Origin: Thermomonas carbonis
GTDB taxonomy: Bacteria; Pseudomonadota; Gammaproteobacteria; Xanthomonadales; Xanthomonadaceae
Length of the DNA stretch: 64,000 nt
NCBI RefSeq assembly: GCF_014396975.1
Contig: NZ_CP060719.1
Span: forward strand, 124,001-188,000
Direction: 5' to 3'
Part shown: positions 1 to 64,000 of the stretch, in pieces
Position numbering within the stretch: the stretch's first letter is position 1
Layout of the letters: the number at the start of each line of letters is the position of its first letter
Notes under the pieces: model-generated
The model's input: the letters and a program-made list of their open reading frames with translations, nothing else
The model's database searches: none
Told to the model about the DNA's origin: nothing
Made by a program: the position numbers and the translations under genes

Positions 1-45
1 GACGAGTGGCTTGCCTTGATCGATTGCGTCCGCAGTGACTGTCAT
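1..45 (-). CDS. Possible 5' end of a divergent gene (partial)
   Basis: An ATG on the minus strand at 45-43 opens a frame that runs off the left edge after 15 codons, reading MTVTADAIDQGKPLV. It would be divergent from the Trm112-like gene at 130, and the AT-richer stretch around 85-100 could hold promoters for both. No family can be recognised from 15 residues. It may be only a chance open frame; coding potential cannot be judged without the sequence to the left. Confidence 0.3.
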   Translation of the reverse strand, partial: MTVTADAIDQGKPLV

Positions 46-129
46 CTCGATGCCCGGCGCAATCGCGCGTGATTCAAGACGCTATTCTAGCGATCCCACC
101 CGTCATCGGCGCGCGTCGCCCGGAACCGC

Positions 130-399
130 ATGGACCGCAAGCTGCTCGACATCCTCGCCTGCCCCGCCACCCGCATGCCGTTGGCGATGCTGGAAGCCTC
201 CGGATTGGACGCGCTGAACCGCGCGATCGCTTCCGGCAACGTGCATCTCAACGACGAAAGCGTGCAGGCCACGCCGCTCCGCCAAGCACTGGTGACCCGC
301 GACCGCAAGACCGTGTACCGCATCGACGATGGCATCCCGGTGCTGCTGGCCGAGGAAGGCATCGCCACCTCGCAGGTCGCCGATTTCCCCAAGGCATGA
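130..399 (+). CDS. Trm112-like (YcaR/UPF0434 family) small protein
   Basis: 89-residue protein. It starts with the family pattern MDRKLLDILACP and carries the C-terminal signature DDGIPVLL, both typical of bacterial Trm112-like/YcaR proteins. Eukaryotic and archaeal Trm112 activates methyltransferases; the bacterial proteins are usually encoded near lpxK-kdsB and their role is poorly defined. Only one cysteine (C11) is present, so the four-Cys zinc site of the classical family is absent, and the middle is longer than in YcaR (about 60 residues). The stop codon overlaps the nadC start (ATGA), so the two are probably co-translated. Family assignment is good; function is not known. Confidence 0.8.
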   Translation: MDRKLLDILACPATRMPLAMLEASGLDALNRAIASGNVHLNDESVQATPLRQALVTRDRKTVYRIDDGIPVLLAEEGIATSQVADFPKA

Positions 400-1274
400 G
401 CGCCGGCAACCAGTTCGCAGCGCCCGCGGATGCCGTGATCGCCGCGAATGTCGCCGCCGCGCTGGCTGAGGACATCGGCCCCGGCGACGCCACCGCATCG
501 CTGCTCGATGACGCACCGGATCGCGCCTACCTGCTGTGCAAGGAAGATTGCGTGGTGGCCGGCCGGCCATGGTTCGATGCGGTCCACCACGCACTGGATC
601 GCGCTGCGCGCATCGACTGGCGCTGCAGCGAGGGCGACCGCATCGCCAAGGGCACGGTGATCGCGACGCTGCAGGGCCACAATCGCGCGCTGGTCAGCGC
701 CGAGCGCGCCTCGCTCAATTTCCTGCAGACCTTGAGCGGCACCGCCACCGTCACCGCCCGCTACGTCGACGCCGTGCGCGGCACCGGCACGAAGATCCTC
801 GACACCCGCAAGACCATTCCGGGCCTGCGTTCGGCGCAGAAATACGCGGTCCGGGTCGGTGGCGGCAGCAACCATCGCATCGCCCTGTACGACGCCGTGA
901 TGCTCAAGGAAAACCACATTCGCGCATTCGGCTCGGTGGCCGCGGCCATCACCCGCGCCCGCGCGCTGCACCCGGAATTGCCACTGATCGTGGAAGTGGA
1001 AACCGTGGCGCAATTGCGCGAGGCCCTGGACACCGGCTGCAGTCGTATCCTCATCGACGATTTCGATGCCGACACCCGCCGTGAAGCAGTGCGCATCGCC
1101 AAGGGTGCGCGCTACTCGGGGCGCATCCCTCTGGAAGTCTCCGGCGGCGTGGACATGACCACCCTGCGCGGCATCGCCGAGGACGGCGTGGACTGCATCT
1201 CGATCGGCGGACTGACCAAGCACGTGCACGCGATCGACTTCTCGCTGAAGCTGGGCCCGCCGCCGGGCGGTTGA
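396..1274 (+). CDS. nadC: Nicotinate-nucleotide pyrophosphorylase (carboxylating)
   Basis: Quinolinate phosphoribosyltransferase, 292 residues, the usual length. It converts quinolinate and PRPP to nicotinate mononucleotide, CO2 and PPi in de novo NAD synthesis, in the cytosol. Visible family motifs are EDIGPGDATA near the N-terminus, DTRKTIPGLR followed by KYAVRVGGGSNHR in the active-site region, LKENHI, and the C-terminal phosphate-binding ISIGGLTKH. The ATG at 396 is chosen because it overlaps the stop of the upstream Trm112-like gene and aligns with the family N-terminus; the frame is open further upstream but reads as low-complexity shadow sequence. No nadA or nadB is in the window. Confidence 0.96.
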   Translation: MSAGNQFAAPADAVIAANVAAALAEDIGPGDATASLLDDAPDRAYLLCKEDCVVAGRPWFDAVHHALDRAARIDWRCSEGDRIAKGTVIATLQGHNRALVSAERASLNFLQTLSGTATVTARYVDAVRGTGTKILDTRKTIPGLRSAQKYAVRVGGGSNHRIALYDAVMLKENHIRAFGSVAAAITRARALHPELPLIVEVETVAQLREALDTGCSRILIDDFDADTRREAVRIAKGARYSGRIPLEVSGGVDMTTLRGIAEDGVDCISIGGLTKHVHAIDFSLKLGPPPGG

Positions 1275-1278
1275 TCCC

Positions 1279-2043
1279 TTAGAGGATCAACCAGGTCGCC
1301 AGTGCCGCGCCGGCGAGGAGCGCCGCCAGCAGCCACGGCCAACGCGTACTGCCCACGCGCCTGGAACGCTTGGGCATCACCACCGGCTGTCCGGGCACCA
1401 GCAACTGGAAGCGCTCCTTGTCGAAGCTGATCTCGTCGCCGTGCGCGGCGCTGGCGCGGGTGATGCGCTTGCCGTTGATCCACGTGCCATTGGCGGACCC
1501 CAGATCCTCCACCAGCACTTCATTGCCCGCAGGCGTCAGGCGCGCGTGTTGCCGGGAGATGCAGTCCAGCGGGATCCGCAGGCCGGCCTCCTCGGCGCGT
1601 CCGACCGTGAGGCTTGCCTGCAACGGAAGGCTGCGGCCGAACATGCTGCCGGATACGGCACGCAGGGCGAACTTCGGGATCACCGGGCGCACCATCGTGG
1701 CGTTGAGTTCGCCGCGCTCGATGCTGGCCTGACCCAGCAAGGCACGTGGCGATTGGTCACCAACATCGACCAGCCTGATCCGCACGCCGGCCAATCCGAG
1801 CACGTCGTTCTCGCGCAGCGCGATCAGCCCGTCCACCGGACGATCGTTGACCAGCACCCGCACACCCGCAGGCACATGCAGCCTCACCCCATGCGACCCG
1901 ACCAGCAGTTCGCAATGGAGCGGCTCGATTCCCTCCTGCCCCAACGGGATGTCGTTGTCGAGCGCCGAGCCGATCGAGCAACTCCCGTCGTGCAACGTGT
2001 ACTGCGGCCCTTCGCCGCCCTGGAACACCAGCTTCATTGCCAT
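1279..2043 (-). CDS. FHA-domain protein with C-terminal membrane anchor
   Basis: 254 residues. The N-terminal ~90 residues look like a first, degenerate FHA-like fold (GSALDNDIPL, then LHCELL). A second, clear FHA domain spans about residues 130-210, with VGRAEEAGLRIPL, the phosphothreonine-loop pattern SRQHARL and the signature GSANGTWING. A basic stretch (KRSRR) is followed by one hydrophobic helix at the extreme C-terminus (about 232-253), so it is probably tail-anchored with both FHA domains in the cytosol. FHA domains bind phosphothreonine peptides; no Ser/Thr kinase gene lies in the window, so its partner is unknown. It is divergent from the DUF3301 gene and convergent with nadC, 4 bp away. 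Confidence 0.85.
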   Translation of the reverse strand: MAMKLVFQGGEGPQYTLHDGSCSIGSALDNDIPLGQEGIEPLHCELLVGSHGVRLHVPAGVRVLVNDRPVDGLIALRENDVLGLAGVRIRLVDVGDQSPRALLGQASIERGELNATMVRPVIPKFALRAVSGSMFGRSLPLQASLTVGRAEEAGLRIPLDCISRQHARLTPAGNEVLVEDLGSANGTWINGKRITRASAAHGDEISFDKERFQLLVPGQPVVMPKRSRRVGSTRWPWLLAALLAGAALATWLIL

Positions 2044-2103
2044 TTGTGCGCATTCCCCCTGTCCATGCTTGCGCTACGGTCCCGGCACCACCACATTGTG
2101 TGG

Positions 2104-2442
2104 ATGCCGACCTTGCTGATTTTAATGATTGTGGGCGTCATCGCCTTCTTCACGTTCTCCGCGGCACGCGCGGCGGCGGAGCGTGCCGCGGAGATCGGGC
2201 GCGATGCCTGTCTGGCGGCTGGAGTGCAATGGCTGGATCAGTCGATGCACGCCACCGGCATGCGCCTGCGCCGCAAGGAGGATGGCTGGCTCGGGTTCGA
2301 GCGCAGCTATCGCTTCGACTACTCCGAAGATGGCCAGGATCGGCACATCGGCCGGATCGTGCTGCTGGGCGACAAGCTGATCGGGTTCAGCGGTCCCAGT
2401 CGCGCCGCGCAGGCGGTGGTGCGGAGCTTTCCGGGAAATTGA
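2104..2442 (+). CDS. DUF3301-family membrane-anchored protein
   Basis: 112 residues beginning MPTLLILMIVG, a single N-terminal transmembrane segment (about 1-20). A soluble domain follows, with conserved-looking elements ACLAAGVQWLDQS and FERSYRFDYSEDG. This matches DUF3301, a family of small proteins of unknown function common in gammaproteobacteria. An in-frame ATG at 2064 would add 13 residues but would bury the membrane segment behind a His-rich stretch, so 2104 is preferred. It is convergent with sspB, which is its usual neighbour in related genomes as far as I recall. Confidence 0.75.
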   Translation: MPTLLILMIVGVIAFFTFSAARAAAERAAEIGRDACLAAGVQWLDQSMHATGMRLRRKEDGWLGFERSYRFDYSEDGQDRHIGRIVLLGDKLIGFSGPSRAAQAVVRSFPGN

Positions 2443-2523
2443 TCCATCCGGGCCACGTTGGTGCAACCCCTCGTTGCGCAGGTGCCCCCCCTCTGGTTGC
2501 CCGCTTCTTCCGGCAAGAGCCAA

Positions 2524-2549
2524 GGCAGGCACGGGAGCCTGCCCCTACG
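2524..2549. repeat. REP-like palindrome, copy 1
   Basis: Inverted repeat with arms GGCAGGC (2524-2530) and GCCTGCC (2537-2543), loop ACGGGA, and a CCTACG tail. The same 26-nt string occurs at 38472-38497 with one mismatch, in the same orientation. Both copies sit directly after the stop codon of a minus-strand gene (sspB, secF). This is what dispersed extragenic palindromes look like; here it may also help terminate sspB. The rest of 2443-2549 holds nothing else I recognise. Confidence 0.6.
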
Positions 2550-3020
2550 TCATTTCACGATGCGCAGGTGGCCGCCGCGCTTGGGCGGTTCCGGTGGCGT
2601 CTCGGGGGTCTCGGTTGCATCGCCGGACGGGGTCTCCGCGGCCTGTTCGATCTCGACCGCATCCGCCTGTGCCGCGGGTGGCGTGCGCGGCTCGTCCGGC
2701 ATCGCCATGCCCTGTCCGGTTTCGCGTGAATAGATGGCAATCACCGCTTCAAGCGGCACCATCACGGACTGGCTGACGCCGGCAAAACGGGCGGTGAAGC
2801 GAATCGAATCGTTGCCCAGTTCCAGCTTGGCCACGGCACGTTCGGCGATGTTGAGCACGATCCGGCCATCCTTGACCGCATGCGCGGGCACGCGCACGCC
2901 GGGCATGCGCGCATCCACCAGCACGTGCGGGGTCATGCCGTTGTCGGCAATCCATTCGTACAGCGCGCGCAACAGGTACGGGCGCTGGCTGGACATCGCG
3001 GGCGGGGCCGTTTCGCCCAT
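2550..3020 (-). CDS. sspB: ClpXP protease specificity-enhancing factor SspB
   Basis: 156 residues. SspB tethers ssrA-tagged and other substrates to ClpXP in the cytosol. The globular substrate-binding domain covers about residues 9-105, with the family start SSQRPYLLRALYEW, TPHVLVDA, and RFAGVSQSVMVPLEAVIAIY. A Pro/Glu-rich linker follows, ending in the short ClpX-docking tail RGGHLRIVK, which closely resembles the E. coli C-terminal ClpX-binding motif. The start at 3020 has a GGAAG ribosome site; the ATG at 2996 would give the canonical MSSQRP start. It lies 12 bp downstream of sspA and is the last gene of the petABC-sspAB set. Confidence 0.95.
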   Translation of the reverse strand: MGETAPPAMSSQRPYLLRALYEWIADNGMTPHVLVDARMPGVRVPAHAVKDGRIVLNIAERAVAKLELGNDSIRFTARFAGVSQSVMVPLEAVIAIYSRETGQGMAMPDEPRTPPAAQADAVEIEQAAETPSGDATETPETPPEPPKRGGHLRIVK

Positions 3021-3032
3021 CTCAATCTTCCG

Positions 3033-3671
3033 TCACAACGGGAGGTCGCGCAGGGCCTTTTCCTGCTCGGTCAGGCTGCGCAGGAAGCCGGGGTTGCGGA
3101 AGATGCGGTTGCCGTAGTCCTCGATCGCCTTGCCGTCCTTCGGCAGCGGGATGCCGAGCGACTGCAGGCGCCAGATGATCGGGGCCATCGCGCAGTCGGC
3201 CAGGCTCATTTCCTGGTTGAGAAAGAACTTGCTGGCCTTGAACAGCGGGACCGAGGCGGTGAGCAGTTCCTTCAGCCGCTTGCGCGCGGCCTCCACCTGC
3301 TGCTTGTTGCCCATCCGGATCGCCTGCACCTGCGGCACCCAGTCGTGCTCGATGCGCAACATCGCGAGGCGCAGCCGCGCGCGCGACAGCGGATCGACCG
3401 GCATCAGCGGCGGATGCGGATAGCGCTCGTCGAGGTATTCGCTGACCACGCTGGCTGCGTACAGGACCAGATCGCGCTCGACCAGGGTCGGCACCGAGTG
3501 ATAGGGGTTCAGGTCGATCAGGTCTTCCGGCGGGTTCTGCGGATCGACCGAGACGAAGTCGTAGGTGACGCCCTTGGCCGCCAGGACCAGGCGGACGCGG
3601 TGGCAAAGGACATCGTCGACCGAGGAAAACAGGGTCAGTGCGTTACGCATCCGCGGACTCACAGCCATCAT
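3033..3671 (-). CDS. sspA: Stringent starvation protein A (GST-fold RNA polymerase-associated protein)
   Basis: About 212 residues with a glutathione-S-transferase fold. The thioredoxin-like N-terminal domain (RNALTLFSSVDDVLCHRVRL, then VPTLVERDLVLYAASVVSEYLDERYPHPPLMP split over residues 10-75) is followed by a helical C-terminal domain. In E. coli SspA binds RNA polymerase and acts in stationary phase and acid tolerance; it is not an active GST. The start at 3671 (or 3668) is chosen because AGGAG lies 8 nt upstream; a longer open frame to 3722 lacks that support. The gene follows petC after 108 bp on the same strand, an order conserved in beta- and gammaproteobacteria. Confidence 0.95.
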   Translation of the reverse strand: MMAVSPRMRNALTLFSSVDDVLCHRVRLVLAAKGVTYDFVSVDPQNPPEDLIDLNPYHSVPTLVERDLVLYAASVVSEYLDERYPHPPLMPVDPLSRARLRLAMLRIEHDWVPQVQAIRMGNKQQVEAARKRLKELLTASVPLFKASKFFLNQEMSLADCAMAPIIWRLQSLGIPLPKDGKAIEDYGNRIFRNPGFLRSLTEQEKALRDLPL

Positions 3672-3779
3672 CAGGACCACTCCTGCGCCCGGGTATCCCG
3701 GTCGCACCTGCGCCGCCCGCACGATGCGGACAGCCGCAAAGCGTACTTCACCCTGTTCGTCGCACCTGCCGCCGCCGTG

Positions 3780-4541
3780 TCAGTGGACGTCCTGCCAGTA
3801 CTCGTTCTTCAGCAGCCAGGCGAGGAACGCCAGGAAGACCAGGAACAGGATCACCCACACGCCCAGGCTTTCGCGCTTGAGCGCGGCGGGCTCACCGGCG
3901 TATTCGAGGAACGCGGTGATGTCGCGCGCGGTCTGGTCGAATGCCTGCGCATCCTGCGTGCCCGCCTGGCTGATGGTGAAGCCCTCGACCGGCAGTTCGC
4001 CCGTCGCGGTCTTCTTGCCATGCACCGGCTGCTGCAGGCCCTGCAACTCCCACAACGGGTTCGGCATCGAGGCATTGGCGAAGAGGGTGTTGTTCCAGCC
4101 GACCGGACGCGATTCGTCGAGGTAGAACGACTTCAGGTAGGTGTAGATCCAGTCGCTACCGCGCACGCGCGAGATCACGCTCAGATCCGGCGGTGCCTTG
4201 CCGAACGCCGCCACGCCCATCGCCGCGGTCATCGGCGAGATCACGTGGTCGCCGATCTTGCCGCCATTGAAGTTGAGGTTGGCCTGCACGTCTTCCTCGG
4301 ACAGGCCCAGGTCCTCGCCGATGCGGGCGTAGCGCACGTACTTCAGCGAATGGCAGCTGCTGCAGTAGTTCATGTACAACGCCGCGCCGCGCTGCAGCGA
4401 GGCCTTGTCGCTCAGGTCGGTACCGGCCTGCTGCACCTTGCCGCCGCCAGCGGCCAGCGCTGTGACGGAAAGCAGGACGCCGGCAGCGAACACCGCCAGG
4501 CGGGAAACGAACGCCCGCTTCTTGGAAGGCAAGTTAGTCAT
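3780..4541 (-). CDS. petC: Ubiquinol-cytochrome c reductase, cytochrome c1 subunit
   Basis: 253 residues. Cytochrome c1 passes electrons from the Rieske protein to soluble cytochrome c in complex III. There is a signal peptide (residues 1-30, cleavage after ALA), a covalent haem site CSSCH near residue 60, and the likely distal haem ligand Met in NASMPNPLWELQ. A single C-terminal anchor, LGVWVILFLVFLAFLAWLL, leaves a short cytoplasmic tail. The start overlaps the last 8 nt of petB, indicating translational coupling in the order petA-petB-petC. Confidence 0.97.
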   Translation of the reverse strand: MTNLPSKKRAFVSRLAVFAAGVLLSVTALAAGGGKVQQAGTDLSDKASLQRGAALYMNYCSSCHSLKYVRYARIGEDLGLSEEDVQANLNFNGGKIGDHVISPMTAAMGVAAFGKAPPDLSVISRVRGSDWIYTYLKSFYLDESRPVGWNNTLFANASMPNPLWELQGLQQPVHGKKTATGELPVEGFTISQAGTQDAQAFDQTARDITAFLEYAGEPAALKRESLGVWVILFLVFLAFLAWLLKNEYWQDVH

Positions 4542-5817
4542 GCATCGTCACCCGTTCCGGCACCGGCTTGGTCTTGTCGAGCTTCGTCCACACCGGCATG
4601 GTGATGAAGAAGGCGAAGTAGAGGAAGGTCAGCACGCGGCCGATGATGGTTTCAGTTGGATCCGTACCCGGACCGGCACCGATCTTGCCCAGCCACAGGA
4701 AGCTGACCGCGAACATCAACAGCATGGACCAGCTCAGCCAGCCGCGGTAGCGATACGACTTCACCGGCGACTTGTCGAGCCAAGGCACCAGGAACAGCAC
4801 CGCGATGGCACCGAACATCACCAGCACGCCCCACAGCTTGATGCCGAAGAACGACGGCACCACGCGCAACATCGCGTAGTACGGGGTGTAGTACCAGACC
4901 GGCTTGATGTGCTCCGGGGTGACCAGCGGGTTGGCCTCGGTGAAGTTGTCGTGCTCCAGGAACCAGCCACCGAATGCCGGTGCATAAAAGATGATGAAGG
5001 CCGCGATGACCAGGAAGCAGCAGACGTAGAACGTGTCCTTGACCGTGAAATACGGGTGGAACGGCACGCCGTCGGCGGGTGCGGTCGGCGACCAGCGGTT
5101 GCCCTTCGGGCCCTTCTTGATCTCGACGCCGTCCGGGTTGTTGGACCCCACTTCGTGCAGCGCGAAGATGTGCAGCACCACCAGCAGCAACAGCACCAGC
5201 GGCAGCGCGATCACGTGCAGCGCGAAGAAGCGGTTGAGGGTGGCATCGCCCGGGTTGTAGTCGCCCATGATCCATTCGGTCAGGCCGGTGCCGATCACCG
5301 GGAACGCGCCGAACAGCGAGATGATCACCTTGGCGCCCCAGTAGGACATCTGACCCCACGGCAGCACGTAGCCAAGGAAGGCCTCGGCCATCAGCACCAG
5401 GTAGATCAGCATGCCAAGGATCCACACGAGCTCGCGCGGCTTCTTGTACGAGCCGTACATCAGGCCGCGGAACATGTGCAGGTAGACCACGATGAAGAAC
5501 AGCGACGCACCGGTGCTGTGCATGTAGCGGATCAGCCAGCCCCACTCCACGTCGCGCATGATGTATTCGACCGATGCGAAGGCTTCCGCCGCGCTCGGCT
5601 TGAAGTGCATCGTGAGGAAGATGCCGGTGACGATCTGGTTGACCAGCACCACGCTGGCCAGGATCCCGAAGATGTACCAGATGTTGAAGTTCCTCGGCGC
5701 GTAGTACTCCGACATGTGCTTGCGGTAGAACGGCATCATGCCGGGCGCGCGCTGGTTGACCCAGTCCATCGCGCCGTTGGCGGCGTCTGTTGCAGTGCGG
5801 ATCAGAATGTTCGCCAT
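4534..5817 (-). CDS. petB: Ubiquinol-cytochrome c reductase, cytochrome b subunit
   Basis: 427 residues, a full-length cytochrome b of complex III with eight predicted transmembrane helices. It holds haems bL and bH and the Qo and Qi quinone sites. Features seen are the early helix YIFGILASVVLVNQIVTG, haem-ligand His residues in HSTGASLFF, VIALPLVLLLLVVLHIFALHE (given in parts), and the Qo-site PEW-type motif present as PEH in TPEHIKPVWY. The Pro-Glu pair is kept, but W is replaced by H. The gene is 3 bp downstream of petA and overlaps petC by 8 nt. Confidence 0.97.
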   Translation of the reverse strand: MANILIRTATDAANGAMDWVNQRAPGMMPFYRKHMSEYYAPRNFNIWYIFGILASVVLVNQIVTGIFLTMHFKPSAAEAFASVEYIMRDVEWGWLIRYMHSTGASLFFIVVYLHMFRGLMYGSYKKPRELVWILGMLIYLVLMAEAFLGYVLPWGQMSYWGAKVIISLFGAFPVIGTGLTEWIMGDYNPGDATLNRFFALHVIALPLVLLLLVVLHIFALHEVGSNNPDGVEIKKGPKGNRWSPTAPADGVPFHPYFTVKDTFYVCCFLVIAAFIIFYAPAFGGWFLEHDNFTEANPLVTPEHIKPVWYYTPYYAMLRVVPSFFGIKLWGVLVMFGAIAVLFLVPWLDKSPVKSYRYRGWLSWSMLLMFAVSFLWLGKIGAGPGTDPTETIIGRVLTFLYFAFFITMPVWTKLDKTKPVPERVTMHD

Positions 5818-5820
5818 GGC

Positions 5821-6420
5821 TTACGCGGCTCCCTGCGGATCAACGCCGATGACCACGGTGCTGTCGTTCTCGAAGTAGTACGGCGGTACGGGCAGGTTCG
5901 CCGGCGCCGGCTGCGCCTTGTACACGCGACCGGCGAGGTCGTAGCGCGACTTGTGGCAGGGGCAGAAATAGCCGCCCTTCCAGTCCGGGTCGAACGGCTG
6001 CGGCTTGACCTCCGGCAGGTGCTCCGGTGCGCAACCCAGGTGGGTGCACACGCCGACCAGCACGGAAATCTCCGGCTTGATCGAGCGCGAGGCGTTCTGC
6101 GCGTACTTCGGCTGCTGGTCGGCGTTGGCCGAACCCGGATCCGCAAGCAGGGAATCCAGTGACTTCATGGTGTCCAGCATCGCCTTGGAACGCTTGGCGA
6201 TGAAGATCGGCTGGCCACGCCAGTTGATCACCATCTGCTGGCCTTCGACCAGAGCGCTGAGATCCTGGCTCACCGGCGCGCCGGCGAAACGGGCCCGCGC
6301 ACTGGGGCTCCACGACTTGATGAAAGGCACCGCGGCGAACCCGGCTCCGACCGCACCGACCACTGCCGTGGTCGCGGTCAGGAACCTGCGCCGGCCGGTG
6401 TTGACCTCATGATTGGTCAT
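5821..6420 (-). CDS. petA: Ubiquinol-cytochrome c reductase, Rieske iron-sulfur subunit
   Basis: 199 residues. It takes electrons from ubiquinol at the Qo site and hands them to cytochrome c1. The N-terminus has a Tat-type signal anchor (GRRRFLTATTAVVGAVGAGF). The [2Fe-2S] site is formed by the two boxes CTHLGC (near residue 125) and CPCHKSRYD (near 153), supplying two Cys and two His ligands plus the disulfide pair. The second box has Lys where many Rieske proteins have Gly. It is the first gene of the petABC-sspAB set; the ~100 bp upstream is AT-richer and probably holds the promoter, and GGAG precedes the ATG. Confidence 0.97.
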   Translation of the reverse strand: MTNHEVNTGRRRFLTATTAVVGAVGAGFAAVPFIKSWSPSARARFAGAPVSQDLSALVEGQQMVINWRGQPIFIAKRSKAMLDTMKSLDSLLADPGSANADQQPKYAQNASRSIKPEISVLVGVCTHLGCAPEHLPEVKPQPFDPDWKGGYFCPCHKSRYDLAGRVYKAQPAPANLPVPPYYFENDSTVVIGVDPQGAA

Positions 6421-6519
6421 CCCGCACTCCGAAAATAAGCAAATACACGGCTGCGGCGCCTGGCGACGCGCTGGCGCACGCTGGCCGGCCGCAAAAGACG
6501 GGGAAGTGTAACGGAACGC

Positions 6520-7485
6520 TTAACGAGCCGACAATCCGCCCTGCGCCGGCGCGGCCACGGGATTGGCCAGACCGCGGTAGCGATCGGCCAGCAGGCCGAC
6601 TCGCTCCACGTAGCGCCGGGTCTCGCTGTAGGGCGGCACGCCGCCGTATTTGGCCACCGCGCCCGGCCCGGCGTTGTAGCCGGCCGCAGCCAAGGTCAGG
6701 TTGCCGTTGAAGCGCTTCAGCAGCATCGCCAGATAGCGCACCCCGCCGCCGATGTTCTGCACGGGATCGAATGCATCACTGACGCCGACCTCGCGGGCGG
6801 TGCCCGGCATCAGCTGCATCAGCCCCTGCGCGCCAACCCGCGACAGCGCGTTCGGGTTGAACGCGGATTCCGCATGAATGATCGCGCGGACGATGGACTC
6901 GTCGACCCCGTGCTCGCGCGCGGCGGCTGCGATCTCGGCCTGATACGCGGTGGTGTTCAGGCGCAGGGTGCGGAAATTGACCCCGGGCTTGGTCCCGCAG
7001 GCGTAGCAGGTTTCCATGTAGCTGTACTTGATCGTCCGCACCGAAGCCACCGCCATCCCGCGCGGGCGGGCGCTGCTGTAGGTGCGCACGCCGTCCTTGA
7101 TGTACGAATACACTTGGCCGTGGACGCGGCGCGGTGCAGCCGGGGTGGAGGATGCCACCACGGGAGCAGCCGGTACGCGGGCTTCCGCCGCGGTTGGCAC
7201 CGACATCCGGGCAGGCTGTGAAGCGGCCATCGTCGCCGGCGGCACGCCGCCGAGCGGCGGGGACTCGCTACTGCGGGACGACGTCCTGGATGGCGCAGCA
7301 ACGGCCTTGGGCTTGGGCGCGCGCTGCGCCTTGTAGCTGCCGACCAGCTTGCAACTGGCACCGGCGACCTTCTTGTTCGCGTATGTGGTGACGCCATCGC
7401 TGCCCTCGCAGCGATAGACATTCCCCGCCAGTGCGGGCGCACCCAGCAACAACGTCGTGAACAGCAGCGCGGGCCAAGCCTTCAT
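6520..7485 (-). CDS. Secreted lytic transglycosylase (SLT domain) with DUF4124 N-terminus
   Basis: 321 residues. It has a signal peptide (1-20), then a DUF4124-like segment (NVYRCEGSDGVTTYANK) and a low-complexity Ala/Pro/Ser linker (about 55-115). A second short DUF4124-like piece (VYSYIKDGVRTYSS) comes next, and the SLT lysozyme-like domain covers about 180-305. The catalytic Glu is in IIHAESAFNP, followed by SRVGAQGLMQLMPGTA and AAGYNAGPGAV, the standard family 1 motifs. It probably cleaves peptidoglycan to 1,6-anhydromuropeptides in the periplasm. Transcribed away from miaB; nothing nearby suggests a secretion system. Confidence 0.93.
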   Translation of the reverse strand: MKAWPALLFTTLLLGAPALAGNVYRCEGSDGVTTYANKKVAGASCKLVGSYKAQRAPKPKAVAAPSRTSSRSSESPPLGGVPPATMAASQPARMSVPTAAEARVPAAPVVASSTPAAPRRVHGQVYSYIKDGVRTYSSARPRGMAVASVRTIKYSYMETCYACGTKPGVNFRTLRLNTTAYQAEIAAAAREHGVDESIVRAIIHAESAFNPNALSRVGAQGLMQLMPGTAREVGVSDAFDPVQNIGGGVRYLAMLLKRFNGNLTLAAAGYNAGPGAVAKYGGVPPYSETRRYVERVGLLADRYRGLANPVAAPAQGGLSAR

Positions 7486-7640
7486 CGGCGCAGTCTCGCC
7501 CCTTCAATTTGCGATGACAAGTCCTTGATTTTCCTGAACGCGACAGCCCGCAGCGCGCGGCCAATGGCGACGTGCCGGGTGTTTGCTAAGCTCGCGCCCC
7601 CAACCCGGCCCGGATTAACCGCCGCGCCCCGGAGAACACC

Positions 7641-9014
7641 ATGAGCCAGCCCGAACCGCAGGTCGCGGACGCGCCCGCCCGCAAGAAGCTGTTCATCGAG
7701 ACCCACGGCTGCCAGATGAACGAGTACGACTCGGCGCGCATGGCCGATGTGCTGGCCGCGACTGACGGAATGGAATTGACCACGATCGCCGAAGAAGCCG
7801 ACGTGATCCTGGTCAACACCTGCTCGATCCGCGAAAAAGCCCAGGAAAAGGTGTTCAGTCGGATCGGCCGCTGGAAGTCGCTCAACAAGAACGGCGAAAA
7901 GGTCCTGATCGGGGTGGGTGGCTGCGTGGCCAGTCAGGAGGGTGCCGCCATCGTCAAACGCGCGCCCTACGTCGACCTGGTGTTCGGGCCGCAGACCCTG
8001 CATCGGCTGCCGGACCTGATCCGCGAGCGCCGCAGCACCGGCCGGCCGCAGGTCGACATCAGCTTCCCGGAGATCGAGAAGTTCGACCGCATGCCGGAAC
8101 CGCGCGCCGATGGGCCGTCGGCCTTCGTGTCGATCATGGAAGGCTGCAGCAAGTACTGCAGCTTCTGCGTGGTGCCCTACACCCGCGGCGAGGAAGTCAG
8201 CCGGCCGTTCGAGGACGTGCTGGTCGAAGTCGCGCAGCTCGCCGCGCAGGGTGTGCGCGAGGTCAACCTGCTCGGCCAGAACGTCAATGCCTATCGCGGG
8301 CCGTATGGGGATGGCGAGGTAGCCGACCTCGGCCTGCTGATCCGCACCATCGCCGAGATCGACGGCATCGGCCGGATCCGCTTCACCACCTCGCACCCGC
8401 TGGAGTTCAGCGATTCGCTGGTCGAGGCCTACCGCGACGTGCCCAAGCTGGCCAACTACCTGCATCTGCCGGTGCAGGCCGGCAGCGACCGCATCCTGGC
8501 GGCGATGAAGCGCGGCTACACCGCGATCGAGTTCAAGCAGAAGATCCGCAAGCTGCGCGCGGTGCGGCCGGACATTTCGATCAGTTCGGATTTCATCGTC
8601 GGCTTCCCCGGCGAGACCGACGCCGATTTCGACAAGACCATGAAACTGATCGAGGACGTCGGCTTCGACCAGAGTTACAGCTTCATCTATTCGCGTCGCC
8701 CGGGCACGCCGGCCGCGGATCTGCAGGACGACGTGAGCGATGCCGAGAAACACGCACGCCTGAATCGCCTGCAGCAACACATCAATGCGCACGCACTGGC
8801 GATCTCGCAGGCGATGATCGGCAGCGTGCAGACGGTGCTGGTGGAGGGCCCATCGAAGAAGGATCCGAACGAGCTCACCGGCAAGACCGAGAACATGCGC
8901 CCGGTGAATTTCGCCGGGCCGAAGCGACTGATCGGGCAGTTCGTCGATGTGGTGATCACCGAGGCGCTAAGCAATTCGTTGCGCGGCCGGGTGGCGACCG
9001 TCGACGCCACCTGA
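7641..9014 (+). CDS. miaB: tRNA-2-methylthio-N6-dimethylallyladenosine synthase
   Basis: 457-residue radical SAM methylthiotransferase. It adds the 2-methylthio group to i6A37 of tRNAs reading UNN codons. The N-terminal UPF0004 domain starts [16 protein letters not shown] and includes [12 protein letters not shown] and [10 protein letters not shown], giving three Cys for the second cluster. The radical SAM triad is CSKYCSFC (CxxxCxxC), followed by [15 protein letters not shown]-terminal TRAM domain ends the protein. GGAGA precedes the start. It heads the conserved miaB-phoH-ybeY-corC neighbourhood, here interrupted by an amidohydrolase on the other strand. Confidence 0.98.
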
Positions 9015-9217
9015 TGGACTCGAAACGCCGCGCATGGCTGTCGCGGCATGCCCTGGGACTGTGGTTCCTGGGCATCGCCGCGATCGGCTTACTGCGCTGG
9101 TGGATGAAGACGGTACGCGATGGCGGATCCGCACACACGCCCGATGCCATGTTGTGGCTGGCCGGCTCGATCGCGATGGCCGCGATCGGACTGGTGGCCT
9201 TATGGCGCAGCCGCTGA
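9014..9217 (+). CDS. Small two-helix membrane protein of unknown function
   Basis: 67 residues. The ATG overlaps the last base of the miaB stop (TGATG), which argues for translational coupling. The protein has two hydrophobic helices (about 14-29 and 45-63), a basic N-terminus and an Arg-rich end. It overlaps the 3' end of the convergent amidohydrolase gene by 18 nt. I do not recognise a family. It could be a real small membrane protein or an unconserved reading frame. Confidence 0.55.
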   Translation: MDSKRRAWLSRHALGLWFLGIAAIGLLRWWMKTVRDGGSAHTPDAMLWLAGSIAMAAIGLVALWRSR

Positions 9218-10885
9218 GGCCTTGCCCGTCGCTTCGTACACCGGCTCGCCGTCGACATACGTGGCCAGCACGCGCAGCGCCCTGAGCGCCTCGCCCGGCA
9301 CCGCCAGCGGATCCTCCGCCAGCACCAGGAAATCCGCGCGTTTGCCGGCTTGCAGGCTGCCCACTTCGGCCTCTGCGAAACCGGCATGGGCCGCATCCAG
9401 GGTGAAGCCGCGCAAGGCTTCATACGCGGTCAGTTTCTCGTTCGGATACCAGCCACCCACCGGCAAGCCGTCGGCATCTGCGCGGGTCACCGCTGACGCC
9501 AGGCCCAGCCGCGGATCGACGCGCTCCACCGGGAAATCGGAACCGAGTGCGAGGCGCGCGCCGCTGTCGCGCAGTTGCCGCCAGGCGTAGGCGCCGACGA
9601 TGCGCTCCGGCCCGACGCGATCCTGCGCCCAGGGCATGTCGCTGGTCGCGTGGGTCGGCTGCATCGAGGCGATCACGTGCAGGCCGGCAAGCCGCGGCAG
9701 GTCCTGCGGCGCCAGCACCTGCGCGTGCTCGATGCGCCAGCGGTGGTCGCCGGCGGCGTCCGCGCCGAGCGCCTTGGCATAGACATCCAGCGTCTCGCGA
9801 TTGCCGCGGTCGCCGATCGCATGCGTTGCCGCCTGCACGCCGCAACGTTTCGCCTTCGCTGTCGCGGCCGCCAGTTGCGCCGGCGACATCACCATCAATC
9901 CGCGGTTGCCGTGGTCGTCGCTGTAGTCCTCCAGCATCGCCGCGCCGCGACTGCCCAGCGCGCCATCGGCATACAGCTTCACCGCGCGCATCTGCAGGCG
10001 ACCGGACGCATGTCGATAGAGTCCATTGCGGCACAGCGATTCCAATGCCTCACCGTCGCCATCCGCCATCGCGGTGATCCGCAGCGGCAGTTGTCCGCGG
10101 TCGGCCAGGCGCTGGAAGCGACGCAGTTCGGCCAGGCTGACGCCGGCATCGTGCACGCCGGTCAGGCCCTGCGAGGCGGCGGCGCGCATGGCGGTGCGCA
10201 AGGCGTGTTCGATGGTCGTTTCGGACATCGGTGGACGCGCCTGTTCGAGCAGCAGCATGGCGTTGTCGATGAACAGGCCGGTCGGCTCGCCGGCGGCATC
10301 GCGGTCGATGCGCCCGCCATCGGGTTGCCAGGCACCAGCCAGGCTGCGACGCACCGCACGCATCGCCGCGCTGTTGGCCCAGCCGGCATGACCATCGACC
10401 CGCGACAACCACACCGGGCGATCCGGGAACGCGGCATCGAGGTCGGCAGCGCTCGGGAACACTTTTTCCGGCCAGTCGTTCTGGTCCCAACCGCCGCCGA
10501 TCAACCACTCGCCGGGCTTGAGCGTCTTCGCATGCGTGCGCAGGCGCTGCAGGATCTCCACCTTGTCGCGCGTCCCGACCAGGTCCGCGGTGATCATCGC
10601 CAGCCCCAGGCCACCAACGTGCGCGTGCGCATCGATCAGTCCCGGCACCAGCGTCGCCTTGCCCAGATCCTGGCGACGCGCCTGCGGGTAGCGCTTCGCC
10701 AACGCATCGACATCACCCACCGCCAGGATGCGTCCGTCCTTGTCGTAGGCCATCGCCGACGCCACCGGCTTCGCCACGTCCATCGTGTGGATGCGCGCGG
10801 CGGTGACCAGGGTCACCCGGTCGTCGGCAATGACCTGTCCCGCCGCCAGCAGCATCGCCGGCACCACCCATGCAAGCTTGCGCAT
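9200..10885 (-). CDS. Exported amidohydrolase, YtcJ-like family
   Basis: 561 residues with a signal peptide (MRKLAWVVPAMLLAAGQVIA). The body matches the YtcJ-type amidohydrolase_3 family: a metal-binding DAHAHVGGLG motif, GGGWDQNDWP, SRVDGHAGWANS, KLYADGALGSRGA, THAIGDRGNRETLD and LALGSDFPVE. Members are zinc-type hydrolases on a TIM barrel, acting on amide or ester bonds; the substrate cannot be told. The start at 10885 is preferred because AAGGGG lies about 7 nt upstream and it opens a normal signal peptide; an upstream ATG at 10918 would add 11 residues. It sits antisense between miaB and phoH, splitting an otherwise conserved gene group. Confidence 0.9.
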   Translation of the reverse strand: MRKLAWVVPAMLLAAGQVIADDRVTLVTAARIHTMDVAKPVASAMAYDKDGRILAVGDVDALAKRYPQARRQDLGKATLVPGLIDAHAHVGGLGLAMITADLVGTRDKVEILQRLRTHAKTLKPGEWLIGGGWDQNDWPEKVFPSAADLDAAFPDRPVWLSRVDGHAGWANSAAMRAVRRSLAGAWQPDGGRIDRDAAGEPTGLFIDNAMLLLEQARPPMSETTIEHALRTAMRAAASQGLTGVHDAGVSLAELRRFQRLADRGQLPLRITAMADGDGEALESLCRNGLYRHASGRLQMRAVKLYADGALGSRGAAMLEDYSDDHGNRGLMVMSPAQLAAATAKAKRCGVQAATHAIGDRGNRETLDVYAKALGADAAGDHRWRIEHAQVLAPQDLPRLAGLHVIASMQPTHATSDMPWAQDRVGPERIVGAYAWRQLRDSGARLALGSDFPVERVDPRLGLASAVTRADADGLPVGGWYPNEKLTAYEALRGFTLDAAHAGFAEAEVGSLQAGKRADFLVLAEDPLAVPGEALRALRVLATYVDGEPVYEATGKASAAAP

Positions 10886-10988
10886 CCCCATTCCCCTTGC
10901 GTTACGAAGCGTGGACATTGGCGCAAGCGCTGGCGGCAGGCAAGCCGCGTTGCGACACCATCACCCATGGCGCGCTACCCTTTGCGGC

Positions 10989-11984
10989 ATGCAGACACAA
11001 CACGATTTCACCCTGGAACCCGACGACATCGAACGCTTGGCCAACATGAGCGGCCCGTTCGATGCCCACCTGCGCTTGATCGAACTGCGACTGGGCGTGG
11101 AGATCGCCAATCGCGGCAACGTATTCCGCGTCGAGGGACGCAATGCGGATGTCGTGGCGCGCGCCGAACGCCTGCTGCGGCAGTTGTACGACGATGCCGC
11201 CGGCGAGGCGCTGGACGAACACGCCATCCACCTGCGCCTGGGCGCATTCGCCGATGCCGATGATGGCGCGTCCGCAGCGTCGAGCAACGCGCATGCGTCG
11301 CAGGAAATCGCCGTGCGGGTCAAGCGCGGCACCCTGCGCGGGCGCGGCGCCAACCAGCAGAAATACCTGCAGGCGATCGCCAGCCACGACATCAACTTCG
11401 GCGTGGGCCCGGCCGGTACCGGCAAGACCTTCCTCGCGGTGGCGATGGCGGTGGATGCGCTCAACCAGTCGCGCGTGCAGCGGGTGATCCTGGTGCGCCC
11501 CGCAGTGGAAGCCGGCGAGAAGCTCGGCTTCCTCCCCGGAGACTTGACCCAGAAAGTCGATCCCTACCTGCGTCCGCTGTACGACGCGCTCTACGAGATG
11601 CTCGGCGTGGAGAAAGTCGCGCGGCTGCTGGAGAAAAACGTCATCGAGATCGCCCCGCTCGCGTACATGCGCGGGCGCACGCTCAACGACGCCTTCGTGA
11701 TCCTCGACGAAGCGCAGAACACCACCATCGAGCAGATGAAGATGTTCCTGACCCGGCTGGGCTTCGGCAGCACCGCGGTGATCACCGGGGACATGACCCA
11801 GACCGACCTGCCCAAGCACGTGAAGTCCGGCCTGCGCGATGCCACCGAGGTACTGCGTGGCGTGGACGGCGTCAGCTTCACCTTCTTCGAGTCCCGCGAC
11901 GTGGTCCGGCATCCGCTGGTGGCGCGCATCGTCAATGCCTACGAGGCCCGCGATGCGCGCGATGCGGCGAGCGGGCCGGCGTAG
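10989..11984 (+). CDS. ybeZ: PhoH family NTPase (YbeZ)
   Basis: 331 residues. An N-terminal KH-like region covers residues 1-100, followed by the PhoH P-loop domain. The Walker A motif is GPAGTGKTF, then ILVRPAVEAGEKLGFLPGD, the Walker B-like VILDEAQN, and TGDMTQTDLP, all diagnostic of PhoH/YbeZ. The family is a putative RNA-handling ATPase that works with the endoribonuclease YbeY in rRNA maturation and quality control. ybeY is two genes downstream, separated by an unknown secreted-protein gene. Despite the family name, there is no sign here of direct phosphate control. Confidence 0.95.
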   Translation: MQTQHDFTLEPDDIERLANMSGPFDAHLRLIELRLGVEIANRGNVFRVEGRNADVVARAERLLRQLYDDAAGEALDEHAIHLRLGAFADADDGASAASSNAHASQEIAVRVKRGTLRGRGANQQKYLQAIASHDINFGVGPAGTGKTFLAVAMAVDALNQSRVQRVILVRPAVEAGEKLGFLPGDLTQKVDPYLRPLYDALYEMLGVEKVARLLEKNVIEIAPLAYMRGRTLNDAFVILDEAQNTTIEQMKMFLTRLGFGSTAVITGDMTQTDLPKHVKSGLRDATEVLRGVDGVSFTFFESRDVVRHPLVARIVNAYEARDARDAASGPA

Positions 11985-12015
11985 ACTGCGGCCTCACGCA
12001 CCGCGCGGCGACCAC

Positions 12016-12909
12016 ATGCACACGATTTCCCCACGCACGTTCATCGCCATCGCGCTGGCACTCGGGTTCGCGTTGCCTGCGCATGCGGGAAAACCCGATG
12101 CGCCCGCGGCCGCCGATGCAGCAGAACGCCCGCTCATCGAAACCAGCTACCTGATCGCACCGGAGCGGATCGGCGACTTCGTGCTGGAAGGCAGCCGTTA
12201 CGACGACAAGAACAAATACGCCGGTGCCGGATTCCGCTACGCGTTGAAAGACCATCAGGAAACCCGTTTCGACGTGTTCGTCTATCCGTCCGGGCGCGCG
12301 CCGCAGGCGGAAGCGACCGCTTCTGGCATGGTCGATTTCCGCGGCAGCCTCGAACATGCCCGGCAGGCAGGCCATGTGCGCGACCTGCAATTCCTGTCCG
12401 ACGAGGATTTCCCGCTGGAAGCGCCAGAGCCCGCCAAGCCGGCTGCCGCTTCCGATGCCAAGCTCGATGCGGCGTTGCTGCAGGCGATCGCGTCGACGAA
12501 CACCGTTGGCAAGCGCTTGCGCATGCACAACACGATGGTCAACGGCGGATTCCCGATGGCCTCGAACGGCTATCTGTTCCATCGACAGTTGTATTTCTTC
12601 AAGGTGCGGGCATCGGCCGCGCGCGACCGCATCGACCAGGCCGCGTTCGATGCGCTGACTGACCTTGCGGCGCGCACGCTGGTGCCGGCGATCGAAGTGG
12701 CGAATGTGGGCGGTTGCGCGAACGCGGACATCGTCATCGACACCGACGCCAATCCCGACGGGATGGCCGCGGCCCTGGTCCGTCGCGCGGCCGAGATCCA
12801 GGGCGAGAACTGCTTCAAGGACGCAGCCAGCGCCAAGCTCGACGAGAAATCGGAAGGCGCTCGCGTCGTGCGCATCGACTTCAACGCCAGCGAGTGGAAA
12901 TCCCGATGA
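12016..12909 (+). CDS. Secreted protein of unknown function
   Basis: 297 residues with a clear signal peptide ([21 protein letters not shown], cut here for length). The mature part has the repeated-looking patterns [18 protein letters not shown] and [10 protein letters not shown], and two Cys near the C-terminus (VGGCANADI and GENCFKD) that could form a disulfide. I do not recognise a domain. The gene is inserted between phoH and ybeY and overlaps the ybeY start by 4 nt (ATGA), so it is probably co-expressed with them although the product is exported. Its presence in this otherwise tight cluster is a lineage feature worth checking. Confidence 0.8.
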
Positions 12910-13388
12910 CCAAGGGCCCCATCCGCCTGGATGTCGCCGTGGGTTACGCCGCGCCGCGCGCGGGGATTCCCGCGGCGGTGAGTTTCCGCAAGTGGGTGGC
13001 GGCGGCACTGGCCGGGCGCATCCGCGAGGCCGACCTGGCGATCCGCATCGTCGACGAGAAGGAAGGCCGCTCGCTCAACCACCATTACCGCGGCAAGGAC
13101 TACGCCACCAACGTGCTCAGCTTCCCGGCGGAATTGCCGGAAGGGCTGCCGGAAGGCGTGAAGCTGCCGCTGCTCGGCGACCTGGTGTTGTGCGCGCCGG
13201 TGATCGCGCGCGAGGCGCAGGAACAGGGCAAGCCGCTGGCCGCGCATTACGCGCACCTGACCGTGCACGGTGCCCTGCACCTGCTGGGCTGGGACCACGA
13301 GGACGCGCGCGAGGCCGAGGCGATGGAACAGCTGGAACGCGAGATCCTGGCCGGCATGGGCCTGCCCGATCCCTATCTGGAATCCTGA
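12906..13388 (+). CDS. ybeY: Endoribonuclease YbeY
   Basis: 160 residues. It is a single-strand endoribonuclease needed for 16S rRNA 3'-end maturation and 70S ribosome quality control. The zinc-binding signature [11 protein letters not shown] is intact (H-x3-H-x5-H pattern near residue 115), and [14 protein letters not shown], the family's conserved middle motif, is present. The ATG overlaps the stop of the preceding secreted-protein gene. It is convergent with the TPR protein gene, leaving only 18 bp between stops. Confidence 0.96.
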
Positions 13389-13406
13389 GCCCGGCGTTGC
13401 CTGCGG

Positions 13407-15089
13407 TCAGGGCGTGTTGCCGCCCGCGGGCTTGGCCAGCGGCGCTTTCGCCGTCTCCTGCACCAGGTCGAGCTCGCGCAGCAGGGCGATGAAGCGCGGG
13501 TCTTCCGCATAGCGCGACACGAACGGCATGTAGCGGATCTCCACGATCCCGGGATCGCCGGCGTCGCGGGCCGCTTCCAGCCATTTGAACATCGCCGCTT
13601 CGTCGTCGCGCTGCGCGTAGATGCCAGCGATCTGGGTCGCCGCGCCCTCCGGGTTGTCGCGGATCAGCCGCTGCAATTCCGCATCGGACAGGTCGCGCTG
13701 GCCATTCGCCCAATGCGCCATCGCCAGCGCATACGCCTTCCACAACGGATCCGGTTCCTGTTGGGCGATGGCGATCGCTTCGGGGGCGCGGTTCTGCTGG
13801 AACATCGCGAGCGCCTGGAATGCACGCACCACCGAGAGGTCGGGCCGCAACGTCAACGCCTGCCCGAGCACGTGTTCCGCTTCGGCGTAATCGTTCATGC
13901 CCAGGTAGATGCCGCCCAGGTTGTACAGCGCCGTGGCCGACAACGGGTTCAGCCGCAGCGCGCGTCGCAGGGTGGCCGCCGCGTCCTCCAGCCGGCCGAA
14001 TGCGGTCTGGCGGATCGCCAGACTGTGCAGCAACGAGGCATCCCGCGGACTCAGCGCCAGCGCGCGCTCGGTCTCGGCCAATGCACCGGCCTGGTCCAGC
14101 GCGATGCTGCCCAGCCACGCCGCATTGGCCGCATGCGCCTCGGCGCTATCGGGTGCGAGCCGAAGCGCGGTGGCGGCCTCGCGGCGGGCCTTCTCGCCGG
14201 CTTCGCGGACATCGCCGGCCTGCACCGGGAACCGCGTGGCCAGCTGGATGCGCGCCAGCGCCAGCCGTGCATGCGCATATCCGTAAGCGGCATCGAGACC
14301 GATCGCGCGCTCGTAGTCGGCAATCGCGGCCGTGACGCTGTCCGCATCGCCGCCCTTCAGGGCCGCATCGCCAGCGAGCAGCGCCTCGTAGGCTGCCAGG
14401 TCACCGCCCGGTGGCCGCTGGTCTTGCTCGCCCTGCGGTGCAGGCAGGCGCTTGACCTTCAACGCCGAGCCGATCGCCGCAGCCATCTCGTCCTGCACCT
14501 TGAACAACTCGGCGTACGGGCGCTGGTAGCGGTTGAACCAGACCGTGCTGCCATCGGCGACGCTGACCAGCGCGGCATCGATGCGTAGCGTCTCGCCCTC
14601 GCGGCTGGCAGTGCCTCGCAGCAGATGTGTGGCACCCAGTGCCTTGCCGAGCGTTGCCGGCAACGATTTCGGATCGCGTTGCTGGAAGGACGATTCCGGG
14701 CTGGTCACCGCGACCCCGTCGAATTGCGCCAGCGCGCCGACCAGCTGCGCGGACAGGCCATCGTTGAACGCCTGGCCGACATCGCTGCCGCCCTTGAGCG
14801 CATCGACCAGGTGTTGGGATGAATCCTCGGCAGCGGCCGGTGTGGCGGTATCGCTCGCTTCCAGCGCCAGCGGCAGCACCGCGATGACGATGGCAGGCAA
14901 CTGGTCGGTGGTTGCGGCGACCGGCTCTGGCGATGCCGCCGGCACTGCCTCCCCCGGTTTCGGCTTCCCGGCCAGTCCGAAGGCGACGTATCCGCCGACC
15001 AGCACGGCCAGCACCCCCGCGGCGACGGCCAACTTCACCCACGGCTTGCGCGGTTCCGGCTTGATCAGAAGGCCGTCGTCTCTTGCCAA
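13407..15089 (-). CDS. Membrane-anchored TPR protein with TolB/FlgO-like N-terminal domain
   Basis: About 560 residues. A short cytoplasmic N-terminus and one transmembrane helix (about 20-40) are followed by a TolB-amino-terminal-like domain (IVIAVLPL, then FNDGLSAQLVGAL and GATHLLRGTASREGETLRIDA). The remainder is built of TPR-type helical pairs from ~230 to 480. In relatives this arrangement is often preceded by a winged-helix DNA-binding domain (CadC-like); that domain is missing here. The start shown is a TTG behind GGGGTG; a GTG 18 codons further in (VKLAVAAGV) is an alternative. Its role is unknown, but TPR scaffolds usually mediate protein contacts. Confidence 0.8.
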   Translation of the reverse strand: MARDDGLLIKPEPRKPWVKLAVAAGVLAVLVGGYVAFGLAGKPKPGEAVPAASPEPVAATTDQLPAIVIAVLPLALEASDTATPAAAEDSSQHLVDALKGGSDVGQAFNDGLSAQLVGALAQFDGVAVTSPESSFQQRDPKSLPATLGKALGATHLLRGTASREGETLRIDAALVSVADGSTVWFNRYQRPYAELFKVQDEMAAAIGSALKVKRLPAPQGEQDQRPPGGDLAAYEALLAGDAALKGGDADSVTAAIADYERAIGLDAAYGYAHARLALARIQLATRFPVQAGDVREAGEKARREAATALRLAPDSAEAHAANAAWLGSIALDQAGALAETERALALSPRDASLLHSLAIRQTAFGRLEDAAATLRRALRLNPLSATALYNLGGIYLGMNDYAEAEHVLGQALTLRPDLSVVRAFQALAMFQQNRAPEAIAIAQQEPDPLWKAYALAMAHWANGQRDLSDAELQRLIRDNPEGAATQIAGIYAQRDDEAAMFKWLEAARDAGDPGIVEIRYMPFVSRYAEDPRFIALLRELDLVQETAKAPLAKPAGGNTP

Positions 15090-15266
15090 GCTGCACCCCG
15101 TGCATGGCCGGCGCGATGCCGGCTCCCCGTTGCCAGTGTCCGCAATGGCCCGTGGCCACGCAACCGGACGGGCAGCCTATGCCGCCGCCCGGCGCACGCG
15201 ATTCACCGCCATGCCGCGCCGATTCGCTAGACTCGCCGGGTACACCCACAGGCAACCCCGCGCACC

Positions 15267-16145
15267 ATGTCCGAGGACGACAGTCGGCAAGACGCCGATT
15301 CCGCTGAACGCAGCGGCGACAAACCACGCCGCTCCTGGCTGGACCGCATCAGCGCCGCCCTGTCGGGCGAGCCCACCACCCGCGAGGACCTCGTCGAGTT
15401 GCTGCGCGATGTGCAGGCCGACGGCCTGATCGCCGCCGACACCCTGCGGATGATGGAGGGTGCCATCGCGGTGGCCGACCTCACCGTCGGCGACGTGATG
15501 GTCTCCCGCGCGCAGATGGTCGCGCTGCCGGCCGACGGCAAGTTCCTAGACCTGATGAAACAGGTGGTCGAATCCGGCCACTCGCGCTTTCCGGTGCATG
15601 GCGAGGACAAGGACGAGATCCTGGGCATCCTGCTGGCCAAGGACCTTCTGCGCGGCGTGGTTGCCGACAACGGCCCCGGCACCATCCGCGAACTGCTGCG
15701 CCCGGCGGTGCTGATCCCCGAATCGAAGAAACTCAACGTCTTGCTGCGCGAGTTCCGCCAGTCGCGCAACCACATGGCCATCGTCATCGACGAATACGGC
15801 GGCGTGGCCGGACTGGTGACCATCGAGGACGTGCTGGAGCAGATCGTCGGCGACATCGACGACGAGCACGACGAGGCCGAGGACGATTCGCAGTTGATCG
15901 CGGCGCAGGACGACGGCCAGTTCGTGGTCGATGCGCTGACCCCGATCGACGACTTCAACGAGCGCTTCGGCGCCGATTTCGACGACGACGAATACGACAC
16001 CATCGGCGGCCTGGTCACCGATGCCGTCGGCCACCTGCCCGAAGTCGGCGAGGAATTGGCCCTGGGCCGCTTCGGCTTCCGGGTGGCGCGTGCGGACGCG
16101 CGACGCTTGCTGACCCTGCACGTGACCGTGCATGCGGATCACTGA
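15267..16145 (+). CDS. corC: CorC/HlyC-family CBS-domain protein (YbeX)
   Basis: 292 residues, soluble. A CBS-pair domain spans about residues 75-200 (VGDVMVSRAQMVALP, IDEYGGVAGLVTIEDVLEQIVGDI), followed by the CorC_HlyC C-terminal domain (DTIGGLVTDAVGHLPEVGE). CorC was described as assisting cobalt/magnesium efflux through CorA, and YbeX has also been linked to ribosome metabolism. corA lies two genes downstream on the same strand. A TAGACT -10-like hexamer occurs about 40 bp upstream of the ATG. The gene usually precedes lnt; here a DUF4105 gene takes that place. Confidence 0.94.
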   Translation: MSEDDSRQDADSAERSGDKPRRSWLDRISAALSGEPTTREDLVELLRDVQADGLIAADTLRMMEGAIAVADLTVGDVMVSRAQMVALPADGKFLDLMKQVVESGHSRFPVHGEDKDEILGILLAKDLLRGVVADNGPGTIRELLRPAVLIPESKKLNVLLREFRQSRNHMAIVIDEYGGVAGLVTIEDVLEQIVGDIDDEHDEAEDDSQLIAAQDDGQFVVDALTPIDDFNERFGADFDDDEYDTIGGLVTDAVGHLPEVGEELALGRFGFRVARADARRLLTLHVTVHADH

Positions 16146-16151
16146 GCGCCT

Positions 16152-16190
16152 TGCCCCTTCCCCTGCTCGCAGGGGAGCGATGGGGTGGGG
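16152..16190. repeat. REP-like hairpin at the DUF4105 start
   Basis: The corC-DUF4105 junction carries a hairpin with arms CCCCTG (16160-16165) and CAGGGG (16170-16175), loop CTCG, and a GGGGTGGGG tail. It resembles the GC-rich dispersed repeats of Xanthomonadaceae that translate as LAPSPA-type peptides. If translation began at 16132, this repeat would be coding; it more likely lies at the ribosome-binding site of the downstream gene. Confidence 0.45.
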
Positions 16191-17391
16191 TCTGCTGTTC
16201 GCGCTGCTGCTAGCGCTTTTCATGGGCGGTGCCCAAGCGCAATCGCCCACACCCGATCAACAACCCGCGCCGCGCATCGGCGTGGTCACCATGGGGCCCG
16301 GCGAGGTCTTCTGGGAACGCTTCGGCCACAACGCCATCGTGGTCGATGACGGCGCGGCCGCCGGGCCGACCAGCTACAACTTCGGATTCTTCGACCTGGC
16401 CGAAGACGGCTTCATCGGCCGCTTCGTGCGCGGCGAGATGCAATACATGCTGGTGGCGCTGCCGCTGGAGGAAGACCTGCACTACTACCGCGAGGTCGGC
16501 CGCGGCGCGACCCTGCAGTGGCTGGATCTGGATCCCGCACAGGCCCGTGCGCTGGCTGACGCACTCGCGGAGAACGCGAAACCCGAGAACGCCCGCTACC
16601 GCTACGACTACTACACCGACAACTGCGCCACCCGCGTGCGCGACGCGATCGATCGCGCGCTGGGCGGGCAGTTGCGCCGACAACTTGAAGTGCGTTCGAG
16701 CGGCGATACCTACCGCGGCGAATCGGTGCGGCTGGCCTCGCCGGCTGCGTGGATGCGGGTCGGTTTCGACCTGGCTCTGGGCCCAGTCGCCGACCGGCCG
16801 CTGACCCGCTGGCAGCAAGCGTTCCTGCCGCGCCGACTGGCCGACGACCTCGGCGAAGCCAAGCGTGCCGATGGGCGTCCGCTGGTCGCATCGGCGATCG
16901 AACTGCTTCCACAACGGCAGGCCGCGGAGCCGATCGGCCGTGCGCCGCGGTTGTGGCCGTGGCTGCTGGCCGGTGCATTCGCAGGCATCGCAGTGCTGTG
17001 GCTGGCCGGCCGGCGTCCGCGCCTGCTGGCGGGATTCGCGGCGGGATTCTGGCTGACCTGCGGGTTGCTGGGGCTGGTGCTGTTGCTGAGCTGGATCTTC
17101 ACCGAGCATCGCGCGCTGTGGGCCAACCGCAACCTGCTGCTGCTGAATCCGCTGTGCCTGCTGCTGTTGCCCGGTGCCTGGTCGCTGCTGCGCGGGCGCT
17201 CGCCATCGATGCGCTTCCGCAACGTGCTCATCGTGGTCGCGGTGCTGGCGGCATTGGCCTGCGTGCCGCTGTGGCTGCAGGTACTGCCGCAGCGCAACGG
17301 CCACTGGATCGCACTGCTGCTGCCGATCCATGCCGCATTCGCCTGGGCCTGGTCACGTCCGCGCGCACCTGATCGCAATCGCACGGGTTGA
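16180..17391 (+). CDS. DUF4105 exported/membrane protein
   Basis: 403 residues from the start at 16180, where MGWGLLFALLLALFMGGAQAQ (first 20 residues) forms a signal peptide. The soluble N-terminal half is a DUF4105 domain: GPGEVFWERFGHNAIVV, TSYNFGFFDL, then YRYDYYTDNCATRVRDAID. Its conserved His, Asn and Cys suggest an NlpC/P60-like hydrolase fold, but this is inference. The C-terminal half has about four hydrophobic helices. An alternative ATG at 16132 would overlap corC by 14 nt and place a repeat-derived peptide before the signal sequence, so it is less likely. Confidence 0.82.
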   Translation: MGWGLLFALLLALFMGGAQAQSPTPDQQPAPRIGVVTMGPGEVFWERFGHNAIVVDDGAAAGPTSYNFGFFDLAEDGFIGRFVRGEMQYMLVALPLEEDLHYYREVGRGATLQWLDLDPAQARALADALAENAKPENARYRYDYYTDNCATRVRDAIDRALGGQLRRQLEVRSSGDTYRGESVRLASPAAWMRVGFDLALGPVADRPLTRWQQAFLPRRLADDLGEAKRADGRPLVASAIELLPQRQAAEPIGRAPRLWPWLLAGAFAGIAVLWLAGRRPRLLAGFAAGFWLTCGLLGLVLLLSWIFTEHRALWANRNLLLLNPLCLLLLPGAWSLLRGRSPSMRFRNVLIVVAVLAALACVPLWLQVLPQRNGHWIALLLPIHAAFAWAWSRPRAPDRNRTG

Positions 17392-17422
17392 TGGCGACGC
17401 CGGTGGCGTGCAGGATGCCGCG

Positions 17423-18424
17423 ATGGATGCCGACACCCGAATCGCCCTGCCCGACTGCGTGGTCAACTGCGCGGCGTACGACCGCAGCGGCCGCCGCCGC
17501 GACATCGGCCTGGACGCGATCAGCGACGTGCTGGCGGTCGACGATGGCAGCTTCGTCTGGGTCGGCCTGTACGAACCCGAGGCCTCGCTGCTCGACAAGC
17601 TGCAGGAGGAATTCAACCTGCACGATCTCGCCATCGAGGATGCCCAGAACGCGCACCAGCGGCCCAAGCTGGAGAGCTACGGCAATTCGCTGTTCATCGC
17701 CGCCCACACCGCGCAGCGCGTGGATGGCCACGTGCGCTTCGGCGAGACCCACCTGTTCGTCGGCCCGCGCTTCCTGGTCACGGTGCGCCACGGTGCCTCG
17801 CTGAGCTTCGCCTCGGTGCGCCAGCGACTGGAGCGCGAGCCGGACATGCTGGCGCAGGGGCCGAGCGCCGCCTTGCACGCGGTGCTGGATTTCATCGTCG
17901 ACAACTACCAGCCGATCGTCTCCGACTTCGAACAGGAACTGGATGCGCTGGAACACGAGGTGTTCGCCGAGAGCTACCGGCGCGGCACCATCCGCCGGCT
18001 GTACGAACTGCGCAAGGAACTCACCCAGATGCGCATGGCGGTGGCGCCGATGCAGGACATCCTGTCGCAGCTGATGCGCAACCCCGGCCTCGCCATTCCG
18101 GATGAAGTGAAGCCGTATTTCCGCGACGTGCTCGACCATGCCGCGCGGGTCGGCGACACCATCGACACCCTGCGCGAAATGGTGACGGCGGCGATGAACG
18201 TGAACCTGTCGCTGGTCACCGTGGCGCAGGGCGAAGTGGTCAAACGCCTGGCCGGCTGGGCCGGCCTGCTGGCCGCACCGACCCTGATCACCAGCTGGTA
18301 CGGCATGAACTTCGAGCACATGCCGGAACTGCACGGGCGCTACAGCTACTGGATCCTGATCGGCGGCGTGGCGCTGTTCTGCATCGGCCTGTACAGCTAC
18401 CTGCGCAAGGTGCGCTGGCTCTGA
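17423..18424 (+). CDS. corA: Magnesium/cobalt transporter CorA
   Basis: 333 residues, typical CorA length. A large cytoplasmic funnel domain is followed by two C-terminal transmembrane helices. The selectivity motif YGMNFEHMPEL (GMN) sits between them, and the MPEL loop is intact. The basic C-terminal end (RKVRWL) is also typical. CorA forms a pentameric Mg2+ channel in the inner membrane. The start at 17423 gives MDADTRIALP. A corC homologue two genes upstream fits a shared divalent-metal role. Convergent with the DUF819 gene, one base between them. Confidence 0.96.
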   Translation: MDADTRIALPDCVVNCAAYDRSGRRRDIGLDAISDVLAVDDGSFVWVGLYEPEASLLDKLQEEFNLHDLAIEDAQNAHQRPKLESYGNSLFIAAHTAQRVDGHVRFGETHLFVGPRFLVTVRHGASLSFASVRQRLEREPDMLAQGPSAALHAVLDFIVDNYQPIVSDFEQELDALEHEVFAESYRRGTIRRLYELRKELTQMRMAVAPMQDILSQLMRNPGLAIPDEVKPYFRDVLDHAARVGDTIDTLREMVTAAMNVNLSLVTVAQGEVVKRLAGWAGLLAAPTLITSWYGMNFEHMPELHGRYSYWILIGGVALFCIGLYSYLRKVRWL

Positions 18425-18425
18425 C

Positions 18426-19682
18426 TCAGCCGCCCGCCATCGCCTGCAGCATCAGTCCGGTCAGGTAGGCGCAGTAGGTTCCCAGCACGTAGCCCAGCAC
18501 CGCGAGCAACACGCCCACCGGTGCCAGCGCGGGATGGAAGGCGCTGGCCACCACCGGTGCACTGGCCGCCGCACCGATGTTGGCCTGCGACCCCACCGCC
18601 ATGAAGAACAGCGGCGCGCGGATCAGTCGCGCGACCAGCAGCATCAGGCCGGCATGCACCGAGATCCAGATCAGGCCCAGCAGCAGCAGGAACGGCTTGT
18701 CGGCCAGCGCCTTCAGGTCCATCTGCATGCCGATTGTCGCGATCAGCACGTACAGGAACACCGTGCCGATCTTCGACGCGCCGGCACCCTCGAGTTCGCG
18801 CGCACGCGTCAGGCTGGCCACGATGCCGATGGTGGTGGCGATCACCACGATCCAGAAGAAGCGCGAATCCAGGCTGTAGTCCTGCAAGCGCCACTCGAGC
18901 GGCAACGACTTGATCCACGCCACCAGCGGCTCCGCCAGGAAATGCGCCAAGCCGGTGGCACCGATGGCGACCGCGAAGATCATCACCAGGTCGGTGGTCG
19001 AGGCGATCCGCGCGTGCTGGGCCTGGTAGCTCGCCATCCGTTGCTTGAGCGTTTCGATGGCGGAGGTATCCGCCTTGAGCCAGCGATCCCATGCCTCCGC
19101 GCGCGAGGCCATGAACAGCAGCGTGGCCATCCACAGGTACCCCACGATCACGTCGACCGCGGCGAACTGCCCGAACAACGTGGCATCGACTTCGAAGACT
19201 TCCTTCATCGCCGCCTGGTTGGCCCCGCCGCCGATCCAGCTGCCGGTCAGCGTGGTCATGCCGCGCCAGGTCTCCCCGGCGACGGTCTCCGGGTGGATGA
19301 CGCCCATCGCGGTGAACGACACCAGCGCGCCCAGCATCACGCCGACAGTGCCGGTCAGGAACATGATCAAAGCCTTCGGCCCGAGCTTGGCGATGCCACC
19401 GATGTCCATCGACAAGCAGAACAGCACCAGCGATGCAGGCAGCAGGTAATCGCGCGCCATCGGATACAACCCCGAGCCTGCGCCATCGATCAGGCCGAAG
19501 CTGTTGGCGATCGCCGGCAGCAGGTAGCAGGGCAGGATCGCCGGCACCACCGCGTAGAACTTCTTCCAGAGGCCGCGCTCGCGCGAGGCGCCCCAGAACA
19601 CGAAGCCGAGGATGATGGCCAGCAGCCCGAGGACGGCGGCATCGTTGCTGATGAATGCTTGCGGCGCGGCGGCGACGGTCAT
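18426..19682 (-). CDS. DUF819-family integral membrane protein
   Basis: 418 residues with about ten predicted transmembrane helices. It matches DUF819 (YjcL-like) permeases: MTTLTGSWIGGGANQAAMKE, FFMAVGSQANIGAAASAPVVASAF in part, and a helical hairpin repeat. The two GG/N-rich half-helix motifs in the N- and C-terminal halves suggest an inverted-repeat transporter fold. The substrate is unknown. Transcribed in the same direction as the S9 peptidase gene upstream, but separated from it by 115 bp rich in hairpins. Confidence 0.88.
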   Translation of the reverse strand: MTVAAAPQAFISNDAAVLGLLAIILGFVFWGASRERGLWKKFYAVVPAILPCYLLPAIANSFGLIDGAGSGLYPMARDYLLPASLVLFCLSMDIGGIAKLGPKALIMFLTGTVGVMLGALVSFTAMGVIHPETVAGETWRGMTTLTGSWIGGGANQAAMKEVFEVDATLFGQFAAVDVIVGYLWMATLLFMASRAEAWDRWLKADTSAIETLKQRMASYQAQHARIASTTDLVMIFAVAIGATGLAHFLAEPLVAWIKSLPLEWRLQDYSLDSRFFWIVVIATTIGIVASLTRARELEGAGASKIGTVFLYVLIATIGMQMDLKALADKPFLLLLGLIWISVHAGLMLLVARLIRAPLFFMAVGSQANIGAAASAPVVASAFHPALAPVGVLLAVLGYVLGTYCAYLTGLMLQAMAGG

Positions 19683-19699
19683 GGCTTCTCGCGATGTTG

Positions 19700-19795
19700 C
19701 GGTTGTGTTGGAACGACGGCGAGACCGTCGGGTGATTCGCGTAGCGGCATTTCGAGCCGCGTAGCGAACGCACGACGGTAGGCGCCGTCGAGCAG
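19700..19795 (-). other. Hairpin-rich intergenic stretch
   Basis: Between the S9 peptidase stop and the DUF819 start there are several short inverted repeats. These include GACGG/CCGTC around TCTCG (near 19708-19724, read on the minus strand) and an imperfect pair TTCGCGTAGCGGC and GCCGCGTAGCGAA around ATTTCGA (19736-19768). No U-tract follows. It may end transcription of the S9 peptidase gene or be a decayed repeat element. Confidence 0.35.
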
Positions 19796-19797
19796 GA

Positions 19798-21858
19798 TCA
19801 TTGCCCGATGTGCTGCTTCAGCCAGCCGTTCACCGTGTCATGCCATTGCACGCTGTTCTGCGGCTTCAGCACCCAGTGGTTCTCGTCCGGGAAGTACAGG
19901 AATTTCGATTCGATCCCGCGACGCTGCAACGCAGTGAACACGGCGATGCCCTGCTCCGCCGGGATGCGGTAATCCAGCTGGCCGTGGATGACCAACATCG
20001 GCACCGTCCAGTCCTTGACGTGGTTGACCGGGTTGAACTGTTCGTAGTTCTCCGGCACGCCGTACGGCGTGCCGCCTTGTTCCCACTCGGTGAACCACAG
20101 CTCCTCGGTGGCATAGCCCATCGCGCGCTGGTCGAACACGCCATCGTGGGAGACCAGGCACTTCCACGGCTTTTGCCAGACGCCGGCGATCCAGTTGACC
20201 ATGAAGCCGCCGTAGCTCGCGCCGAGCGCGCAGGCTTTGTCGCCATCGAGGAAAGCGTACCTCTGCTGCGCCGCGGCCCAACCTTTCTGCAGATCTTCCA
20301 GGGGGCGGTCGCCCCAGTGCCCGCTGATCGAATCGGTGAACTTCTGCCCGTAACCGGTGCTGCCGTGGAAGTCGATCATCACCACCGCGTAGCCTTGTCC
20401 CGCATAGGTCTGCGGGTTCCAGCGATAGCTCCAGCCATCGCCGAAGCTGCCCTGCGGGCCGCCGTGGATCAGGAACGCGACCGGGTATTTCTTGCCGGCC
20501 TCGTAATTCCAAGGCTTCACGACGTAACCGTGCACGGTCTCGTTGTTCCAGCCGATGAAATTGAACTGTTCGTACTCGCCCCAAGCCACGTCCGGCAGCA
20601 TCTCGCCCGCGCTCGGAGTGATCGCGCGCAAGGGAGCCTTGCCGTCGTCGCTGCTGGTGTAGATCACGTCGCCGCTCTTCATCGAATTGCGCGAGATCGC
20701 CAGCGTCGGCCCGGCGAGGTCGAACGACGACACGCTGCCGTCCTTGACCACGCTCTCCACTTCGCCGTTGGCTAGCGAGACGCGGAACAGCGGATGCCGT
20801 CCGAGTTCCTGCGCAGTGGTGTAGATCCACTTGCCGTCGGCGGACAGGGTGATGCCGTCGGCGGAAGCGTCCCACTTCGATGCGATTTCCTTTGTGCTGC
20901 CGGAGACAAGATCCATCGCCATCAATGCGAACCGATCCGCCTCGAAGCCCGGGCGCTGCATCGCCCGGTAATAGAGCGTCTTGCCGTCGGCGCTGAACAC
21001 CGGGCCGGCATCCCAGGCAGGATTCTTCGCGGTGAGATTGCGCGCGGCGCTGCCGTCCGCGTTGACCAGCCAGATGTCGAAGTTGGTGCTCCACGGCTCT
21101 TCGCGATTGGCCTGGCGCACGCTCATCGCGACCTGCCTGCCATCCGCCGACCAGGCGAAATCTGAGAGATCACCGAATGGCTTTGACGGGATGTCGCCGG
21201 CGATATCGCCGCTCAACAACGTCGCGTTCCTGACCATGTCGCCGCCGAGCTTCGCCGCGAACACGCGGTTGAGGCGGCCGTCGTTCCACGTGTCCCAGTG
21301 GCGGATGAACATGCGGTCGAAGACCTTGCCGGTGGTCTTCAGCGCTTCGACCTCGTCGAGCTTCTTCTTCGTGCAATCGAGGTCGGCCTTGCAGTCCGGG
21401 AACACCGCCAGCGCCAACGCGACATGGGTGCCATCCGGCGACAGCTTGTAGCCGTCGACGTCGACCGCGGTATCGGTGAGTCGCTTCGGTTCGCCACCCG
21501 CGAGCGGCATCGAATACAGCTGCATCGAGCCCGACTTCGCGCTCATGAAGTAGACCGTCTTGCCGTCCGCCGAGAACCCCGGCGAATTGACGTTCCAGCC
21601 GTCCGGCGTGAGCCGTGACGGCGGGCGGATGTCGCGCGTCACCAGGTTGCGCATCCACAACGACGTGCTGGCCTTGTTGGTCGACTCGTCGACCACGCGC
21701 TTGGCGAACACCAGCACGCGGCCATCCGGCGACAACGTGGGCGAGGAATGGCGATCGAGGTAGGCCATGTCGCGCACCTCGAAGCCGCGCGCAGCGTCGG
21801 CGACGGCGGGCAGCGACAGCGCAAGGGCGAGCGGCAGGATGGCGTGGCGAAGGTTCAT
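19798..21858 (-). CDS. Secreted S9-family prolyl oligopeptidase-type peptidase
   Basis: 686 residues. A signal peptide (MNLRHAILPLALALSLPAVADA, first 20 shown in part) is followed by a WD40/TolB-like beta-propeller with repeated LSPDG/FSADGKT units (about 40-400). A C-terminal alpha/beta-hydrolase domain carries the triad: Ser in GASYGGFMVNW, Asp in HGQLDYRIPAEQG, His in DENHWV. This is the acylaminoacyl-peptidase/dipeptidyl-peptidase group; it releases short peptides in the periplasm or outside. It lies downstream of the OPT transporter but beyond a terminator, so it is probably transcribed separately. Confidence 0.94.
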   Translation of the reverse strand: MNLRHAILPLALALSLPAVADAARGFEVRDMAYLDRHSSPTLSPDGRVLVFAKRVVDESTNKASTSLWMRNLVTRDIRPPSRLTPDGWNVNSPGFSADGKTVYFMSAKSGSMQLYSMPLAGGEPKRLTDTAVDVDGYKLSPDGTHVALALAVFPDCKADLDCTKKKLDEVEALKTTGKVFDRMFIRHWDTWNDGRLNRVFAAKLGGDMVRNATLLSGDIAGDIPSKPFGDLSDFAWSADGRQVAMSVRQANREEPWSTNFDIWLVNADGSAARNLTAKNPAWDAGPVFSADGKTLYYRAMQRPGFEADRFALMAMDLVSGSTKEIASKWDASADGITLSADGKWIYTTAQELGRHPLFRVSLANGEVESVVKDGSVSSFDLAGPTLAISRNSMKSGDVIYTSSDDGKAPLRAITPSAGEMLPDVAWGEYEQFNFIGWNNETVHGYVVKPWNYEAGKKYPVAFLIHGGPQGSFGDGWSYRWNPQTYAGQGYAVVMIDFHGSTGYGQKFTDSISGHWGDRPLEDLQKGWAAAQQRYAFLDGDKACALGASYGGFMVNWIAGVWQKPWKCLVSHDGVFDQRAMGYATEELWFTEWEQGGTPYGVPENYEQFNPVNHVKDWTVPMLVIHGQLDYRIPAEQGIAVFTALQRRGIESKFLYFPDENHWVLKPQNSVQWHDTVNGWLKQHIGQ

Positions 21859-21890
21859 GGCGGTTGTCCGTGTCTCGAAAAGACGTGCTG

Positions 21891-21920
21891 AAAAAAAGCG
21901 CCCGCGACAATGCGCGGGCG
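21891..21920 (-). terminator. Rho-independent terminator after the OPT gene
   Basis: On the minus strand an 8-bp perfect stem (arms CGCCCGCG at 21920-21913 and CGCGGGCG at 21906-21899) is followed by a run of seven T. It starts 9 nt beyond the OPT stop codon and lies upstream of the S9 peptidase start. Confidence 0.88.
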
Positions 21921-21928
21921 TGGGTGGA

Positions 21929-23911
21929 TCAGGCGGCGTTCGGGTTGGCCTTCGCACCGGTGCGATACAGCAACCAGGCGACCACCGCGAGGATGGCCAG
22001 GCCGACATACTTGCCGAACTGCAGGTTCTCCGGCAGCGCGATCACGTCCGGACGGCCCGTCGCCACAATCGGAATCGCGATAAGGATGCCCATCAGCGCT
22101 TCGCCGGTGATCAGGCCTGCGGCGAACAGCGTGCCCGGGCGATGCAGGCGATCGCGCGCGGACTCGTCGGCGCTGCCGACCATGCCGTGGCGACGCTCCA
22201 CCAGGTACGCGAGCAAACCACCGAGGAAGATCGGCACCATCAATTCCAGCGGCAGGTAGATGCCGATCGCGGCGGCCAGCACCGGCACCCGGAAGGTCTT
22301 GCCGGTCGCCTTCAGCCATTCGTCGAGGGCGATGATCACGGCACCCACGCCGGCACCGATGGCGATGATGCCCCAGGGCAATTCGCCGCCGAACATGCCC
22401 TTGGCCACCGATGCCATCAGCGTGGCCTGTGGTGCGGACAGCGAATTCGGATGCTCCGCGGTCGGTGCACCGATGCCGTACGCCTGCGCGAGGAGGTTCA
22501 GCACCGGCGCCATGATCAGCGCGCAGGAGAACGCGCCGATGCCGAGCATCAACTGCTGCTTCCACGGGGTAGCGCCGACGATGTAGCCGGCCTTGAGGTC
22601 CTGCAGGTTGTCGCCGCCGACCGCCGCCGCGCAGCACACCACCGCGCCGATCATGATCGCGGCGACGGCGCCGATCGGCGACTCGCGCCCGAGCAGCAGC
22701 ATCAGCACGACGGAGGCGAACAGGATCGTCGCAATGGTGATGCCGGACACCGGGTTGTTGCTGGAGCCGACGAGACCCGCGAGGTACGCGGACACCGACA
22801 CGAACAGGAAGCCGGCGATGATCATGATGATGGTCATCAGGATGCCGATCGCCCACGGGCTGGTCACCGAGGGATCCGCCGCGACGATGGCGTGGTACAG
22901 CAGCGCCAGCGGCAACACGAAGATCACCAGCGCGATCAGCATCCACTTCATCGGCAGGTCGCGATCGGTCTCGGCGATGTTGGTGTCGGCGCCCTTGCGC
23001 GCGGCGGCGATGCCGCTGCGCACGCCGGACAGCAGCGACTTGCGCAGCGAGAACAACGTCCAGATACCACCGATCAGCATCGCGCCGACGCCGAGGTAGC
23101 GGATCTTGGTCGACCAGATCGCAAAGGCCGCTTCTTCCGCGCCGGCGGTCGCGATGCTGGCGGCAAGCGCGGGATCGGTGCCCTGGAACATCGCGTGGTA
23201 GATCGGGATCGCTATGTGCCAGGACAGGATGCTGCCGGACAGGACCACGATGCCGATGTTCAGCCCGACGATGTAGCCGACGCCAAGCAGTGCCGGCGAC
23301 AGGTTGGTGCCCATGTAGCCGAGGTACTTGCCGAAGAAGCCGGCGCCTGCGGCGGTATCCGGGATCAACTTCATGCCACTGGCGGCAGCGGCCTTGATCA
23401 GCGCGCCCAGCGCGGCGGAAAACGCGAGTATCTTCAGGCCCGGACCGGGGTTCTCGCCAGCTTTCAGGACTTCCGCAGCGGCCTTCCCTTCCGGGAACGG
23501 CAGAGGATCCTCGACGATCATCGAGCGCCGCAGCGGCACCGAGAACAGCACGCCGAGCAGGCCACCGAGGCCGGCGATGGCGAGCACCCATGAATACCGG
23601 AAGTCCTGCCAGTAGCCGAGGATGATCAGCGCGGGGATCGTGAAGATCACGCCGGCGGCGATCGATGAACCGGCGGATGCGCCGGTCTGGACGATGTTGT
23701 TCTCGAGGATGGTGCCGCCACCAAGCAGGCGCAGCACGCCCATCGACACCACCGCTGCGGGGATCGCGGTGGCGATGGTCAGGCCGGCGAACAGGCCCAG
23801 GTACGCATTCGCGGCGGACAGGATCATCGCCAGCACCACCGCAAGGATCACTGCGCGGACCGTCAACTGCGGTGTACCGGGACCTGCTGCTTTCACGCCG
23901 GAACTCGACAT
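21929..23911 (-). CDS. OPT-family oligopeptide transporter
   Basis: 660 residues with about 14-16 membrane helices. Family motifs are NAYLGLFAGLTIATAIPAAV (start), ENNIVQTGASAGSSIAAG, and DPLPFPEGKAAAEVLKAGE. OPT proteins import tri- to pentapeptides or metal chelates with protons. The ATG at 23911 is chosen because GGGAGGGG lies just upstream; an ATG at 23932 adds 7 residues. It is divergent from a POT peptide transporter, with under 110 bp between starts, suggesting shared control. Confidence 0.93.
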   Translation of the reverse strand: MSSSGVKAAGPGTPQLTVRAVILAVVLAMILSAANAYLGLFAGLTIATAIPAAVVSMGVLRLLGGGTILENNIVQTGASAGSSIAAGVIFTIPALIILGYWQDFRYSWVLAIAGLGGLLGVLFSVPLRRSMIVEDPLPFPEGKAAAEVLKAGENPGPGLKILAFSAALGALIKAAAASGMKLIPDTAAGAGFFGKYLGYMGTNLSPALLGVGYIVGLNIGIVVLSGSILSWHIAIPIYHAMFQGTDPALAASIATAGAEEAAFAIWSTKIRYLGVGAMLIGGIWTLFSLRKSLLSGVRSGIAAARKGADTNIAETDRDLPMKWMLIALVIFVLPLALLYHAIVAADPSVTSPWAIGILMTIIMIIAGFLFVSVSAYLAGLVGSSNNPVSGITIATILFASVVLMLLLGRESPIGAVAAIMIGAVVCCAAAVGGDNLQDLKAGYIVGATPWKQQLMLGIGAFSCALIMAPVLNLLAQAYGIGAPTAEHPNSLSAPQATLMASVAKGMFGGELPWGIIAIGAGVGAVIIALDEWLKATGKTFRVPVLAAAIGIYLPLELMVPIFLGGLLAYLVERRHGMVGSADESARDRLHRPGTLFAAGLITGEALMGILIAIPIVATGRPDVIALPENLQFGKYVGLAILAVVAWLLYRTGAKANPNAA

Positions 23912-24018
23912 CGTCACCCCTCCCAGGGCCATGCAATCGACGAAACCTAGCGGCTGGGGCTTGGCAAGTCCAGTGCGCGAACTCCTTCATACTCCTCGCC
24001 GACCAAGGGAAGCTGCGC

Positions 24019-25791
24019 ATGTCCGCCATCATCGACAACACGCGCGACGACTTCCTGGGCCATCCCAAGGGTGTCTACGTCTGCTTCTTCACCGAGATGT
24101 GGGAGCGCTTCTCGTTCTACGGGATGAAGGCGCTGCTGCTGCTGTACCTGACCAAGTACCACCTGTTCAGCGACACCGGCGGCCTGAACCTGCTGGGCGC
24201 GTACGGCGGGCTTGTGTATTGCCTGCCGGTGTTGGGCGGTCTGCTGGCCGATCGGTGGCTGGGCATGCGCAAGGCGGTGGTCTTCGGCGGCGTGCTGCTG
24301 GTGCTGGGCCATCTGGGCATGGCCGTGGAAGGCGAGCAGGCACGCAAGGTCGGCGACACCATCGTCCGCGACGATGCCGCGTTGCTGGTGTTCTATGGTT
24401 CGCTGGCGCTGATCATCATGGGTGTGGGCTTCCTCAAGCCCAACATCTCGGTGATCGTCGGCAAGCTGTATGCCGATGACGATCCGCGCCGCGATTCCGG
24501 TTTCTCGCTGTTCTATGCCGGCATCAACCTGGGCGCGATGCTGGCCTCGCTGGTCTGCGGCGTGCTTGGCGAAACCTATGGCTGGAAGTACGGCTTCGGT
24601 GCCGCCGGCGTCGGCATGCTGGCCGGGCTGGTCATGTTCCTGTGGGGCCAGAAATACCTGAACGGCATGGCCGAACCACCATCGCCCGAACGCCTGCGCG
24701 ATCGCGTCGCCGGCATCCAGCGCGAATGGGCGATCTATCTCGCCACCCTGCTCGGCCTGCTGCCGATCGCCGGCCTGATGTGGGCCACCGGCAACGATGC
24801 CTTCACCCTGTCCATCGGCGTCGATCTCACCCTGGCGCAATTGCTGATGCTGGCCGTACTGGCGGTCGTGCTGGCGTGGTTCACCCGCTTCGTCCTGCGC
24901 GACTGCAGCCCGCGCGAACGTGGGCAGATGCTCACATTGATGGCGCTGATCTTCATCGCGCTGCTGTTCTACACGCTGTACGAGCAGACCTATGGTTCCT
25001 GGGTCATATTCACCGACCGCCTGCTGACCAAGGACTTCTTCCCGTCGCTGGTCATGGCCGATGGCTTGCCGTTCGCGTACTTCGTCGTCTGCACGCTGCT
25101 GCTGCCGGCAGCCTTCATGCTGGCCATTCGCTGGCAGTCACGCAGTCCCGGTTCGCGCCTGCCCACGCTGGTATTTCTTGGCGCGGCCGCGGTGACCCTG
25201 CTGATGGTGATCGGGATGGTGATCCTGCGGCCGCAGACGGCCGGCTCGCTCACCTTCATTTCCGGCATCTTCATCCTCTGCTTCGCACCGTTGTTCTCGT
25301 GGCTGTGGAGCTGGCTGGACCGGCGCGGCCGCAATCCGGGCAAACCGCTGAAGAGCGTGCTGGGCCTGCTGTTCGGCGCGCTGTCGTTCCTGCCGCTGTA
25401 TCTGGCCGCGCAGGGCGCGGGCGATGCCGGCACGTTCGCCAGTGTGTGGTGGCTGGTGCTGGCGTATGCGCTGCTGCAGGTGGGCGAGATCTGCCTCTAT
25501 CCGGTCGGCCTGTCCGCGGTCACGCAACTTTCGGTGCCGCGGGTCGCCAGCCTGATGATGGGCACCTGGTTCCTGGCCACTGCATTCTCGGAGTTGCTGG
25601 CCGCCAAGCTGGGCACCCTGGCGTCGATCGATGACCCCGGCGCAATCGCCGAACACTCTTCGGCATGGACCAGCGCGGCATCGACCTATGGCGAGTATTT
25701 CTGGAGCCTGGCATTGGGCGGGCTGGCCTGCACCGTGTTGGCTGCGATCGCCCTGCCCTGGCTCAATCGCGGGATGCACGGCGTCAAGTAA
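24019..25791 (+). CDS. POT-family proton-dependent peptide transporter
   Basis: 590 residues with roughly 14 helices. The proton-coupling ExxER motif appears in FFTEMWERFSFYGM near the N-terminus, and the second family signature is FSLFYAGINLGAMLASLVCG. These identify the POT (MFS, di-/tripeptide symporter) family in the inner membrane. It is longer than E. coli DtpA (500 residues) because of the added central helices seen in some members. Divergent from the OPT gene and followed by a secreted M13 peptidase, which would supply peptides. Confidence 0.94.
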   Translation: MSAIIDNTRDDFLGHPKGVYVCFFTEMWERFSFYGMKALLLLYLTKYHLFSDTGGLNLLGAYGGLVYCLPVLGGLLADRWLGMRKAVVFGGVLLVLGHLGMAVEGEQARKVGDTIVRDDAALLVFYGSLALIIMGVGFLKPNISVIVGKLYADDDPRRDSGFSLFYAGINLGAMLASLVCGVLGETYGWKYGFGAAGVGMLAGLVMFLWGQKYLNGMAEPPSPERLRDRVAGIQREWAIYLATLLGLLPIAGLMWATGNDAFTLSIGVDLTLAQLLMLAVLAVVLAWFTRFVLRDCSPRERGQMLTLMALIFIALLFYTLYEQTYGSWVIFTDRLLTKDFFPSLVMADGLPFAYFVVCTLLLPAAFMLAIRWQSRSPGSRLPTLVFLGAAAVTLLMVIGMVILRPQTAGSLTFISGIFILCFAPLFSWLWSWLDRRGRNPGKPLKSVLGLLFGALSFLPLYLAAQGAGDAGTFASVWWLVLAYALLQVGEICLYPVGLSAVTQLSVPRVASLMMGTWFLATAFSELLAAKLGTLASIDDPGAIAEHSSAWTSAASTYGEYFWSLALGGLACTVLAAIALPWLNRGMHGVK

Positions 25792-25877
25792 CGCGCTGCG
25801 GATGCCGTCCGCCGATCAGCGGTCGCTTACCGGGCCGCTGCTACACTCGGCCACCCGTTCGATCCGAGACCCGCTGC

Positions 25878-27890
25878 ATGCCGACCACGCGCCCGCTTGC
25901 CTTCGCCCTGATCGTCGCCCTCGCCGCCGGCAGTGCCGCGCCCGACAGCCTCGCCGCGAAGAAGCCGGCCGCAAAGAAGAAAGCGCCTGCGGTCGCGCTG
26001 GCCTGCTCGGATTTCCATGCCGAGGCCAACAAGGCCTGGCTGACCGCGAATCCGATGCCGCCGTCCGGCGCGATTTCCGCGCTCGGGCAGCTGACCGCAC
26101 GCGCGCAACAGCAGCAGCGCGAATTGCTGGACGCCGCGATGCAGTCGCCACAGGGCAACGTGCAGAAACTGCTTGGCGATTTCTGGGCCAGTGGCCTGGA
26201 CGAAGCCGCGGTCGAACGCGACGGCGCCAATCCGGTCGCACCGCTGTTGCAGCGCATCGACGGCATCCGCAAGCCGAAGGATGTGGCACCGGCGATCGCC
26301 GCGCTGCACCAGGTCGGCATCCCGGCGCTGTTCAATTTCAGCGCCGACCTCGACCTGCGCGCGCTGGATCGCCACGTGGGCTACTTCAGCCAGGGCGGCC
26401 TCGGCCTGCCCGACCCCGCGTACTACTCGCGCAGCGACGCCGACACACAGGCGTTGATCGCGCGCTATGCGGATTACATCCGCAAGATCCTGACCCTCAC
26501 CGGCATCCCCGCGCAGGACCTGGAGCGGGAAACTGCGTTGGTACTCGATCTCGAGAAGCGCATCGCCGCCAGTGCGCGTCCATTGGTAGAACTGCGCGAT
26601 CCGAGGACCAATTTCGCGCCGGTCGCCACGGCCGGGCTGGGCAAGCAATACCGCAACCTGCAACTCGACGCCTTCCTCAAGGCACAGGGCGTCAATGACG
26701 ACACCGTGTCGATGGCCAACCCGGCGATGTTCGCCCAGCTCGATACGCTGGTCGGCAGCCTCAAGCCCGCGCAGTGGAAGACCTACCTGCGCTGGCGCGT
26801 GGGCGATGCGATGGCACCGCACCTGGCCAAGCCCTGGCGCGATGCGGCCTTCGATTTCCGCGGCAAGATCCTGCTCGGCCAGACCGAACCCGCGCCGCGC
26901 TGGCAGCAGGTGCTGGACGCGATCAACCTGGCCGCCGGCCCGATGCTGGGCCGCGAGTACGCCGCACGTTACCTGCCCGATGCGACCCGCCAGCAGGCGA
27001 TGGCCGTCGCCAGCCAGGTCCGCGATGCGCTGCAACGCAACGTCGATAACAGCACCTGGCTGGGCGAAACCGCCAAGCAGGAAGCGCGCAAGAAGATCGG
27101 CAAGATGGGTATCGAGATCGGCACGCCCAAGCGCGACCTCGACTACACGGTGCAACCGATGGGCCGCGGCAGCTTCGGCAGCAACATGCTGATCGCCTCG
27201 ACCTGGCGGCATCGCGAGGAAATGAAGCGGATCGGCCGCGGCAATGCGGAACGTCGCTGGGACGTGCTGCCGCAACAGCCCGCGCTGGCCTACGATCTGG
27301 CCCACAACCGGCTGATCGTGACCGCGGCGATGCTGCAGGCACCGGTGTTCGACCCGGCGATGCCGCTGGCCAACCAATACGGCGCGTTCGGCGCGCTCGT
27401 CGGCCACGAACTCAGCCATGCCGTGGACGGACGCGGCAGGATGATCGACGCCGGCGGCAACGTGCGCGATTGGTGGACCGGCGCGGAAGCGGCCGCCTGG
27501 GATGCCACCGCACAGCGCGTGATCGCGCTGTACGACGGCCTGACCTATCCGCAACTGCCGGCGATCAAGGTCAACGGCAGGCTCACCCGCGACGAGAACG
27601 TGGCCGACCTGGCCGGCCTGGAACTGGCGCGCGCCGCCTTCGTGACCGCCGAGCCGACCGGCGGCACTACCGCGGACAAGGCGTTCTACACCGGCTGGGC
27701 GCAGGTCTGGGCGCAGCAGGTCACCGCCGAGGAAGCGCAGCGTCGCTCGCTGCAGGACGTGCGCGCGCCGGGGCAGTGGCGCACCAACGCCCCGATCATG
27801 CAGCAGGCTGCGTTCGGCAGCGCTTACGGCTGCAAGGTCGGCACGCCGATGCAGCCGAAACCGGAAGCGCGGATCAGCGTGTTCCACTGA
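25878..27890 (+). CDS. Secreted M13-family (neprilysin/PepO-like) zinc metallopeptidase
   Basis: 670 residues. A signal peptide (about 1-24) and a Lys/Ala-rich stretch are followed by the M13 N-terminal helical domain and the catalytic domain. The zinc site is HELSH in LVGHELSHAVDGRGR, the third ligand is in ENVADLAGLELA, and the substrate-binding NANYxP-type motif is not obvious. Neprilysin-like enzymes cut peptides under about 40 residues on the amino side of hydrophobic residues. It lies 86 bp after the POT gene and ends before a strong terminator. Confidence 0.94.
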   Translation: MPTTRPLAFALIVALAAGSAAPDSLAAKKPAAKKKAPAVALACSDFHAEANKAWLTANPMPPSGAISALGQLTARAQQQQRELLDAAMQSPQGNVQKLLGDFWASGLDEAAVERDGANPVAPLLQRIDGIRKPKDVAPAIAALHQVGIPALFNFSADLDLRALDRHVGYFSQGGLGLPDPAYYSRSDADTQALIARYADYIRKILTLTGIPAQDLERETALVLDLEKRIAASARPLVELRDPRTNFAPVATAGLGKQYRNLQLDAFLKAQGVNDDTVSMANPAMFAQLDTLVGSLKPAQWKTYLRWRVGDAMAPHLAKPWRDAAFDFRGKILLGQTEPAPRWQQVLDAINLAAGPMLGREYAARYLPDATRQQAMAVASQVRDALQRNVDNSTWLGETAKQEARKKIGKMGIEIGTPKRDLDYTVQPMGRGSFGSNMLIASTWRHREEMKRIGRGNAERRWDVLPQQPALAYDLAHNRLIVTAAMLQAPVFDPAMPLANQYGAFGALVGHELSHAVDGRGRMIDAGGNVRDWWTGAEAAAWDATAQRVIALYDGLTYPQLPAIKVNGRLTRDENVADLAGLELARAAFVTAEPTGGTTADKAFYTGWAQVWAQQVTAEEAQRRSLQDVRAPGQWRTNAPIMQQAAFGSAYGCKVGTPMQPKPEARISVFH

Positions 27891-27927
27891 TTCGCAGCAT
27901 GTTCCGCTGATCGCTTGCCGCAACAAA

Positions 27928-27955
27928 AACGCCACGTGGAAACGTGGCGTTTTTC
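27928..27955. terminator. Bidirectional rho-independent terminator
   Basis: A 10-bp perfect stem (AACGCCACGT at 27928-27937, ACGTGGCGTT at 27942-27951) with a four-base loop, flanked by an A-run on the left and T-run on the right. It serves the convergent M13 peptidase and rhomboid genes. Confidence 0.93.
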
Positions 27956-27978
27956 ATGGCGAGTCGAAGCGCACTATT

Positions 27979-28650
27979 TCACGATGCGCATCCGAGGCGG
28001 GGCGGCTTCGGACGCCCCCCAAACGGCGGTTGCCCGCGCCAGTAGCGGATCAGCAACCAGCCGAACAGCATGCCGCCGAGATGGGCGAAATGGGCCACGC
28101 CGGGCTGCAAGCCGGTCAGGCCAAGCGACAGCTCGAACACGCCGTACAGGATCACCAGTGTGCGCGCCTTCATCGGGATCGGCGGGAACAGCAGCATTAC
28201 CCGCTGGTTGGGGAACAGCATTCCGTATGCCAGCAAAAGGCCGAATACGCCGCCTGACGCACCAACGGTCGCATACGGTTCTTGCCCCTGCGACACCGCC
28301 ATCGAACCGACCAGCAACTGGCACAGGCCGGCACCCACAACACAGACCAGGTAATAGGTCAGGAAGCGCCGTTCGCCCCAGGTGTATTCAAGCGGCGCAC
28401 CGAACATCACCAGCGCCAGCATGTTGAACGCGAGGTGGAAGAGATTGGACGGATCGTGCATGAAACCGTAGGTCAGCAATTGCCACGGCATGAACGATGG
28501 CGCGGCACCTGACGGGTCGTACAGGCTGTCGCCCAGCGGCCACAGCTCGAACAGCTGCATCCGCGCGTCGCCGAGCAACCACTGCAGGACGAAGCCCGCG
28601 ATGTTGGCGATCAGCAACAGCTTGGTGATTTTTGGCAGGTTGAACGGCAT
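27979..28650 (-). CDS. Rhomboid-family intramembrane serine protease
   Basis: 223 residues with six predicted transmembrane helices. The catalytic serine is in the GASGGVFG motif and the catalytic histidine in HFAHLGGMLFGW; the second-helix HxxxN-type motif is FHLAFNMLAL. These are the complete rhomboid active-site features. It would cleave single-pass membrane proteins within the inner membrane; the substrate is unknown. The C-terminal tail is short, Pro/Arg-rich and cytoplasmic. Confidence 0.93.
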   Translation of the reverse strand: MPFNLPKITKLLLIANIAGFVLQWLLGDARMQLFELWPLGDSLYDPSGAAPSFMPWQLLTYGFMHDPSNLFHLAFNMLALVMFGAPLEYTWGERRFLTYYLVCVVGAGLCQLLVGSMAVSQGQEPYATVGASGGVFGLLLAYGMLFPNQRVMLLFPPIPMKARTLVILYGVFELSLGLTGLQPGVAHFAHLGGMLFGWLLIRYWRGQPPFGGRPKPPRLGCAS

Positions 28651-28694
28651 CCGTGCGCGCTTCGATTTCGTTGCAATGCATCATACGCGGCGAC

Positions 28695-29069
28695 TCAACG
28701 CGGCCGCCATACCGCCGCATCCAGCGAATCATCCGATTCGGCGATGCGCACGCGCCCGTTGCGCACCTCCACCCCTTCCGCACGCAAGCGCCGGGACTGC
28801 TCCTCGAAACCCGGCGATCGCGCCGGAAACGCGATGCGTCCATCCGAGCGCAGGATCCGGTGCCAAGGCAGTGCGGAATCTTTGTTCTGGCCGAGGACGC
28901 GGGCCACCAGCCGCGCGCGCCCGGGCAGGCCGGCACGTTGCGCGATATGGCCATAACCGGCCACCGATCCATGCGGCACCGCGCGGATCGCGGCCAGGAT
29001 GCGATCCGCCGCGGGCGCATCCGTAACAGTCGTGTCTCGAGCAGGCTTGTCCGGCATCCGGGTTAGCAT
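28695..29069 (-). CDS. Alkyltransferase-like protein (ATL, MGMT-like without active Cys)
   Basis: About 124 residues. It has the DNA-binding fold of O6-alkylguanine-DNA alkyltransferases: VPHGSVAGYGHIAQRAGLPGRARLV (in parts) with the helix-turn-helix Arg finger. The active-site PCHR motif is changed to PWHR (LPWHRILRSDGRIAFP), the hallmark of ATL proteins. ATLs bind O6-alkylguanine and flag it for nucleotide excision repair instead of reversing it. The start at 29069 follows GGGGGA; an ATG at 29057 is the alternative. Divergent from a small unknown gene. Confidence 0.92.
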   Translation of the reverse strand: MLTRMPDKPARDTTVTDAPAADRILAAIRAVPHGSVAGYGHIAQRAGLPGRARLVARVLGQNKDSALPWHRILRSDGRIAFPARSPGFEEQSRRLRAEGVEVRNGRVRIAESDDSLDAAVWRPR

Positions 29070-29096
29070 AGCCACATCCCCCGACACCGACCCGCG

Positions 29097-29507
29097 ATGG
29101 ACAACTTCGAACAGATCCGCAGCCACCTGGTCTCCTCCGGCTACAAGCTCACCCTGCAGGATCCCTTCCTGGCCTGCGTCGAGCTGTCGCTGTCGAAAGG
29201 CCGCCGCCACCAGGCGATCTTCCTCTCCGAACTGCAGGACGATGACGGCCGCAACTACCTGCGCGTCAGTACCGCGCTGGCCCCGATCACCGGCATCGAC
29301 GCGCGCCGTGCGCTGGTATTCAACTGGGAAAACCGCGTGGGCTACCTGGCCATCGGCGAACTCGACGGCGTGCCCTACCTGCAGCTTTGCGAGAACCGTC
29401 CCTACGACTGCGTGGACGCCGCCGAGATCGACCGGCTGGTGCTGGAGATCGGCGGCACCGGCGACGAGATGGAACGCAAGATGTCGGCGAACGGCGACTT
29501 GCTGTAA
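29097..29507 (+). CDS. Conserved hypothetical protein, possibly chaperone-like fold
   Basis: 136 residues, acidic, no signal peptide or membrane helix. The pattern (an N-terminal helix MDNFEQIRSHLVSSGY, several beta strands, a C-terminal helix EIDRLVLEIGGTGDEMERKM in part) resembles the YbjN/type III chaperone-like alpha-beta fold, but this is a weak structural guess. I cannot name a function. The gene stands alone between the divergent ATL gene and a terminator. Confidence 0.7.
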   Translation: MDNFEQIRSHLVSSGYKLTLQDPFLACVELSLSKGRRHQAIFLSELQDDDGRNYLRVSTALAPITGIDARRALVFNWENRVGYLAIGELDGVPYLQLCENRPYDCVDAAEIDRLVLEIGGTGDEMERKMSANGDLL

Positions 29508-29534
29508 CGCAGGCTCGCACGATCGCGCTGCAAC

Positions 29535-29563
29535 GAAAACGCCGGCCATTAGCCGGCGTTTTT
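29535..29563. terminator. Bidirectional rho-independent terminator
   Basis: A 9-bp perfect stem (AACGCCGGC at 29538-29546, GCCGGCGTT at 29552-29560), loop CATTA, with an A-run before and T-run after. It separates the 136-residue protein gene from the convergent pit gene. Confidence 0.92.
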
Positions 29564-29588
29564 GATTGCCGATGTCACGCAGCCCGCA

Positions 29589-30710
29589 TCAGGACCAGCC
29601 CACCGCATCCAGCAAACGCCACAGTCCATAGGCGATCCCGCCCGCAGCCGGGATGGTCAGGATCCACGCCCACACGATCCGCTCGATCACGCCAAGCTTG
29701 AGCTTGCGCGGGTTCTTGGCGAAGCCGACGCCCATGATCGCGGTGGAAATGCTGTGCGTGGTCGACACCGGCATGCCGAAGTGCGCCGCGGTCACCAGGA
29801 TCGTGGCCGAGGCGGTTTCCGCGGCGAAGCCGTCGATGGTCTGCAGCTTCACCATCTTGTGTCCGAGCGTCTTGATGATCCGCCAGCCGCCGGCGGCGGT
29901 GCCGGCGGCCATCACCAGCGCGCAGGTCGCGATCACCCAGCTGTCGATGTCGTCCTTGCCGCCATCCGGATGCAGGAACGACAGCCATGCCGGCAGGTTG
30001 TCGAGCGTGCCTGCCGCCTGCGCGCCGAAGATCGACAGGGCGATGATGCCCATCGTCTTCTGCGCGTCCTGGCGGCCATGCGCGAAGCCCATGTAGGCCG
30101 CGGAGACCAGCTGCGCCTTGCCGAAGAAGGCGTTCACCCAGCGCGGTTTGGCCAGCCTCGACAGCGGCCGCCCGGCCTTCATCAGCGAGGCGATGATCAG
30201 GTACAGCAGGGTGATGATGCCCACGCCAAGCAGGAAGCCCGCCAGCGGCGAGGTCACCATCGGCACCACCACCTTCCACAGCAGGCCCTTGTTGCTGGCC
30301 CAGTCGCCATCGCCCGCCTTCGACCAGATCAGCGACGCCCAGTCGTTCTGCGAGGCCGCGAACGCCGCGCCGCACAGTCCGCCGATCAGCGCATGCGAGG
30401 ACGACGAGGGCAAGCCGCGCCACCAGGTGATCAGGTTCCAGATGATCGCGCCCAGCAGGGTGCAGATCAGCACCTGCGAGGTGACGTTGACCACCTCGGT
30501 ATCGACCAGGCCGGATGCGATGGTCTTGGCCACCGCGGTGCCCATGAAGGCACCGATCAGGTTGGTGGTGGCGGCGAGCATGATCGCCTGCCCCGGGGTC
30601 AGCACCTTGGTGGCGACCACGGTGGCGATGGAGTTGGCGGTGTCGTGGAAACCGTTGATGAATTCGAACACCAACGCGGCAACGATCACCACCAGCACGA
30701 GGGTCAACAT
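29589..30710 (-). CDS. pit: Low-affinity inorganic phosphate transporter (PiT family)
   Basis: 373 residues with about ten membrane helices and the duplicated PiT signature. The first copy is FEFINGFHDTANSIATVVAT and the second is in HFGMPVSTTHSISTAIMGVG; the middle SSSHALIGGLCG is also typical. PiT proteins take up metal-phosphate with protons. It follows the DUF47 (PhoU-like) gene by 12 bp in one operon, the classic orfA-pit arrangement. A Pho-like box upstream of the operon suggests PhoB control. Confidence 0.96.
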   Translation of the reverse strand: MLTLVLVVIVAALVFEFINGFHDTANSIATVVATKVLTPGQAIMLAATTNLIGAFMGTAVAKTIASGLVDTEVVNVTSQVLICTLLGAIIWNLITWWRGLPSSSSHALIGGLCGAAFAASQNDWASLIWSKAGDGDWASNKGLLWKVVVPMVTSPLAGFLLGVGIITLLYLIIASLMKAGRPLSRLAKPRWVNAFFGKAQLVSAAYMGFAHGRQDAQKTMGIIALSIFGAQAAGTLDNLPAWLSFLHPDGGKDDIDSWVIATCALVMAAGTAAGGWRIIKTLGHKMVKLQTIDGFAAETASATILVTAAHFGMPVSTTHSISTAIMGVGFAKNPRKLKLGVIERIVWAWILTIPAAGGIAYGLWRLLDAVGWS

Positions 30711-30722
30711 CGCGGCGGCCCG

Positions 30723-31349
30723 TCAGCTGTTCTTGAGGACGATCTGGTAGGCCACCACGCCGGCCTCGCGGCAACGGTCGATGGCCTTCTCCAGGATCTC
30801 GAAGAACTCCTTGAGCAGGAACATCTGCAGGCTGTCCAGCTTGCCGGAATAGATTTCCCGGTACAGCTCCAGCATCAGGCGGTCGGCTTCGTTCTCGATC
30901 GAGCGCAGCTTGTCGTTGAGCGCGGTCATCCGGTCGATGTCGAGGCGTATCAGTTCATGGACCATTTCCACTACCACGCCCGCGGCCTGCTCCAGCATCG
31001 CCGCACGCGGGGCGAAATCGATCTGCTCCAGGTGCTGGGTGGCCAGCGCGTAGCGATCGGCGAACTTCTCGACCTGCTTGGGGATCTTGTACAGCGCCGA
31101 ACCCAGTGCTTCGATGTCCTCGCGCTCGATCGGGGTGATGAAGCTGTCGACCAGGGCCTGGCCGATCTTGTCCGACGCGGCGCGCTCGCGCTGCCTCGCA
31201 AGCTTGAACTCGTCCAGCGCGGGTTGGCGGTCGGCCGCTTTCATCATCACGTGCAGCGCCTTGGCGCTGTCGTAGGCGGCCGAGGCCGCTTCGTCCAGCA
31301 AGAGGTAGAACTGCTTGCCGGAACCGAAAATCGTCTGCAGGGAGAACAT
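30723..31349 (-). CDS. DUF47/PhoU-like phosphate transport accessory protein
   Basis: 208 residues, all helical, soluble, no signal peptide. It begins MFSLQTIFGSGKQFYLLLDE and contains the DUF47 elements FITPIEREDIEALGSALY and DKLRSIENEADRLMLELYREIY (in parts). DUF47 proteins are PhoU-like and are encoded with PiT transporters; they probably regulate the transporter. The ATG at 31349 has GGAG-like sequence shortly upstream. First gene of the DUF47-pit operon. Confidence 0.94.
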   Translation of the reverse strand: MFSLQTIFGSGKQFYLLLDEAASAAYDSAKALHVMMKAADRQPALDEFKLARQRERAASDKIGQALVDSFITPIEREDIEALGSALYKIPKQVEKFADRYALATQHLEQIDFAPRAAMLEQAAGVVVEMVHELIRLDIDRMTALNDKLRSIENEADRLMLELYREIYSGKLDSLQMFLLKEFFEILEKAIDRCREAGVVAYQIVLKNS

Positions 31350-31378
31350 GGTGGAGCCTGCGCTGGGGCGAATGGGCG

Positions 31379-31401
31379 GAATTATGACCGCTCGGTGACA
31401 G
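31379..31401 (-). promoter_or_regulatory. Pho-box-like site overlapping a -10 element, upstream of DUF47-pit
   Basis: On the minus strand two 7-bp units, CTGTCAC (31401-31395) and CGGTCAT (31390-31384), are separated by CGAG, giving the 7-4-7 spacing of a Pho box (consensus CTGTCAT repeats). A CATAAT hexamer (31385-31380) overlaps the second unit and could be the -10. A PhoB site covering the -10 would fit repression. No good -35 is visible, so the promoter call is tentative. Confidence 0.5.
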
Positions 31402-31555
31402 TCGTGCGTACCCGCGGCCCTGATATGATGCCGGCGCGCTCCGGCGCATCCCATGGACGACACTCCCCCACGCCCGCCGCCGATGACCCACCGTGCCCGT
31501 CCAGGGGCGACGTGGCAGGCATGCGTCGGTGCTGCCCGCAACCCCGGGATTGTCC

Positions 31556-32866
31556 ATGGTTGAGTTGCTGGTCGTCCTTTTCCTGATCCTGCTGAACGCC
31601 TTCTTCGCGCTGTCGGAGATGTCGGTCGTGACCTCGCGCAAGGCGCGGTTGAAGCAGCGCGCGGAGGACAGCGCCGGCGCGCGCAAGGCGCTGGAGCTGG
31701 CCGAACACCCCGAGCGCTTCCTGTCGACCGTGCAGGTCGGCATCACCACCATCGGCATCCTCACCGGCATGTTCGGCGGCGATGCGATCGGCGCGGCGAT
31801 CGGCATCTGGCTCAGCGAACACGTGCCCTCGGTCGGCAAGTACGCCGGCACCATCGGTACCGTGCTGGCGGTCGGCCTGATCACCTACCTGAGCATCGTG
31901 CTGGGCGAGTTGCTGCCGAAGCGGCTGGCCCTGCTGGCACCGGAGCGGCTGGCCGGGATCGTCGCCCTGCCGATGCATACGTTGTCGCGAATCGCCAGTC
32001 CGGCGGTGTGGCTGCTCAGCGCTACCGTGCGCGGCCTGCTCAGGCTGCTGCGGGTCGATCGCACCGACAGCTCGCAGGTGACCGAAGAAGAGATCCACAT
32101 GCTGGTGAGCGAAGGCCACGAGCAAGGCGTGATCGACCTCGACGAACGCAACATGCTCAACCGGGTCATGCGTCTGGGCGACCGCACCGCCGAAAGCCTG
32201 ATGACGCCGCGCACCCGCATCGCCTGGCTGGATGCCGCCGCGCCGCTGGGCGAGAACCTGGCGACGATGCAGGAACACGAATTCTCGCGCTACCCGGTCT
32301 ATCGCGGCAACGACAGCGACGTGGCCGGCGTGCTCGAGGTCAAGACCTTGCTCGACGAGTTGGGCAAGGAAGTGCCGGCGTTGTTCGAGGACCTGCGCGA
32401 ACCGGTTTTCGTGTCGGAATCCACGCATGCGATGAAGCTGCTGGAAATCATGCGCGAGGAACAGCAGTCGATGGCACTGGTGGTCGACGAATACGGCGAC
32501 ATCCAGGGCATCGTCACCATCACCGACATCATGGACGCGGTGCTGGGCCGCCTGCAGGCCGGCGAAGGCGACGGCGACGAGGCGCTGGTGGTCGAGCGCG
32601 AGGACGGCTCGCTGCTGGTCGATGGCGGACTGCACATCGACGAACTGCGCGAACTGACCGGTGAACGCCTGGCCGATGCCGACGAACACGGCTACAACAC
32701 CACCGCCGGTCTGACCATTGCCCATTTCGGGCGGATCCCGCACGTTGGCGAATATTTCCAGTTGGGCCAATGGCGGGTCGAAGTAGTCGATCTGGACGGC
32801 CAGCGAATCGACAAGCTGCTGTTGCAGCGCATGCCCGACACCCTGGTCGATGCCCTCGACACCTGA
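31556..32866 (+). CDS. CNNM/CorC-type membrane protein with CBS domains
   Basis: 436 residues. The DUF21/CNNM membrane domain (about 1-190; LLVVLFLILLNAFFALSEMS, GELLPKRLAL) has four helices. It is followed by a CBS pair (LMTPRTRIAWLD, VVDEYGDIQGIVTITDIMD) and a CorC/HlyC C-terminal domain (GYNTTAGLTIAHFGRIPHVGEYF in part). This YfjD/TlyC-like family includes Mg2+ and Na+-coupled divalent metal transporters. The start at 31556 places the first helix at the N-terminus. It is distinct from the soluble corC product at 15267. Its 3' end overlaps the exoD-like gene by 17 nt. Confidence 0.92.
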   Translation: MVELLVVLFLILLNAFFALSEMSVVTSRKARLKQRAEDSAGARKALELAEHPERFLSTVQVGITTIGILTGMFGGDAIGAAIGIWLSEHVPSVGKYAGTIGTVLAVGLITYLSIVLGELLPKRLALLAPERLAGIVALPMHTLSRIASPAVWLLSATVRGLLRLLRVDRTDSSQVTEEEIHMLVSEGHEQGVIDLDERNMLNRVMRLGDRTAESLMTPRTRIAWLDAAAPLGENLATMQEHEFSRYPVYRGNDSDVAGVLEVKTLLDELGKEVPALFEDLREPVFVSESTHAMKLLEIMREEQQSMALVVDEYGDIQGIVTITDIMDAVLGRLQAGEGDGDEALVVEREDGSLLVDGGLHIDELRELTGERLADADEHGYNTTAGLTIAHFGRIPHVGEYFQLGQWRVEVVDLDGQRIDKLLLQRMPDTLVDALDT

Positions 32867-33491
32867 CCCCACCACCGGCACGGGTCCGCGCGAGGCCGGC
32901 ACGCGGGCGATCCTGGACGCCCTGCTCGACGGCGACCCCGCGCAATCCCTCGACTTCGACACCCTGCTGGACGGACTGGGGCGGCGCGCGTTCGGCATGC
33001 TGCTGTTCGTGGCCGCCCTGCCCGCGTTCATCCCGATCCCGATCGGCGGCGCGCTCAGCGGCCCGCTGATCATGCTGGTCGCCGCGCAGTTGCTGGTCGC
33101 CATGCAACATCCGTGGCTGCCCGGCTTCATCGCCCGGCGCGGGCCGAAGCGGCAGTCGCTGGCGCGCTTCGAGCGCTTGGTCGATCCGTGGCTGGCGCGC
33201 CTGGAACGGATCGTCCGACCGCGCTTCACCGCGGTGCTGGATCATCCGCTGGCCACTGCCTTCACCGGCCTGCTGCTGCTGCTGTTGGGCCTGTTGCTGG
33301 CGCTGCCGATCCCGCTGACCAATTACGTGTTCGGCGGGCTGATCCTGCTGTACGCGCTCGCCCTGCTGGAACGCGACGGCGCGCTGATGCTGGCCGCATG
33401 GGGCCTCGGGATGGTGGCGCTGGTGACCACCGGCGCGCTGTCGGGTGGGCTGATCACGGCCTTGCAGGCCTGGATCGAAACGACGTTCTGA
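32850..33491 (+). CDS. ExoD-family exopolysaccharide synthesis protein
   Basis: 213 residues. The N-terminal part has TRAILDALLDG and FGMLLFVAALPAFIPIPIGG, and four membrane helices follow; this is the ExoD pattern. ExoD was named for its effect on exopolysaccharide production and alkali tolerance in rhizobia, and its biochemical role is unknown. The ATG lies within the end of the CBS-domain gene (17-nt overlap), so the two are probably coupled. Convergent with the GGDEF-EAL gene. Confidence 0.88.
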   Translation: MPSTPDPTTGTGPREAGTRAILDALLDGDPAQSLDFDTLLDGLGRRAFGMLLFVAALPAFIPIPIGGALSGPLIMLVAAQLLVAMQHPWLPGFIARRGPKRQSLARFERLVDPWLARLERIVRPRFTAVLDHPLATAFTGLLLLLLGLLLALPIPLTNYVFGGLILLYALALLERDGALMLAAWGLGMVALVTTGALSGGLITALQAWIETTF

Positions 33492-33519
33492 GACGGGCGA
33501 ACGGTCTTGCCGCAGCCGC

Positions 33520-35658
33520 TCAGTCGAGCAGCCGGGCGAATTCCAGCGCACTCATCGGATGACCCAGCCAGTAGCCCTGGGCGAGGTCGCAGTCGCGCTC
33601 GCGCAGCAGGTCGAACTGGCCCTGGCGCTCGACCCCTTCGGCGACCACGGTGATCCCCATCGAATGCGCCATCGCGATGATCGCGCTGGTCAGGGCCAGG
33701 TCATCGGGGTCGCGCAGCAGGTCGGTGATGAAGCTGCGGTCGATCTTCAGACCATCGACCTGCACGCGGCGCAGGTGGCTGAGGCTGGAATAGCCGGTGC
33801 CGAAATCGTCCAGCCAGACGCGCACGCCGATGTCGCGCAGGCGCGCCAGCAAGGCGGTGGCATTCGCTTCGTCGCTGATCACCGCGGTTTCCGTGAGCTC
33901 CACGTGCAGGCGCTCCGGGGCCATCCCGCTCTCGACCAAGGCATCGGTGACCTGCTGGACCAGGTCGCCGCTGCGCAACTGCCGCGGCGAAACATTGACC
34001 GACACGAACGGCGGTTCGCCGGCGCCACGCGGGGTCGGCCAACCGGCCGCTTCGGCGCAGGCGCTGCGCAGCACCTCCGGCCCGATCGCCTCGATCAGGC
34101 CGCTCTGCTCGGCCACTTCGATGAAGACCGACGGCGCGATCGCGCCGTCTTCCGGATGGTTCCAGCGCAACAGGGCTTCGGCGCCGACCAGCACGCGGTC
34201 GCGGGTGCGGAAGATCGGCTGGTAGGCCAGGCTCAGCTCGCCACGGCCCCACGCCCCGCGCAGGTCGTGCTCCAGGCGCACCCGGCGCTCCACCGCCTGA
34301 TCCATGGTCCGGCTGTAGAAGCGATAGCAGTTCTTGCCGGCCACCTTGGCCTGGTACATCGCGATGTCGCCGTTCTTCATCAGCAGGGAGGCGGTATTGG
34401 CATCGTCGGGGAACAGCGCCACGCCCACGGAGGAGCCCAGGAACACCTGCCGCCCATTGAGCATCATCGGCTCGCCGAGTTCGCGGACCAGGGTTTCCGC
34501 AAGCCGGGTGACCATCGTCCGCACGTCGCCCTCCGGCTCGTTGTCGGCAGCCTGCAGCAACACCACGAATTCATCGCCGCCGAAGCGCGCCACCATCGCG
34601 TCGGCGCCGCGGATCGCCTGCACGGCGCGATCGATCCTGGTCGCCACTTGCAGCAGGACCTCGTCGCCGGCCTCGTGGCCCAGGGTGTCGTTGACCCGCT
34701 TGAAGTCGTCGAGGTCGGCGAATACCAATGCGAGTTGCCGCCCCGCGCCCTGCAGCGCACGCAGGCGCTGGTCCAGCGATTCGCGGAAGGCCAGCCGATT
34801 GGACAGGCCGGTCAGCGCATCGCTGTAGGCGACCCGGCGAATGTCGCGATCATGGCGGGCCACGCTTTCGCGCATGCGGCCGAAGGTGCGGATCAAATCG
34901 CCGAGTTCGTCCTGGCGTTTGCTCACCGGCACCGGCGAGGAGAAGTTGCCGGCCTCGATCTGCCGCGCGGCATCGCCCAACACCTGGATCGGCTGCACCA
35001 GCAGGCGCTGTACCACCGCCGCCGCCGCGACCGCGATCACCGCCAGCGCCGCGCTCAACAGCAGCAGCCAGAGCAGGCTGCGCCGGCCGACCTCATCGAT
35101 CCTGCCGCGCAGCGCCTCCATCGCCGATGCCTCGTCGCGGGCCATCCCGGCCAGCGAGTAACCGATGCGCACGCCCCCCAGACGCTCGTCGCCGATCATC
35201 ACCGGCCGCGACACATCCAGCAGCTGCCCGCGGGTCAGCGCATGCGGACCGGTGGCGGCGATCACCTGCTTCGCCAGCGGGTCGTTCATCGGCTGGCCGA
35301 ACGCGGCGATGTCGCCGGAGCCGTCGTGCAGGATCCGGCCCTGTGCGTCGTAGACCAGCACGTAGTCGACGTCGGCCTCGCGCAAGGCGGCACGCGCCAG
35401 CGCACCGACTGCGTCCAGGTCGAAGTAGTACAGCGGGTTGGCCAATCCATCGGCCAATTGGCGCACTTCCGCCTCGCCGTCGATGCGCACCAGTTCGGAC
35501 AGCAGGCCGTGCATGGCCTGGCGAGTGACTTCACTGACTTCGTGCTGGCTGCTCTGCTGGCGCTGCCAGAGCAGCACCATGACCAGGACCACGATCGCCA
35601 GCAGGGCCAGGATCGCGGCGTAGAAGCGCGACTGCAGGCTGAGTCCCGGCCGCTTCAC
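33520..35658 (-). CDS. Membrane-bound GGDEF-EAL protein (cyclic di-GMP turnover)
   Basis: 712 residues: helix 1 (about 12-30), a ~160-residue periplasmic sensor region, helix 2 (about 193-216), HAMP, GGDEF (about 275-440) and EAL (about 460-705). The cyclase site RFGGDEF is intact. The EAL site is also intact: EALLRW, VNVSPRQL, ELTETAV, DDFGTGYSSL, LKIDRSF, AEGVE and QGYWLGHP. A canonical RxxD inhibition site five residues before GGDEF is not present. Both activities are therefore possible. The start overlaps by 4 nt the stop of the PhnD-like gene upstream, which probably supplies its ligand sensor. Confidence 0.95.
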   Translation of the reverse strand: MKRPGLSLQSRFYAAILALLAIVVLVMVLLWQRQQSSQHEVSEVTRQAMHGLLSELVRIDGEAEVRQLADGLANPLYYFDLDAVGALARAALREADVDYVLVYDAQGRILHDGSGDIAAFGQPMNDPLAKQVIAATGPHALTRGQLLDVSRPVMIGDERLGGVRIGYSLAGMARDEASAMEALRGRIDEVGRRSLLWLLLLSAALAVIAVAAAAVVQRLLVQPIQVLGDAARQIEAGNFSSPVPVSKRQDELGDLIRTFGRMRESVARHDRDIRRVAYSDALTGLSNRLAFRESLDQRLRALQGAGRQLALVFADLDDFKRVNDTLGHEAGDEVLLQVATRIDRAVQAIRGADAMVARFGGDEFVVLLQAADNEPEGDVRTMVTRLAETLVRELGEPMMLNGRQVFLGSSVGVALFPDDANTASLLMKNGDIAMYQAKVAGKNCYRFYSRTMDQAVERRVRLEHDLRGAWGRGELSLAYQPIFRTRDRVLVGAEALLRWNHPEDGAIAPSVFIEVAEQSGLIEAIGPEVLRSACAEAAGWPTPRGAGEPPFVSVNVSPRQLRSGDLVQQVTDALVESGMAPERLHVELTETAVISDEANATALLARLRDIGVRVWLDDFGTGYSSLSHLRRVQVDGLKIDRSFITDLLRDPDDLALTSAIIAMAHSMGITVVAEGVERQGQFDLLRERDCDLAQGYWLGHPMSALEFARLLD

Positions 35659-36623
35659 TCGACCTCCGTGCGCACGCGCTGCACGCCGACACCAAGCCGG
35701 TCGAGGGCGCGCCGGTCCTCATCGGTGATCGGCACGAAGCGCGAGGTGTCGATGAAACGACGCAGCACCTCGCCGGCATCGGGGTCGGTCGAGGCCTCCA
35801 TCAGCACCTCGCGCAGCCGCGCCTGAACCTTCGGATCCATCCCGTGGCGACTGAGCATCAGCGCTCGCGGGACGTCGGCGCTACGGCCGATGATGCGGAA
35901 ATCCTGCACGAACGACGGCGGCATCCGCCGCGGATTCGACCAGTCCAGGTTGCTGAACACGCCGGCATCGACCAGACGCTTGTGCACCCAGGTGGTGATA
36001 TTGAGCTCGGTCCGCGCGAACAGGTAACTGACCGTGTCCGGTGCCGGCTTGTCCATCGGCGACAACAGCAGTTCCAGGGTCATGCCCTGGTCGAGCAACT
36101 GCGCTGCCGGGAGGTAATACGCGCTGGTCGAATACGGATTCTGGAAGGCCACGCTGCGCCCGGCCAGTTCCTTCAGCGAGCGCACCGGACTGTCGCGGCG
36201 GACGAAGAACACGCTGTGGTAGCGGGTCGCGCCTTCGCGCTCGGTGACAAGGAAGGATTCCGCCACCCCACGGCGTTCCAGCAGGGCGGCGTTTCCGGCG
36301 GTCTCGTTGACCCAGTCGACCCGGCCACGGCGCAGGTAACTGGCCATCTGCTGCAGGTCCTTGGCCATCAGGATGCGCCCGCTGCGGATGCCGACCGAGG
36401 CCATCCGCGGTACCACATAGTCGAGCAGCGGCTTGAGCTGGTCGTAATGCGCCTTCGGGTCGTCGCTGACCCGGCCGAGTACCAGCACGGTGGCATCGCT
36501 CTCGCCGCTCGCCGGGGTGGCTGCTGCGGCATGCGTCTGCGCCTGGGCAACCGGTGCGAGAACCAGCAACGTGCAGAGCAGGCCGGCCAAGCGTGGCAGC
36601 AAGCGGCACATCGTTAGCGGCAC
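35655..36623 (-). CDS. PhnD-like periplasmic solute-binding protein
   Basis: 322 residues. A signal peptide ([18 protein letters not shown]) is followed by a two-lobed PhnD/phosphate-phosphonate-binding-like fold: [57 protein letters not shown] (in parts), then the [14 protein letters not shown] hinge. The start is a GTG behind AGGGGA. No ABC permease or ATPase is nearby. Instead it overlaps the GGDEF-EAL gene, so it is more likely a ligand-sensing subunit than a transport protein. The ligand cannot be told from sequence. Confidence 0.88.
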
Positions 36624-36653
36624 GTGGCGGATCCCCTGGTTGCCTTGGCGAGC

Positions 36654-37481
36654 CTACTCGATTTTGCCGTCACTGAAACCCTGACCGGCCAGCCTTGCCA
36701 TCCGCTGGGTGTCGGCGAGCACGCCGCGCAACAGGCGCACCTCCGCGCTGTCGAGGTTGGCCCGCAGGTACAGCCGGCGCAGCTTGCGCATCGCCGACGC
36801 CGGCGCACGTCCCTTGTGGAAGTCGATCTGGTCCAGCGCCTCCGCCAGCTGGCCGAACAGGCCTTCCAGTTCGGCGTGGCTGGCCACGTTTTCGCCCGGC
36901 GGCAGCGTGCGTCCAGCGGGCGTTTCGCCGCTGCCGGCATCGCCAAGCAGCGCGCAACGCAGCTCATAGCTCAGCACCTGCACCGCGGCGGCCAGGTTGA
37001 GCGAACTGAACGCCGGGTCCGAGGGAATGTGCACCGCCGCGTGGCAGAGCTGCAGTTCCTCGTTGTCCAGGCCGGTACGTTCGCGGCCGAACACCAGCGC
37101 CACCGGCCCGCCCGCGGCGGCCAGCACAGCGCGGCCGGCCGCATCGCGCGGATGCAGTTGTTCCAGTTGGATCCGCCGGCTGCGCGCGGTGCAACCGAGC
37201 ACCCAGCGGCAATCGGCCACCGCCTCGGCCAAGGTGGCGAAGACCGGGGCGGCTTCGATGAGGTCGTCTGCACCGGCCGCCATCGCGTGGGTGTCGCGAT
37301 CCGGGGCTTTCTCCGGGGCCACCAGCACCAGCTTCGACAGGCCCATGGTCTTCATCGCCCGCGCCGCGGAACCGATGTTGCCCGGATGCTGGGTGCCGAC
37401 CAGCACGATGCGCAACTGGGCAGCAGCAGGGTGTGCGGCCGTTACGTCATCGCCCGTGGCGGAATTGGATGGATCACTCAT
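36654..37481 (-). CDS. trmJ: tRNA (cytidine/uridine-2'-O-)-methyltransferase TrmJ
   Basis: 275 residues. The SPOUT methyltransferase domain (about 22-190) has [31 protein letters not shown] and the knot region [16 protein letters not shown] with [20 protein letters not shown]-terminal helical region follows. TrmJ methylates the ribose at position 32 of several tRNAs. It is divergent from suhB, as in many gammaproteobacteria where suhB, trmJ and iscR are neighbours. Confidence 0.95.
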
Positions 37482-37586
37482 GCGGCAATGGTAAACTTCG
37501 TGCCCGGCCCGCGCGCCGGGTTCGCTCTTTTTCGCCGTTGCCCCGCTCCCCGCGAGCCTTCCTCATTCCCTTCGAGGCGCTTCACC

Positions 37587-38405
37587 ATGCAGAAACCCGT
37601 GGTCAATGTCATGGTCAAGGCGGCCCGCTCGGCCGGCGGGGTACTCCTGCGCAGCATGCACAAGCTCGATGCCATCAACGTGGTCGAGAAAGACCGCATG
37701 GACTACGCCAGCGACGTCGACGAGCAGGCCGAGAAAGCCGTGATCAAGGAGCTGCGCAAGGCCTACCCGGATGCCGCGTTCCTGGGCGAGGAAGGCGGTG
37801 CGCAGGGCACGGGCAACGCGGTGTTCGTGATCGACCCGCTCGACGGCACCAGCAACTTCCTGCACGGTTTTCCGCACTGGTGCGTGTCGATCGCCCTGGT
37901 CGAGAACGGCGAGCCGCAGCACGGCGTGATCTTCGACCCGCTGCGCAACGAGCTGTTCACCGCCAGCCGCGGCAGCGGCGCGGTGCTCAACGACAAGCGC
38001 ATCCGCGTCAGCGAGCGCAAGGACGTGGCCGGTGCACTGCTGATCACCGGCTTCCCGCCGCGCGAGCGCGAACGCGCGCCCGCCCACCTGGAATGCGTGC
38101 GCGAACTGCTGCGCAGCGCCGAGGACATCCGCCGCACCGGCTCCGCCGCCCTCGACCTGGCCTACGTGGCCTGCGGCCGCAGCGACGGCTACTTCGAGGC
38201 CGGGGTGAAGCCGTGGGACATCGCCGCCGGCGTACTGCTGGTGCGCGAGGCCGGCGGTCGCGTCTGCGATTTCCGCGGCGCCGCCACCGGGCCGATGGAC
38301 GGCCGCGGCGTGCATGGCCGCCATCTGGTCGCCGGCAACCAGAAGCTCAGCGCGGAATTGCAGAAGGCGATCGTCCAGTCCGGGTACGCCGCCGTCTTCA
38401 ACTGA
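37587..38405 (+). CDS. suhB: Inositol-1-monophosphatase SuhB
   Basis: 272 residues. Metal-site motifs are GEEGG, the signature [21 protein letters not shown] (split here: DPLDGTSNF, then HGFPHW) and [17 protein letters not shown] (WDxAAG). These define the Li+-sensitive inositol monophosphatase family. In E. coli SuhB also binds NusA/RNA polymerase and helps rRNA antitermination. The ATG at 37587 gives [14 protein letters not shown], the usual start. Followed by a strong terminator. Confidence 0.96.
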
Positions 38406-38422
38406 GGCGCTACGTTCCCGCC

Positions 38423-38457
38423 AACGAAAAGGCCGCGCAGTGCGCGGCCTTTTCGTT
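38423..38457. terminator. Bidirectional rho-independent terminator
   Basis: A perfect 16-bp stem (38423-38438 with 38442-38457), three-base loop, GC-rich core GGCCGCGC flanked by AAAA and TTTT. It lies between convergent suhB and secF and can serve both strands. Confidence 0.94.
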
Positions 38458-38469
38458 TGGGATCCGGTT

Positions 38470-38497
38470 GGGGCAGGCACGGGGGCCTGCCCCTACG
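38470..38497. repeat. REP-like palindrome, copy 2
   Basis: Arms GGGGCAGGC (38470-38478) and GCCTGCCCC (38485-38493) with loop ACGGGG, then TACG. 38472-38497 matches 2524-2549 except for one base. It lies 5 bp beyond the secF stop codon, next to the suhB terminator. Confidence 0.6.
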
Positions 38498-38502
38498 GGC
38501 CA

Positions 38503-39465
38503 TTACGGCCTGCGGGCCAGGGCTTCTTCGTCGCGCGCCTTCGGCAGCAGGTCCTGCTTGCTCACCTTCAGCAGGCCCATGGTCAGCAGCGGGCAGGCCA
38601 CGAAGATCGAGGACAGGGTGCCGATGATGATGCCGATGATCATCGCCTCGGCCATCCCGCGCAGCGAGTCGCCGCCGTAGATGTACAGCGAGAGCATGCT
38701 CAGGAACGCGACGAACGACGTGATCACCGTGCGCGACAGGGTCTGGTTGACCGACTTGTTGAGGATCGTCACCGGGTCGGCGCGCATGCCGCGGAAGTTC
38801 TCGCGGACGCGGTCGAACACCACGATGGTGTCGTTGATCGAGAAGCCCATCACCGACAGGATGCCGGCCAGCACATTGAGGTCGAATTCGTGGCCGCTCA
38901 GCGCGAACCAGCCCACGCAGATCAGCACGTCGTGCATCGTGGTGATGATCGCCGCGACCGCGAACTTCTTCTCGAAGCGCAACGAGATGTAGCCCAGGAA
39001 GCCGATGATCACGAACAGCACGGCATAGATGCCCTTGAGGGCGAGATCCTTGCCGACCTGCGCGCTGATCACCGAGCTGCTGCGCTTCTCCGCAGGATTG
39101 CCCGCCAGCGAGGCCGCCTTCGCCACCGCATCGCCGATGCTGCTGGCCTTGTCGGCACCACCTTCCTGCTTGCCGTCGGCCTGCAGGCGCACCAGCAGGT
39201 CGTTGCCAGCCCCGAAGTTCTGCACTTGCGCGCCGTTGAAGTTGGCGGCCTCCAGCTGCTCGCGGACCTTGTCGACATCCGGTGCCTTCGCGTAGCGCAG
39301 CTCAACGCCGACGCCACCGGTGAAGTCCAGCGAGAAATTGAAACCACGCGCGCCCATCGCCCCAAGCGCGACCACCATCAGCAACAGGGCGACGGTCAGC
39401 GACACCCAGCGCATGCGCATGAAGTCGATGTTGCTGTCGTACGGGAAAAGATTGAACGGTTTCAT
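38503..39465 (-). CDS. secF: Protein translocase subunit SecF
   Basis: 320 residues with six membrane helices. Motifs are FNFSLDFTGGVGVELRY in the first periplasmic entry region, AVIIGFLGYISLRF-type helices, and DTIVVFDRVREN, the conserved SecF cytoplasmic loop. SecDF uses the proton gradient to complete protein export. It is the last gene of secD-secF, 13 bp after secD. yajC, tgt and queA lie upstream in the same direction. Confidence 0.97.
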   Translation of the reverse strand: MKPFNLFPYDSNIDFMRMRWVSLTVALLLMVVALGAMGARGFNFSLDFTGGVGVELRYAKAPDVDKVREQLEAANFNGAQVQNFGAGNDLLVRLQADGKQEGGADKASSIGDAVAKAASLAGNPAEKRSSSVISAQVGKDLALKGIYAVLFVIIGFLGYISLRFEKKFAVAAIITTMHDVLICVGWFALSGHEFDLNVLAGILSVMGFSINDTIVVFDRVRENFRGMRADPVTILNKSVNQTLSRTVITSFVAFLSMLSLYIYGGDSLRGMAEAMIIGIIIGTLSSIFVACPLLTMGLLKVSKQDLLPKARDEEALARRP

Positions 39466-39478
39466 GTGGTCGTGCCCC

Positions 39479-41347
39479 TCAGATGGCCACGGACTTGAGC
39501 TTCTTGCGCCCGCCGTAGATCAGCGTGGCAATGCCGCGCGAGACGGAGACCGCGGTGTATGCGGAGGTCGCGATGCCAAGCATGGTGGTGATGCCGAAGC
39601 CCCTCAACGGGCCAGTGCCGAACGCAGCCATCGCCAACCCAGCCAGGAACGCGGTGACGTTGGCGTCCAGGATAGTGCCGGAGGCGCGGTCGTAGCCTTC
39701 CGCGATGGCCTTCTGCGGCGGCAGCCCCATCCGCAACTCCTCGCGGATGCGTTCGTTGATCAGCACGTTGGCGTCCACCGACATGCCAACCGTCAACGCG
39801 ATGCCCGCCAGGCCCGGCAGGCTCATCGTCGCCCCCAGCAGCGACATCAGCGCGAACACCATCAGCAGGTTGATCAGCAGCGCCAGGCAGGTGATCAGGC
39901 CGAACATGCGGTAATACACCAGGAAGAACAGCAAGGCGAAGATGAAGGAGAACGCCACTGCGGTGAGGCCGCGCTCGATGTTTTCCTTGCCCAGGCTCGG
40001 ACCGATGGTGCGTTCGTCGACGAAGTCCATGGGTGCCGCCAGCGCGCCGGCGCGCAGCAGCAGCGCCAAGTCGGCACCTTCCTTCATGCTCTCCAGGCCG
40101 GTGGTCTGGAAATCCTTGCCCAACGTGCTCTGGATGGTGGCAACCGAGATCACCTGCTCGCTGGTGCGGTTGCTCCGCACTTCCTTGCCGTCGACGATCC
40201 TCACTTCGGGCACGCGCTCGATGTAGACCACCGCCATCGACTTGCCGACGTGCGCGCTCGAGTACTCGAACATGCGCTGGCCGCCGATGCTGTTCAGGCG
40301 CACGCTTACCGCCGGGGTACCCGACTGCGAATCGAAGAACGACGAGGCACTCTGCAACTGCTCGCCGGAGGTGATGATCCGCTTGTTCAGCAGGATCGGC
40401 AGCGGCTTGCCGTCAGGACCGAGTTCCTTGCGGTAGTAGATGCGCGCTTCCGGCGGCACATTGCCGGTGTCGCGCGCCTCGATCGCATTGCCTTCGATCA
40501 CGCCGCGGTATTCCAGGGTCGCGGTCGCGCCGAGGATGCGCTTGGCCTGGGCGGTGTCCTGCACGCCGGGCAGTTGCACCGCGATGCGGTCCGCGCCCTG
40601 GCGCTGGATGATCGGCTCGGCAACGCCAAGTTCGTTGATGCGGTTGCTCAACGTGCCGATGTTCTGCTGGACCGCGTCGGTCAGCATTTTTTCGAGCTCG
40701 GCATCCGGGATGCGAATGGTGATCGAGTCGTCGGTCGAGTTGATCTGGTAGGTCGGCATGTCGCGCGCCAGCAACGGGCGCACCTTGCTGATGTCCTGCC
40801 CGGGACTCAGGCTGGCGACCACGCTGTTGCCAGACGCCGGCTCGACCGAGGTGTAGCGGATCTGGTTGTCGCGCAGCAATACCCGGGTGTCTTCGGCAGT
40901 CGCCTCGAAACGCTTGGCCAGCGCGGCCTCACGATCGACCTGCATCAGGAAATACACGCCACCGCGCAAGTCGAGGCCCAGCGACATCGACTTGGCGCCA
41001 AGCGCTTGCATCCAACCCGGCAACGTGGAGGCCTGGTTGAGCGCGACCACGTAGCCGCCGCCGAGCTCGGCGCGCATGACCTCCGCCGCCCTGGACTGGG
41101 CGTCGTCATCGGCGGTCCGGAGCATCAGGTTGCCGTCTTTCTCGATCGCGCTGGACTTGAACGGCACCGACGCCTTCTTCAGCGCGGCCTCGACCCGCTG
41201 CTGCATCGCGGCGTCGACCTTCGCACCGCGATTCGCGGTCACCTGCACGGCGGGATCCTGCGGGAATGCATTGGGTATGGCGTAGAACACGCTCAGCACC
41301 AGCACCAGCAGGATGACAAGGTATTTCCAGCGGGAATATTCGAGCAT
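39479..41347 (-). CDS. secD: Protein translocase subunit SecD
   Basis: 622 residues. The N-terminal helix (SRWKYLVILLVLVLSVFYAIPN) is followed by a large periplasmic region (P1 head and base) and five C-terminal helices. Motifs are LGLDLRGGVYFLMQVD, LPGVQDTAQAKRILG, and DANVLINERIREEL, with the conserved Asp of the proton path. The ATG at 41347 gives MLEYSRWKY, the usual start; a GTG one codon earlier is possible. It works with SecF and YajC in the SecDF-YajC complex. Confidence 0.97.
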   Translation of the reverse strand: MLEYSRWKYLVILLVLVLSVFYAIPNAFPQDPAVQVTANRGAKVDAAMQQRVEAALKKASVPFKSSAIEKDGNLMLRTADDDAQSRAAEVMRAELGGGYVVALNQASTLPGWMQALGAKSMSLGLDLRGGVYFLMQVDREAALAKRFEATAEDTRVLLRDNQIRYTSVEPASGNSVVASLSPGQDISKVRPLLARDMPTYQINSTDDSITIRIPDAELEKMLTDAVQQNIGTLSNRINELGVAEPIIQRQGADRIAVQLPGVQDTAQAKRILGATATLEYRGVIEGNAIEARDTGNVPPEARIYYRKELGPDGKPLPILLNKRIITSGEQLQSASSFFDSQSGTPAVSVRLNSIGGQRMFEYSSAHVGKSMAVVYIERVPEVRIVDGKEVRSNRTSEQVISVATIQSTLGKDFQTTGLESMKEGADLALLLRAGALAAPMDFVDERTIGPSLGKENIERGLTAVAFSFIFALLFFLVYYRMFGLITCLALLINLLMVFALMSLLGATMSLPGLAGIALTVGMSVDANVLINERIREELRMGLPPQKAIAEGYDRASGTILDANVTAFLAGLAMAAFGTGPLRGFGITTMLGIATSAYTAVSVSRGIATLIYGGRKKLKSVAI

Positions 41348-41402
41348 CACGACACCCCGCGCACGGCCATCAAGGCCGGCGCTTGTTGCTTCAGAAAAAG
41401 GA

Positions 41403-41747
41403 TCAAACCGACTTCAGGGTGCCCTTGGGCAGCACGTTGGCGATGGCGGCGCGCTGCACGCGCAGCTGCACGCCATTGGCGACCTCGACGGTCACGAAGC
41501 TCTCGCCGATCGCGGCCACGGTGCCGGCGATGCCGCCGCTGGTGATCACTTCGTCGCCCTTGGCCAGCTTGTCCAGCATGGCGCGATGGTCCTTCTGCCG
41601 CTTCATCTGCGGGCGGATCATCAGGAAATACATGATCACGATCAGCAGGATCGGGAACAGCAGGGTGGACATCATGCTGGGCGCGGCGGGAGCGGCGCCG
41701 GCGGCCTGGGCATGTGCGACGGGAATCAGGAAATCGAGCGGGTTCAT
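41403..41747 (-). CDS. yajC: Preprotein translocase subunit YajC
   Basis: 114 residues. One N-terminal membrane helix (MMSTLLFPILLIVIMYFLMI) is followed by the cytoplasmic signature RPQMKRQKDHRAMLDKLAKGDEVITSGGI (in parts) and a small beta domain. It is the accessory subunit of SecDF. The gene lies 80 bp downstream of tgt and 55 bp upstream of secD, the standard order queA-tgt-yajC-secD-secF. Confidence 0.96.
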   Translation of the reverse strand: MNPLDFLIPVAHAQAAGAAPAAPSMMSTLLFPILLIVIMYFLMIRPQMKRQKDHRAMLDKLAKGDEVITSGGIAGTVAAIGESFVTVEVANGVQLRVQRAAIANVLPKGTLKSV

Positions 41748-41827
41748 GCGGGAATCCGTGTTTGCGAAGCGGATGGGTTGGCCAAGGCCAGCCGGGAATT
41801 ATGCCACGTGGGCCGCCGGGAGGCCTT

Positions 41828-44228
<2,401 letters not shown>

Positions 44229-44273
44229 GGATGTCGCAAGCCTCGTGGGGCGCGCATTGTAGGCGAGCCGCAA

Positions 44274-44705
44274 CTACCGCTCGAACTTGGTCGACAGGAT
44301 GATCGAGGTGGTGGTGCGTTCCACCCCGTCGATCGCGCCGATGCGGTCGGTGAGCACGTCCATCTCGCCGACGTTGGCGGCCACCGCGAAGGCCACCAGG
44401 TCATGGCCACCACTGACCGAATGCAACTCGCGGACCTGGTGCATCGCCTGCAGGGATTTGACCACTGCGGCCATCTGCTTGGGCTGCAGCATGATCAGGA
44501 TGTGCGCGCGGATCCGGCTGCGCTCCAGTTCGTCATCCACGCGCACGGTGTAGCCGCGGATCACGCCCTCCTGTTCCAGGCGGGTGATCCGGTTCTGCAC
44601 CGTGGTCCGCGACAGTCCCACTCGCCGCGCGATCTCCGCAGTCGACGCGCGGGCGTCCTCGCGCAGCAGGGAAAGCAGCAGCTCATCGGCCTTGGAAATG
44701 CGCAT
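44274..44705 (-). CDS. Lrp/AsnC-family transcriptional regulator
   Basis: 143 residues. An N-terminal winged helix-turn-helix (LLREDARASTAEIARRVGLS in part, then RTTVQNRITRLEQEGVIRGY) is followed by a RAM/AsnC ligand-binding domain (about 65-140, with SVSGGHDLVAFAVA). Members sense amino acids and often regulate a divergent neighbour. Here that is a class III aminotransferase starting 140 bp away, its probable target. Confidence 0.94.
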   Translation of the reverse strand: MRISKADELLLSLLREDARASTAEIARRVGLSRTTVQNRITRLEQEGVIRGYTVRVDDELERSRIRAHILIMLQPKQMAAVVKSLQAMHQVRELHSVSGGHDLVAFAVAANVGEMDVLTDRIGAIDGVERTTTSIILSTKFER

Positions 44706-44844
44706 ATCGCCGGATCATACCGTCGATCCGCCGGATATTGCCGGCGAACTGGACGAATCCGCCCTTTCGACTGGCAACGATCCCGCGATAATGATCGTTT
44801 GCACAGCGTCCGGCTGCGGACGTGCACTCGCTGGAGGACTCGCC

Positions 44845-46347
44845 ATGACCCTGCTCGACACCCTCGCCCCGCTGCGCTCGCACGGCCACGTCCGTACCCA
44901 CGGTCTCGACGACGCCACCATCCTCGACTTCGCCGGCCGCGACGCCAGCCTGGCCGAAGCGATCACCGCCGCGGCGGACGAGTACCAGCGCGTGAGCAAC
45001 GAGTTCCCGGCGCTGCTGGAACTGGACGAGGACGCGCAGGTGCGCGAGGTGCAGTCCGGCTTCGTCAATTTCTACGCCGAAGACGCCGCCAATCCCTATG
45101 TGGCGCTGGCCGCGCGCGGCCCGTGGATCGTGACCCTGAAGGGCGCGGTGATCTACGACACCGGCGGCTACGGCATGCTCGGCCTGGGCCATGCGCCGGC
45201 CGCGGTGATCGAGGCCATGGCCAAGCCGCAGGCGATGGCCAACATCATGACCCCGCACGTCTCGCAGCTGCGCTTTGCCCAGGCGATGAAGGCGGAGATC
45301 GGCCAGACCCGCGGCTCTTGTCCTTACAGCGCCTTCCTGTGCCTGAACTCCGGTTCCGAATCGGTGTCGCTGGCCTCGCGCATCGTCGATGCCAATGCCA
45401 AGACCATGACCGACCCGGGTGCGCGCCACGCAGGCAAGACGATCAAGCGACTGGTGGTGAAGGGTGCGTTCCATGGCCGCACCGAGCGCCCGGCGCTGTA
45501 TTCGGATTCCAGCCGCAAGGCCTACGTCCAGCACCTGGCGAGCTACCGCGACGAGACCTCGGTGCTGACCGTGCCGGCCTACGACATGGACGCCCTGCGC
45601 ACGCTGTTCGCCGATGCCGACACCAACGGCTGGTTCATCGAGGCGATGTTCCTGGAGCCGGTGATGGGCGAAGGCGACCCCGGCCGCAGCGTTCCGGTGG
45701 CGTTCTACGAGCTCGCCCGCGAATTGACCCGTGCGCATGGCGCGATGCTGCTGGTGGACTCGATCCAGGCCGGCCTGCGCGCCACCGGCTACCTGTCGAT
45801 CGTCGATTACCCCGGCTTCGAAAATGTCGATGCGCCGGACCTGGAAACCTATTCCAAGGCACTCAACGCGGCGCAGTACCCGCTGTCGGTGCTGGCCGTC
45901 ACCGCGGAATCCGCGGCGATCTACAAGCGCGGCCTTTACGGCAACACCATGACCGCCAACCCGCGTGCGCTCGACGTTGCCTGCGCGGTACTGGCACAGC
46001 TGACTCCGGAACTGCGCGCCAACATCCAGCAGCGCGGCAAGCAGGCGCTGGCCATGCTCGAAGCACTGAAGGCCGAGCTCGACGGCCGCATCACCAAGGT
46101 GCAGGGCACCGGCCTGTTGTTCTCCTGCGAACTCGCGCCCGGCTACAAGGGCTACGGCGCCGGCTCCACCGAGGAGTGGATGCGCGAACACGGCATCGGC
46201 GTGATCCACGGCGGCGAAAACTCGCTGCGCTTCACCCCGCATTTTGCGGTGAGCGAAGACGAGCTGGCGCTGGTGGTGGCGATGGTCAAGCGCGCCCTGC
46301 TCGAAGGGCCGTGCCAGCAGATCGACGCCGCAGCCCAGGCCGCCTGA
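44845..46347 (+). CDS. Class III PLP-dependent aminotransferase
   Basis: 500 residues. PLP-site features are SGSESVSLASRI (phosphate-binding), VVKGAFHGRTERPALYS in part, LEPVMGEGDPGR, LLVDSIQAGLRATG (Asp binding the pyridine nitrogen), and the Schiff-base Lys in ETYSKALNAAQYP. The active-site SIQAGLR differs from the usual DEVQTG of this class, so it belongs to a divergent subgroup; the substrate cannot be assigned. GGAGG lies 8 nt before the ATG. The divergent Lrp-type gene suggests amino-acid-responsive control. Confidence 0.9.
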   Translation: MTLLDTLAPLRSHGHVRTHGLDDATILDFAGRDASLAEAITAAADEYQRVSNEFPALLELDEDAQVREVQSGFVNFYAEDAANPYVALAARGPWIVTLKGAVIYDTGGYGMLGLGHAPAAVIEAMAKPQAMANIMTPHVSQLRFAQAMKAEIGQTRGSCPYSAFLCLNSGSESVSLASRIVDANAKTMTDPGARHAGKTIKRLVVKGAFHGRTERPALYSDSSRKAYVQHLASYRDETSVLTVPAYDMDALRTLFADADTNGWFIEAMFLEPVMGEGDPGRSVPVAFYELARELTRAHGAMLLVDSIQAGLRATGYLSIVDYPGFENVDAPDLETYSKALNAAQYPLSVLAVTAESAAIYKRGLYGNTMTANPRALDVACAVLAQLTPELRANIQQRGKQALAMLEALKAELDGRITKVQGTGLLFSCELAPGYKGYGAGSTEEWMREHGIGVIHGGENSLRFTPHFAVSEDELALVVAMVKRALLEGPCQQIDAAAQAA

Positions 46348-46365
46348 TTCCTGGCAGGCGCGCGT

Positions 46366-46425
46366 GAAAAAGGCGGGTCAGAGTGGGGTTTCCTGCAGGA
46401 AACCCCACTCTGACCCGCCTTTTTC
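46366..46425. repeat. Perfect 60-nt palindrome, also terminator-like
   Basis: Positions 46366-46395 are the exact reverse complement of 46396-46425, with no loop. The outer part is AAAAAGGCGGG/CCCGCCTTTTT, followed inward by GTCAGAGTGGGGTTT and a CCTGCAGG centre. The GGGTCAGAGT motif resembles sequences I associate with REP-associated tyrosine transposase (RAYT) repeats in Xanthomonadaceae. Placed between convergent genes, with A- and T-runs outside, it should also terminate transcription both ways. Confidence 0.85.
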
Positions 46426-46433
46426 GTTTCCGC

Positions 46434-47051
46434 CTAGCGACCGGACTGTTTTTCGAAGCGCTGCATCGCTTCGCGGATCAGCGCCTTAGCTTCGGCGGCA
46501 TCGCCGTAACCTGACAGGCGCACCGGGTTGCGACCCTTCGGCAGGTCCTTGTACACGCGGAAGAATGCTTCGATGCGATCCAACTCGACCTGCGGCAAGT
46601 CGGCGACGTCGCGGATCCCGGCATAGGTTGGATCGACCTTGTCGGTCGGCACGCCGATGATCTTCTGGTCGGCCTCGCCAGCGTCTTCCATGCGCAGCAC
46701 GCCGACCGGGCGGAAGCGGATCAGCACGCCCGGATGCAGTGCTTCGCGGGTAAGCACCAGCGCGTCCAGAGGGTCACCATCGCCAGCCAGGGTGCGCGGC
46801 AACGAGCCATAGTTGGCGGGGTACGCGACCGGCATCGACTGGAAGCGATCGACGAAAACCAGGCCTTCCTCGTTGATCTCGTACTTGGTGATGCTGCCGG
46901 CCGGGATCTCGACGGCCAGCACCGCGCTTTCGGGCGCGTCCTTCGCCTGCTCGGCGTGGAACGGATGGCGAACGTTCGGGTCGCCCGCCATCGCCGCGCC
47001 GACGCACAGCGAAAGCACCGCACCCACCGCACATCGGCTCATTCCCAGCAT
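46434..47051 (-). CDS. Exported family I inorganic pyrophosphatase
   Basis: 205 residues. The family I signature DGDPLDALVL is present, with EIPAGSITKYEIN, YPANYGSLPRT and a C-terminal FFRVYKDLPKGR. Active-site Asp residues look complete. Unlike the usual cytosolic Ppa, it starts with a signal peptide (MLGMSRCAVGAVLSLCVGAA in part, AMAGDP), so it should hydrolyse PPi in the periplasm. GGAG lies 6 nt before the ATG. It overlaps the upstream metallophosphoesterase gene by 13 nt, the last gene of a three-gene phosphorus operon. Confidence 0.92.
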   Translation of the reverse strand: MLGMSRCAVGAVLSLCVGAAMAGDPNVRHPFHAEQAKDAPESAVLAVEIPAGSITKYEINEEGLVFVDRFQSMPVAYPANYGSLPRTLAGDGDPLDALVLTREALHPGVLIRFRPVGVLRMEDAGEADQKIIGVPTDKVDPTYAGIRDVADLPQVELDRIEAFFRVYKDLPKGRNPVRLSGYGDAAEAKALIREAMQRFEKQSGR

Positions 47052-48409
47052 CGGTCGCTCCGTCCCTTCAATGTCTGCGCTCGGGGGCAGTCTCGCTCCG
47101 CGATACGGCCTTCCTGCACTTCCAGCAGGCGCTTGCCGGCAGCGCCGTCGTCGAGCAACTCGAACGCGTCGTACAGGCACCCGGTGGCGGTGCGCGCTTC
47201 GTAGCGCAGGCGCGTGCCATCGATGCGCACGACCTGGAACAACTGGGTGTCCTCCGCGACCGGGCGCATCGTCTCGCGTGCTTCCCGGGACAACCGGTAT
47301 TGCTTGGCACCGGCCACCGAGACCACGAACACCGGCGTCGGCGCGTCGCCCGCGCGTCGTCCGTACAAATGGTCGTGGCCCTGCAACACCAGGTCGACGC
47401 GATGCTTGCGAATCACCGGCAGCAGGTGTCCGCGCAGCAACACGTTGTCGCGCCCATCGCGCGGCGAGAAGAACGGCTGGTGCGTCATCACGATGCTCCA
47501 GCGATGCGGGTTCGCCCCCAGCACACCGTCCAGCCAGTGCGCCTGCGCACTCGCAGTGCCGAGGTCGAGTGCTGACGTGCCATCGATCACCGCGACCCGC
47601 ACGCCCTGGTAGTCGAACCAGTACGTCGTGCCCTTCGCACCGGCTGCGCCATTGCCGGGCAACGAAAACGTGAGCGGCCAGTGCGCACCGAGCACGCGGC
47701 GCTCCCGCGGCGTGTCCTCGAACTCCTCGAAGTATTCGTGATTGCCGATCGCCGGTGCCACCATCATCGAGGTCGGCAGCGACTCGTTCGCCTCGAACCA
47801 CTCGCCCCACTCGTTGTCGTCCTCGCCGTCGCCGCCGCTGACCAGGTCGCCGGCGAACAGCGCCAGCCTGGCGTCCGGCGCATGTCGCATCGCCTCCCGG
47901 ATTACCCGCGTGGTCAGGCTGGTGTTCTTGTTCTGGGTGTCGCCGAAATACAGCAAGGTCATTGGCGCTTCGGCGCGGGCTGCGGTGCGGGTGTGGTGCC
48001 AGGCGCTCCAGGTGCCGCCGCCCTGCACGCGCCAGGCGTACAGCGTGTCGGGCTGCAGGCCGTCGACATCCGCGCGGTGGTGGCGAGCCAGGCCGTTCTC
48101 GGTGCGCAGTTCGCGGCTCGACGATGCAATCTCGCGCGGCACGCCCATGTCGGGCGAATCGCCGGCCACCACGATCTGCAGCAACGGCGCATCGAGCTGC
48201 GCGCTGGTGCGCCATGCCACCGAGAAACCCGTCGATGCATCCTGCTCGGGCGACGCAACGATGCGATCGGGGAACACGCTCGGTGAAAAGCGGATCACAC
48301 CCGCCGGCACCCGCGTGTTCGGTTCGTGCTTGCGCGCCGCGTCCTGCGCCGCCAGCGGCAGGCACAAGAGCGCTGCCAGCACGACGGCAGCTTGCACGCT
48401 CAACTTCAA
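47039..48409 (-). CDS. Secreted purple-acid-phosphatase-like metallophosphoesterase
   Basis: 456 residues. A signal peptide (VQAAVVLAALLCLPLAAQ) is followed by a fibronectin-like domain (about 40-150, with GLQPDTLYAWRV). The calcineurin-like phosphatase domain has GDTQNKN, AGDLVSGGDG, GNHEYFEEF, TMTHQP-like VMTHQPFFS and GHDHLYGRR, a full metal-ligand set. This resembles purple acid phosphatases, which hydrolyse phosphomonoesters, including phytate in plants. The likely start is a TTG that overlaps the stop of the upstream lipoprotein gene (TTGA); a GTG at 48397 is the alternative. Confidence 0.9.
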   Translation of the reverse strand: MKLSVQAAVVLAALLCLPLAAQDAARKHEPNTRVPAGVIRFSPSVFPDRIVASPEQDASTGFSVAWRTSAQLDAPLLQIVVAGDSPDMGVPREIASSSRELRTENGLARHHRADVDGLQPDTLYAWRVQGGGTWSAWHHTRTAARAEAPMTLLYFGDTQNKNTSLTTRVIREAMRHAPDARLALFAGDLVSGGDGEDDNEWGEWFEANESLPTSMMVAPAIGNHEYFEEFEDTPRERRVLGAHWPLTFSLPGNGAAGAKGTTYWFDYQGVRVAVIDGTSALDLGTASAQAHWLDGVLGANPHRWSIVMTHQPFFSPRDGRDNVLLRGHLLPVIRKHRVDLVLQGHDHLYGRRAGDAPTPVFVVSVAGAKQYRLSREARETMRPVAEDTQLFQVVRIDGTRLRYEARTATGCLYDAFELLDDGAAGKRLLEVQEGRIAERDCPRAQTLKGRSDRCWE

Positions 48410-49542
48410 CGCGCGCACGCCGGCAGCTGCAAGGCCTTGGCGATATCGCGCCAATCGAACGCAGCCACGCCCAGGTCGAGATGCGAGGCGTAGAACGCGC
48501 CCTGCGGGAAGCGCGCGTCGCCGCGTTCGTCCAGCCACACCCCGTCGGTCAGGCCGGTCACCTTGCCGGCGAACGAACCGGCGTGCTGCAGGCTCCTGCG
48601 CTCGAACAGGTGGAACACGGTGCGGTCGGCGAACTGGTCGCTGGCCACCCACCAGCCGCTGCCGTCGGCGCAGCGCATCAGCGCGATGCCCTCGGCCTGG
48701 GCGACATACTGGCCATTGCCGACATCGCGACCGAGATAGCGGCCATGCAGGTCGTACTCGCGCAGGCGGGTGCCGGTGGGTACATCTTCCTCGGCGATCA
48801 GCAGGCGGTCGTTGGCTTCGTCGGCGAACAGCGACTCCGGCACGCGGATCGCGCCGGCCGCGCTGACATCGCCGAATGCGCCAGCGGCCTGCGCGCTCCA
48901 TTTGCCATCGGCCTGCAGCACCTCATAGCGACGGAAACGGCGATCGAGTTGCGCCAGCGGCGGGACGATATCGTCGCCCTTGGCATCTTCGCCGGCCATG
49001 TAGGCATCGCTGACCAGCACTTCGTAGCCCGCGCCCTTGCGCCGCACCCACAGGCCGTACGGCTGCTGCAACGCGTCGTCGCCGAACGCGAGCAGCGGGG
49101 TGAAGTCCGGCAACTGGAACATCTGCACGCGGCGGTTGTCGCGCTCGACCACGAACAGGAAACGGTCGTCGATGGTGGCGATGCCGTTCGGGCGCGACAG
49201 CTTGCCCAGTGCCTTGCCGCTGCCGCCGAGGGTGCGCAGGCGCTTGCCGGTGTCGCCGTCGTACACGACCAACTGGTCGGTGGCCTTGGCGCTCGCCACC
49301 AGCATCAGCCTGCCGTCCTGCAACCAGCTCGCCGGCGAATCGATGTTGTCGTCCGGCGTGGATGCGGTGACGAACGCCTCCGCGACCACCACATGCGGGA
49401 CGTCATGGTTCCGCAACAACACGTCGTCGGCTTCGTATTCGTCGGGCTCGCGATCCGCATCGACGATGGTCGCGCCGCCTGGCGCGCTTGCGCAGGCGGC
49501 GAGCAGCAACGGCAAGGCAAGCAGGGCGAGGCATTGGCGCAT
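48406..49542 (-). CDS. Phytase-like beta-propeller lipoprotein
   Basis: 378 residues. A lipoprotein signal (MRQCLALLALPLLLAACASA, lipobox LLAAC) is followed by a beta-propeller with the phytase-like opening TPDDNIDSPASWLQDGRLML, then TDQLVVYDGDTGKRL, SRPNGIATIDDRFLFVVERD (in parts) and QPYGLWV. The DxxxxPASW pattern resembles DDPAIW of Ca2+-dependent beta-propeller phytases. Those enzymes remove phosphate from Ca-phytate. NHL-type propellers are the alternative. First gene of an operon with a phosphatase and a pyrophosphatase; GGAGA precedes the ATG. Confidence 0.8.
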   Translation of the reverse strand: MRQCLALLALPLLLAACASAPGGATIVDADREPDEYEADDVLLRNHDVPHVVVAEAFVTASTPDDNIDSPASWLQDGRLMLVASAKATDQLVVYDGDTGKRLRTLGGSGKALGKLSRPNGIATIDDRFLFVVERDNRRVQMFQLPDFTPLLAFGDDALQQPYGLWVRRKGAGYEVLVSDAYMAGEDAKGDDIVPPLAQLDRRFRRYEVLQADGKWSAQAAGAFGDVSAAGAIRVPESLFADEANDRLLIAEEDVPTGTRLREYDLHGRYLGRDVGNGQYVAQAEGIALMRCADGSGWWVASDQFADRTVFHLFERRSLQHAGSFAGKVTGLTDGVWLDERGDARFPQGAFYASHLDLGVAAFDWRDIAKALQLPACAR

Positions 49543-49578
49543 CAGGCGGTTCTCCGGACGGATGTTGCAAACCGCGAT

Positions 49579-49612
49579 GTTGTACGCGGCGTGGATGACG
49601 CTTTCGTGTCAC
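49579..49612 (-). promoter_or_regulatory. Pho-box-like promoter for the phytase-like operon
   Basis: On the minus strand, units GTGACAC (49612-49606) and GCGTCAT (49601-49595) are spaced by GAAA (7-4-7), each matching CTGTCAT/C at 5 of 7. Ten bases later comes TACAAC (49584-49579), a possible -10 at the spacing used by E. coli phoA. It is weaker than the plus-strand array 20 bp away. Confidence 0.45.
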
Positions 49613-49630
49613 CGCCACCGCGCCGACTGA

Positions 49631-49686
49631 CTGTCATGCAGATGGCATCCCGCTGTCATCGTTCGGCCATCCCGCTTACTTACAAA
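49631..49686 (+). promoter_or_regulatory. Tandem Pho boxes upstream of the TonB-dependent receptor
   Basis: Four 7-bp units start at 49631, 49642, 49653 and 49664, exactly 11 bp apart: CTGTCAT, ATGGCAT, CTGTCAT, CGGCCAT. Units 1 and 3 equal the Pho-box consensus; units 2 and 4 match at 5 of 7. Ten bases after unit 4 lies TACAAA (49681-49686), a plausible -10, which is the phoA-type spacing. This is two adjacent PhoB sites by the standard model. The receptor ATG follows 33 bp later. Confidence 0.78.
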
Positions 49687-49719
49687 GGCGCGTTCATTTA
49701 CGCAACGGGACTCCATTCG

Positions 49720-52056
49720 ATGAAACGCACTGCCTTGGCCACCAGCCTGTCACGAGCACTGTTCTGCGTGGCCCTGCTGCCGGCCGGCTTCGCCTCCGCC
49801 CAGCAGGTCGCACCGGATGGCGGCAACGCCACCGACCTGACCGCGACCGACCCCAAGAACCTGGACAAGGTCGTCGTGCAGGGCGAGATCACCTACCGCA
49901 ACCGCACCGAAGACACCGCGCCGGTGCTGCGCTACGACCTCGAATACTTCCAGCGCTTCGAGCCGAACACCGTTGGCGACATGCTCAAGCGCGTGCCGGG
50001 CGTGGCCTTCGTCGGCTCCGACATCATGGAGTTCGACGGCGCGATGATGCGCGGCATGGCCGCCGGCTACACCCAGGTGCTGGTCAACGGCAAGAAGGTG
50101 CCGGGCGCGGGCGACGACCGTTCGTTCTGGGTCGACCGCATCCCCGCCGAGATGGTCGACCACGTCGAGATCCTGCGCAGCAACAGCGCCAACCGCAGTG
50201 GCGACGCGATGGCCGGCACCATCAACATCGTCCTGCGCGACGCCTACGTGTTCGACGGCAGCTACATCCGCGTCGGCGCCAACCGCTGGTACGACGGCGA
50301 AATCAACCCGACCTTCGGCGCGGTCACCAGCGGCGATTTCCTCGGCGGCCGCATCCTCGCCGGCATCAACGTGCAGGATCGCTACCGCGCCAAGATCAAA
50401 CGCTCCGACCGCTACGCCGATCCGTCGATGGACGAACTGGTCAGCTGGGAAGACCAGAACGAGGTCAAGGACGGCCGAGACTACTCGGGCAACCTGTCGT
50501 GGACCACCGACGTCGGCGAGACCGGCCGCTTCGGCATCGACGGCTTCTTCGTCAAGACCGATCGCGATGTCACCGAGGTCTCGCATGAAGTCGAGTACGA
50601 CGACGACGTGATCGAGTCCAATGTCCCCGGCTTCAACCCGGTCGACCAGGTGAACTGGGGCATCGGTGCCGAGTACCGCTTCGACATGGCCGGCGGCACC
50701 ACCTCGTTCGACCTCGACCATGCGCGCTTCGAAGACAACAGCGCCGTGCGCGAAGAGAAGCACGAGTACGTCAACGGCGAGTGGGACGCCTCCGAGGCCG
50801 AAGCGCAGTCGGTGGATGCCGTCGACAAGGAAACCGGCTTCACCCTCGCCCACAAGCGCGCGCTCGGTGCTGCCGAACTGGAGTTCGGCGTGGACTGGCG
50901 CAGCAAGAAGCGCGACATCACCTACACCAACTTCGAGTGGGAAGCCGACAACGAAGGCGACCCGGTGGTCTACGAACTCGACGGCAGCATCGGCTCGCTG
51001 ATCGAGGAGACTCGCGTCGACCCGTACGTGATGGTGTCCGGCAAGCGCGGCGCGTTCGCATGGGAAGCCGGCCTGCGCTACGAGACCACCAAGTCCGACA
51101 TCCGCTACCGCGAGGACGGCGAAGCCGAAGGTTCCGCGAATCGCGACTACAACAGCCTGCTGCCCTCGCTGCACCTGAAGTGGGACCTGGACGAGGCGAC
51201 GCGCATCAATTTCTCGCTGGCGAAAAGCATCAAGCGGCCGAACTTCAACGAGTTGGTGCCGGCAGTTCTGGACGGCGAGTACGGCGACAACGACTACATC
51301 GGCAACCCGCTGCTGGAACCGGAAAGCGCGAACGGCCTCGACCTCGGTTTCGAGCGCCGGCTGGGCAAGAGCGGCGTGGTCGGGGTGAACTTCTTCTACC
51401 GCGACGTGAAGAACCTGATCGAACTGGTCAACACCGGCGAGTGGAGCGAGGACGCGCAGGACAACTACGAGGACGACCTCGAGGAATTCCTCGACGATAA
51501 TCCCGGCGCGAGCGAGGACGACTTCGAGTTCGAGCCGGAAAGCTGGCTGTTCACTTCGGCCAATGTCGGCGACGGCAAGGTCTACGGCGTGGAATTCGAC
51601 CTCTCGACGCCGCTGACCGCACTGGGCCTGCCGGATACCGGCGTGTTCCTCAACTATTCCTGGCTCGACAGCAAGGTCGAGGACTTCATCGGCAACCGCC
51701 GCTTCAACGACCAGGCGCGCAGCGTGTACAACGTCGGCTTCATCCATGACATGCCGGCGTTGCAGGCCTCGTTCGGCGCGACCTACCGCAAGCAGGGCGA
51801 CGCCTTCAGCCGGATCGTCGCCGAGGAAGTGACGGTCAAGTACGGCGCCGACCTGGAGGTCTTCGTCGAGAAGCGCTTCGGCGAGACGGTGTCGCTGCGG
51901 CTGAGCGCGGCCAACCTGCTGGATGCGTCCAAGGACGAGTTCTTCAACAAGTTCGACAACCTGGACGACCAGATCGATCGCGATTTCGACGAGTACGAAG
52001 TTGAAAGCGAGCAGGCCGGGCCGAGCTACCAGGTGGTGCTGCGCTGGGCATTCTGA
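49720..52056 (+). CDS. TonB-dependent outer-membrane receptor, probably phosphate-starvation induced
   Basis: 778 residues. A signal peptide (about 1-28) and a TonB-box-like stretch (LDKVVVQGE) are followed by the plug domain (about 60-180; [44 protein letters not shown]). The 22-strand barrel ends in the terminal Phe of VVLRWAF. There is no N-terminal signalling domain. One extracellular loop (about residues 573-607) is strongly acidic. Tandem Pho boxes upstream and a divergent phytase-like/phosphatase/pyrophosphatase operon suggest uptake of an organic or metal-bound phosphate; the ligand is inference. Confidence 0.93.
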
Positions 52057-52081
52057 GCGCGCTGTCGCGTCACGAATCGTT

Positions 52082-52114
52082 GCGGAGGCCGGCCATGCGC
52101 CGGCCTTCGCATTT
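52082..52114 (+). terminator. Terminator-like hairpin after the TonB receptor
   Basis: A 12-bp stem with one mismatch (52082-52093 with 52099-52110), five-base loop CATGC, followed by ATTT. The T-run is short, so efficiency is uncertain. It lies 25 bp after the receptor stop. Confidence 0.6.
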
Positions 52115-52163
52115 GCGCGCGGGCCGACTTGCGGCACACTCGTGCAGCAAACGGAGCGCATGC

Positions 52164-52796
52164 ATGAAGATCGTCGAAGTCCGCCACCCGCTGGTCCAGC
52201 ACAAACTCGGCAAGCTGCGCGATGTCGGCACCGACCCGGTGCTGTTCCGCCAGCTGGCCAGCGAAATCGCCGCGATGCTCGCCTACGAGGCCACCCGCGA
52301 AATGCCGGTGGAAACGCGCAGCGTGCCGACCTGGGCCGGGCCGTTGGATGTTGCACATGTGCGCGCCGAGAAGGTGACGCTGGTGCCGATCCTGCGCGCA
52401 GGCCTTGGATTCCTGCCCGGCGTGCAGGCGATGCTGCCGGCCGCCGCGGTCAGCGTGATCGGCCTGCGCCGCAACGAGGCCACCCACCAGCCGGAAACCT
52501 ATTACGAGCGACTGGCCGACAACATGGGCGAGCGCACCGCGATCCTGATCGATCCGATGCTGGCCACCGGCGGAAGCGCGCTGGCCGCCATCGACATGCT
52601 CAAGGCAGCGGGCTGCAGGCAGGTCAAATGCCTGTTCCTGGTCGCCGCACCGGAAGGACTGCGTGCGCTTGAGGCCGCGCATCCCGACATCGAGGTCTAT
52701 GTCGCCGCCGTCGACGAACGACTGAACGAGGACGCCTACATCCTGCCCGGGCTGGGCGATGCCGGCGACCGGTTGTTCGGCACGCCGGTGGATTGA
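52164..52796 (+). CDS. upp: Uracil phosphoribosyltransferase
   Basis: 210 residues. It converts uracil and PRPP to UMP in pyrimidine salvage. Motifs are [16 protein letters not shown] at the start, the [11 protein letters not shown] segment, and the PRPP loop [15 protein letters not shown] (given here in part). Near the C-terminus [20 protein letters not shown] matches the uracil-binding end. Start at 52164 has GGAG 9 nt upstream. No permease (uraA) is adjacent. Confidence 0.97.
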
Positions 52797-52806
52797 TCGC
52801 GCGGTT

Positions 52807-53193
52807 TCAACGCAGGGCAAGCCACAGGCCTGCCAGCGCCATGGCCAGGAACACCAACCAGGTCAGCACGGTGCCGGTGAAACGACCGAAGGAATAACCG
52901 CCGCTGCGCGACAAGCCGAACGCATGCAGCATCCGTCCGAGCAACAGCGCGCTGCCGAAACCCCACAGCCACATCGGCGCCAGCCCGCAGAGTTCCAGCA
53001 AGGCCAGCACCAGCAACGCGAACGGCGCATGTTCGATGAAGTTCCCGTGGGTGCGGATCATCCGCGTCAGCACCTTGTCCCCGCCGTCGCCAAGTCCGAT
53101 CTTGCGCGAACTCCGGTAACGCGGGATCGGCGCGAGCAGGACCAACATCAGCAACACATGCAGCGACGCGAACAGCAGGGTGATCTTGGGCAT
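52807..53193 (-). CDS. MAPEG-family membrane protein
   Basis: 128 residues with four membrane helices. The loop GDKVLTRMIRTHGNFIEHAPFALLVL (in parts: RTHGNFIEHAP) is the MAPEG signature; eukaryotic members are glutathione-dependent membrane enzymes. LLLGRMLHAFG is the fourth-helix motif. Bacterial members (YecN-like) are mostly uncharacterised. Convergent with upp, 10 bp apart. Confidence 0.9.
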   Translation of the reverse strand: MPKITLLFASLHVLLMLVLLAPIPRYRSSRKIGLGDGGDKVLTRMIRTHGNFIEHAPFALLVLALLELCGLAPMWLWGFGSALLLGRMLHAFGLSRSGGYSFGRFTGTVLTWLVFLAMALAGLWLALR

Positions 53194-53256
53194 CGGTCGG
53201 ATTCGCGTTGGCGGGAGCGCGCACGATGCACGCCCGCGTGACGGAATGCCAGTGGA

Positions 53257-54147
<891 letters not shown>

Positions 54148-54239
54148 GTCATTCGTCCCTGTTTCGCGCGGGCCGGCTTGCACGACCAATGGCGCAGGAG
54201 TAGTACGGGATACCGTGGGCACGGGCTTGCGGAGGAGCA

Positions 54240-54950
54240 ATGGGCACACGGACTGCCGGCCGTCTATTGTCCTGCATCTGCGCAATCGCAGTTGTACCGT
54301 CCGTCCAGGCGCAATCGCGAGCCGGCCATTTCGACGACATCGGGCGAATCGCCTGCGCAGAGGGTGCCGAACGCTACCTGCCCGGCGATTACTACTTCTG
54401 CGCGGCGAACAAGGCGTTGCAGTCCGGAAATGCCGGCAAGGCGCGCGAAATGTACGAGGAGTCCGCCGGTTGGGGCGACAAGCGGGCGATGTTCAACCTC
54501 GGCCTGCTGCTGGTGCGCGGCGACGACTTCCCCAGGGACGAGCCGCTCGGGCTGGCGTGGCTGGCACTGGCGGCGGAACGCCCGAAGAATGTCCTTCACC
54601 GCGAGGTGCTGGCCGGCGCGTGGAAAGCCGCCACGCCGGAGACGCGTGCCGCGGCAGATGCGTTGTGGAACCGCATGAAGCTGCAATACGCGGATCGATT
54701 CGTGCTTGCACGCGCGCAGCAGCGTTACGAACGCGAAACCCGCCAACTTCGGTTTGCCCTCCAGCGCGATCCATCCATGCGCATACAGATCGGCGGTGTG
54801 CAGGGCGCGCAAGGCGGCAACCGCGCCATCCAGCTGCTGGACGAAGCCGCCGCCGAAACCATCCTGCGGCCGTTGCCGGGCGCGCAAGGCGAAGTCAACG
54901 TCGGCGCCCCGGAAACCGTGCGCGACCCGGAAAAACCGCAGACGCCGTGA
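54240..54950 (+). CDS. Exported protein with Sel1-like repeats
   Basis: 236 residues. A signal peptide (about 1-24, ending VQAQ) is followed by two Sel1/TPR-like helical repeats ([26 protein letters not shown] in parts; [17 protein letters not shown]). A basic central segment and a disordered Pro-rich C-terminus follow. Sel1 repeats mediate protein contacts. GGAGGA lies just before the ATG. Function unknown. Convergent with ggt. Confidence 0.8.
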
Positions 54951-54974
54951 ACGTCCGGCTCGCCGCTCACGCGA

Positions 54975-56702
54975 TCAGGGCGTCGCGACGACCCGTGCCT
55001 TGCCGACATTGCCACGCGGATCGCTGCCACCACTGAGCGTGTTGGCGCGCTTGTCCCACAGCACCGTGTTCATGTTGCCCCAGGCATCGCTGGAGCGGCG
55101 GCCCCGGTTGTCCTCGCCGGGAACCACGACCACGTGCCCCATCGCCCGTAGCGCGGCGACCACGTCCGCCGGCAAGGCATTGCGTTCGATGCCGAGTGCG
55201 TCCGGCATCCACTGGTGGTGGTAGCGAGGCAACGCCGCGACCTGCGGCGCATCCAGCCCGTCCGCATAGCCGAGGATGCCGAGCAGCACCATCGTGATGA
55301 TGCGACTGCCGCCGGGCGTGCCGATCACGGCGATCCTGTCGGCATTCGACAGGAAGGTCGGCGTCATCGAGCTGAGCATGCGCTTGCCCGCTGCCGGTGC
55401 ATTCGCGTCGTAGCCCATCACCCCGAATGCATTGGGGGTGCCCGGCTTCAGCGCGAAGTCGTCCATTTCGTTGTTGAGCAGCACTCCGGTGCCGGCGGGC
55501 ACCAGGCCGGAGCCGTACAGCAGGTTCACCGTCTGGGTCACCGCCGCACGGTTGCCCTCGGCATCGATGATCGAGAAGTGGGTGGTTTCCTCGTCTTCCA
55601 GCGGCGTCGCCGCGCCGGAGAGCAGGTCGCTGGGCGTGGCCTTGCCTGGATGGATGGTGGCGCGCAGACCGGCGGCGTAGTCCGGATCCATCAGGGTCTT
55701 GACCGGAATCTTCACGAAGTCCGGATCGCCCAGGTAGAAGGTGCGGTCGCGGTAAGCGCGGCGCATGGCTTCGGTAATCAGGTGCACGCGTTCGGCCTGC
55801 GGCAATGCCGCCAGATCCCACGGCTCGAGGATCTGCAGCATCTCGGCCAGGGCGATTCCGCCGGAGGACGGCGGCGGCGCGGTCACGATGTCCCAGCCGT
55901 CGTACTCGAAGCGCAGCGGCTCGCGCTCCTTCACCCGGTAACCCGCGAGTTCCTCGGCAGTCCATTTGCCGCCGGCCGCCTTGACGCCTGCAAGCAGTCG
56001 CTTGGCCGTGGTGCCGCGATAAAACCCGTCGAAACCACCCGCTGCCAGGCGCTCCAGCGTGGCCGCCAGTTCGGGCTGGCGGAACAGGTCGCCTTCCTTC
56101 GGCGGCTGGCCGTTGCGCAGGAAGACTTCGCGAGTGCCCGGATAGCGCTCCATCACCTCGCGGCGTTCCGCGTAACCACGGGCCAGACGACCGTAGACCG
56201 GGAAGCCTTCCTTCGCGATGCGGATCGCCGGGGCCAGCGACTGCACCAGCGGCAAGCGGCCATGACGCTCGGCCACGTGCACCAGTGCCGCCGGCAGGCC
56301 GGGGATACCAGCCGACCACGGCCCGTTCTGCGCACGATCGCGATCCAGCTGGCCCTCCTTGTCCAGGTAGGCCTGCGGCGTGGCTGCGGCCGGCGCGGTC
56401 TCGCGCGCATCCACGAACACGTCCTTGCCGGTTTTCGCATCGTGCAGCAGGAAGAAGCCGCCGCCGCCCAGGCCGGAGCTGATCGGCTCGACCACCGACA
56501 GCACCGCGGACACGGTGACCGCAGCATCGAAGGCGTTGCCGCCGCGCGCCAAGGTCTCGAAACCGGCATCGGTCGCCAGCGCATGCGCCGAGGCGATCAC
56601 CGCACCGGGTGGCTTTTCAGGACTGCCCGGCTGCTGGGCGAACGCCAGCAGCGGCGACAGCAACAGGATCGGGCACAACAAGTTCAGGAACCGACGCTTC
56701 AT
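54975..56702 (-). CDS. ggt: Gamma-glutamyltransferase
   Basis: 575 residues, periplasmic proenzyme with signal peptide (LNLLCPILLLSPLLAFAQQ). The autocleavage nucleophile is the second Thr of ETTHFSIIDAEGN, splitting a large and a small subunit. Other motifs are GGNAFDAAVTVSAVLSVVEP (in part), SGLGGGGFFLLHD and GTPGGSRIITMVL. It hydrolyses or transfers the gamma-glutamyl group of glutathione. Its start overlaps the ferredoxin gene by 4 nt, so the two may be coupled despite unlike functions. Confidence 0.95.
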   Translation of the reverse strand: MKRRFLNLLCPILLLSPLLAFAQQPGSPEKPPGAVIASAHALATDAGFETLARGGNAFDAAVTVSAVLSVVEPISSGLGGGGFFLLHDAKTGKDVFVDARETAPAAATPQAYLDKEGQLDRDRAQNGPWSAGIPGLPAALVHVAERHGRLPLVQSLAPAIRIAKEGFPVYGRLARGYAERREVMERYPGTREVFLRNGQPPKEGDLFRQPELAATLERLAAGGFDGFYRGTTAKRLLAGVKAAGGKWTAEELAGYRVKEREPLRFEYDGWDIVTAPPPSSGGIALAEMLQILEPWDLAALPQAERVHLITEAMRRAYRDRTFYLGDPDFVKIPVKTLMDPDYAAGLRATIHPGKATPSDLLSGAATPLEDEETTHFSIIDAEGNRAAVTQTVNLLYGSGLVPAGTGVLLNNEMDDFALKPGTPNAFGVMGYDANAPAAGKRMLSSMTPTFLSNADRIAVIGTPGGSRIITMVLLGILGYADGLDAPQVAALPRYHHQWMPDALGIERNALPADVVAALRAMGHVVVVPGEDNRGRRSSDAWGNMNTVLWDKRANTLSGGSDPRGNVGKARVVATP

Positions 56703-56962
56703 GCCACCTTGCCTCCATGCATTTGCAGGCGGGCCAGCTTGGCCAGCAGCTGCTCATTGGTTTCCGGATGCGCCGGGTCGGAGTCGATGCATTCGACCGG
56801 ACACACCGCCACGCATTGGGCTTCGTCGTAATGGCCCACGCATTCGGTGCACAGCGCCGGATCGATCACGTAGATCTCCGGCCCCATCGCGATCGCCTTG
56901 TTCGGACAGACCGGCTCGCAGACGTCGCAGTTGACGCAGAGTTCGTTGATCTTGAGCGACAT
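56699..56962 (-). CDS. YfhL-type 2[4Fe-4S] ferredoxin
   Basis: 87 residues. Two cluster motifs are present: CVNCDVCEPVCP (CxxCxxCxxxCP) and CTECVGHYDEAQCVAVCP, where an insertion lies between the second and third Cys as in YfhL/Allochromatium-type ferredoxins. This type has low redox potential. It is commonly encoded beside coaD; here a lipoprotein gene lies between them. Overlaps ggt by 4 nt. Confidence 0.93.
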   Translation of the reverse strand: MSLKINELCVNCDVCEPVCPNKAIAMGPEIYVIDPALCTECVGHYDEAQCVAVCPVECIDSDPAHPETNEQLLAKLARLQMHGGKVA

Positions 56963-57004
56963 CTTCTATGGTCGTTTCGAGCTTGGCGAACAACCCGACT
57001 GCAG

Positions 57005-57051
57005 CTCCTGCCGAAGCAGGACAGATCCCTCGCCTGCGCTCGGGATGACGG
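57005..57051. repeat. REP-like hairpins upstream of the ferredoxin gene
   Basis: Two short hairpins in tandem: CCTGC/GCAGG with loop CGAA (57007-57020), then ATCCC/GGGAT around a C/G-rich loop (57025-57046). The second resembles a common dispersed intergenic repeat. No other copy is obvious in this window. Confidence 0.35.
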
Positions 57052-57061
57052 TTCCGCAAAG

Positions 57062-57084
57062 GCGTGGCTGCAATGCAGCCACGC
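57062..57084 (-). terminator. Possible terminator hairpin after the 162-residue lipoprotein gene
   Basis: A 10-bp perfect stem (GCGTGGCTGC at 57062-57071, GCAGCCACGC at 57075-57084), three-base loop. On the minus strand it is followed by CCTTTGC, a poor U-run. It starts 9 nt beyond the lipoprotein gene's stop codon. Confidence 0.55.
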
Positions 57085-57093
57085 ACGGAAGCG

Positions 57094-57582
57094 TCACTTG
57101 GCTTCGACGAAGATGTATTTCACGCCAGCCGGTTCGACCGCGGTCCTGACCCGCTCGCCCAGGATCGGGGTGCCGATGAAGATGACCTTGACGCCCTTCA
57201 TGCTGCCCGGCGGCACCGTCTTGAATGCGGTCTCGACCATCTCGGTGGTCTTCTCCTGTGCCGGCGATGCAAACACCAGCATGTTGCCTTCCAGGATGCC
57301 GCGGCCGAGGTCCTGCTCCAGCTTCTCCAGCAGGCGCTCGTACAACCCGCCGAAGCCTTCGCTGTTCTCGCCCGGCAGGAAGTACACGAACGGACTGTTG
57401 TTGATGCCGTCCATGTTGCGGGTGGCCACGTCGTTCACGTAGGCGCGCCATGCGGTTGCGTCTTCGGTCGTCGGTGCGGACAGCGGCGCGGCGACTTCGG
57501 CCTTGGGTGCCTCTTCCTTCTTGCACGCGGCGAACGACAGGGCCAGACAGGCGACGGCGAGCAGGCGGGTGATGGTCTTCAT
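57094..57582 (-). CDS. Lipoprotein of unknown function
   Basis: 162 residues. A lipoprotein signal (LLAVACLALSFAAC, Cys at about 20, followed by KKEEAPK) precedes a domain I do not recognise (about 40-162). It contains NSPFVYFLPGENSEGFGGLYERL (in parts), GILEGNMLVFASPA, and VKVIFIGTPILGERVRTAVE. It sits between coaD and the ferredoxin gene on the same strand. Start at 57582 gives a normal signal peptide. Confidence 0.82.
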   Translation of the reverse strand: MKTITRLLAVACLALSFAACKKEEAPKAEVAAPLSAPTTEDATAWRAYVNDVATRNMDGINNSPFVYFLPGENSEGFGGLYERLLEKLEQDLGRGILEGNMLVFASPAQEKTTEMVETAFKTVPPGSMKGVKVIFIGTPILGERVRTAVEPAGVKYIFVEAK

Positions 57583-57644
57583 GGTGTTTCCCCTGGTACG
57601 GCGAAGTGGTGTTGAGGATGAGACGGAGGTGGTGGCGCGCGGGC

Positions 57645-60027
<2,383 letters not shown>

Positions 60028-60031
<4 letters not shown>

Positions 60032-61317
60032 GCGAACCCGCGCCGCCGCGCCGCATCGGCAAGCGCCTGCTGCGGCTGGCCGCGATCCTCGCCGCCGTCC
60101 TGCTGGTCCTGCTGCTGGTTGCCGGTTGGCTGCTGCAGCCGCAGCGCGCGGGCGGGTTCCTGCTGAAACAGGTCGGCAGCAGCCTGGGCCTGCAGATCAC
60201 CGCCAGCGCCATCGACTATCGCCTGCGCGGCACCCCGCAATTGGTGTTGCACGACGTGGTGGCGCTACGACCGGGCGATGCCAAGGCCTTGCTGCGCACG
60301 GAGCGCGTGTTCGTCTCGCTGCCGTGGCGCACGCTGCGCACGCGCGGCAACGACCTGACCGTGCAACGAGTGGAACTCGACGCGCCGGTGCTCGACCTGC
60401 CCGCGCTGCAACGTTGGTTGCCCACGCGTCCACCCAGCGCGGAAACCCGCATCCCGACGGTAGTTGACGGCCTGCTCATCGTCCGCGGCCGCATCGACAA
60501 CGACGACTGGTGGATCGAAGGGCTGTCCATCGATGTGCCTTCGCTGAATCCGGAACGGCTGTTGCGCGCTCGAGTGCGCGGCCGCTACTCCGCTCCGCCG
60601 ATGTCGATCCCGGCCGATCTCGCGATCGCCATCGCGCATCCCAGGCGGTTGCTGGCCGGTGCGCCGACCGGCGTCGCCGGCATCGGCACACTGACCGTGG
60701 CCAATGCCGACTGGCAGGTACCAGCGCAGGTGTTCCTGTCTGGCCCGCTGCGGCTGGGCAGGGATTCCGCGCTGATGAAACCGGCGCGGCTCGGTATTGA
60801 CGCGCGCTATCGCTCACCGTCCACCGACCTGCCGTTCCGGCTCGGCCTGCACGGACCGATGGCGTTCAACAGCGCGACTTGGCGATTCGTGCCGGTGCAG
60901 GTGTTCCTGGATGGCGATGGCGCGATCCCGGACGCCAGCGCGCGCGGCAGCGTTTCGGTCGGCAAGCGGCTGGTGTTGCACCTGGACGGCCGCATCGCCG
61001 CCTGGCCGGAGACATGGCCCACATTGCCGGCACCGCTGTCGGCTTCCACCTCGCCGATGCCGTTCGCAGTGGACTACAAGGGCAGCATCGACTTCGCCGA
61101 TATCGCCGCGCTCGAATTGCAACGCGAGGCCACCCGCTTCGACGCGCGCTTCCGTTTGCCCAAGGTGCTTGCATGGCTGGACGACATCGCCACCGGCACG
61201 CCATTGCCGCCGCTGCAAGGCTCGCTGTCGACACCGCGCATCGACATCGCGGGTGCGGTGCTGGAAGGCGTCGAGATCGAGCTGGACGATTCCGGCACCC
61301 CGCCGCAGGCCGACTGA
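60028..61317 (+). CDS. AsmA-like inner-membrane-anchored protein
   Basis: 429 residues. One N-terminal helix (AAILAAVLLVLLLVAGWLL) anchors a large periplasmic region rich in beta strands. It has an AsmA/DUF748-like opening (GSSLGLQITASAIDYRL) and repeated LxVxxVELDAPVLDL-type strands. AsmA-like proteins are thought to help carry phospholipids to the outer membrane or shape the envelope; this is an assignment by fold pattern only. The GTG start overlaps ftsY and the stop overlaps mutY by one base. Confidence 0.75.
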
Positions 61318-62378
61318 TGGTGCCCATCGAAACGGAATTCGCGCCACGCCTGCTGGCATGGTTCGATCGCCACGGCCGCCATGACCTGCCCTGGCAGCAT
61401 CCGCGCACGGCCTACCGGGTGTGGCTGAGCGAGATCATGCTGCAGCAGACCCAGGTCTCGGTGGTGATCCCGTATTTCCAGCGATTCATCGATGCCATGC
61501 CCGACCTGCCCTCGCTGGCCCATGCCCCGCAGGACGATGTGCTTGCGCTGTGGTCGGGCCTTGGCTACTACGCCCGCGCACGCAACCTGCATGCGGCAGC
61601 GAAGCGCTGCGTCGAACTGCACGCCAGCGACCTGCCACGCGACCTAGACGCATTGATCGCGCTGCCCGGGATCGGGCGCAGCACCGCAGGCGCGATCCTG
61701 TCGCAGGCCTGGGGCGATGCCGCGCCGATCCTGGATGGCAACGTCAAGCGCGTGCTGTGCAGGCTCTTCGGCATCGAAGGCTGGCCGGGCCTGCCGAAGG
61801 TGGAAAAGCAGCTTTGGGCAATCGCGGAAACCATTCTGCCCAACACACGCCTCGCCGACTACACGCAGGCGCAGATGGACTTCGGCGCGACCCTGTGCAC
61901 ACGGACCGCTCCGGCCTGTGCGATCTGCCCGCTGCAGGATGGCTGCATCGCATTGCGCGAGGGCCGCGTCGCCGAACTGCCCTCGCCCAAGCCCGGCAAG
62001 CCGCTGCCGGAACGTGTCACGCACATGCTGATCATCGAGGACGCACAGCAGCGCGTACTGCTGCAGCGCCGACCGATGACCGGCGTCTGGGCCGCGCTCT
62101 GGTCGCTGCCGGAATACGCCGATCTAGCGGATGCGCGCATATGGTTTGATCGGCATGCGCATGGCGATTTCGATGCCGCACAGGCCGGCGATCCCATCGC
62201 CCACGGTTTCAGTCACTACCGGCTGCACATCCACCCGCATCGCATCACAGGCGTGCGGCCGCCCGATGCGGTCGGCGATAATGACGACCTGCGCTGGGTG
62301 ACGCGCCAGCAACTGGCCGGGATCGGCCTGCCTGCGCCGGTGCGCCGATTGCTGCAAGGCTCGAACGAGAAGGAATGA
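61317..62378 (+). CDS. mutY: Adenine DNA glycosylase MutY
   Basis: 353 residues. It removes adenine mispaired with 8-oxoguanine. The catalytic Glu is in [10 protein letters not shown], the helix-hairpin-helix is [12 protein letters not shown] with the Asp of ILDGNVKRV, and the [4Fe-4S] site is [17 protein letters not shown] (in part: C-x6-C-x2-C-x5-C). The C-terminal NUDT-like domain (about 230-345) reads 8-oxoG. Its stop lies 2 bp before the yggX start, the usual mutY-yggX pair. Confidence 0.96.
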
Positions 62379-62380
62379 CG

Positions 62381-62653
62381 ATGGCGCGCAAGGTTTTCTG
62401 CGAAATGGACCAGGTCGAAGCCGATGGCCTCGATTTCGCCCCATGGCCCGGCGACGCCGGCAAGCGCGTGTTCGCCGGCATCGGCAAACCGGCCTGGCAG
62501 CGTTGGTTGGCCCACCAGACCATGCTGATCAACGAGAACCGGCTCTCGCCGCTCAACCCGCAGCACCGCGCCTTCCTGGAAGGCGAGATGCTGAAGTTCC
62601 TGTTCGGGGGCGGCGCCGAAAAACCGGCGGGTTACGTCCCCGCTGATGCCTGA
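62381..62653 (+). CDS. yggX: Fe(2+)-trafficking protein YggX
   Basis: 90 residues, matching Ygg[21 protein letters not shown] at the start, [20 protein letters not shown] (in parts), and [11 protein letters not shown]. It protects iron-sulfur clusters from oxidants and may handle iron. The ATG at 62381 is preferred over 62375 because GAAGGA lies 6 nt upstream. Conserved next to mutY, whose [4Fe-4S] cluster it may protect. Confidence 0.95.
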
Positions 62654-63051
62654 GCCGTCGCCGCGTCCTGCGCGGCGCGCATCGCCTTGACATCGACCGG
62701 ACGGATCTCCTCGATCCGGCAACTGACCGGCGACCCATCGGTGAGGATGCGGTCGAACTTGGCCATCACGTATGCGCCGGAGGAACTCAGGCGCAACACC
62801 GGCGAACCGCTACCCCAATCCAGGCACGGCCCGGAGACGCGCAGCAACCAGCTCTCGGTGGGCCGCATGCTCAGCACGACGTGCTGGTCGTCGATCCGGT
62901 CCCAGCCCATCGCGTTGTGATTGCGGATCTGCTTGACCGGCTCGCCGGCATGCGCTTCGTAGAGTGCGAGGCGGTCGGTATCGCTGATTCGGTTGGTGGC
63001 GCAGGCGCTCAGGGATGCAACGGCGAGCAAGGACAGCAGCAGGGTCTTCAT
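62632..63051 (-). CDS. Small lipoprotein, DUF6491-like
   Basis: 139 residues. Signal [17 protein letters not shown] with lipobox LSAC at residue 17. The mature part has [30 protein letters not shown] and [18 protein letters not shown] [14 protein letters not shown]; two Cys may form a disulfide. The pattern resembles DUF6491 proteins of Xanthomonadaceae, which I recall only loosely. Its end overlaps the convergent yggX by 22 nt. Confidence 0.78.
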
Positions 63052-63140
63052 GGCGATGCTCCGGTGGACTGACGCGATCATCCACCCACTGCGCACAACC
63101 TGTGCTTTACCTGCCCGCAACCGTTCAGCGCTTGCTCGGG

Positions 63141-63169
63141 TTGCCGGGAACCGCCGCTGCACGTATCAT
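63141..63169 (+). promoter_or_regulatory. Promoter of tRNA-Phe
   Basis: A -35 TTGCCG (63141-63146), a 17-bp spacer and a -10 TATCAT (63164-63169). The GC-rich stretch CGCGGCTCG right after resembles the discriminator of stringently controlled stable-RNA promoters. The tRNA starts 28 bp beyond the -10, leaving room for a short 5' leader. Confidence 0.7.
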
Positions 63170-63196
63170 GCGCGGCTCGTTCGACCGGCTGCACTG

Positions 63197-63272
63197 GCCG
63201 GGTAGCTCAGTTGGTAGAGCAGGGGATTGAAAATCCCCGTGTCGGGGGTTCGATTCCCTCCCCGGCCACCAT
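63197..63272 (+). tRNA. tRNA-Phe (GAA)
   Basis: 76 nt with encoded CCA. The acceptor stem pairs GGCCGGG with the closing CCCGGCC. The D arm is GCTC-AGTTGGTA-GAGC, the anticodon stem GGGGA/TCCCC holds loop TTGAAAA with anticodon GAA at 63230-63232, and the T arm is GGGGG/TTCGATT/CCCTC (with a wobble). It closely matches E. coli tRNA-Phe outside the stems. Confidence 0.98.
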
Positions 63273-63291
63273 TCCGGAAGACGATGCCGCA

Positions 63292-63315
63292 AACCCCGCC
63301 TCGCGCGGGGTTTTC
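63292..63315 (+). terminator. Rho-independent terminator after tRNA-Phe
   Basis: A 9-bp stem (AAACCCCGC at 63292-63300, GCGGGGTTT at 63306-63314), five-base loop, ending in TTTT. It begins 20 bp beyond the tRNA. Confidence 0.85.
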
Positions 63316-63399
63316 GCTTTCCGGGCCTTGGATGATCCTCGATCTCGCGCCACTCGCAGGCCGGGTGTATGGTCGCCGCCATCTTCCGAGGAAACCCCC

Positions 63400-63588
63400 A
63401 TGGACATCCACGACATCGCCCTGAGGTTGTACGCCGAACTGGTGTCAGCCAACCGCAACGCGCTGGCCGACGATGCCGCTCGGATCAAGCTCGGCCGCGA
63501 GGCCTATCTCTATGCGGATGCCTTCATCGTGGCGAAGGACATCTACATCCGCGAACTGCCGGTGGTCAACGTCGACGCGGGCTACTGA
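63400..63588 (+). CDS. Small protein of unknown function
   Basis: 62 residues, no signal or membrane helix, likely two helices (MDIHDIALRLYAELVSANRN, EAYLYADAFIVAKDIYIREL given in parts). GAGGAAA lies about 7 nt before the ATG, which supports translation. I do not recognise a family. It lies between the tRNA-Phe terminator and a lipoprotein gene. Confidence 0.6.
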   Translation: MDIHDIALRLYAELVSANRNALADDAARIKLGREAYLYADAFIVAKDIYIRELPVVNVDAGY

Positions 63589-63644
63589 CGGGTAAGCCGC
63601 CCCGGATTGCAGCTATCCTCGGACAAACCGCCGAAGGAACCGCC

Positions 63645-64000
63645 ATGAAATCGCGCCACGCTTTGATCGCCCTCGTCGTCCTTGCGCTTGCGGCCTGCGG
63701 CGGCGGGCCGGTGAAGCGCGTCTCGGAACCGGCCGCCGGCATCCAGCAATTGACGGTGCGCGCCGATGGTCACTGGGACGTGGTCGTGCGGCTGGACAAC
63801 TTCAGCAGCGTGCCGATGCGCTTCGCCGACGCCAACCTCGACATCGCCTTCGACAACGGCGCGGCGGCGAAACTGCAGGCGCAACCGGGCATCAGCATCG
63901 GCCCGGAATCGGCCGACGTGTTCACCGCGACCTTGATCCCGCTGCCCGCGGGCCGCGCGCGTCTGGCCAGTGCATTGGCAGATGGTCAGGGGCTTAACTA
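63645..64000 (+). CDS. LEA-type-2-like lipoprotein, partial at the right edge
   Basis: 118 residues seen; the frame is open at the window end. Signal MKSRHALIALVVLALAAC with lipobox LAAC, Cys at residue 18. The mature part (LTVRADGHWDVVVRLDNFSS, then PMRFADANLDIAFDNG) resembles a LEA14/WHy-like beta-sandwich, by pattern only. GAAGGA precedes the ATG by 7 nt. Confidence 0.75.
   Translation, partial: MKSRHALIALVVLALAACGGGPVKRVSEPAAGIQQLTVRADGHWDVVVRLDNFSSVPMRFADANLDIAFDNGAAAKLQAQPGISIGPESADVFTATLIPLPAGRARLASALADGQGLN

Follow-up and report, generated by a model that had tools for sequence, protein, structure and literature searches.

A divergent four-gene locus on the chromosome of Thermomonas carbonis is well supported, conserved and equipped with a Pho-type promoter, and it extends the known pairing of an outer-membrane receptor with a phytase. 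Taken as a whole, it is best explained as a PhoB-controlled phosphorus-utilisation locus, a reading that we consider rather likely, and soil and water bacteria probably use it to take up and degrade organic phosphate of the phytate type. The window, that is, the whole stretch of 64,000 nucleotides analysed here, corresponds to G000:C1:124001-188000 of a single-contig genome of 3.46 Mb. The features of the locus are listed below; the genes were called from open reading frames and Pfam matches.

46367-46424, both strands: bidirectional palindromic terminator that separates the operon from a convergent aminotransferase gene (hairpin search on both strands, ends taken by reading the sequence)
46434-47051, minus strand: putatively exported family I inorganic pyrophosphatase (PPase), 205 aa
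47039-48418, minus strand: putatively exported metallophosphoesterase like the purple acid phosphatases (PAP-like), 459 aa, GTG start
48406-49542, minus strand: putative outer-membrane lipoprotein, divergent and beta-propeller-phytase-like, 378 aa
49590-49611, minus strand: weaker pair of Pho-box type, facing the lipoprotein-PAP-PPase operon (score 12.2)
49632-49675, plus strand: four 11-bp repeats of Pho-box type upstream of the receptor gene (tile scoring)
49720-52056, plus strand: TonB-dependent outer-membrane receptor (TBDR), 778 aa, type I of the locus

An initial annotation of this DNA had described three minus-strand genes that overlap by a few bases and diverge from a TBDR gene, and its reading frames, their order, coordinates and strands are all borne out. 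With the starts given above, the overlap is 13 nt for each pair of neighbours (lipoprotein/PAP-like and PAP-like/PPase), which suggests a single transcript and translational coupling of the three genes. The operon is closed by the terminator, which is seen on both strands with 20 pairs counted and a T-run after it. That all four products are exported, as had also been claimed, agrees with the signal-like hydrophobic stretch at the N-terminus of 4/4 products (maximum Kyte-Doolittle value 2.26-2.81, by hydropathy only).

A scan of named genomes yielded 45 loci, among which 34 have the window's type of receptor (type I, at least 45% identity), nine have a distantly related one (type II), and two have none (L031 and L032, with short upstream sequence). 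The PAP-like gene and the PPase gene are each present in 24/45 loci, and receptor, lipoprotein, PAP-like enzyme and PPase occur together in 23/45, 14 of which carry the window's receptor type (in one of these, L039, the genes are in pieces). The four genes form a conserved set, and the lack of joint conservation that the initial annotation had held out as an objection is not what is seen. Among 149 evenly sampled genomes of the family, the lipoprotein family is found in 119 (48/54 genera) and the PAP-like protein in 32, while a PPase match of any kind occurs in 146, with 26 classed as the exported type on their scores, which exceed 230 bits except in the partial row G093 (139 bits). The neighbourhoods were counted at 39 lipoprotein places, from genomes with a PAP-like gene or an exported-type PPase plus a few others rather than from all 119 genomes, and with each genome contributing a single PAP row (G092 has another fragment, which was omitted). 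On this basis, 29/32 PAP-like genes have a lipoprotein gene on their own strand no more than 3 kb away, and 25/26 exported-type PPases lie near a PAP-like or lipoprotein gene; the exception, in G063, has a type I receptor as its neighbour at that same position in the chromosome (L088). Chance clustering is rejected on these counts, in the 45 loci as well as in the family genomes. A class-wide scan of 369 genomes gave a match at 1e-20 in four genomes, all of the window's own family, and two named Tahibacter loci, one of which bears the label Rhodanobacteraceae in the tree, suggest that the range is slightly wider than the family under another taxonomy.

In several genera, the flanks of the locus are constant, with queA, an Lrp-type regulator and an aminotransferase on one side and uracil phosphoribosyltransferase on the other, as identified by eye from the sequence. 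The content between them varies. For example, L089 has receptor, lipoprotein and PPase, and L090, of the same genus, has a type II receptor, lipoprotein and PAP-like enzyme with no PPase nearby; L085 and L087 have a type II receptor, PAP-like enzyme and PPase, the lipoprotein being missing at the place, and L088 has receptor and PPase only. In some genomes with a reduced locus, a lipoprotein paralogue is located elsewhere. The parts thus travel together, yet no enzyme strictly requires another beside it. The initial annotation had proposed stepwise hydrolysis and removal of pyrophosphate (PPi); a fixed cascade of this kind finds no support, because relatives keep partial sets at the same place, with lipoprotein and PPase but no PAP-like enzyme, PAP-like enzyme and PPase but no lipoprotein, or just TBDR and PPase. 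A stepwise pathway for a single substrate is weakened likewise, as some syntenic loci lack the PAP-like enzyme, the lipoprotein or both while retaining the other genes.

The shared intergenic region had been said to carry Pho-box arrays, and the main array proves real. Its cores, TGTCAT, TGGCAT, TGTCAT and GGCCAT, are exactly 11 bp apart, and whether two, three or four units are scored, 0/712 background tiles of the window come up to the array, with half-site weights taken from a PhoB consensus. The promoter thus contains PhoB-type 11-bp direct repeats, the motif of the Pho regulon. The pair on the minus strand scores below the best background tile (12.7); a similar minus-strand pair occurs in relatives, e.g., L013, L016, L019 and L025. 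Over the whole genome, the strict two-unit pattern has 10 sites, compared with 2 for the reversed control. Apart from the locus itself, such sites precede the second pstS in the pst cluster (L100), a gene for a large TBDR (L097) and one for a glycosyltransferase (L099). Two of the ten are copies that lie in repeated DNA (L101 and L102), and the remaining four (L098 twice, then L100 and L103) adjoin genes without any obvious link to phosphorus; all gene identities were assigned by eye. In the relatives, the shared region falls in the top 5% of local tiles of the same length in 32/32 cases with the best strand taken; these are 32 of the 34 type I receptor loci (45 loci overall), the two set aside being L039, where the genes are broken, and L040, whose receptor is 4 kb away. 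The divergent promoter is apparently of the phosphate-starvation type, and PhoB would be expected to bind it from the motif.

The promoter also bears on a different reading, namely that the locus serves metal acquisition, with the receptor importing Fe- or Ca-phytate for the metal and the phosphatases stripping the chelator. Phytate is a metal chelator and the receptor sequence contains acidic stretches, both in favour of such a role, but the promoter is of the Pho type, and no Fur-like match was found in the region at 3 mismatches to one consensus, on which ground an iron locus was rejected. We regard metal acquisition as very improbable.

The receptor matches both the plug (PF07715, 52 bits) and the barrel (PF00593, 111.5 bits) of TonB-dependent receptors. 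In a tree of 44 chosen rows, its clade of 12 rows (100/99) has as its sister group three receptors whose genes are divergent from those of canonical beta-propeller phytases (100/100), and the random rows fall outside this pair of clades. The type II receptors form two clades, one of which is joined by a fourth phytase-linked receptor (98/92, on a long branch), so that three receptor clades serve the locus. It should be noted that the 11 type I relatives, 10 type II and 4 phytase-linked rows were picked from 63 matches, and that proteins longer than 950 aa in the chosen sets were trimmed to the last 900. The 18 random rows come from 16 receptor loci (L120 and L121 were left unused) and represent part of the receptors of the genome, which has 30 Plug matches; two loci gave two overlapping frames each, probably including shadow frames, with odd composition and very long branches. 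In G063 and G072, the match to the window's receptor that ranks next after the locus's own is the receptor beside a canonical phytase, and in G128 such a receptor ranks first of all, among 59, 28 and 17 Plug matches, respectively. The next receptor match is elsewhere in G010, G034 and G040, and G123 has none; the phytase-side receptor is therefore the best such match in 3/7 genomes with a canonical phytase above 200 bits. A receptor adjoins the canonical phytase in 4/5 loci examined (L091-L094 and L104). Indirectly, but better than anything else here, this kinship with receptors beside canonical phytases points to phytate or a relative of it as the most likely, though unproven, ligand.

The initial annotation had called the lipoprotein phytase-like and had suggested comparing it with phytase and NHL models. 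Against the Phytase profile PF02333 it scores 22.6 bits (cut-off 21), a weak and partial match over profile positions 206-295 of 375, and against the NHL Pfam profile 13.1 bits, under the cut-off of 20. The PF02333 match at this gene was not reported by a six-frame search of the genome; it is found at E 0.01 in 28/33 aligned members. Fold comparison gives the six-bladed propeller of phytases as the top match. An NHL-only propeller was set aside because of the low NHL score and this top match, although NHL structures follow close behind. Cys17 (LLAAC), the lipid-anchor residue, does not vary across an alignment of 33 sequences that includes the window's own. The signatures described for beta-propeller phytases are DA[ATE]DDPA[ILV]W and NN[VI]D[ILV]R[YDQ] (PMC4017775). 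Both are broken in the lipoprotein, which reads DNIDSPASW for the first and, with no NNVD, RPNGIATID for the second. By alignment, nine of 13 phosphate- and calcium-site positions are kept (D55, K76, R122, Y159, E211, E227, E260, Q279 and D314) and four are changed (D56, K179, D258 and D308), the list and numbering following those of the beta-propeller phytases. The nine residues are invariant in the lipoprotein rows of the residue check (81 lipoprotein, 44 PAP and 30 PPase rows, with the window's genes included and some genes counted twice as different loci). The active site is altered, with lost carboxylates, Ser69 and Gln282 in their stead, and an insertion near residue 180. The phytase-like label consequently stands for the fold and falls for a canonical phytase: compared with the beta-propeller phytases (PF02333; Bacillus 3amr, 1poo and 1qlg), the protein differs by its broken signatures, this insertion, an NHL-like early blade and a lipid anchor.

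Rival functions can be proposed. One is general Pho-regulated scavenging of phosphoesters, in which the receptor would take nucleotides, sugar phosphates or condensed phosphate, the three enzymes would act on separate substrates, and the propeller would be no phytase in vivo. The enzymes are indeed separable among loci, three receptor clades serve the locus, the canonical phytase signatures are missing, and family I PPases act on PPi and not on phosphomonoesters. However, the type I receptors are sister to phytase-linked ones, a fourth such receptor joins one type II clade, and the nearest fold is that of a phytase; we think this function possible but doubtful. In another, the lipoprotein is not mainly a hydrolase; its propeller would bind substrate and cap the receptor or feed it, hydrolysis being left to the PAP-like enzyme. 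Surface propeller lipoproteins cap or feed B12 receptors in Bacteroidetes, and the lipid anchor, the partly lost catalytic positions and the company of a type I receptor in 34/45 loci, in several genera without the other enzymes, would suit this role; it is improbable, and nine invariant phosphate- and metal-site residues are seemingly more than binding needs. A further idea, to which we give little credence, rests on the lost carboxylates, Ser69 and Gln282, and the insertion: the lipoprotein might be a new class of propeller phosphohydrolase acting on pyrophosphate-bearing substrates, such as inositol pyrophosphates or complexes of condensed phosphate with metal, that the receptor has imported, and would release PPi, so that a cytoplasmic-type PPase was recruited to the periplasm.

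The closest lipoprotein homologues bearing a name are from Thermomonas, and named relatives are mostly annotated as 'phytase', among them Xanthomonas proteins of 363-389 aa that belong to the same family. According to a review, PhyA of Xanthomonas oryzae is secreted and required for growth on phytic acid as the sole phosphate source (PMC9403785); it is presumably a member of this lipoprotein family. Six lipoprotein paralogue loci away from the receptor locus were examined, and none is at phosphorus genes. As the family also lacks the motifs of the tested enzymes, tallying 'phyA' genes in genomes of this kind could give a false picture.

The second enzyme has the two domains of a PAP (Metallophos PF00149, 57.5 bits; Pur_ac_phosph_N PF16656, 51 bits), and the metal motifs GD, GDL, GNHE, HQP and GHDH are kept in 44/44 rows. 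In purple acid phosphatases, the Tyr of GDxxY binds Fe(III). The rows have Ser (42) or Ala (2) there, and the window's protein, which was aligned to 1xzw, reads GDLVS. The protein is related in sequence to purple acid phosphatases (profile matches 1xzw, 1e-12, and 6git, E 5.3e-9, a wheat purple acid phytase) and has their N-terminal domain, but not their iron-binding tyrosine. The earlier description as purple-acid-phosphatase-like is right in domains and metal motifs, and, because of the replacement in 44/44 rows, the enzyme is a PAP-like metallophosphoesterase, not a true purple acid phosphatase.

The third product, annotated at first as a secreted pyrophosphatase, is a family I enzyme (PF00719, 165.1 bits) with a signal-like N-terminus, in keeping with that description. 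The DGDPLD motif (D-x-D-P-x-D core) is conserved, and of the active-site residues checked, none is replaced in more than one of the rows that cover it. The N-terminus is signal-like in the window and in 25/27 relatives with a start found, the exceptions being L007 (possibly a wrong start) and L039 (broken genes). The genome's own cytoplasmic paralogue (G000:C1:518751-519254), of the same enzyme family and 49% identical, has no signal-like N-terminus by hydropathy; of the two, only the locus copy does.

For the preferred PhoB-controlled phosphorus-utilisation locus, the following course may be proposed. When phosphate is exhausted, PhoB would bind the 11-bp repeats of the divergent promoter and probably turn on both sides. 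The receptor would import phytate itself or another inositol phosphate, either a lower one or one bound to metal, as its sister relation to phytase-linked receptors suggests. At the outer membrane, the lipoprotein would strip phosphates from the import, consistent with its fold and most of its phosphate- and metal-site residues, and the PAP-like enzyme may take further phosphates from what a propeller phytase leaves or from other phosphomonoesters. Family I PPases convert pyrophosphate to phosphate, and the exported copy would do so with PPi arising in the periplasm. The free phosphate would enter via the Pst system, whose promoter has the same motif. The enzymes would act as parallel, partly exchangeable phosphate releasers rather than as obligatory steps.

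Similar arrangements have been described. In Citromicrobium bathyomarinum JL354, a TBDR gene lies beside a phytase gene, and phytic acid was proposed as the receptor substrate (PMC3400609). The locus shares this arrangement but has, as its phytase-like member, a divergent lipoprotein branch, together with a PAP-like enzyme and an exported PPase in one operon with Pho boxes. The PhoB regulon of Caulobacter likewise includes TBDRs, a phytase and phosphatases, with no such four-gene locus in the accessible part of that report (PMC11208175). For the four-gene set, its exported PPase and the swap of receptor types, no description appeared in the open-licence literature, judged by title and abstract start among the matches listed. 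Much of the organic phosphorus in soil is stored as phytate, and the locus combines in one package a candidate outer-membrane phytate receptor, a new putative phytase branch and a putatively exported pyrophosphatase.

The following terminator lies between the lipoprotein operon and the convergent aminotransferase gene:

Window 46367-46424: palindromic terminator, 58 bp

When genome G000, the source of the window, was searched with its arm pattern, GGGTCAGAGTGNNNTTTC, one further site was found, at G000:C1:61487-61528, where the copies are likewise arranged as an inverted pair.

Among the relatives, five of the seven genomes with a canonical phytase contain two adjacent matches. At two canonical loci (L091 and L092), the phytases are about 700 aa long and have a double-domain structure, and their genes are oriented divergently from a receptor gene. 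The lipoprotein family is also labelled phytase in databases, a name that may not describe the function of the paralogue that adjoins methionine-biosynthesis-type genes at L077, L078, L080, L081 and L082; at two of these five loci (L078 and L080), a small exported protein and a release-factor-3-like gene come after the paralogue.

Three other regions of the source genome should be noted:

G000:C1:114000-122000 (L097), site at 5292, minus strand: Pho-box pair upstream of a large TonB-dependent receptor gene
G000:C1:3397000-3415000 (L100), 6350-8923, plus strand: TonB-receptor-like gene and porin-like gene, named by eye
G000:C1:2641000-2650000 (L099), site at 5091, minus strand: Pho-box pair before a glycosyltransferase gene

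In L097, the pair is located about 115 bp 5' of the receptor gene, counted from its longest possible start. In L100, pstS is present in two copies; these and the pst cluster adjoin the receptor-like and porin-like genes. The Pho-box pair preceding the glycosyltransferase gene in L099 would fit the expectation for membrane-lipid remodelling at low phosphate.
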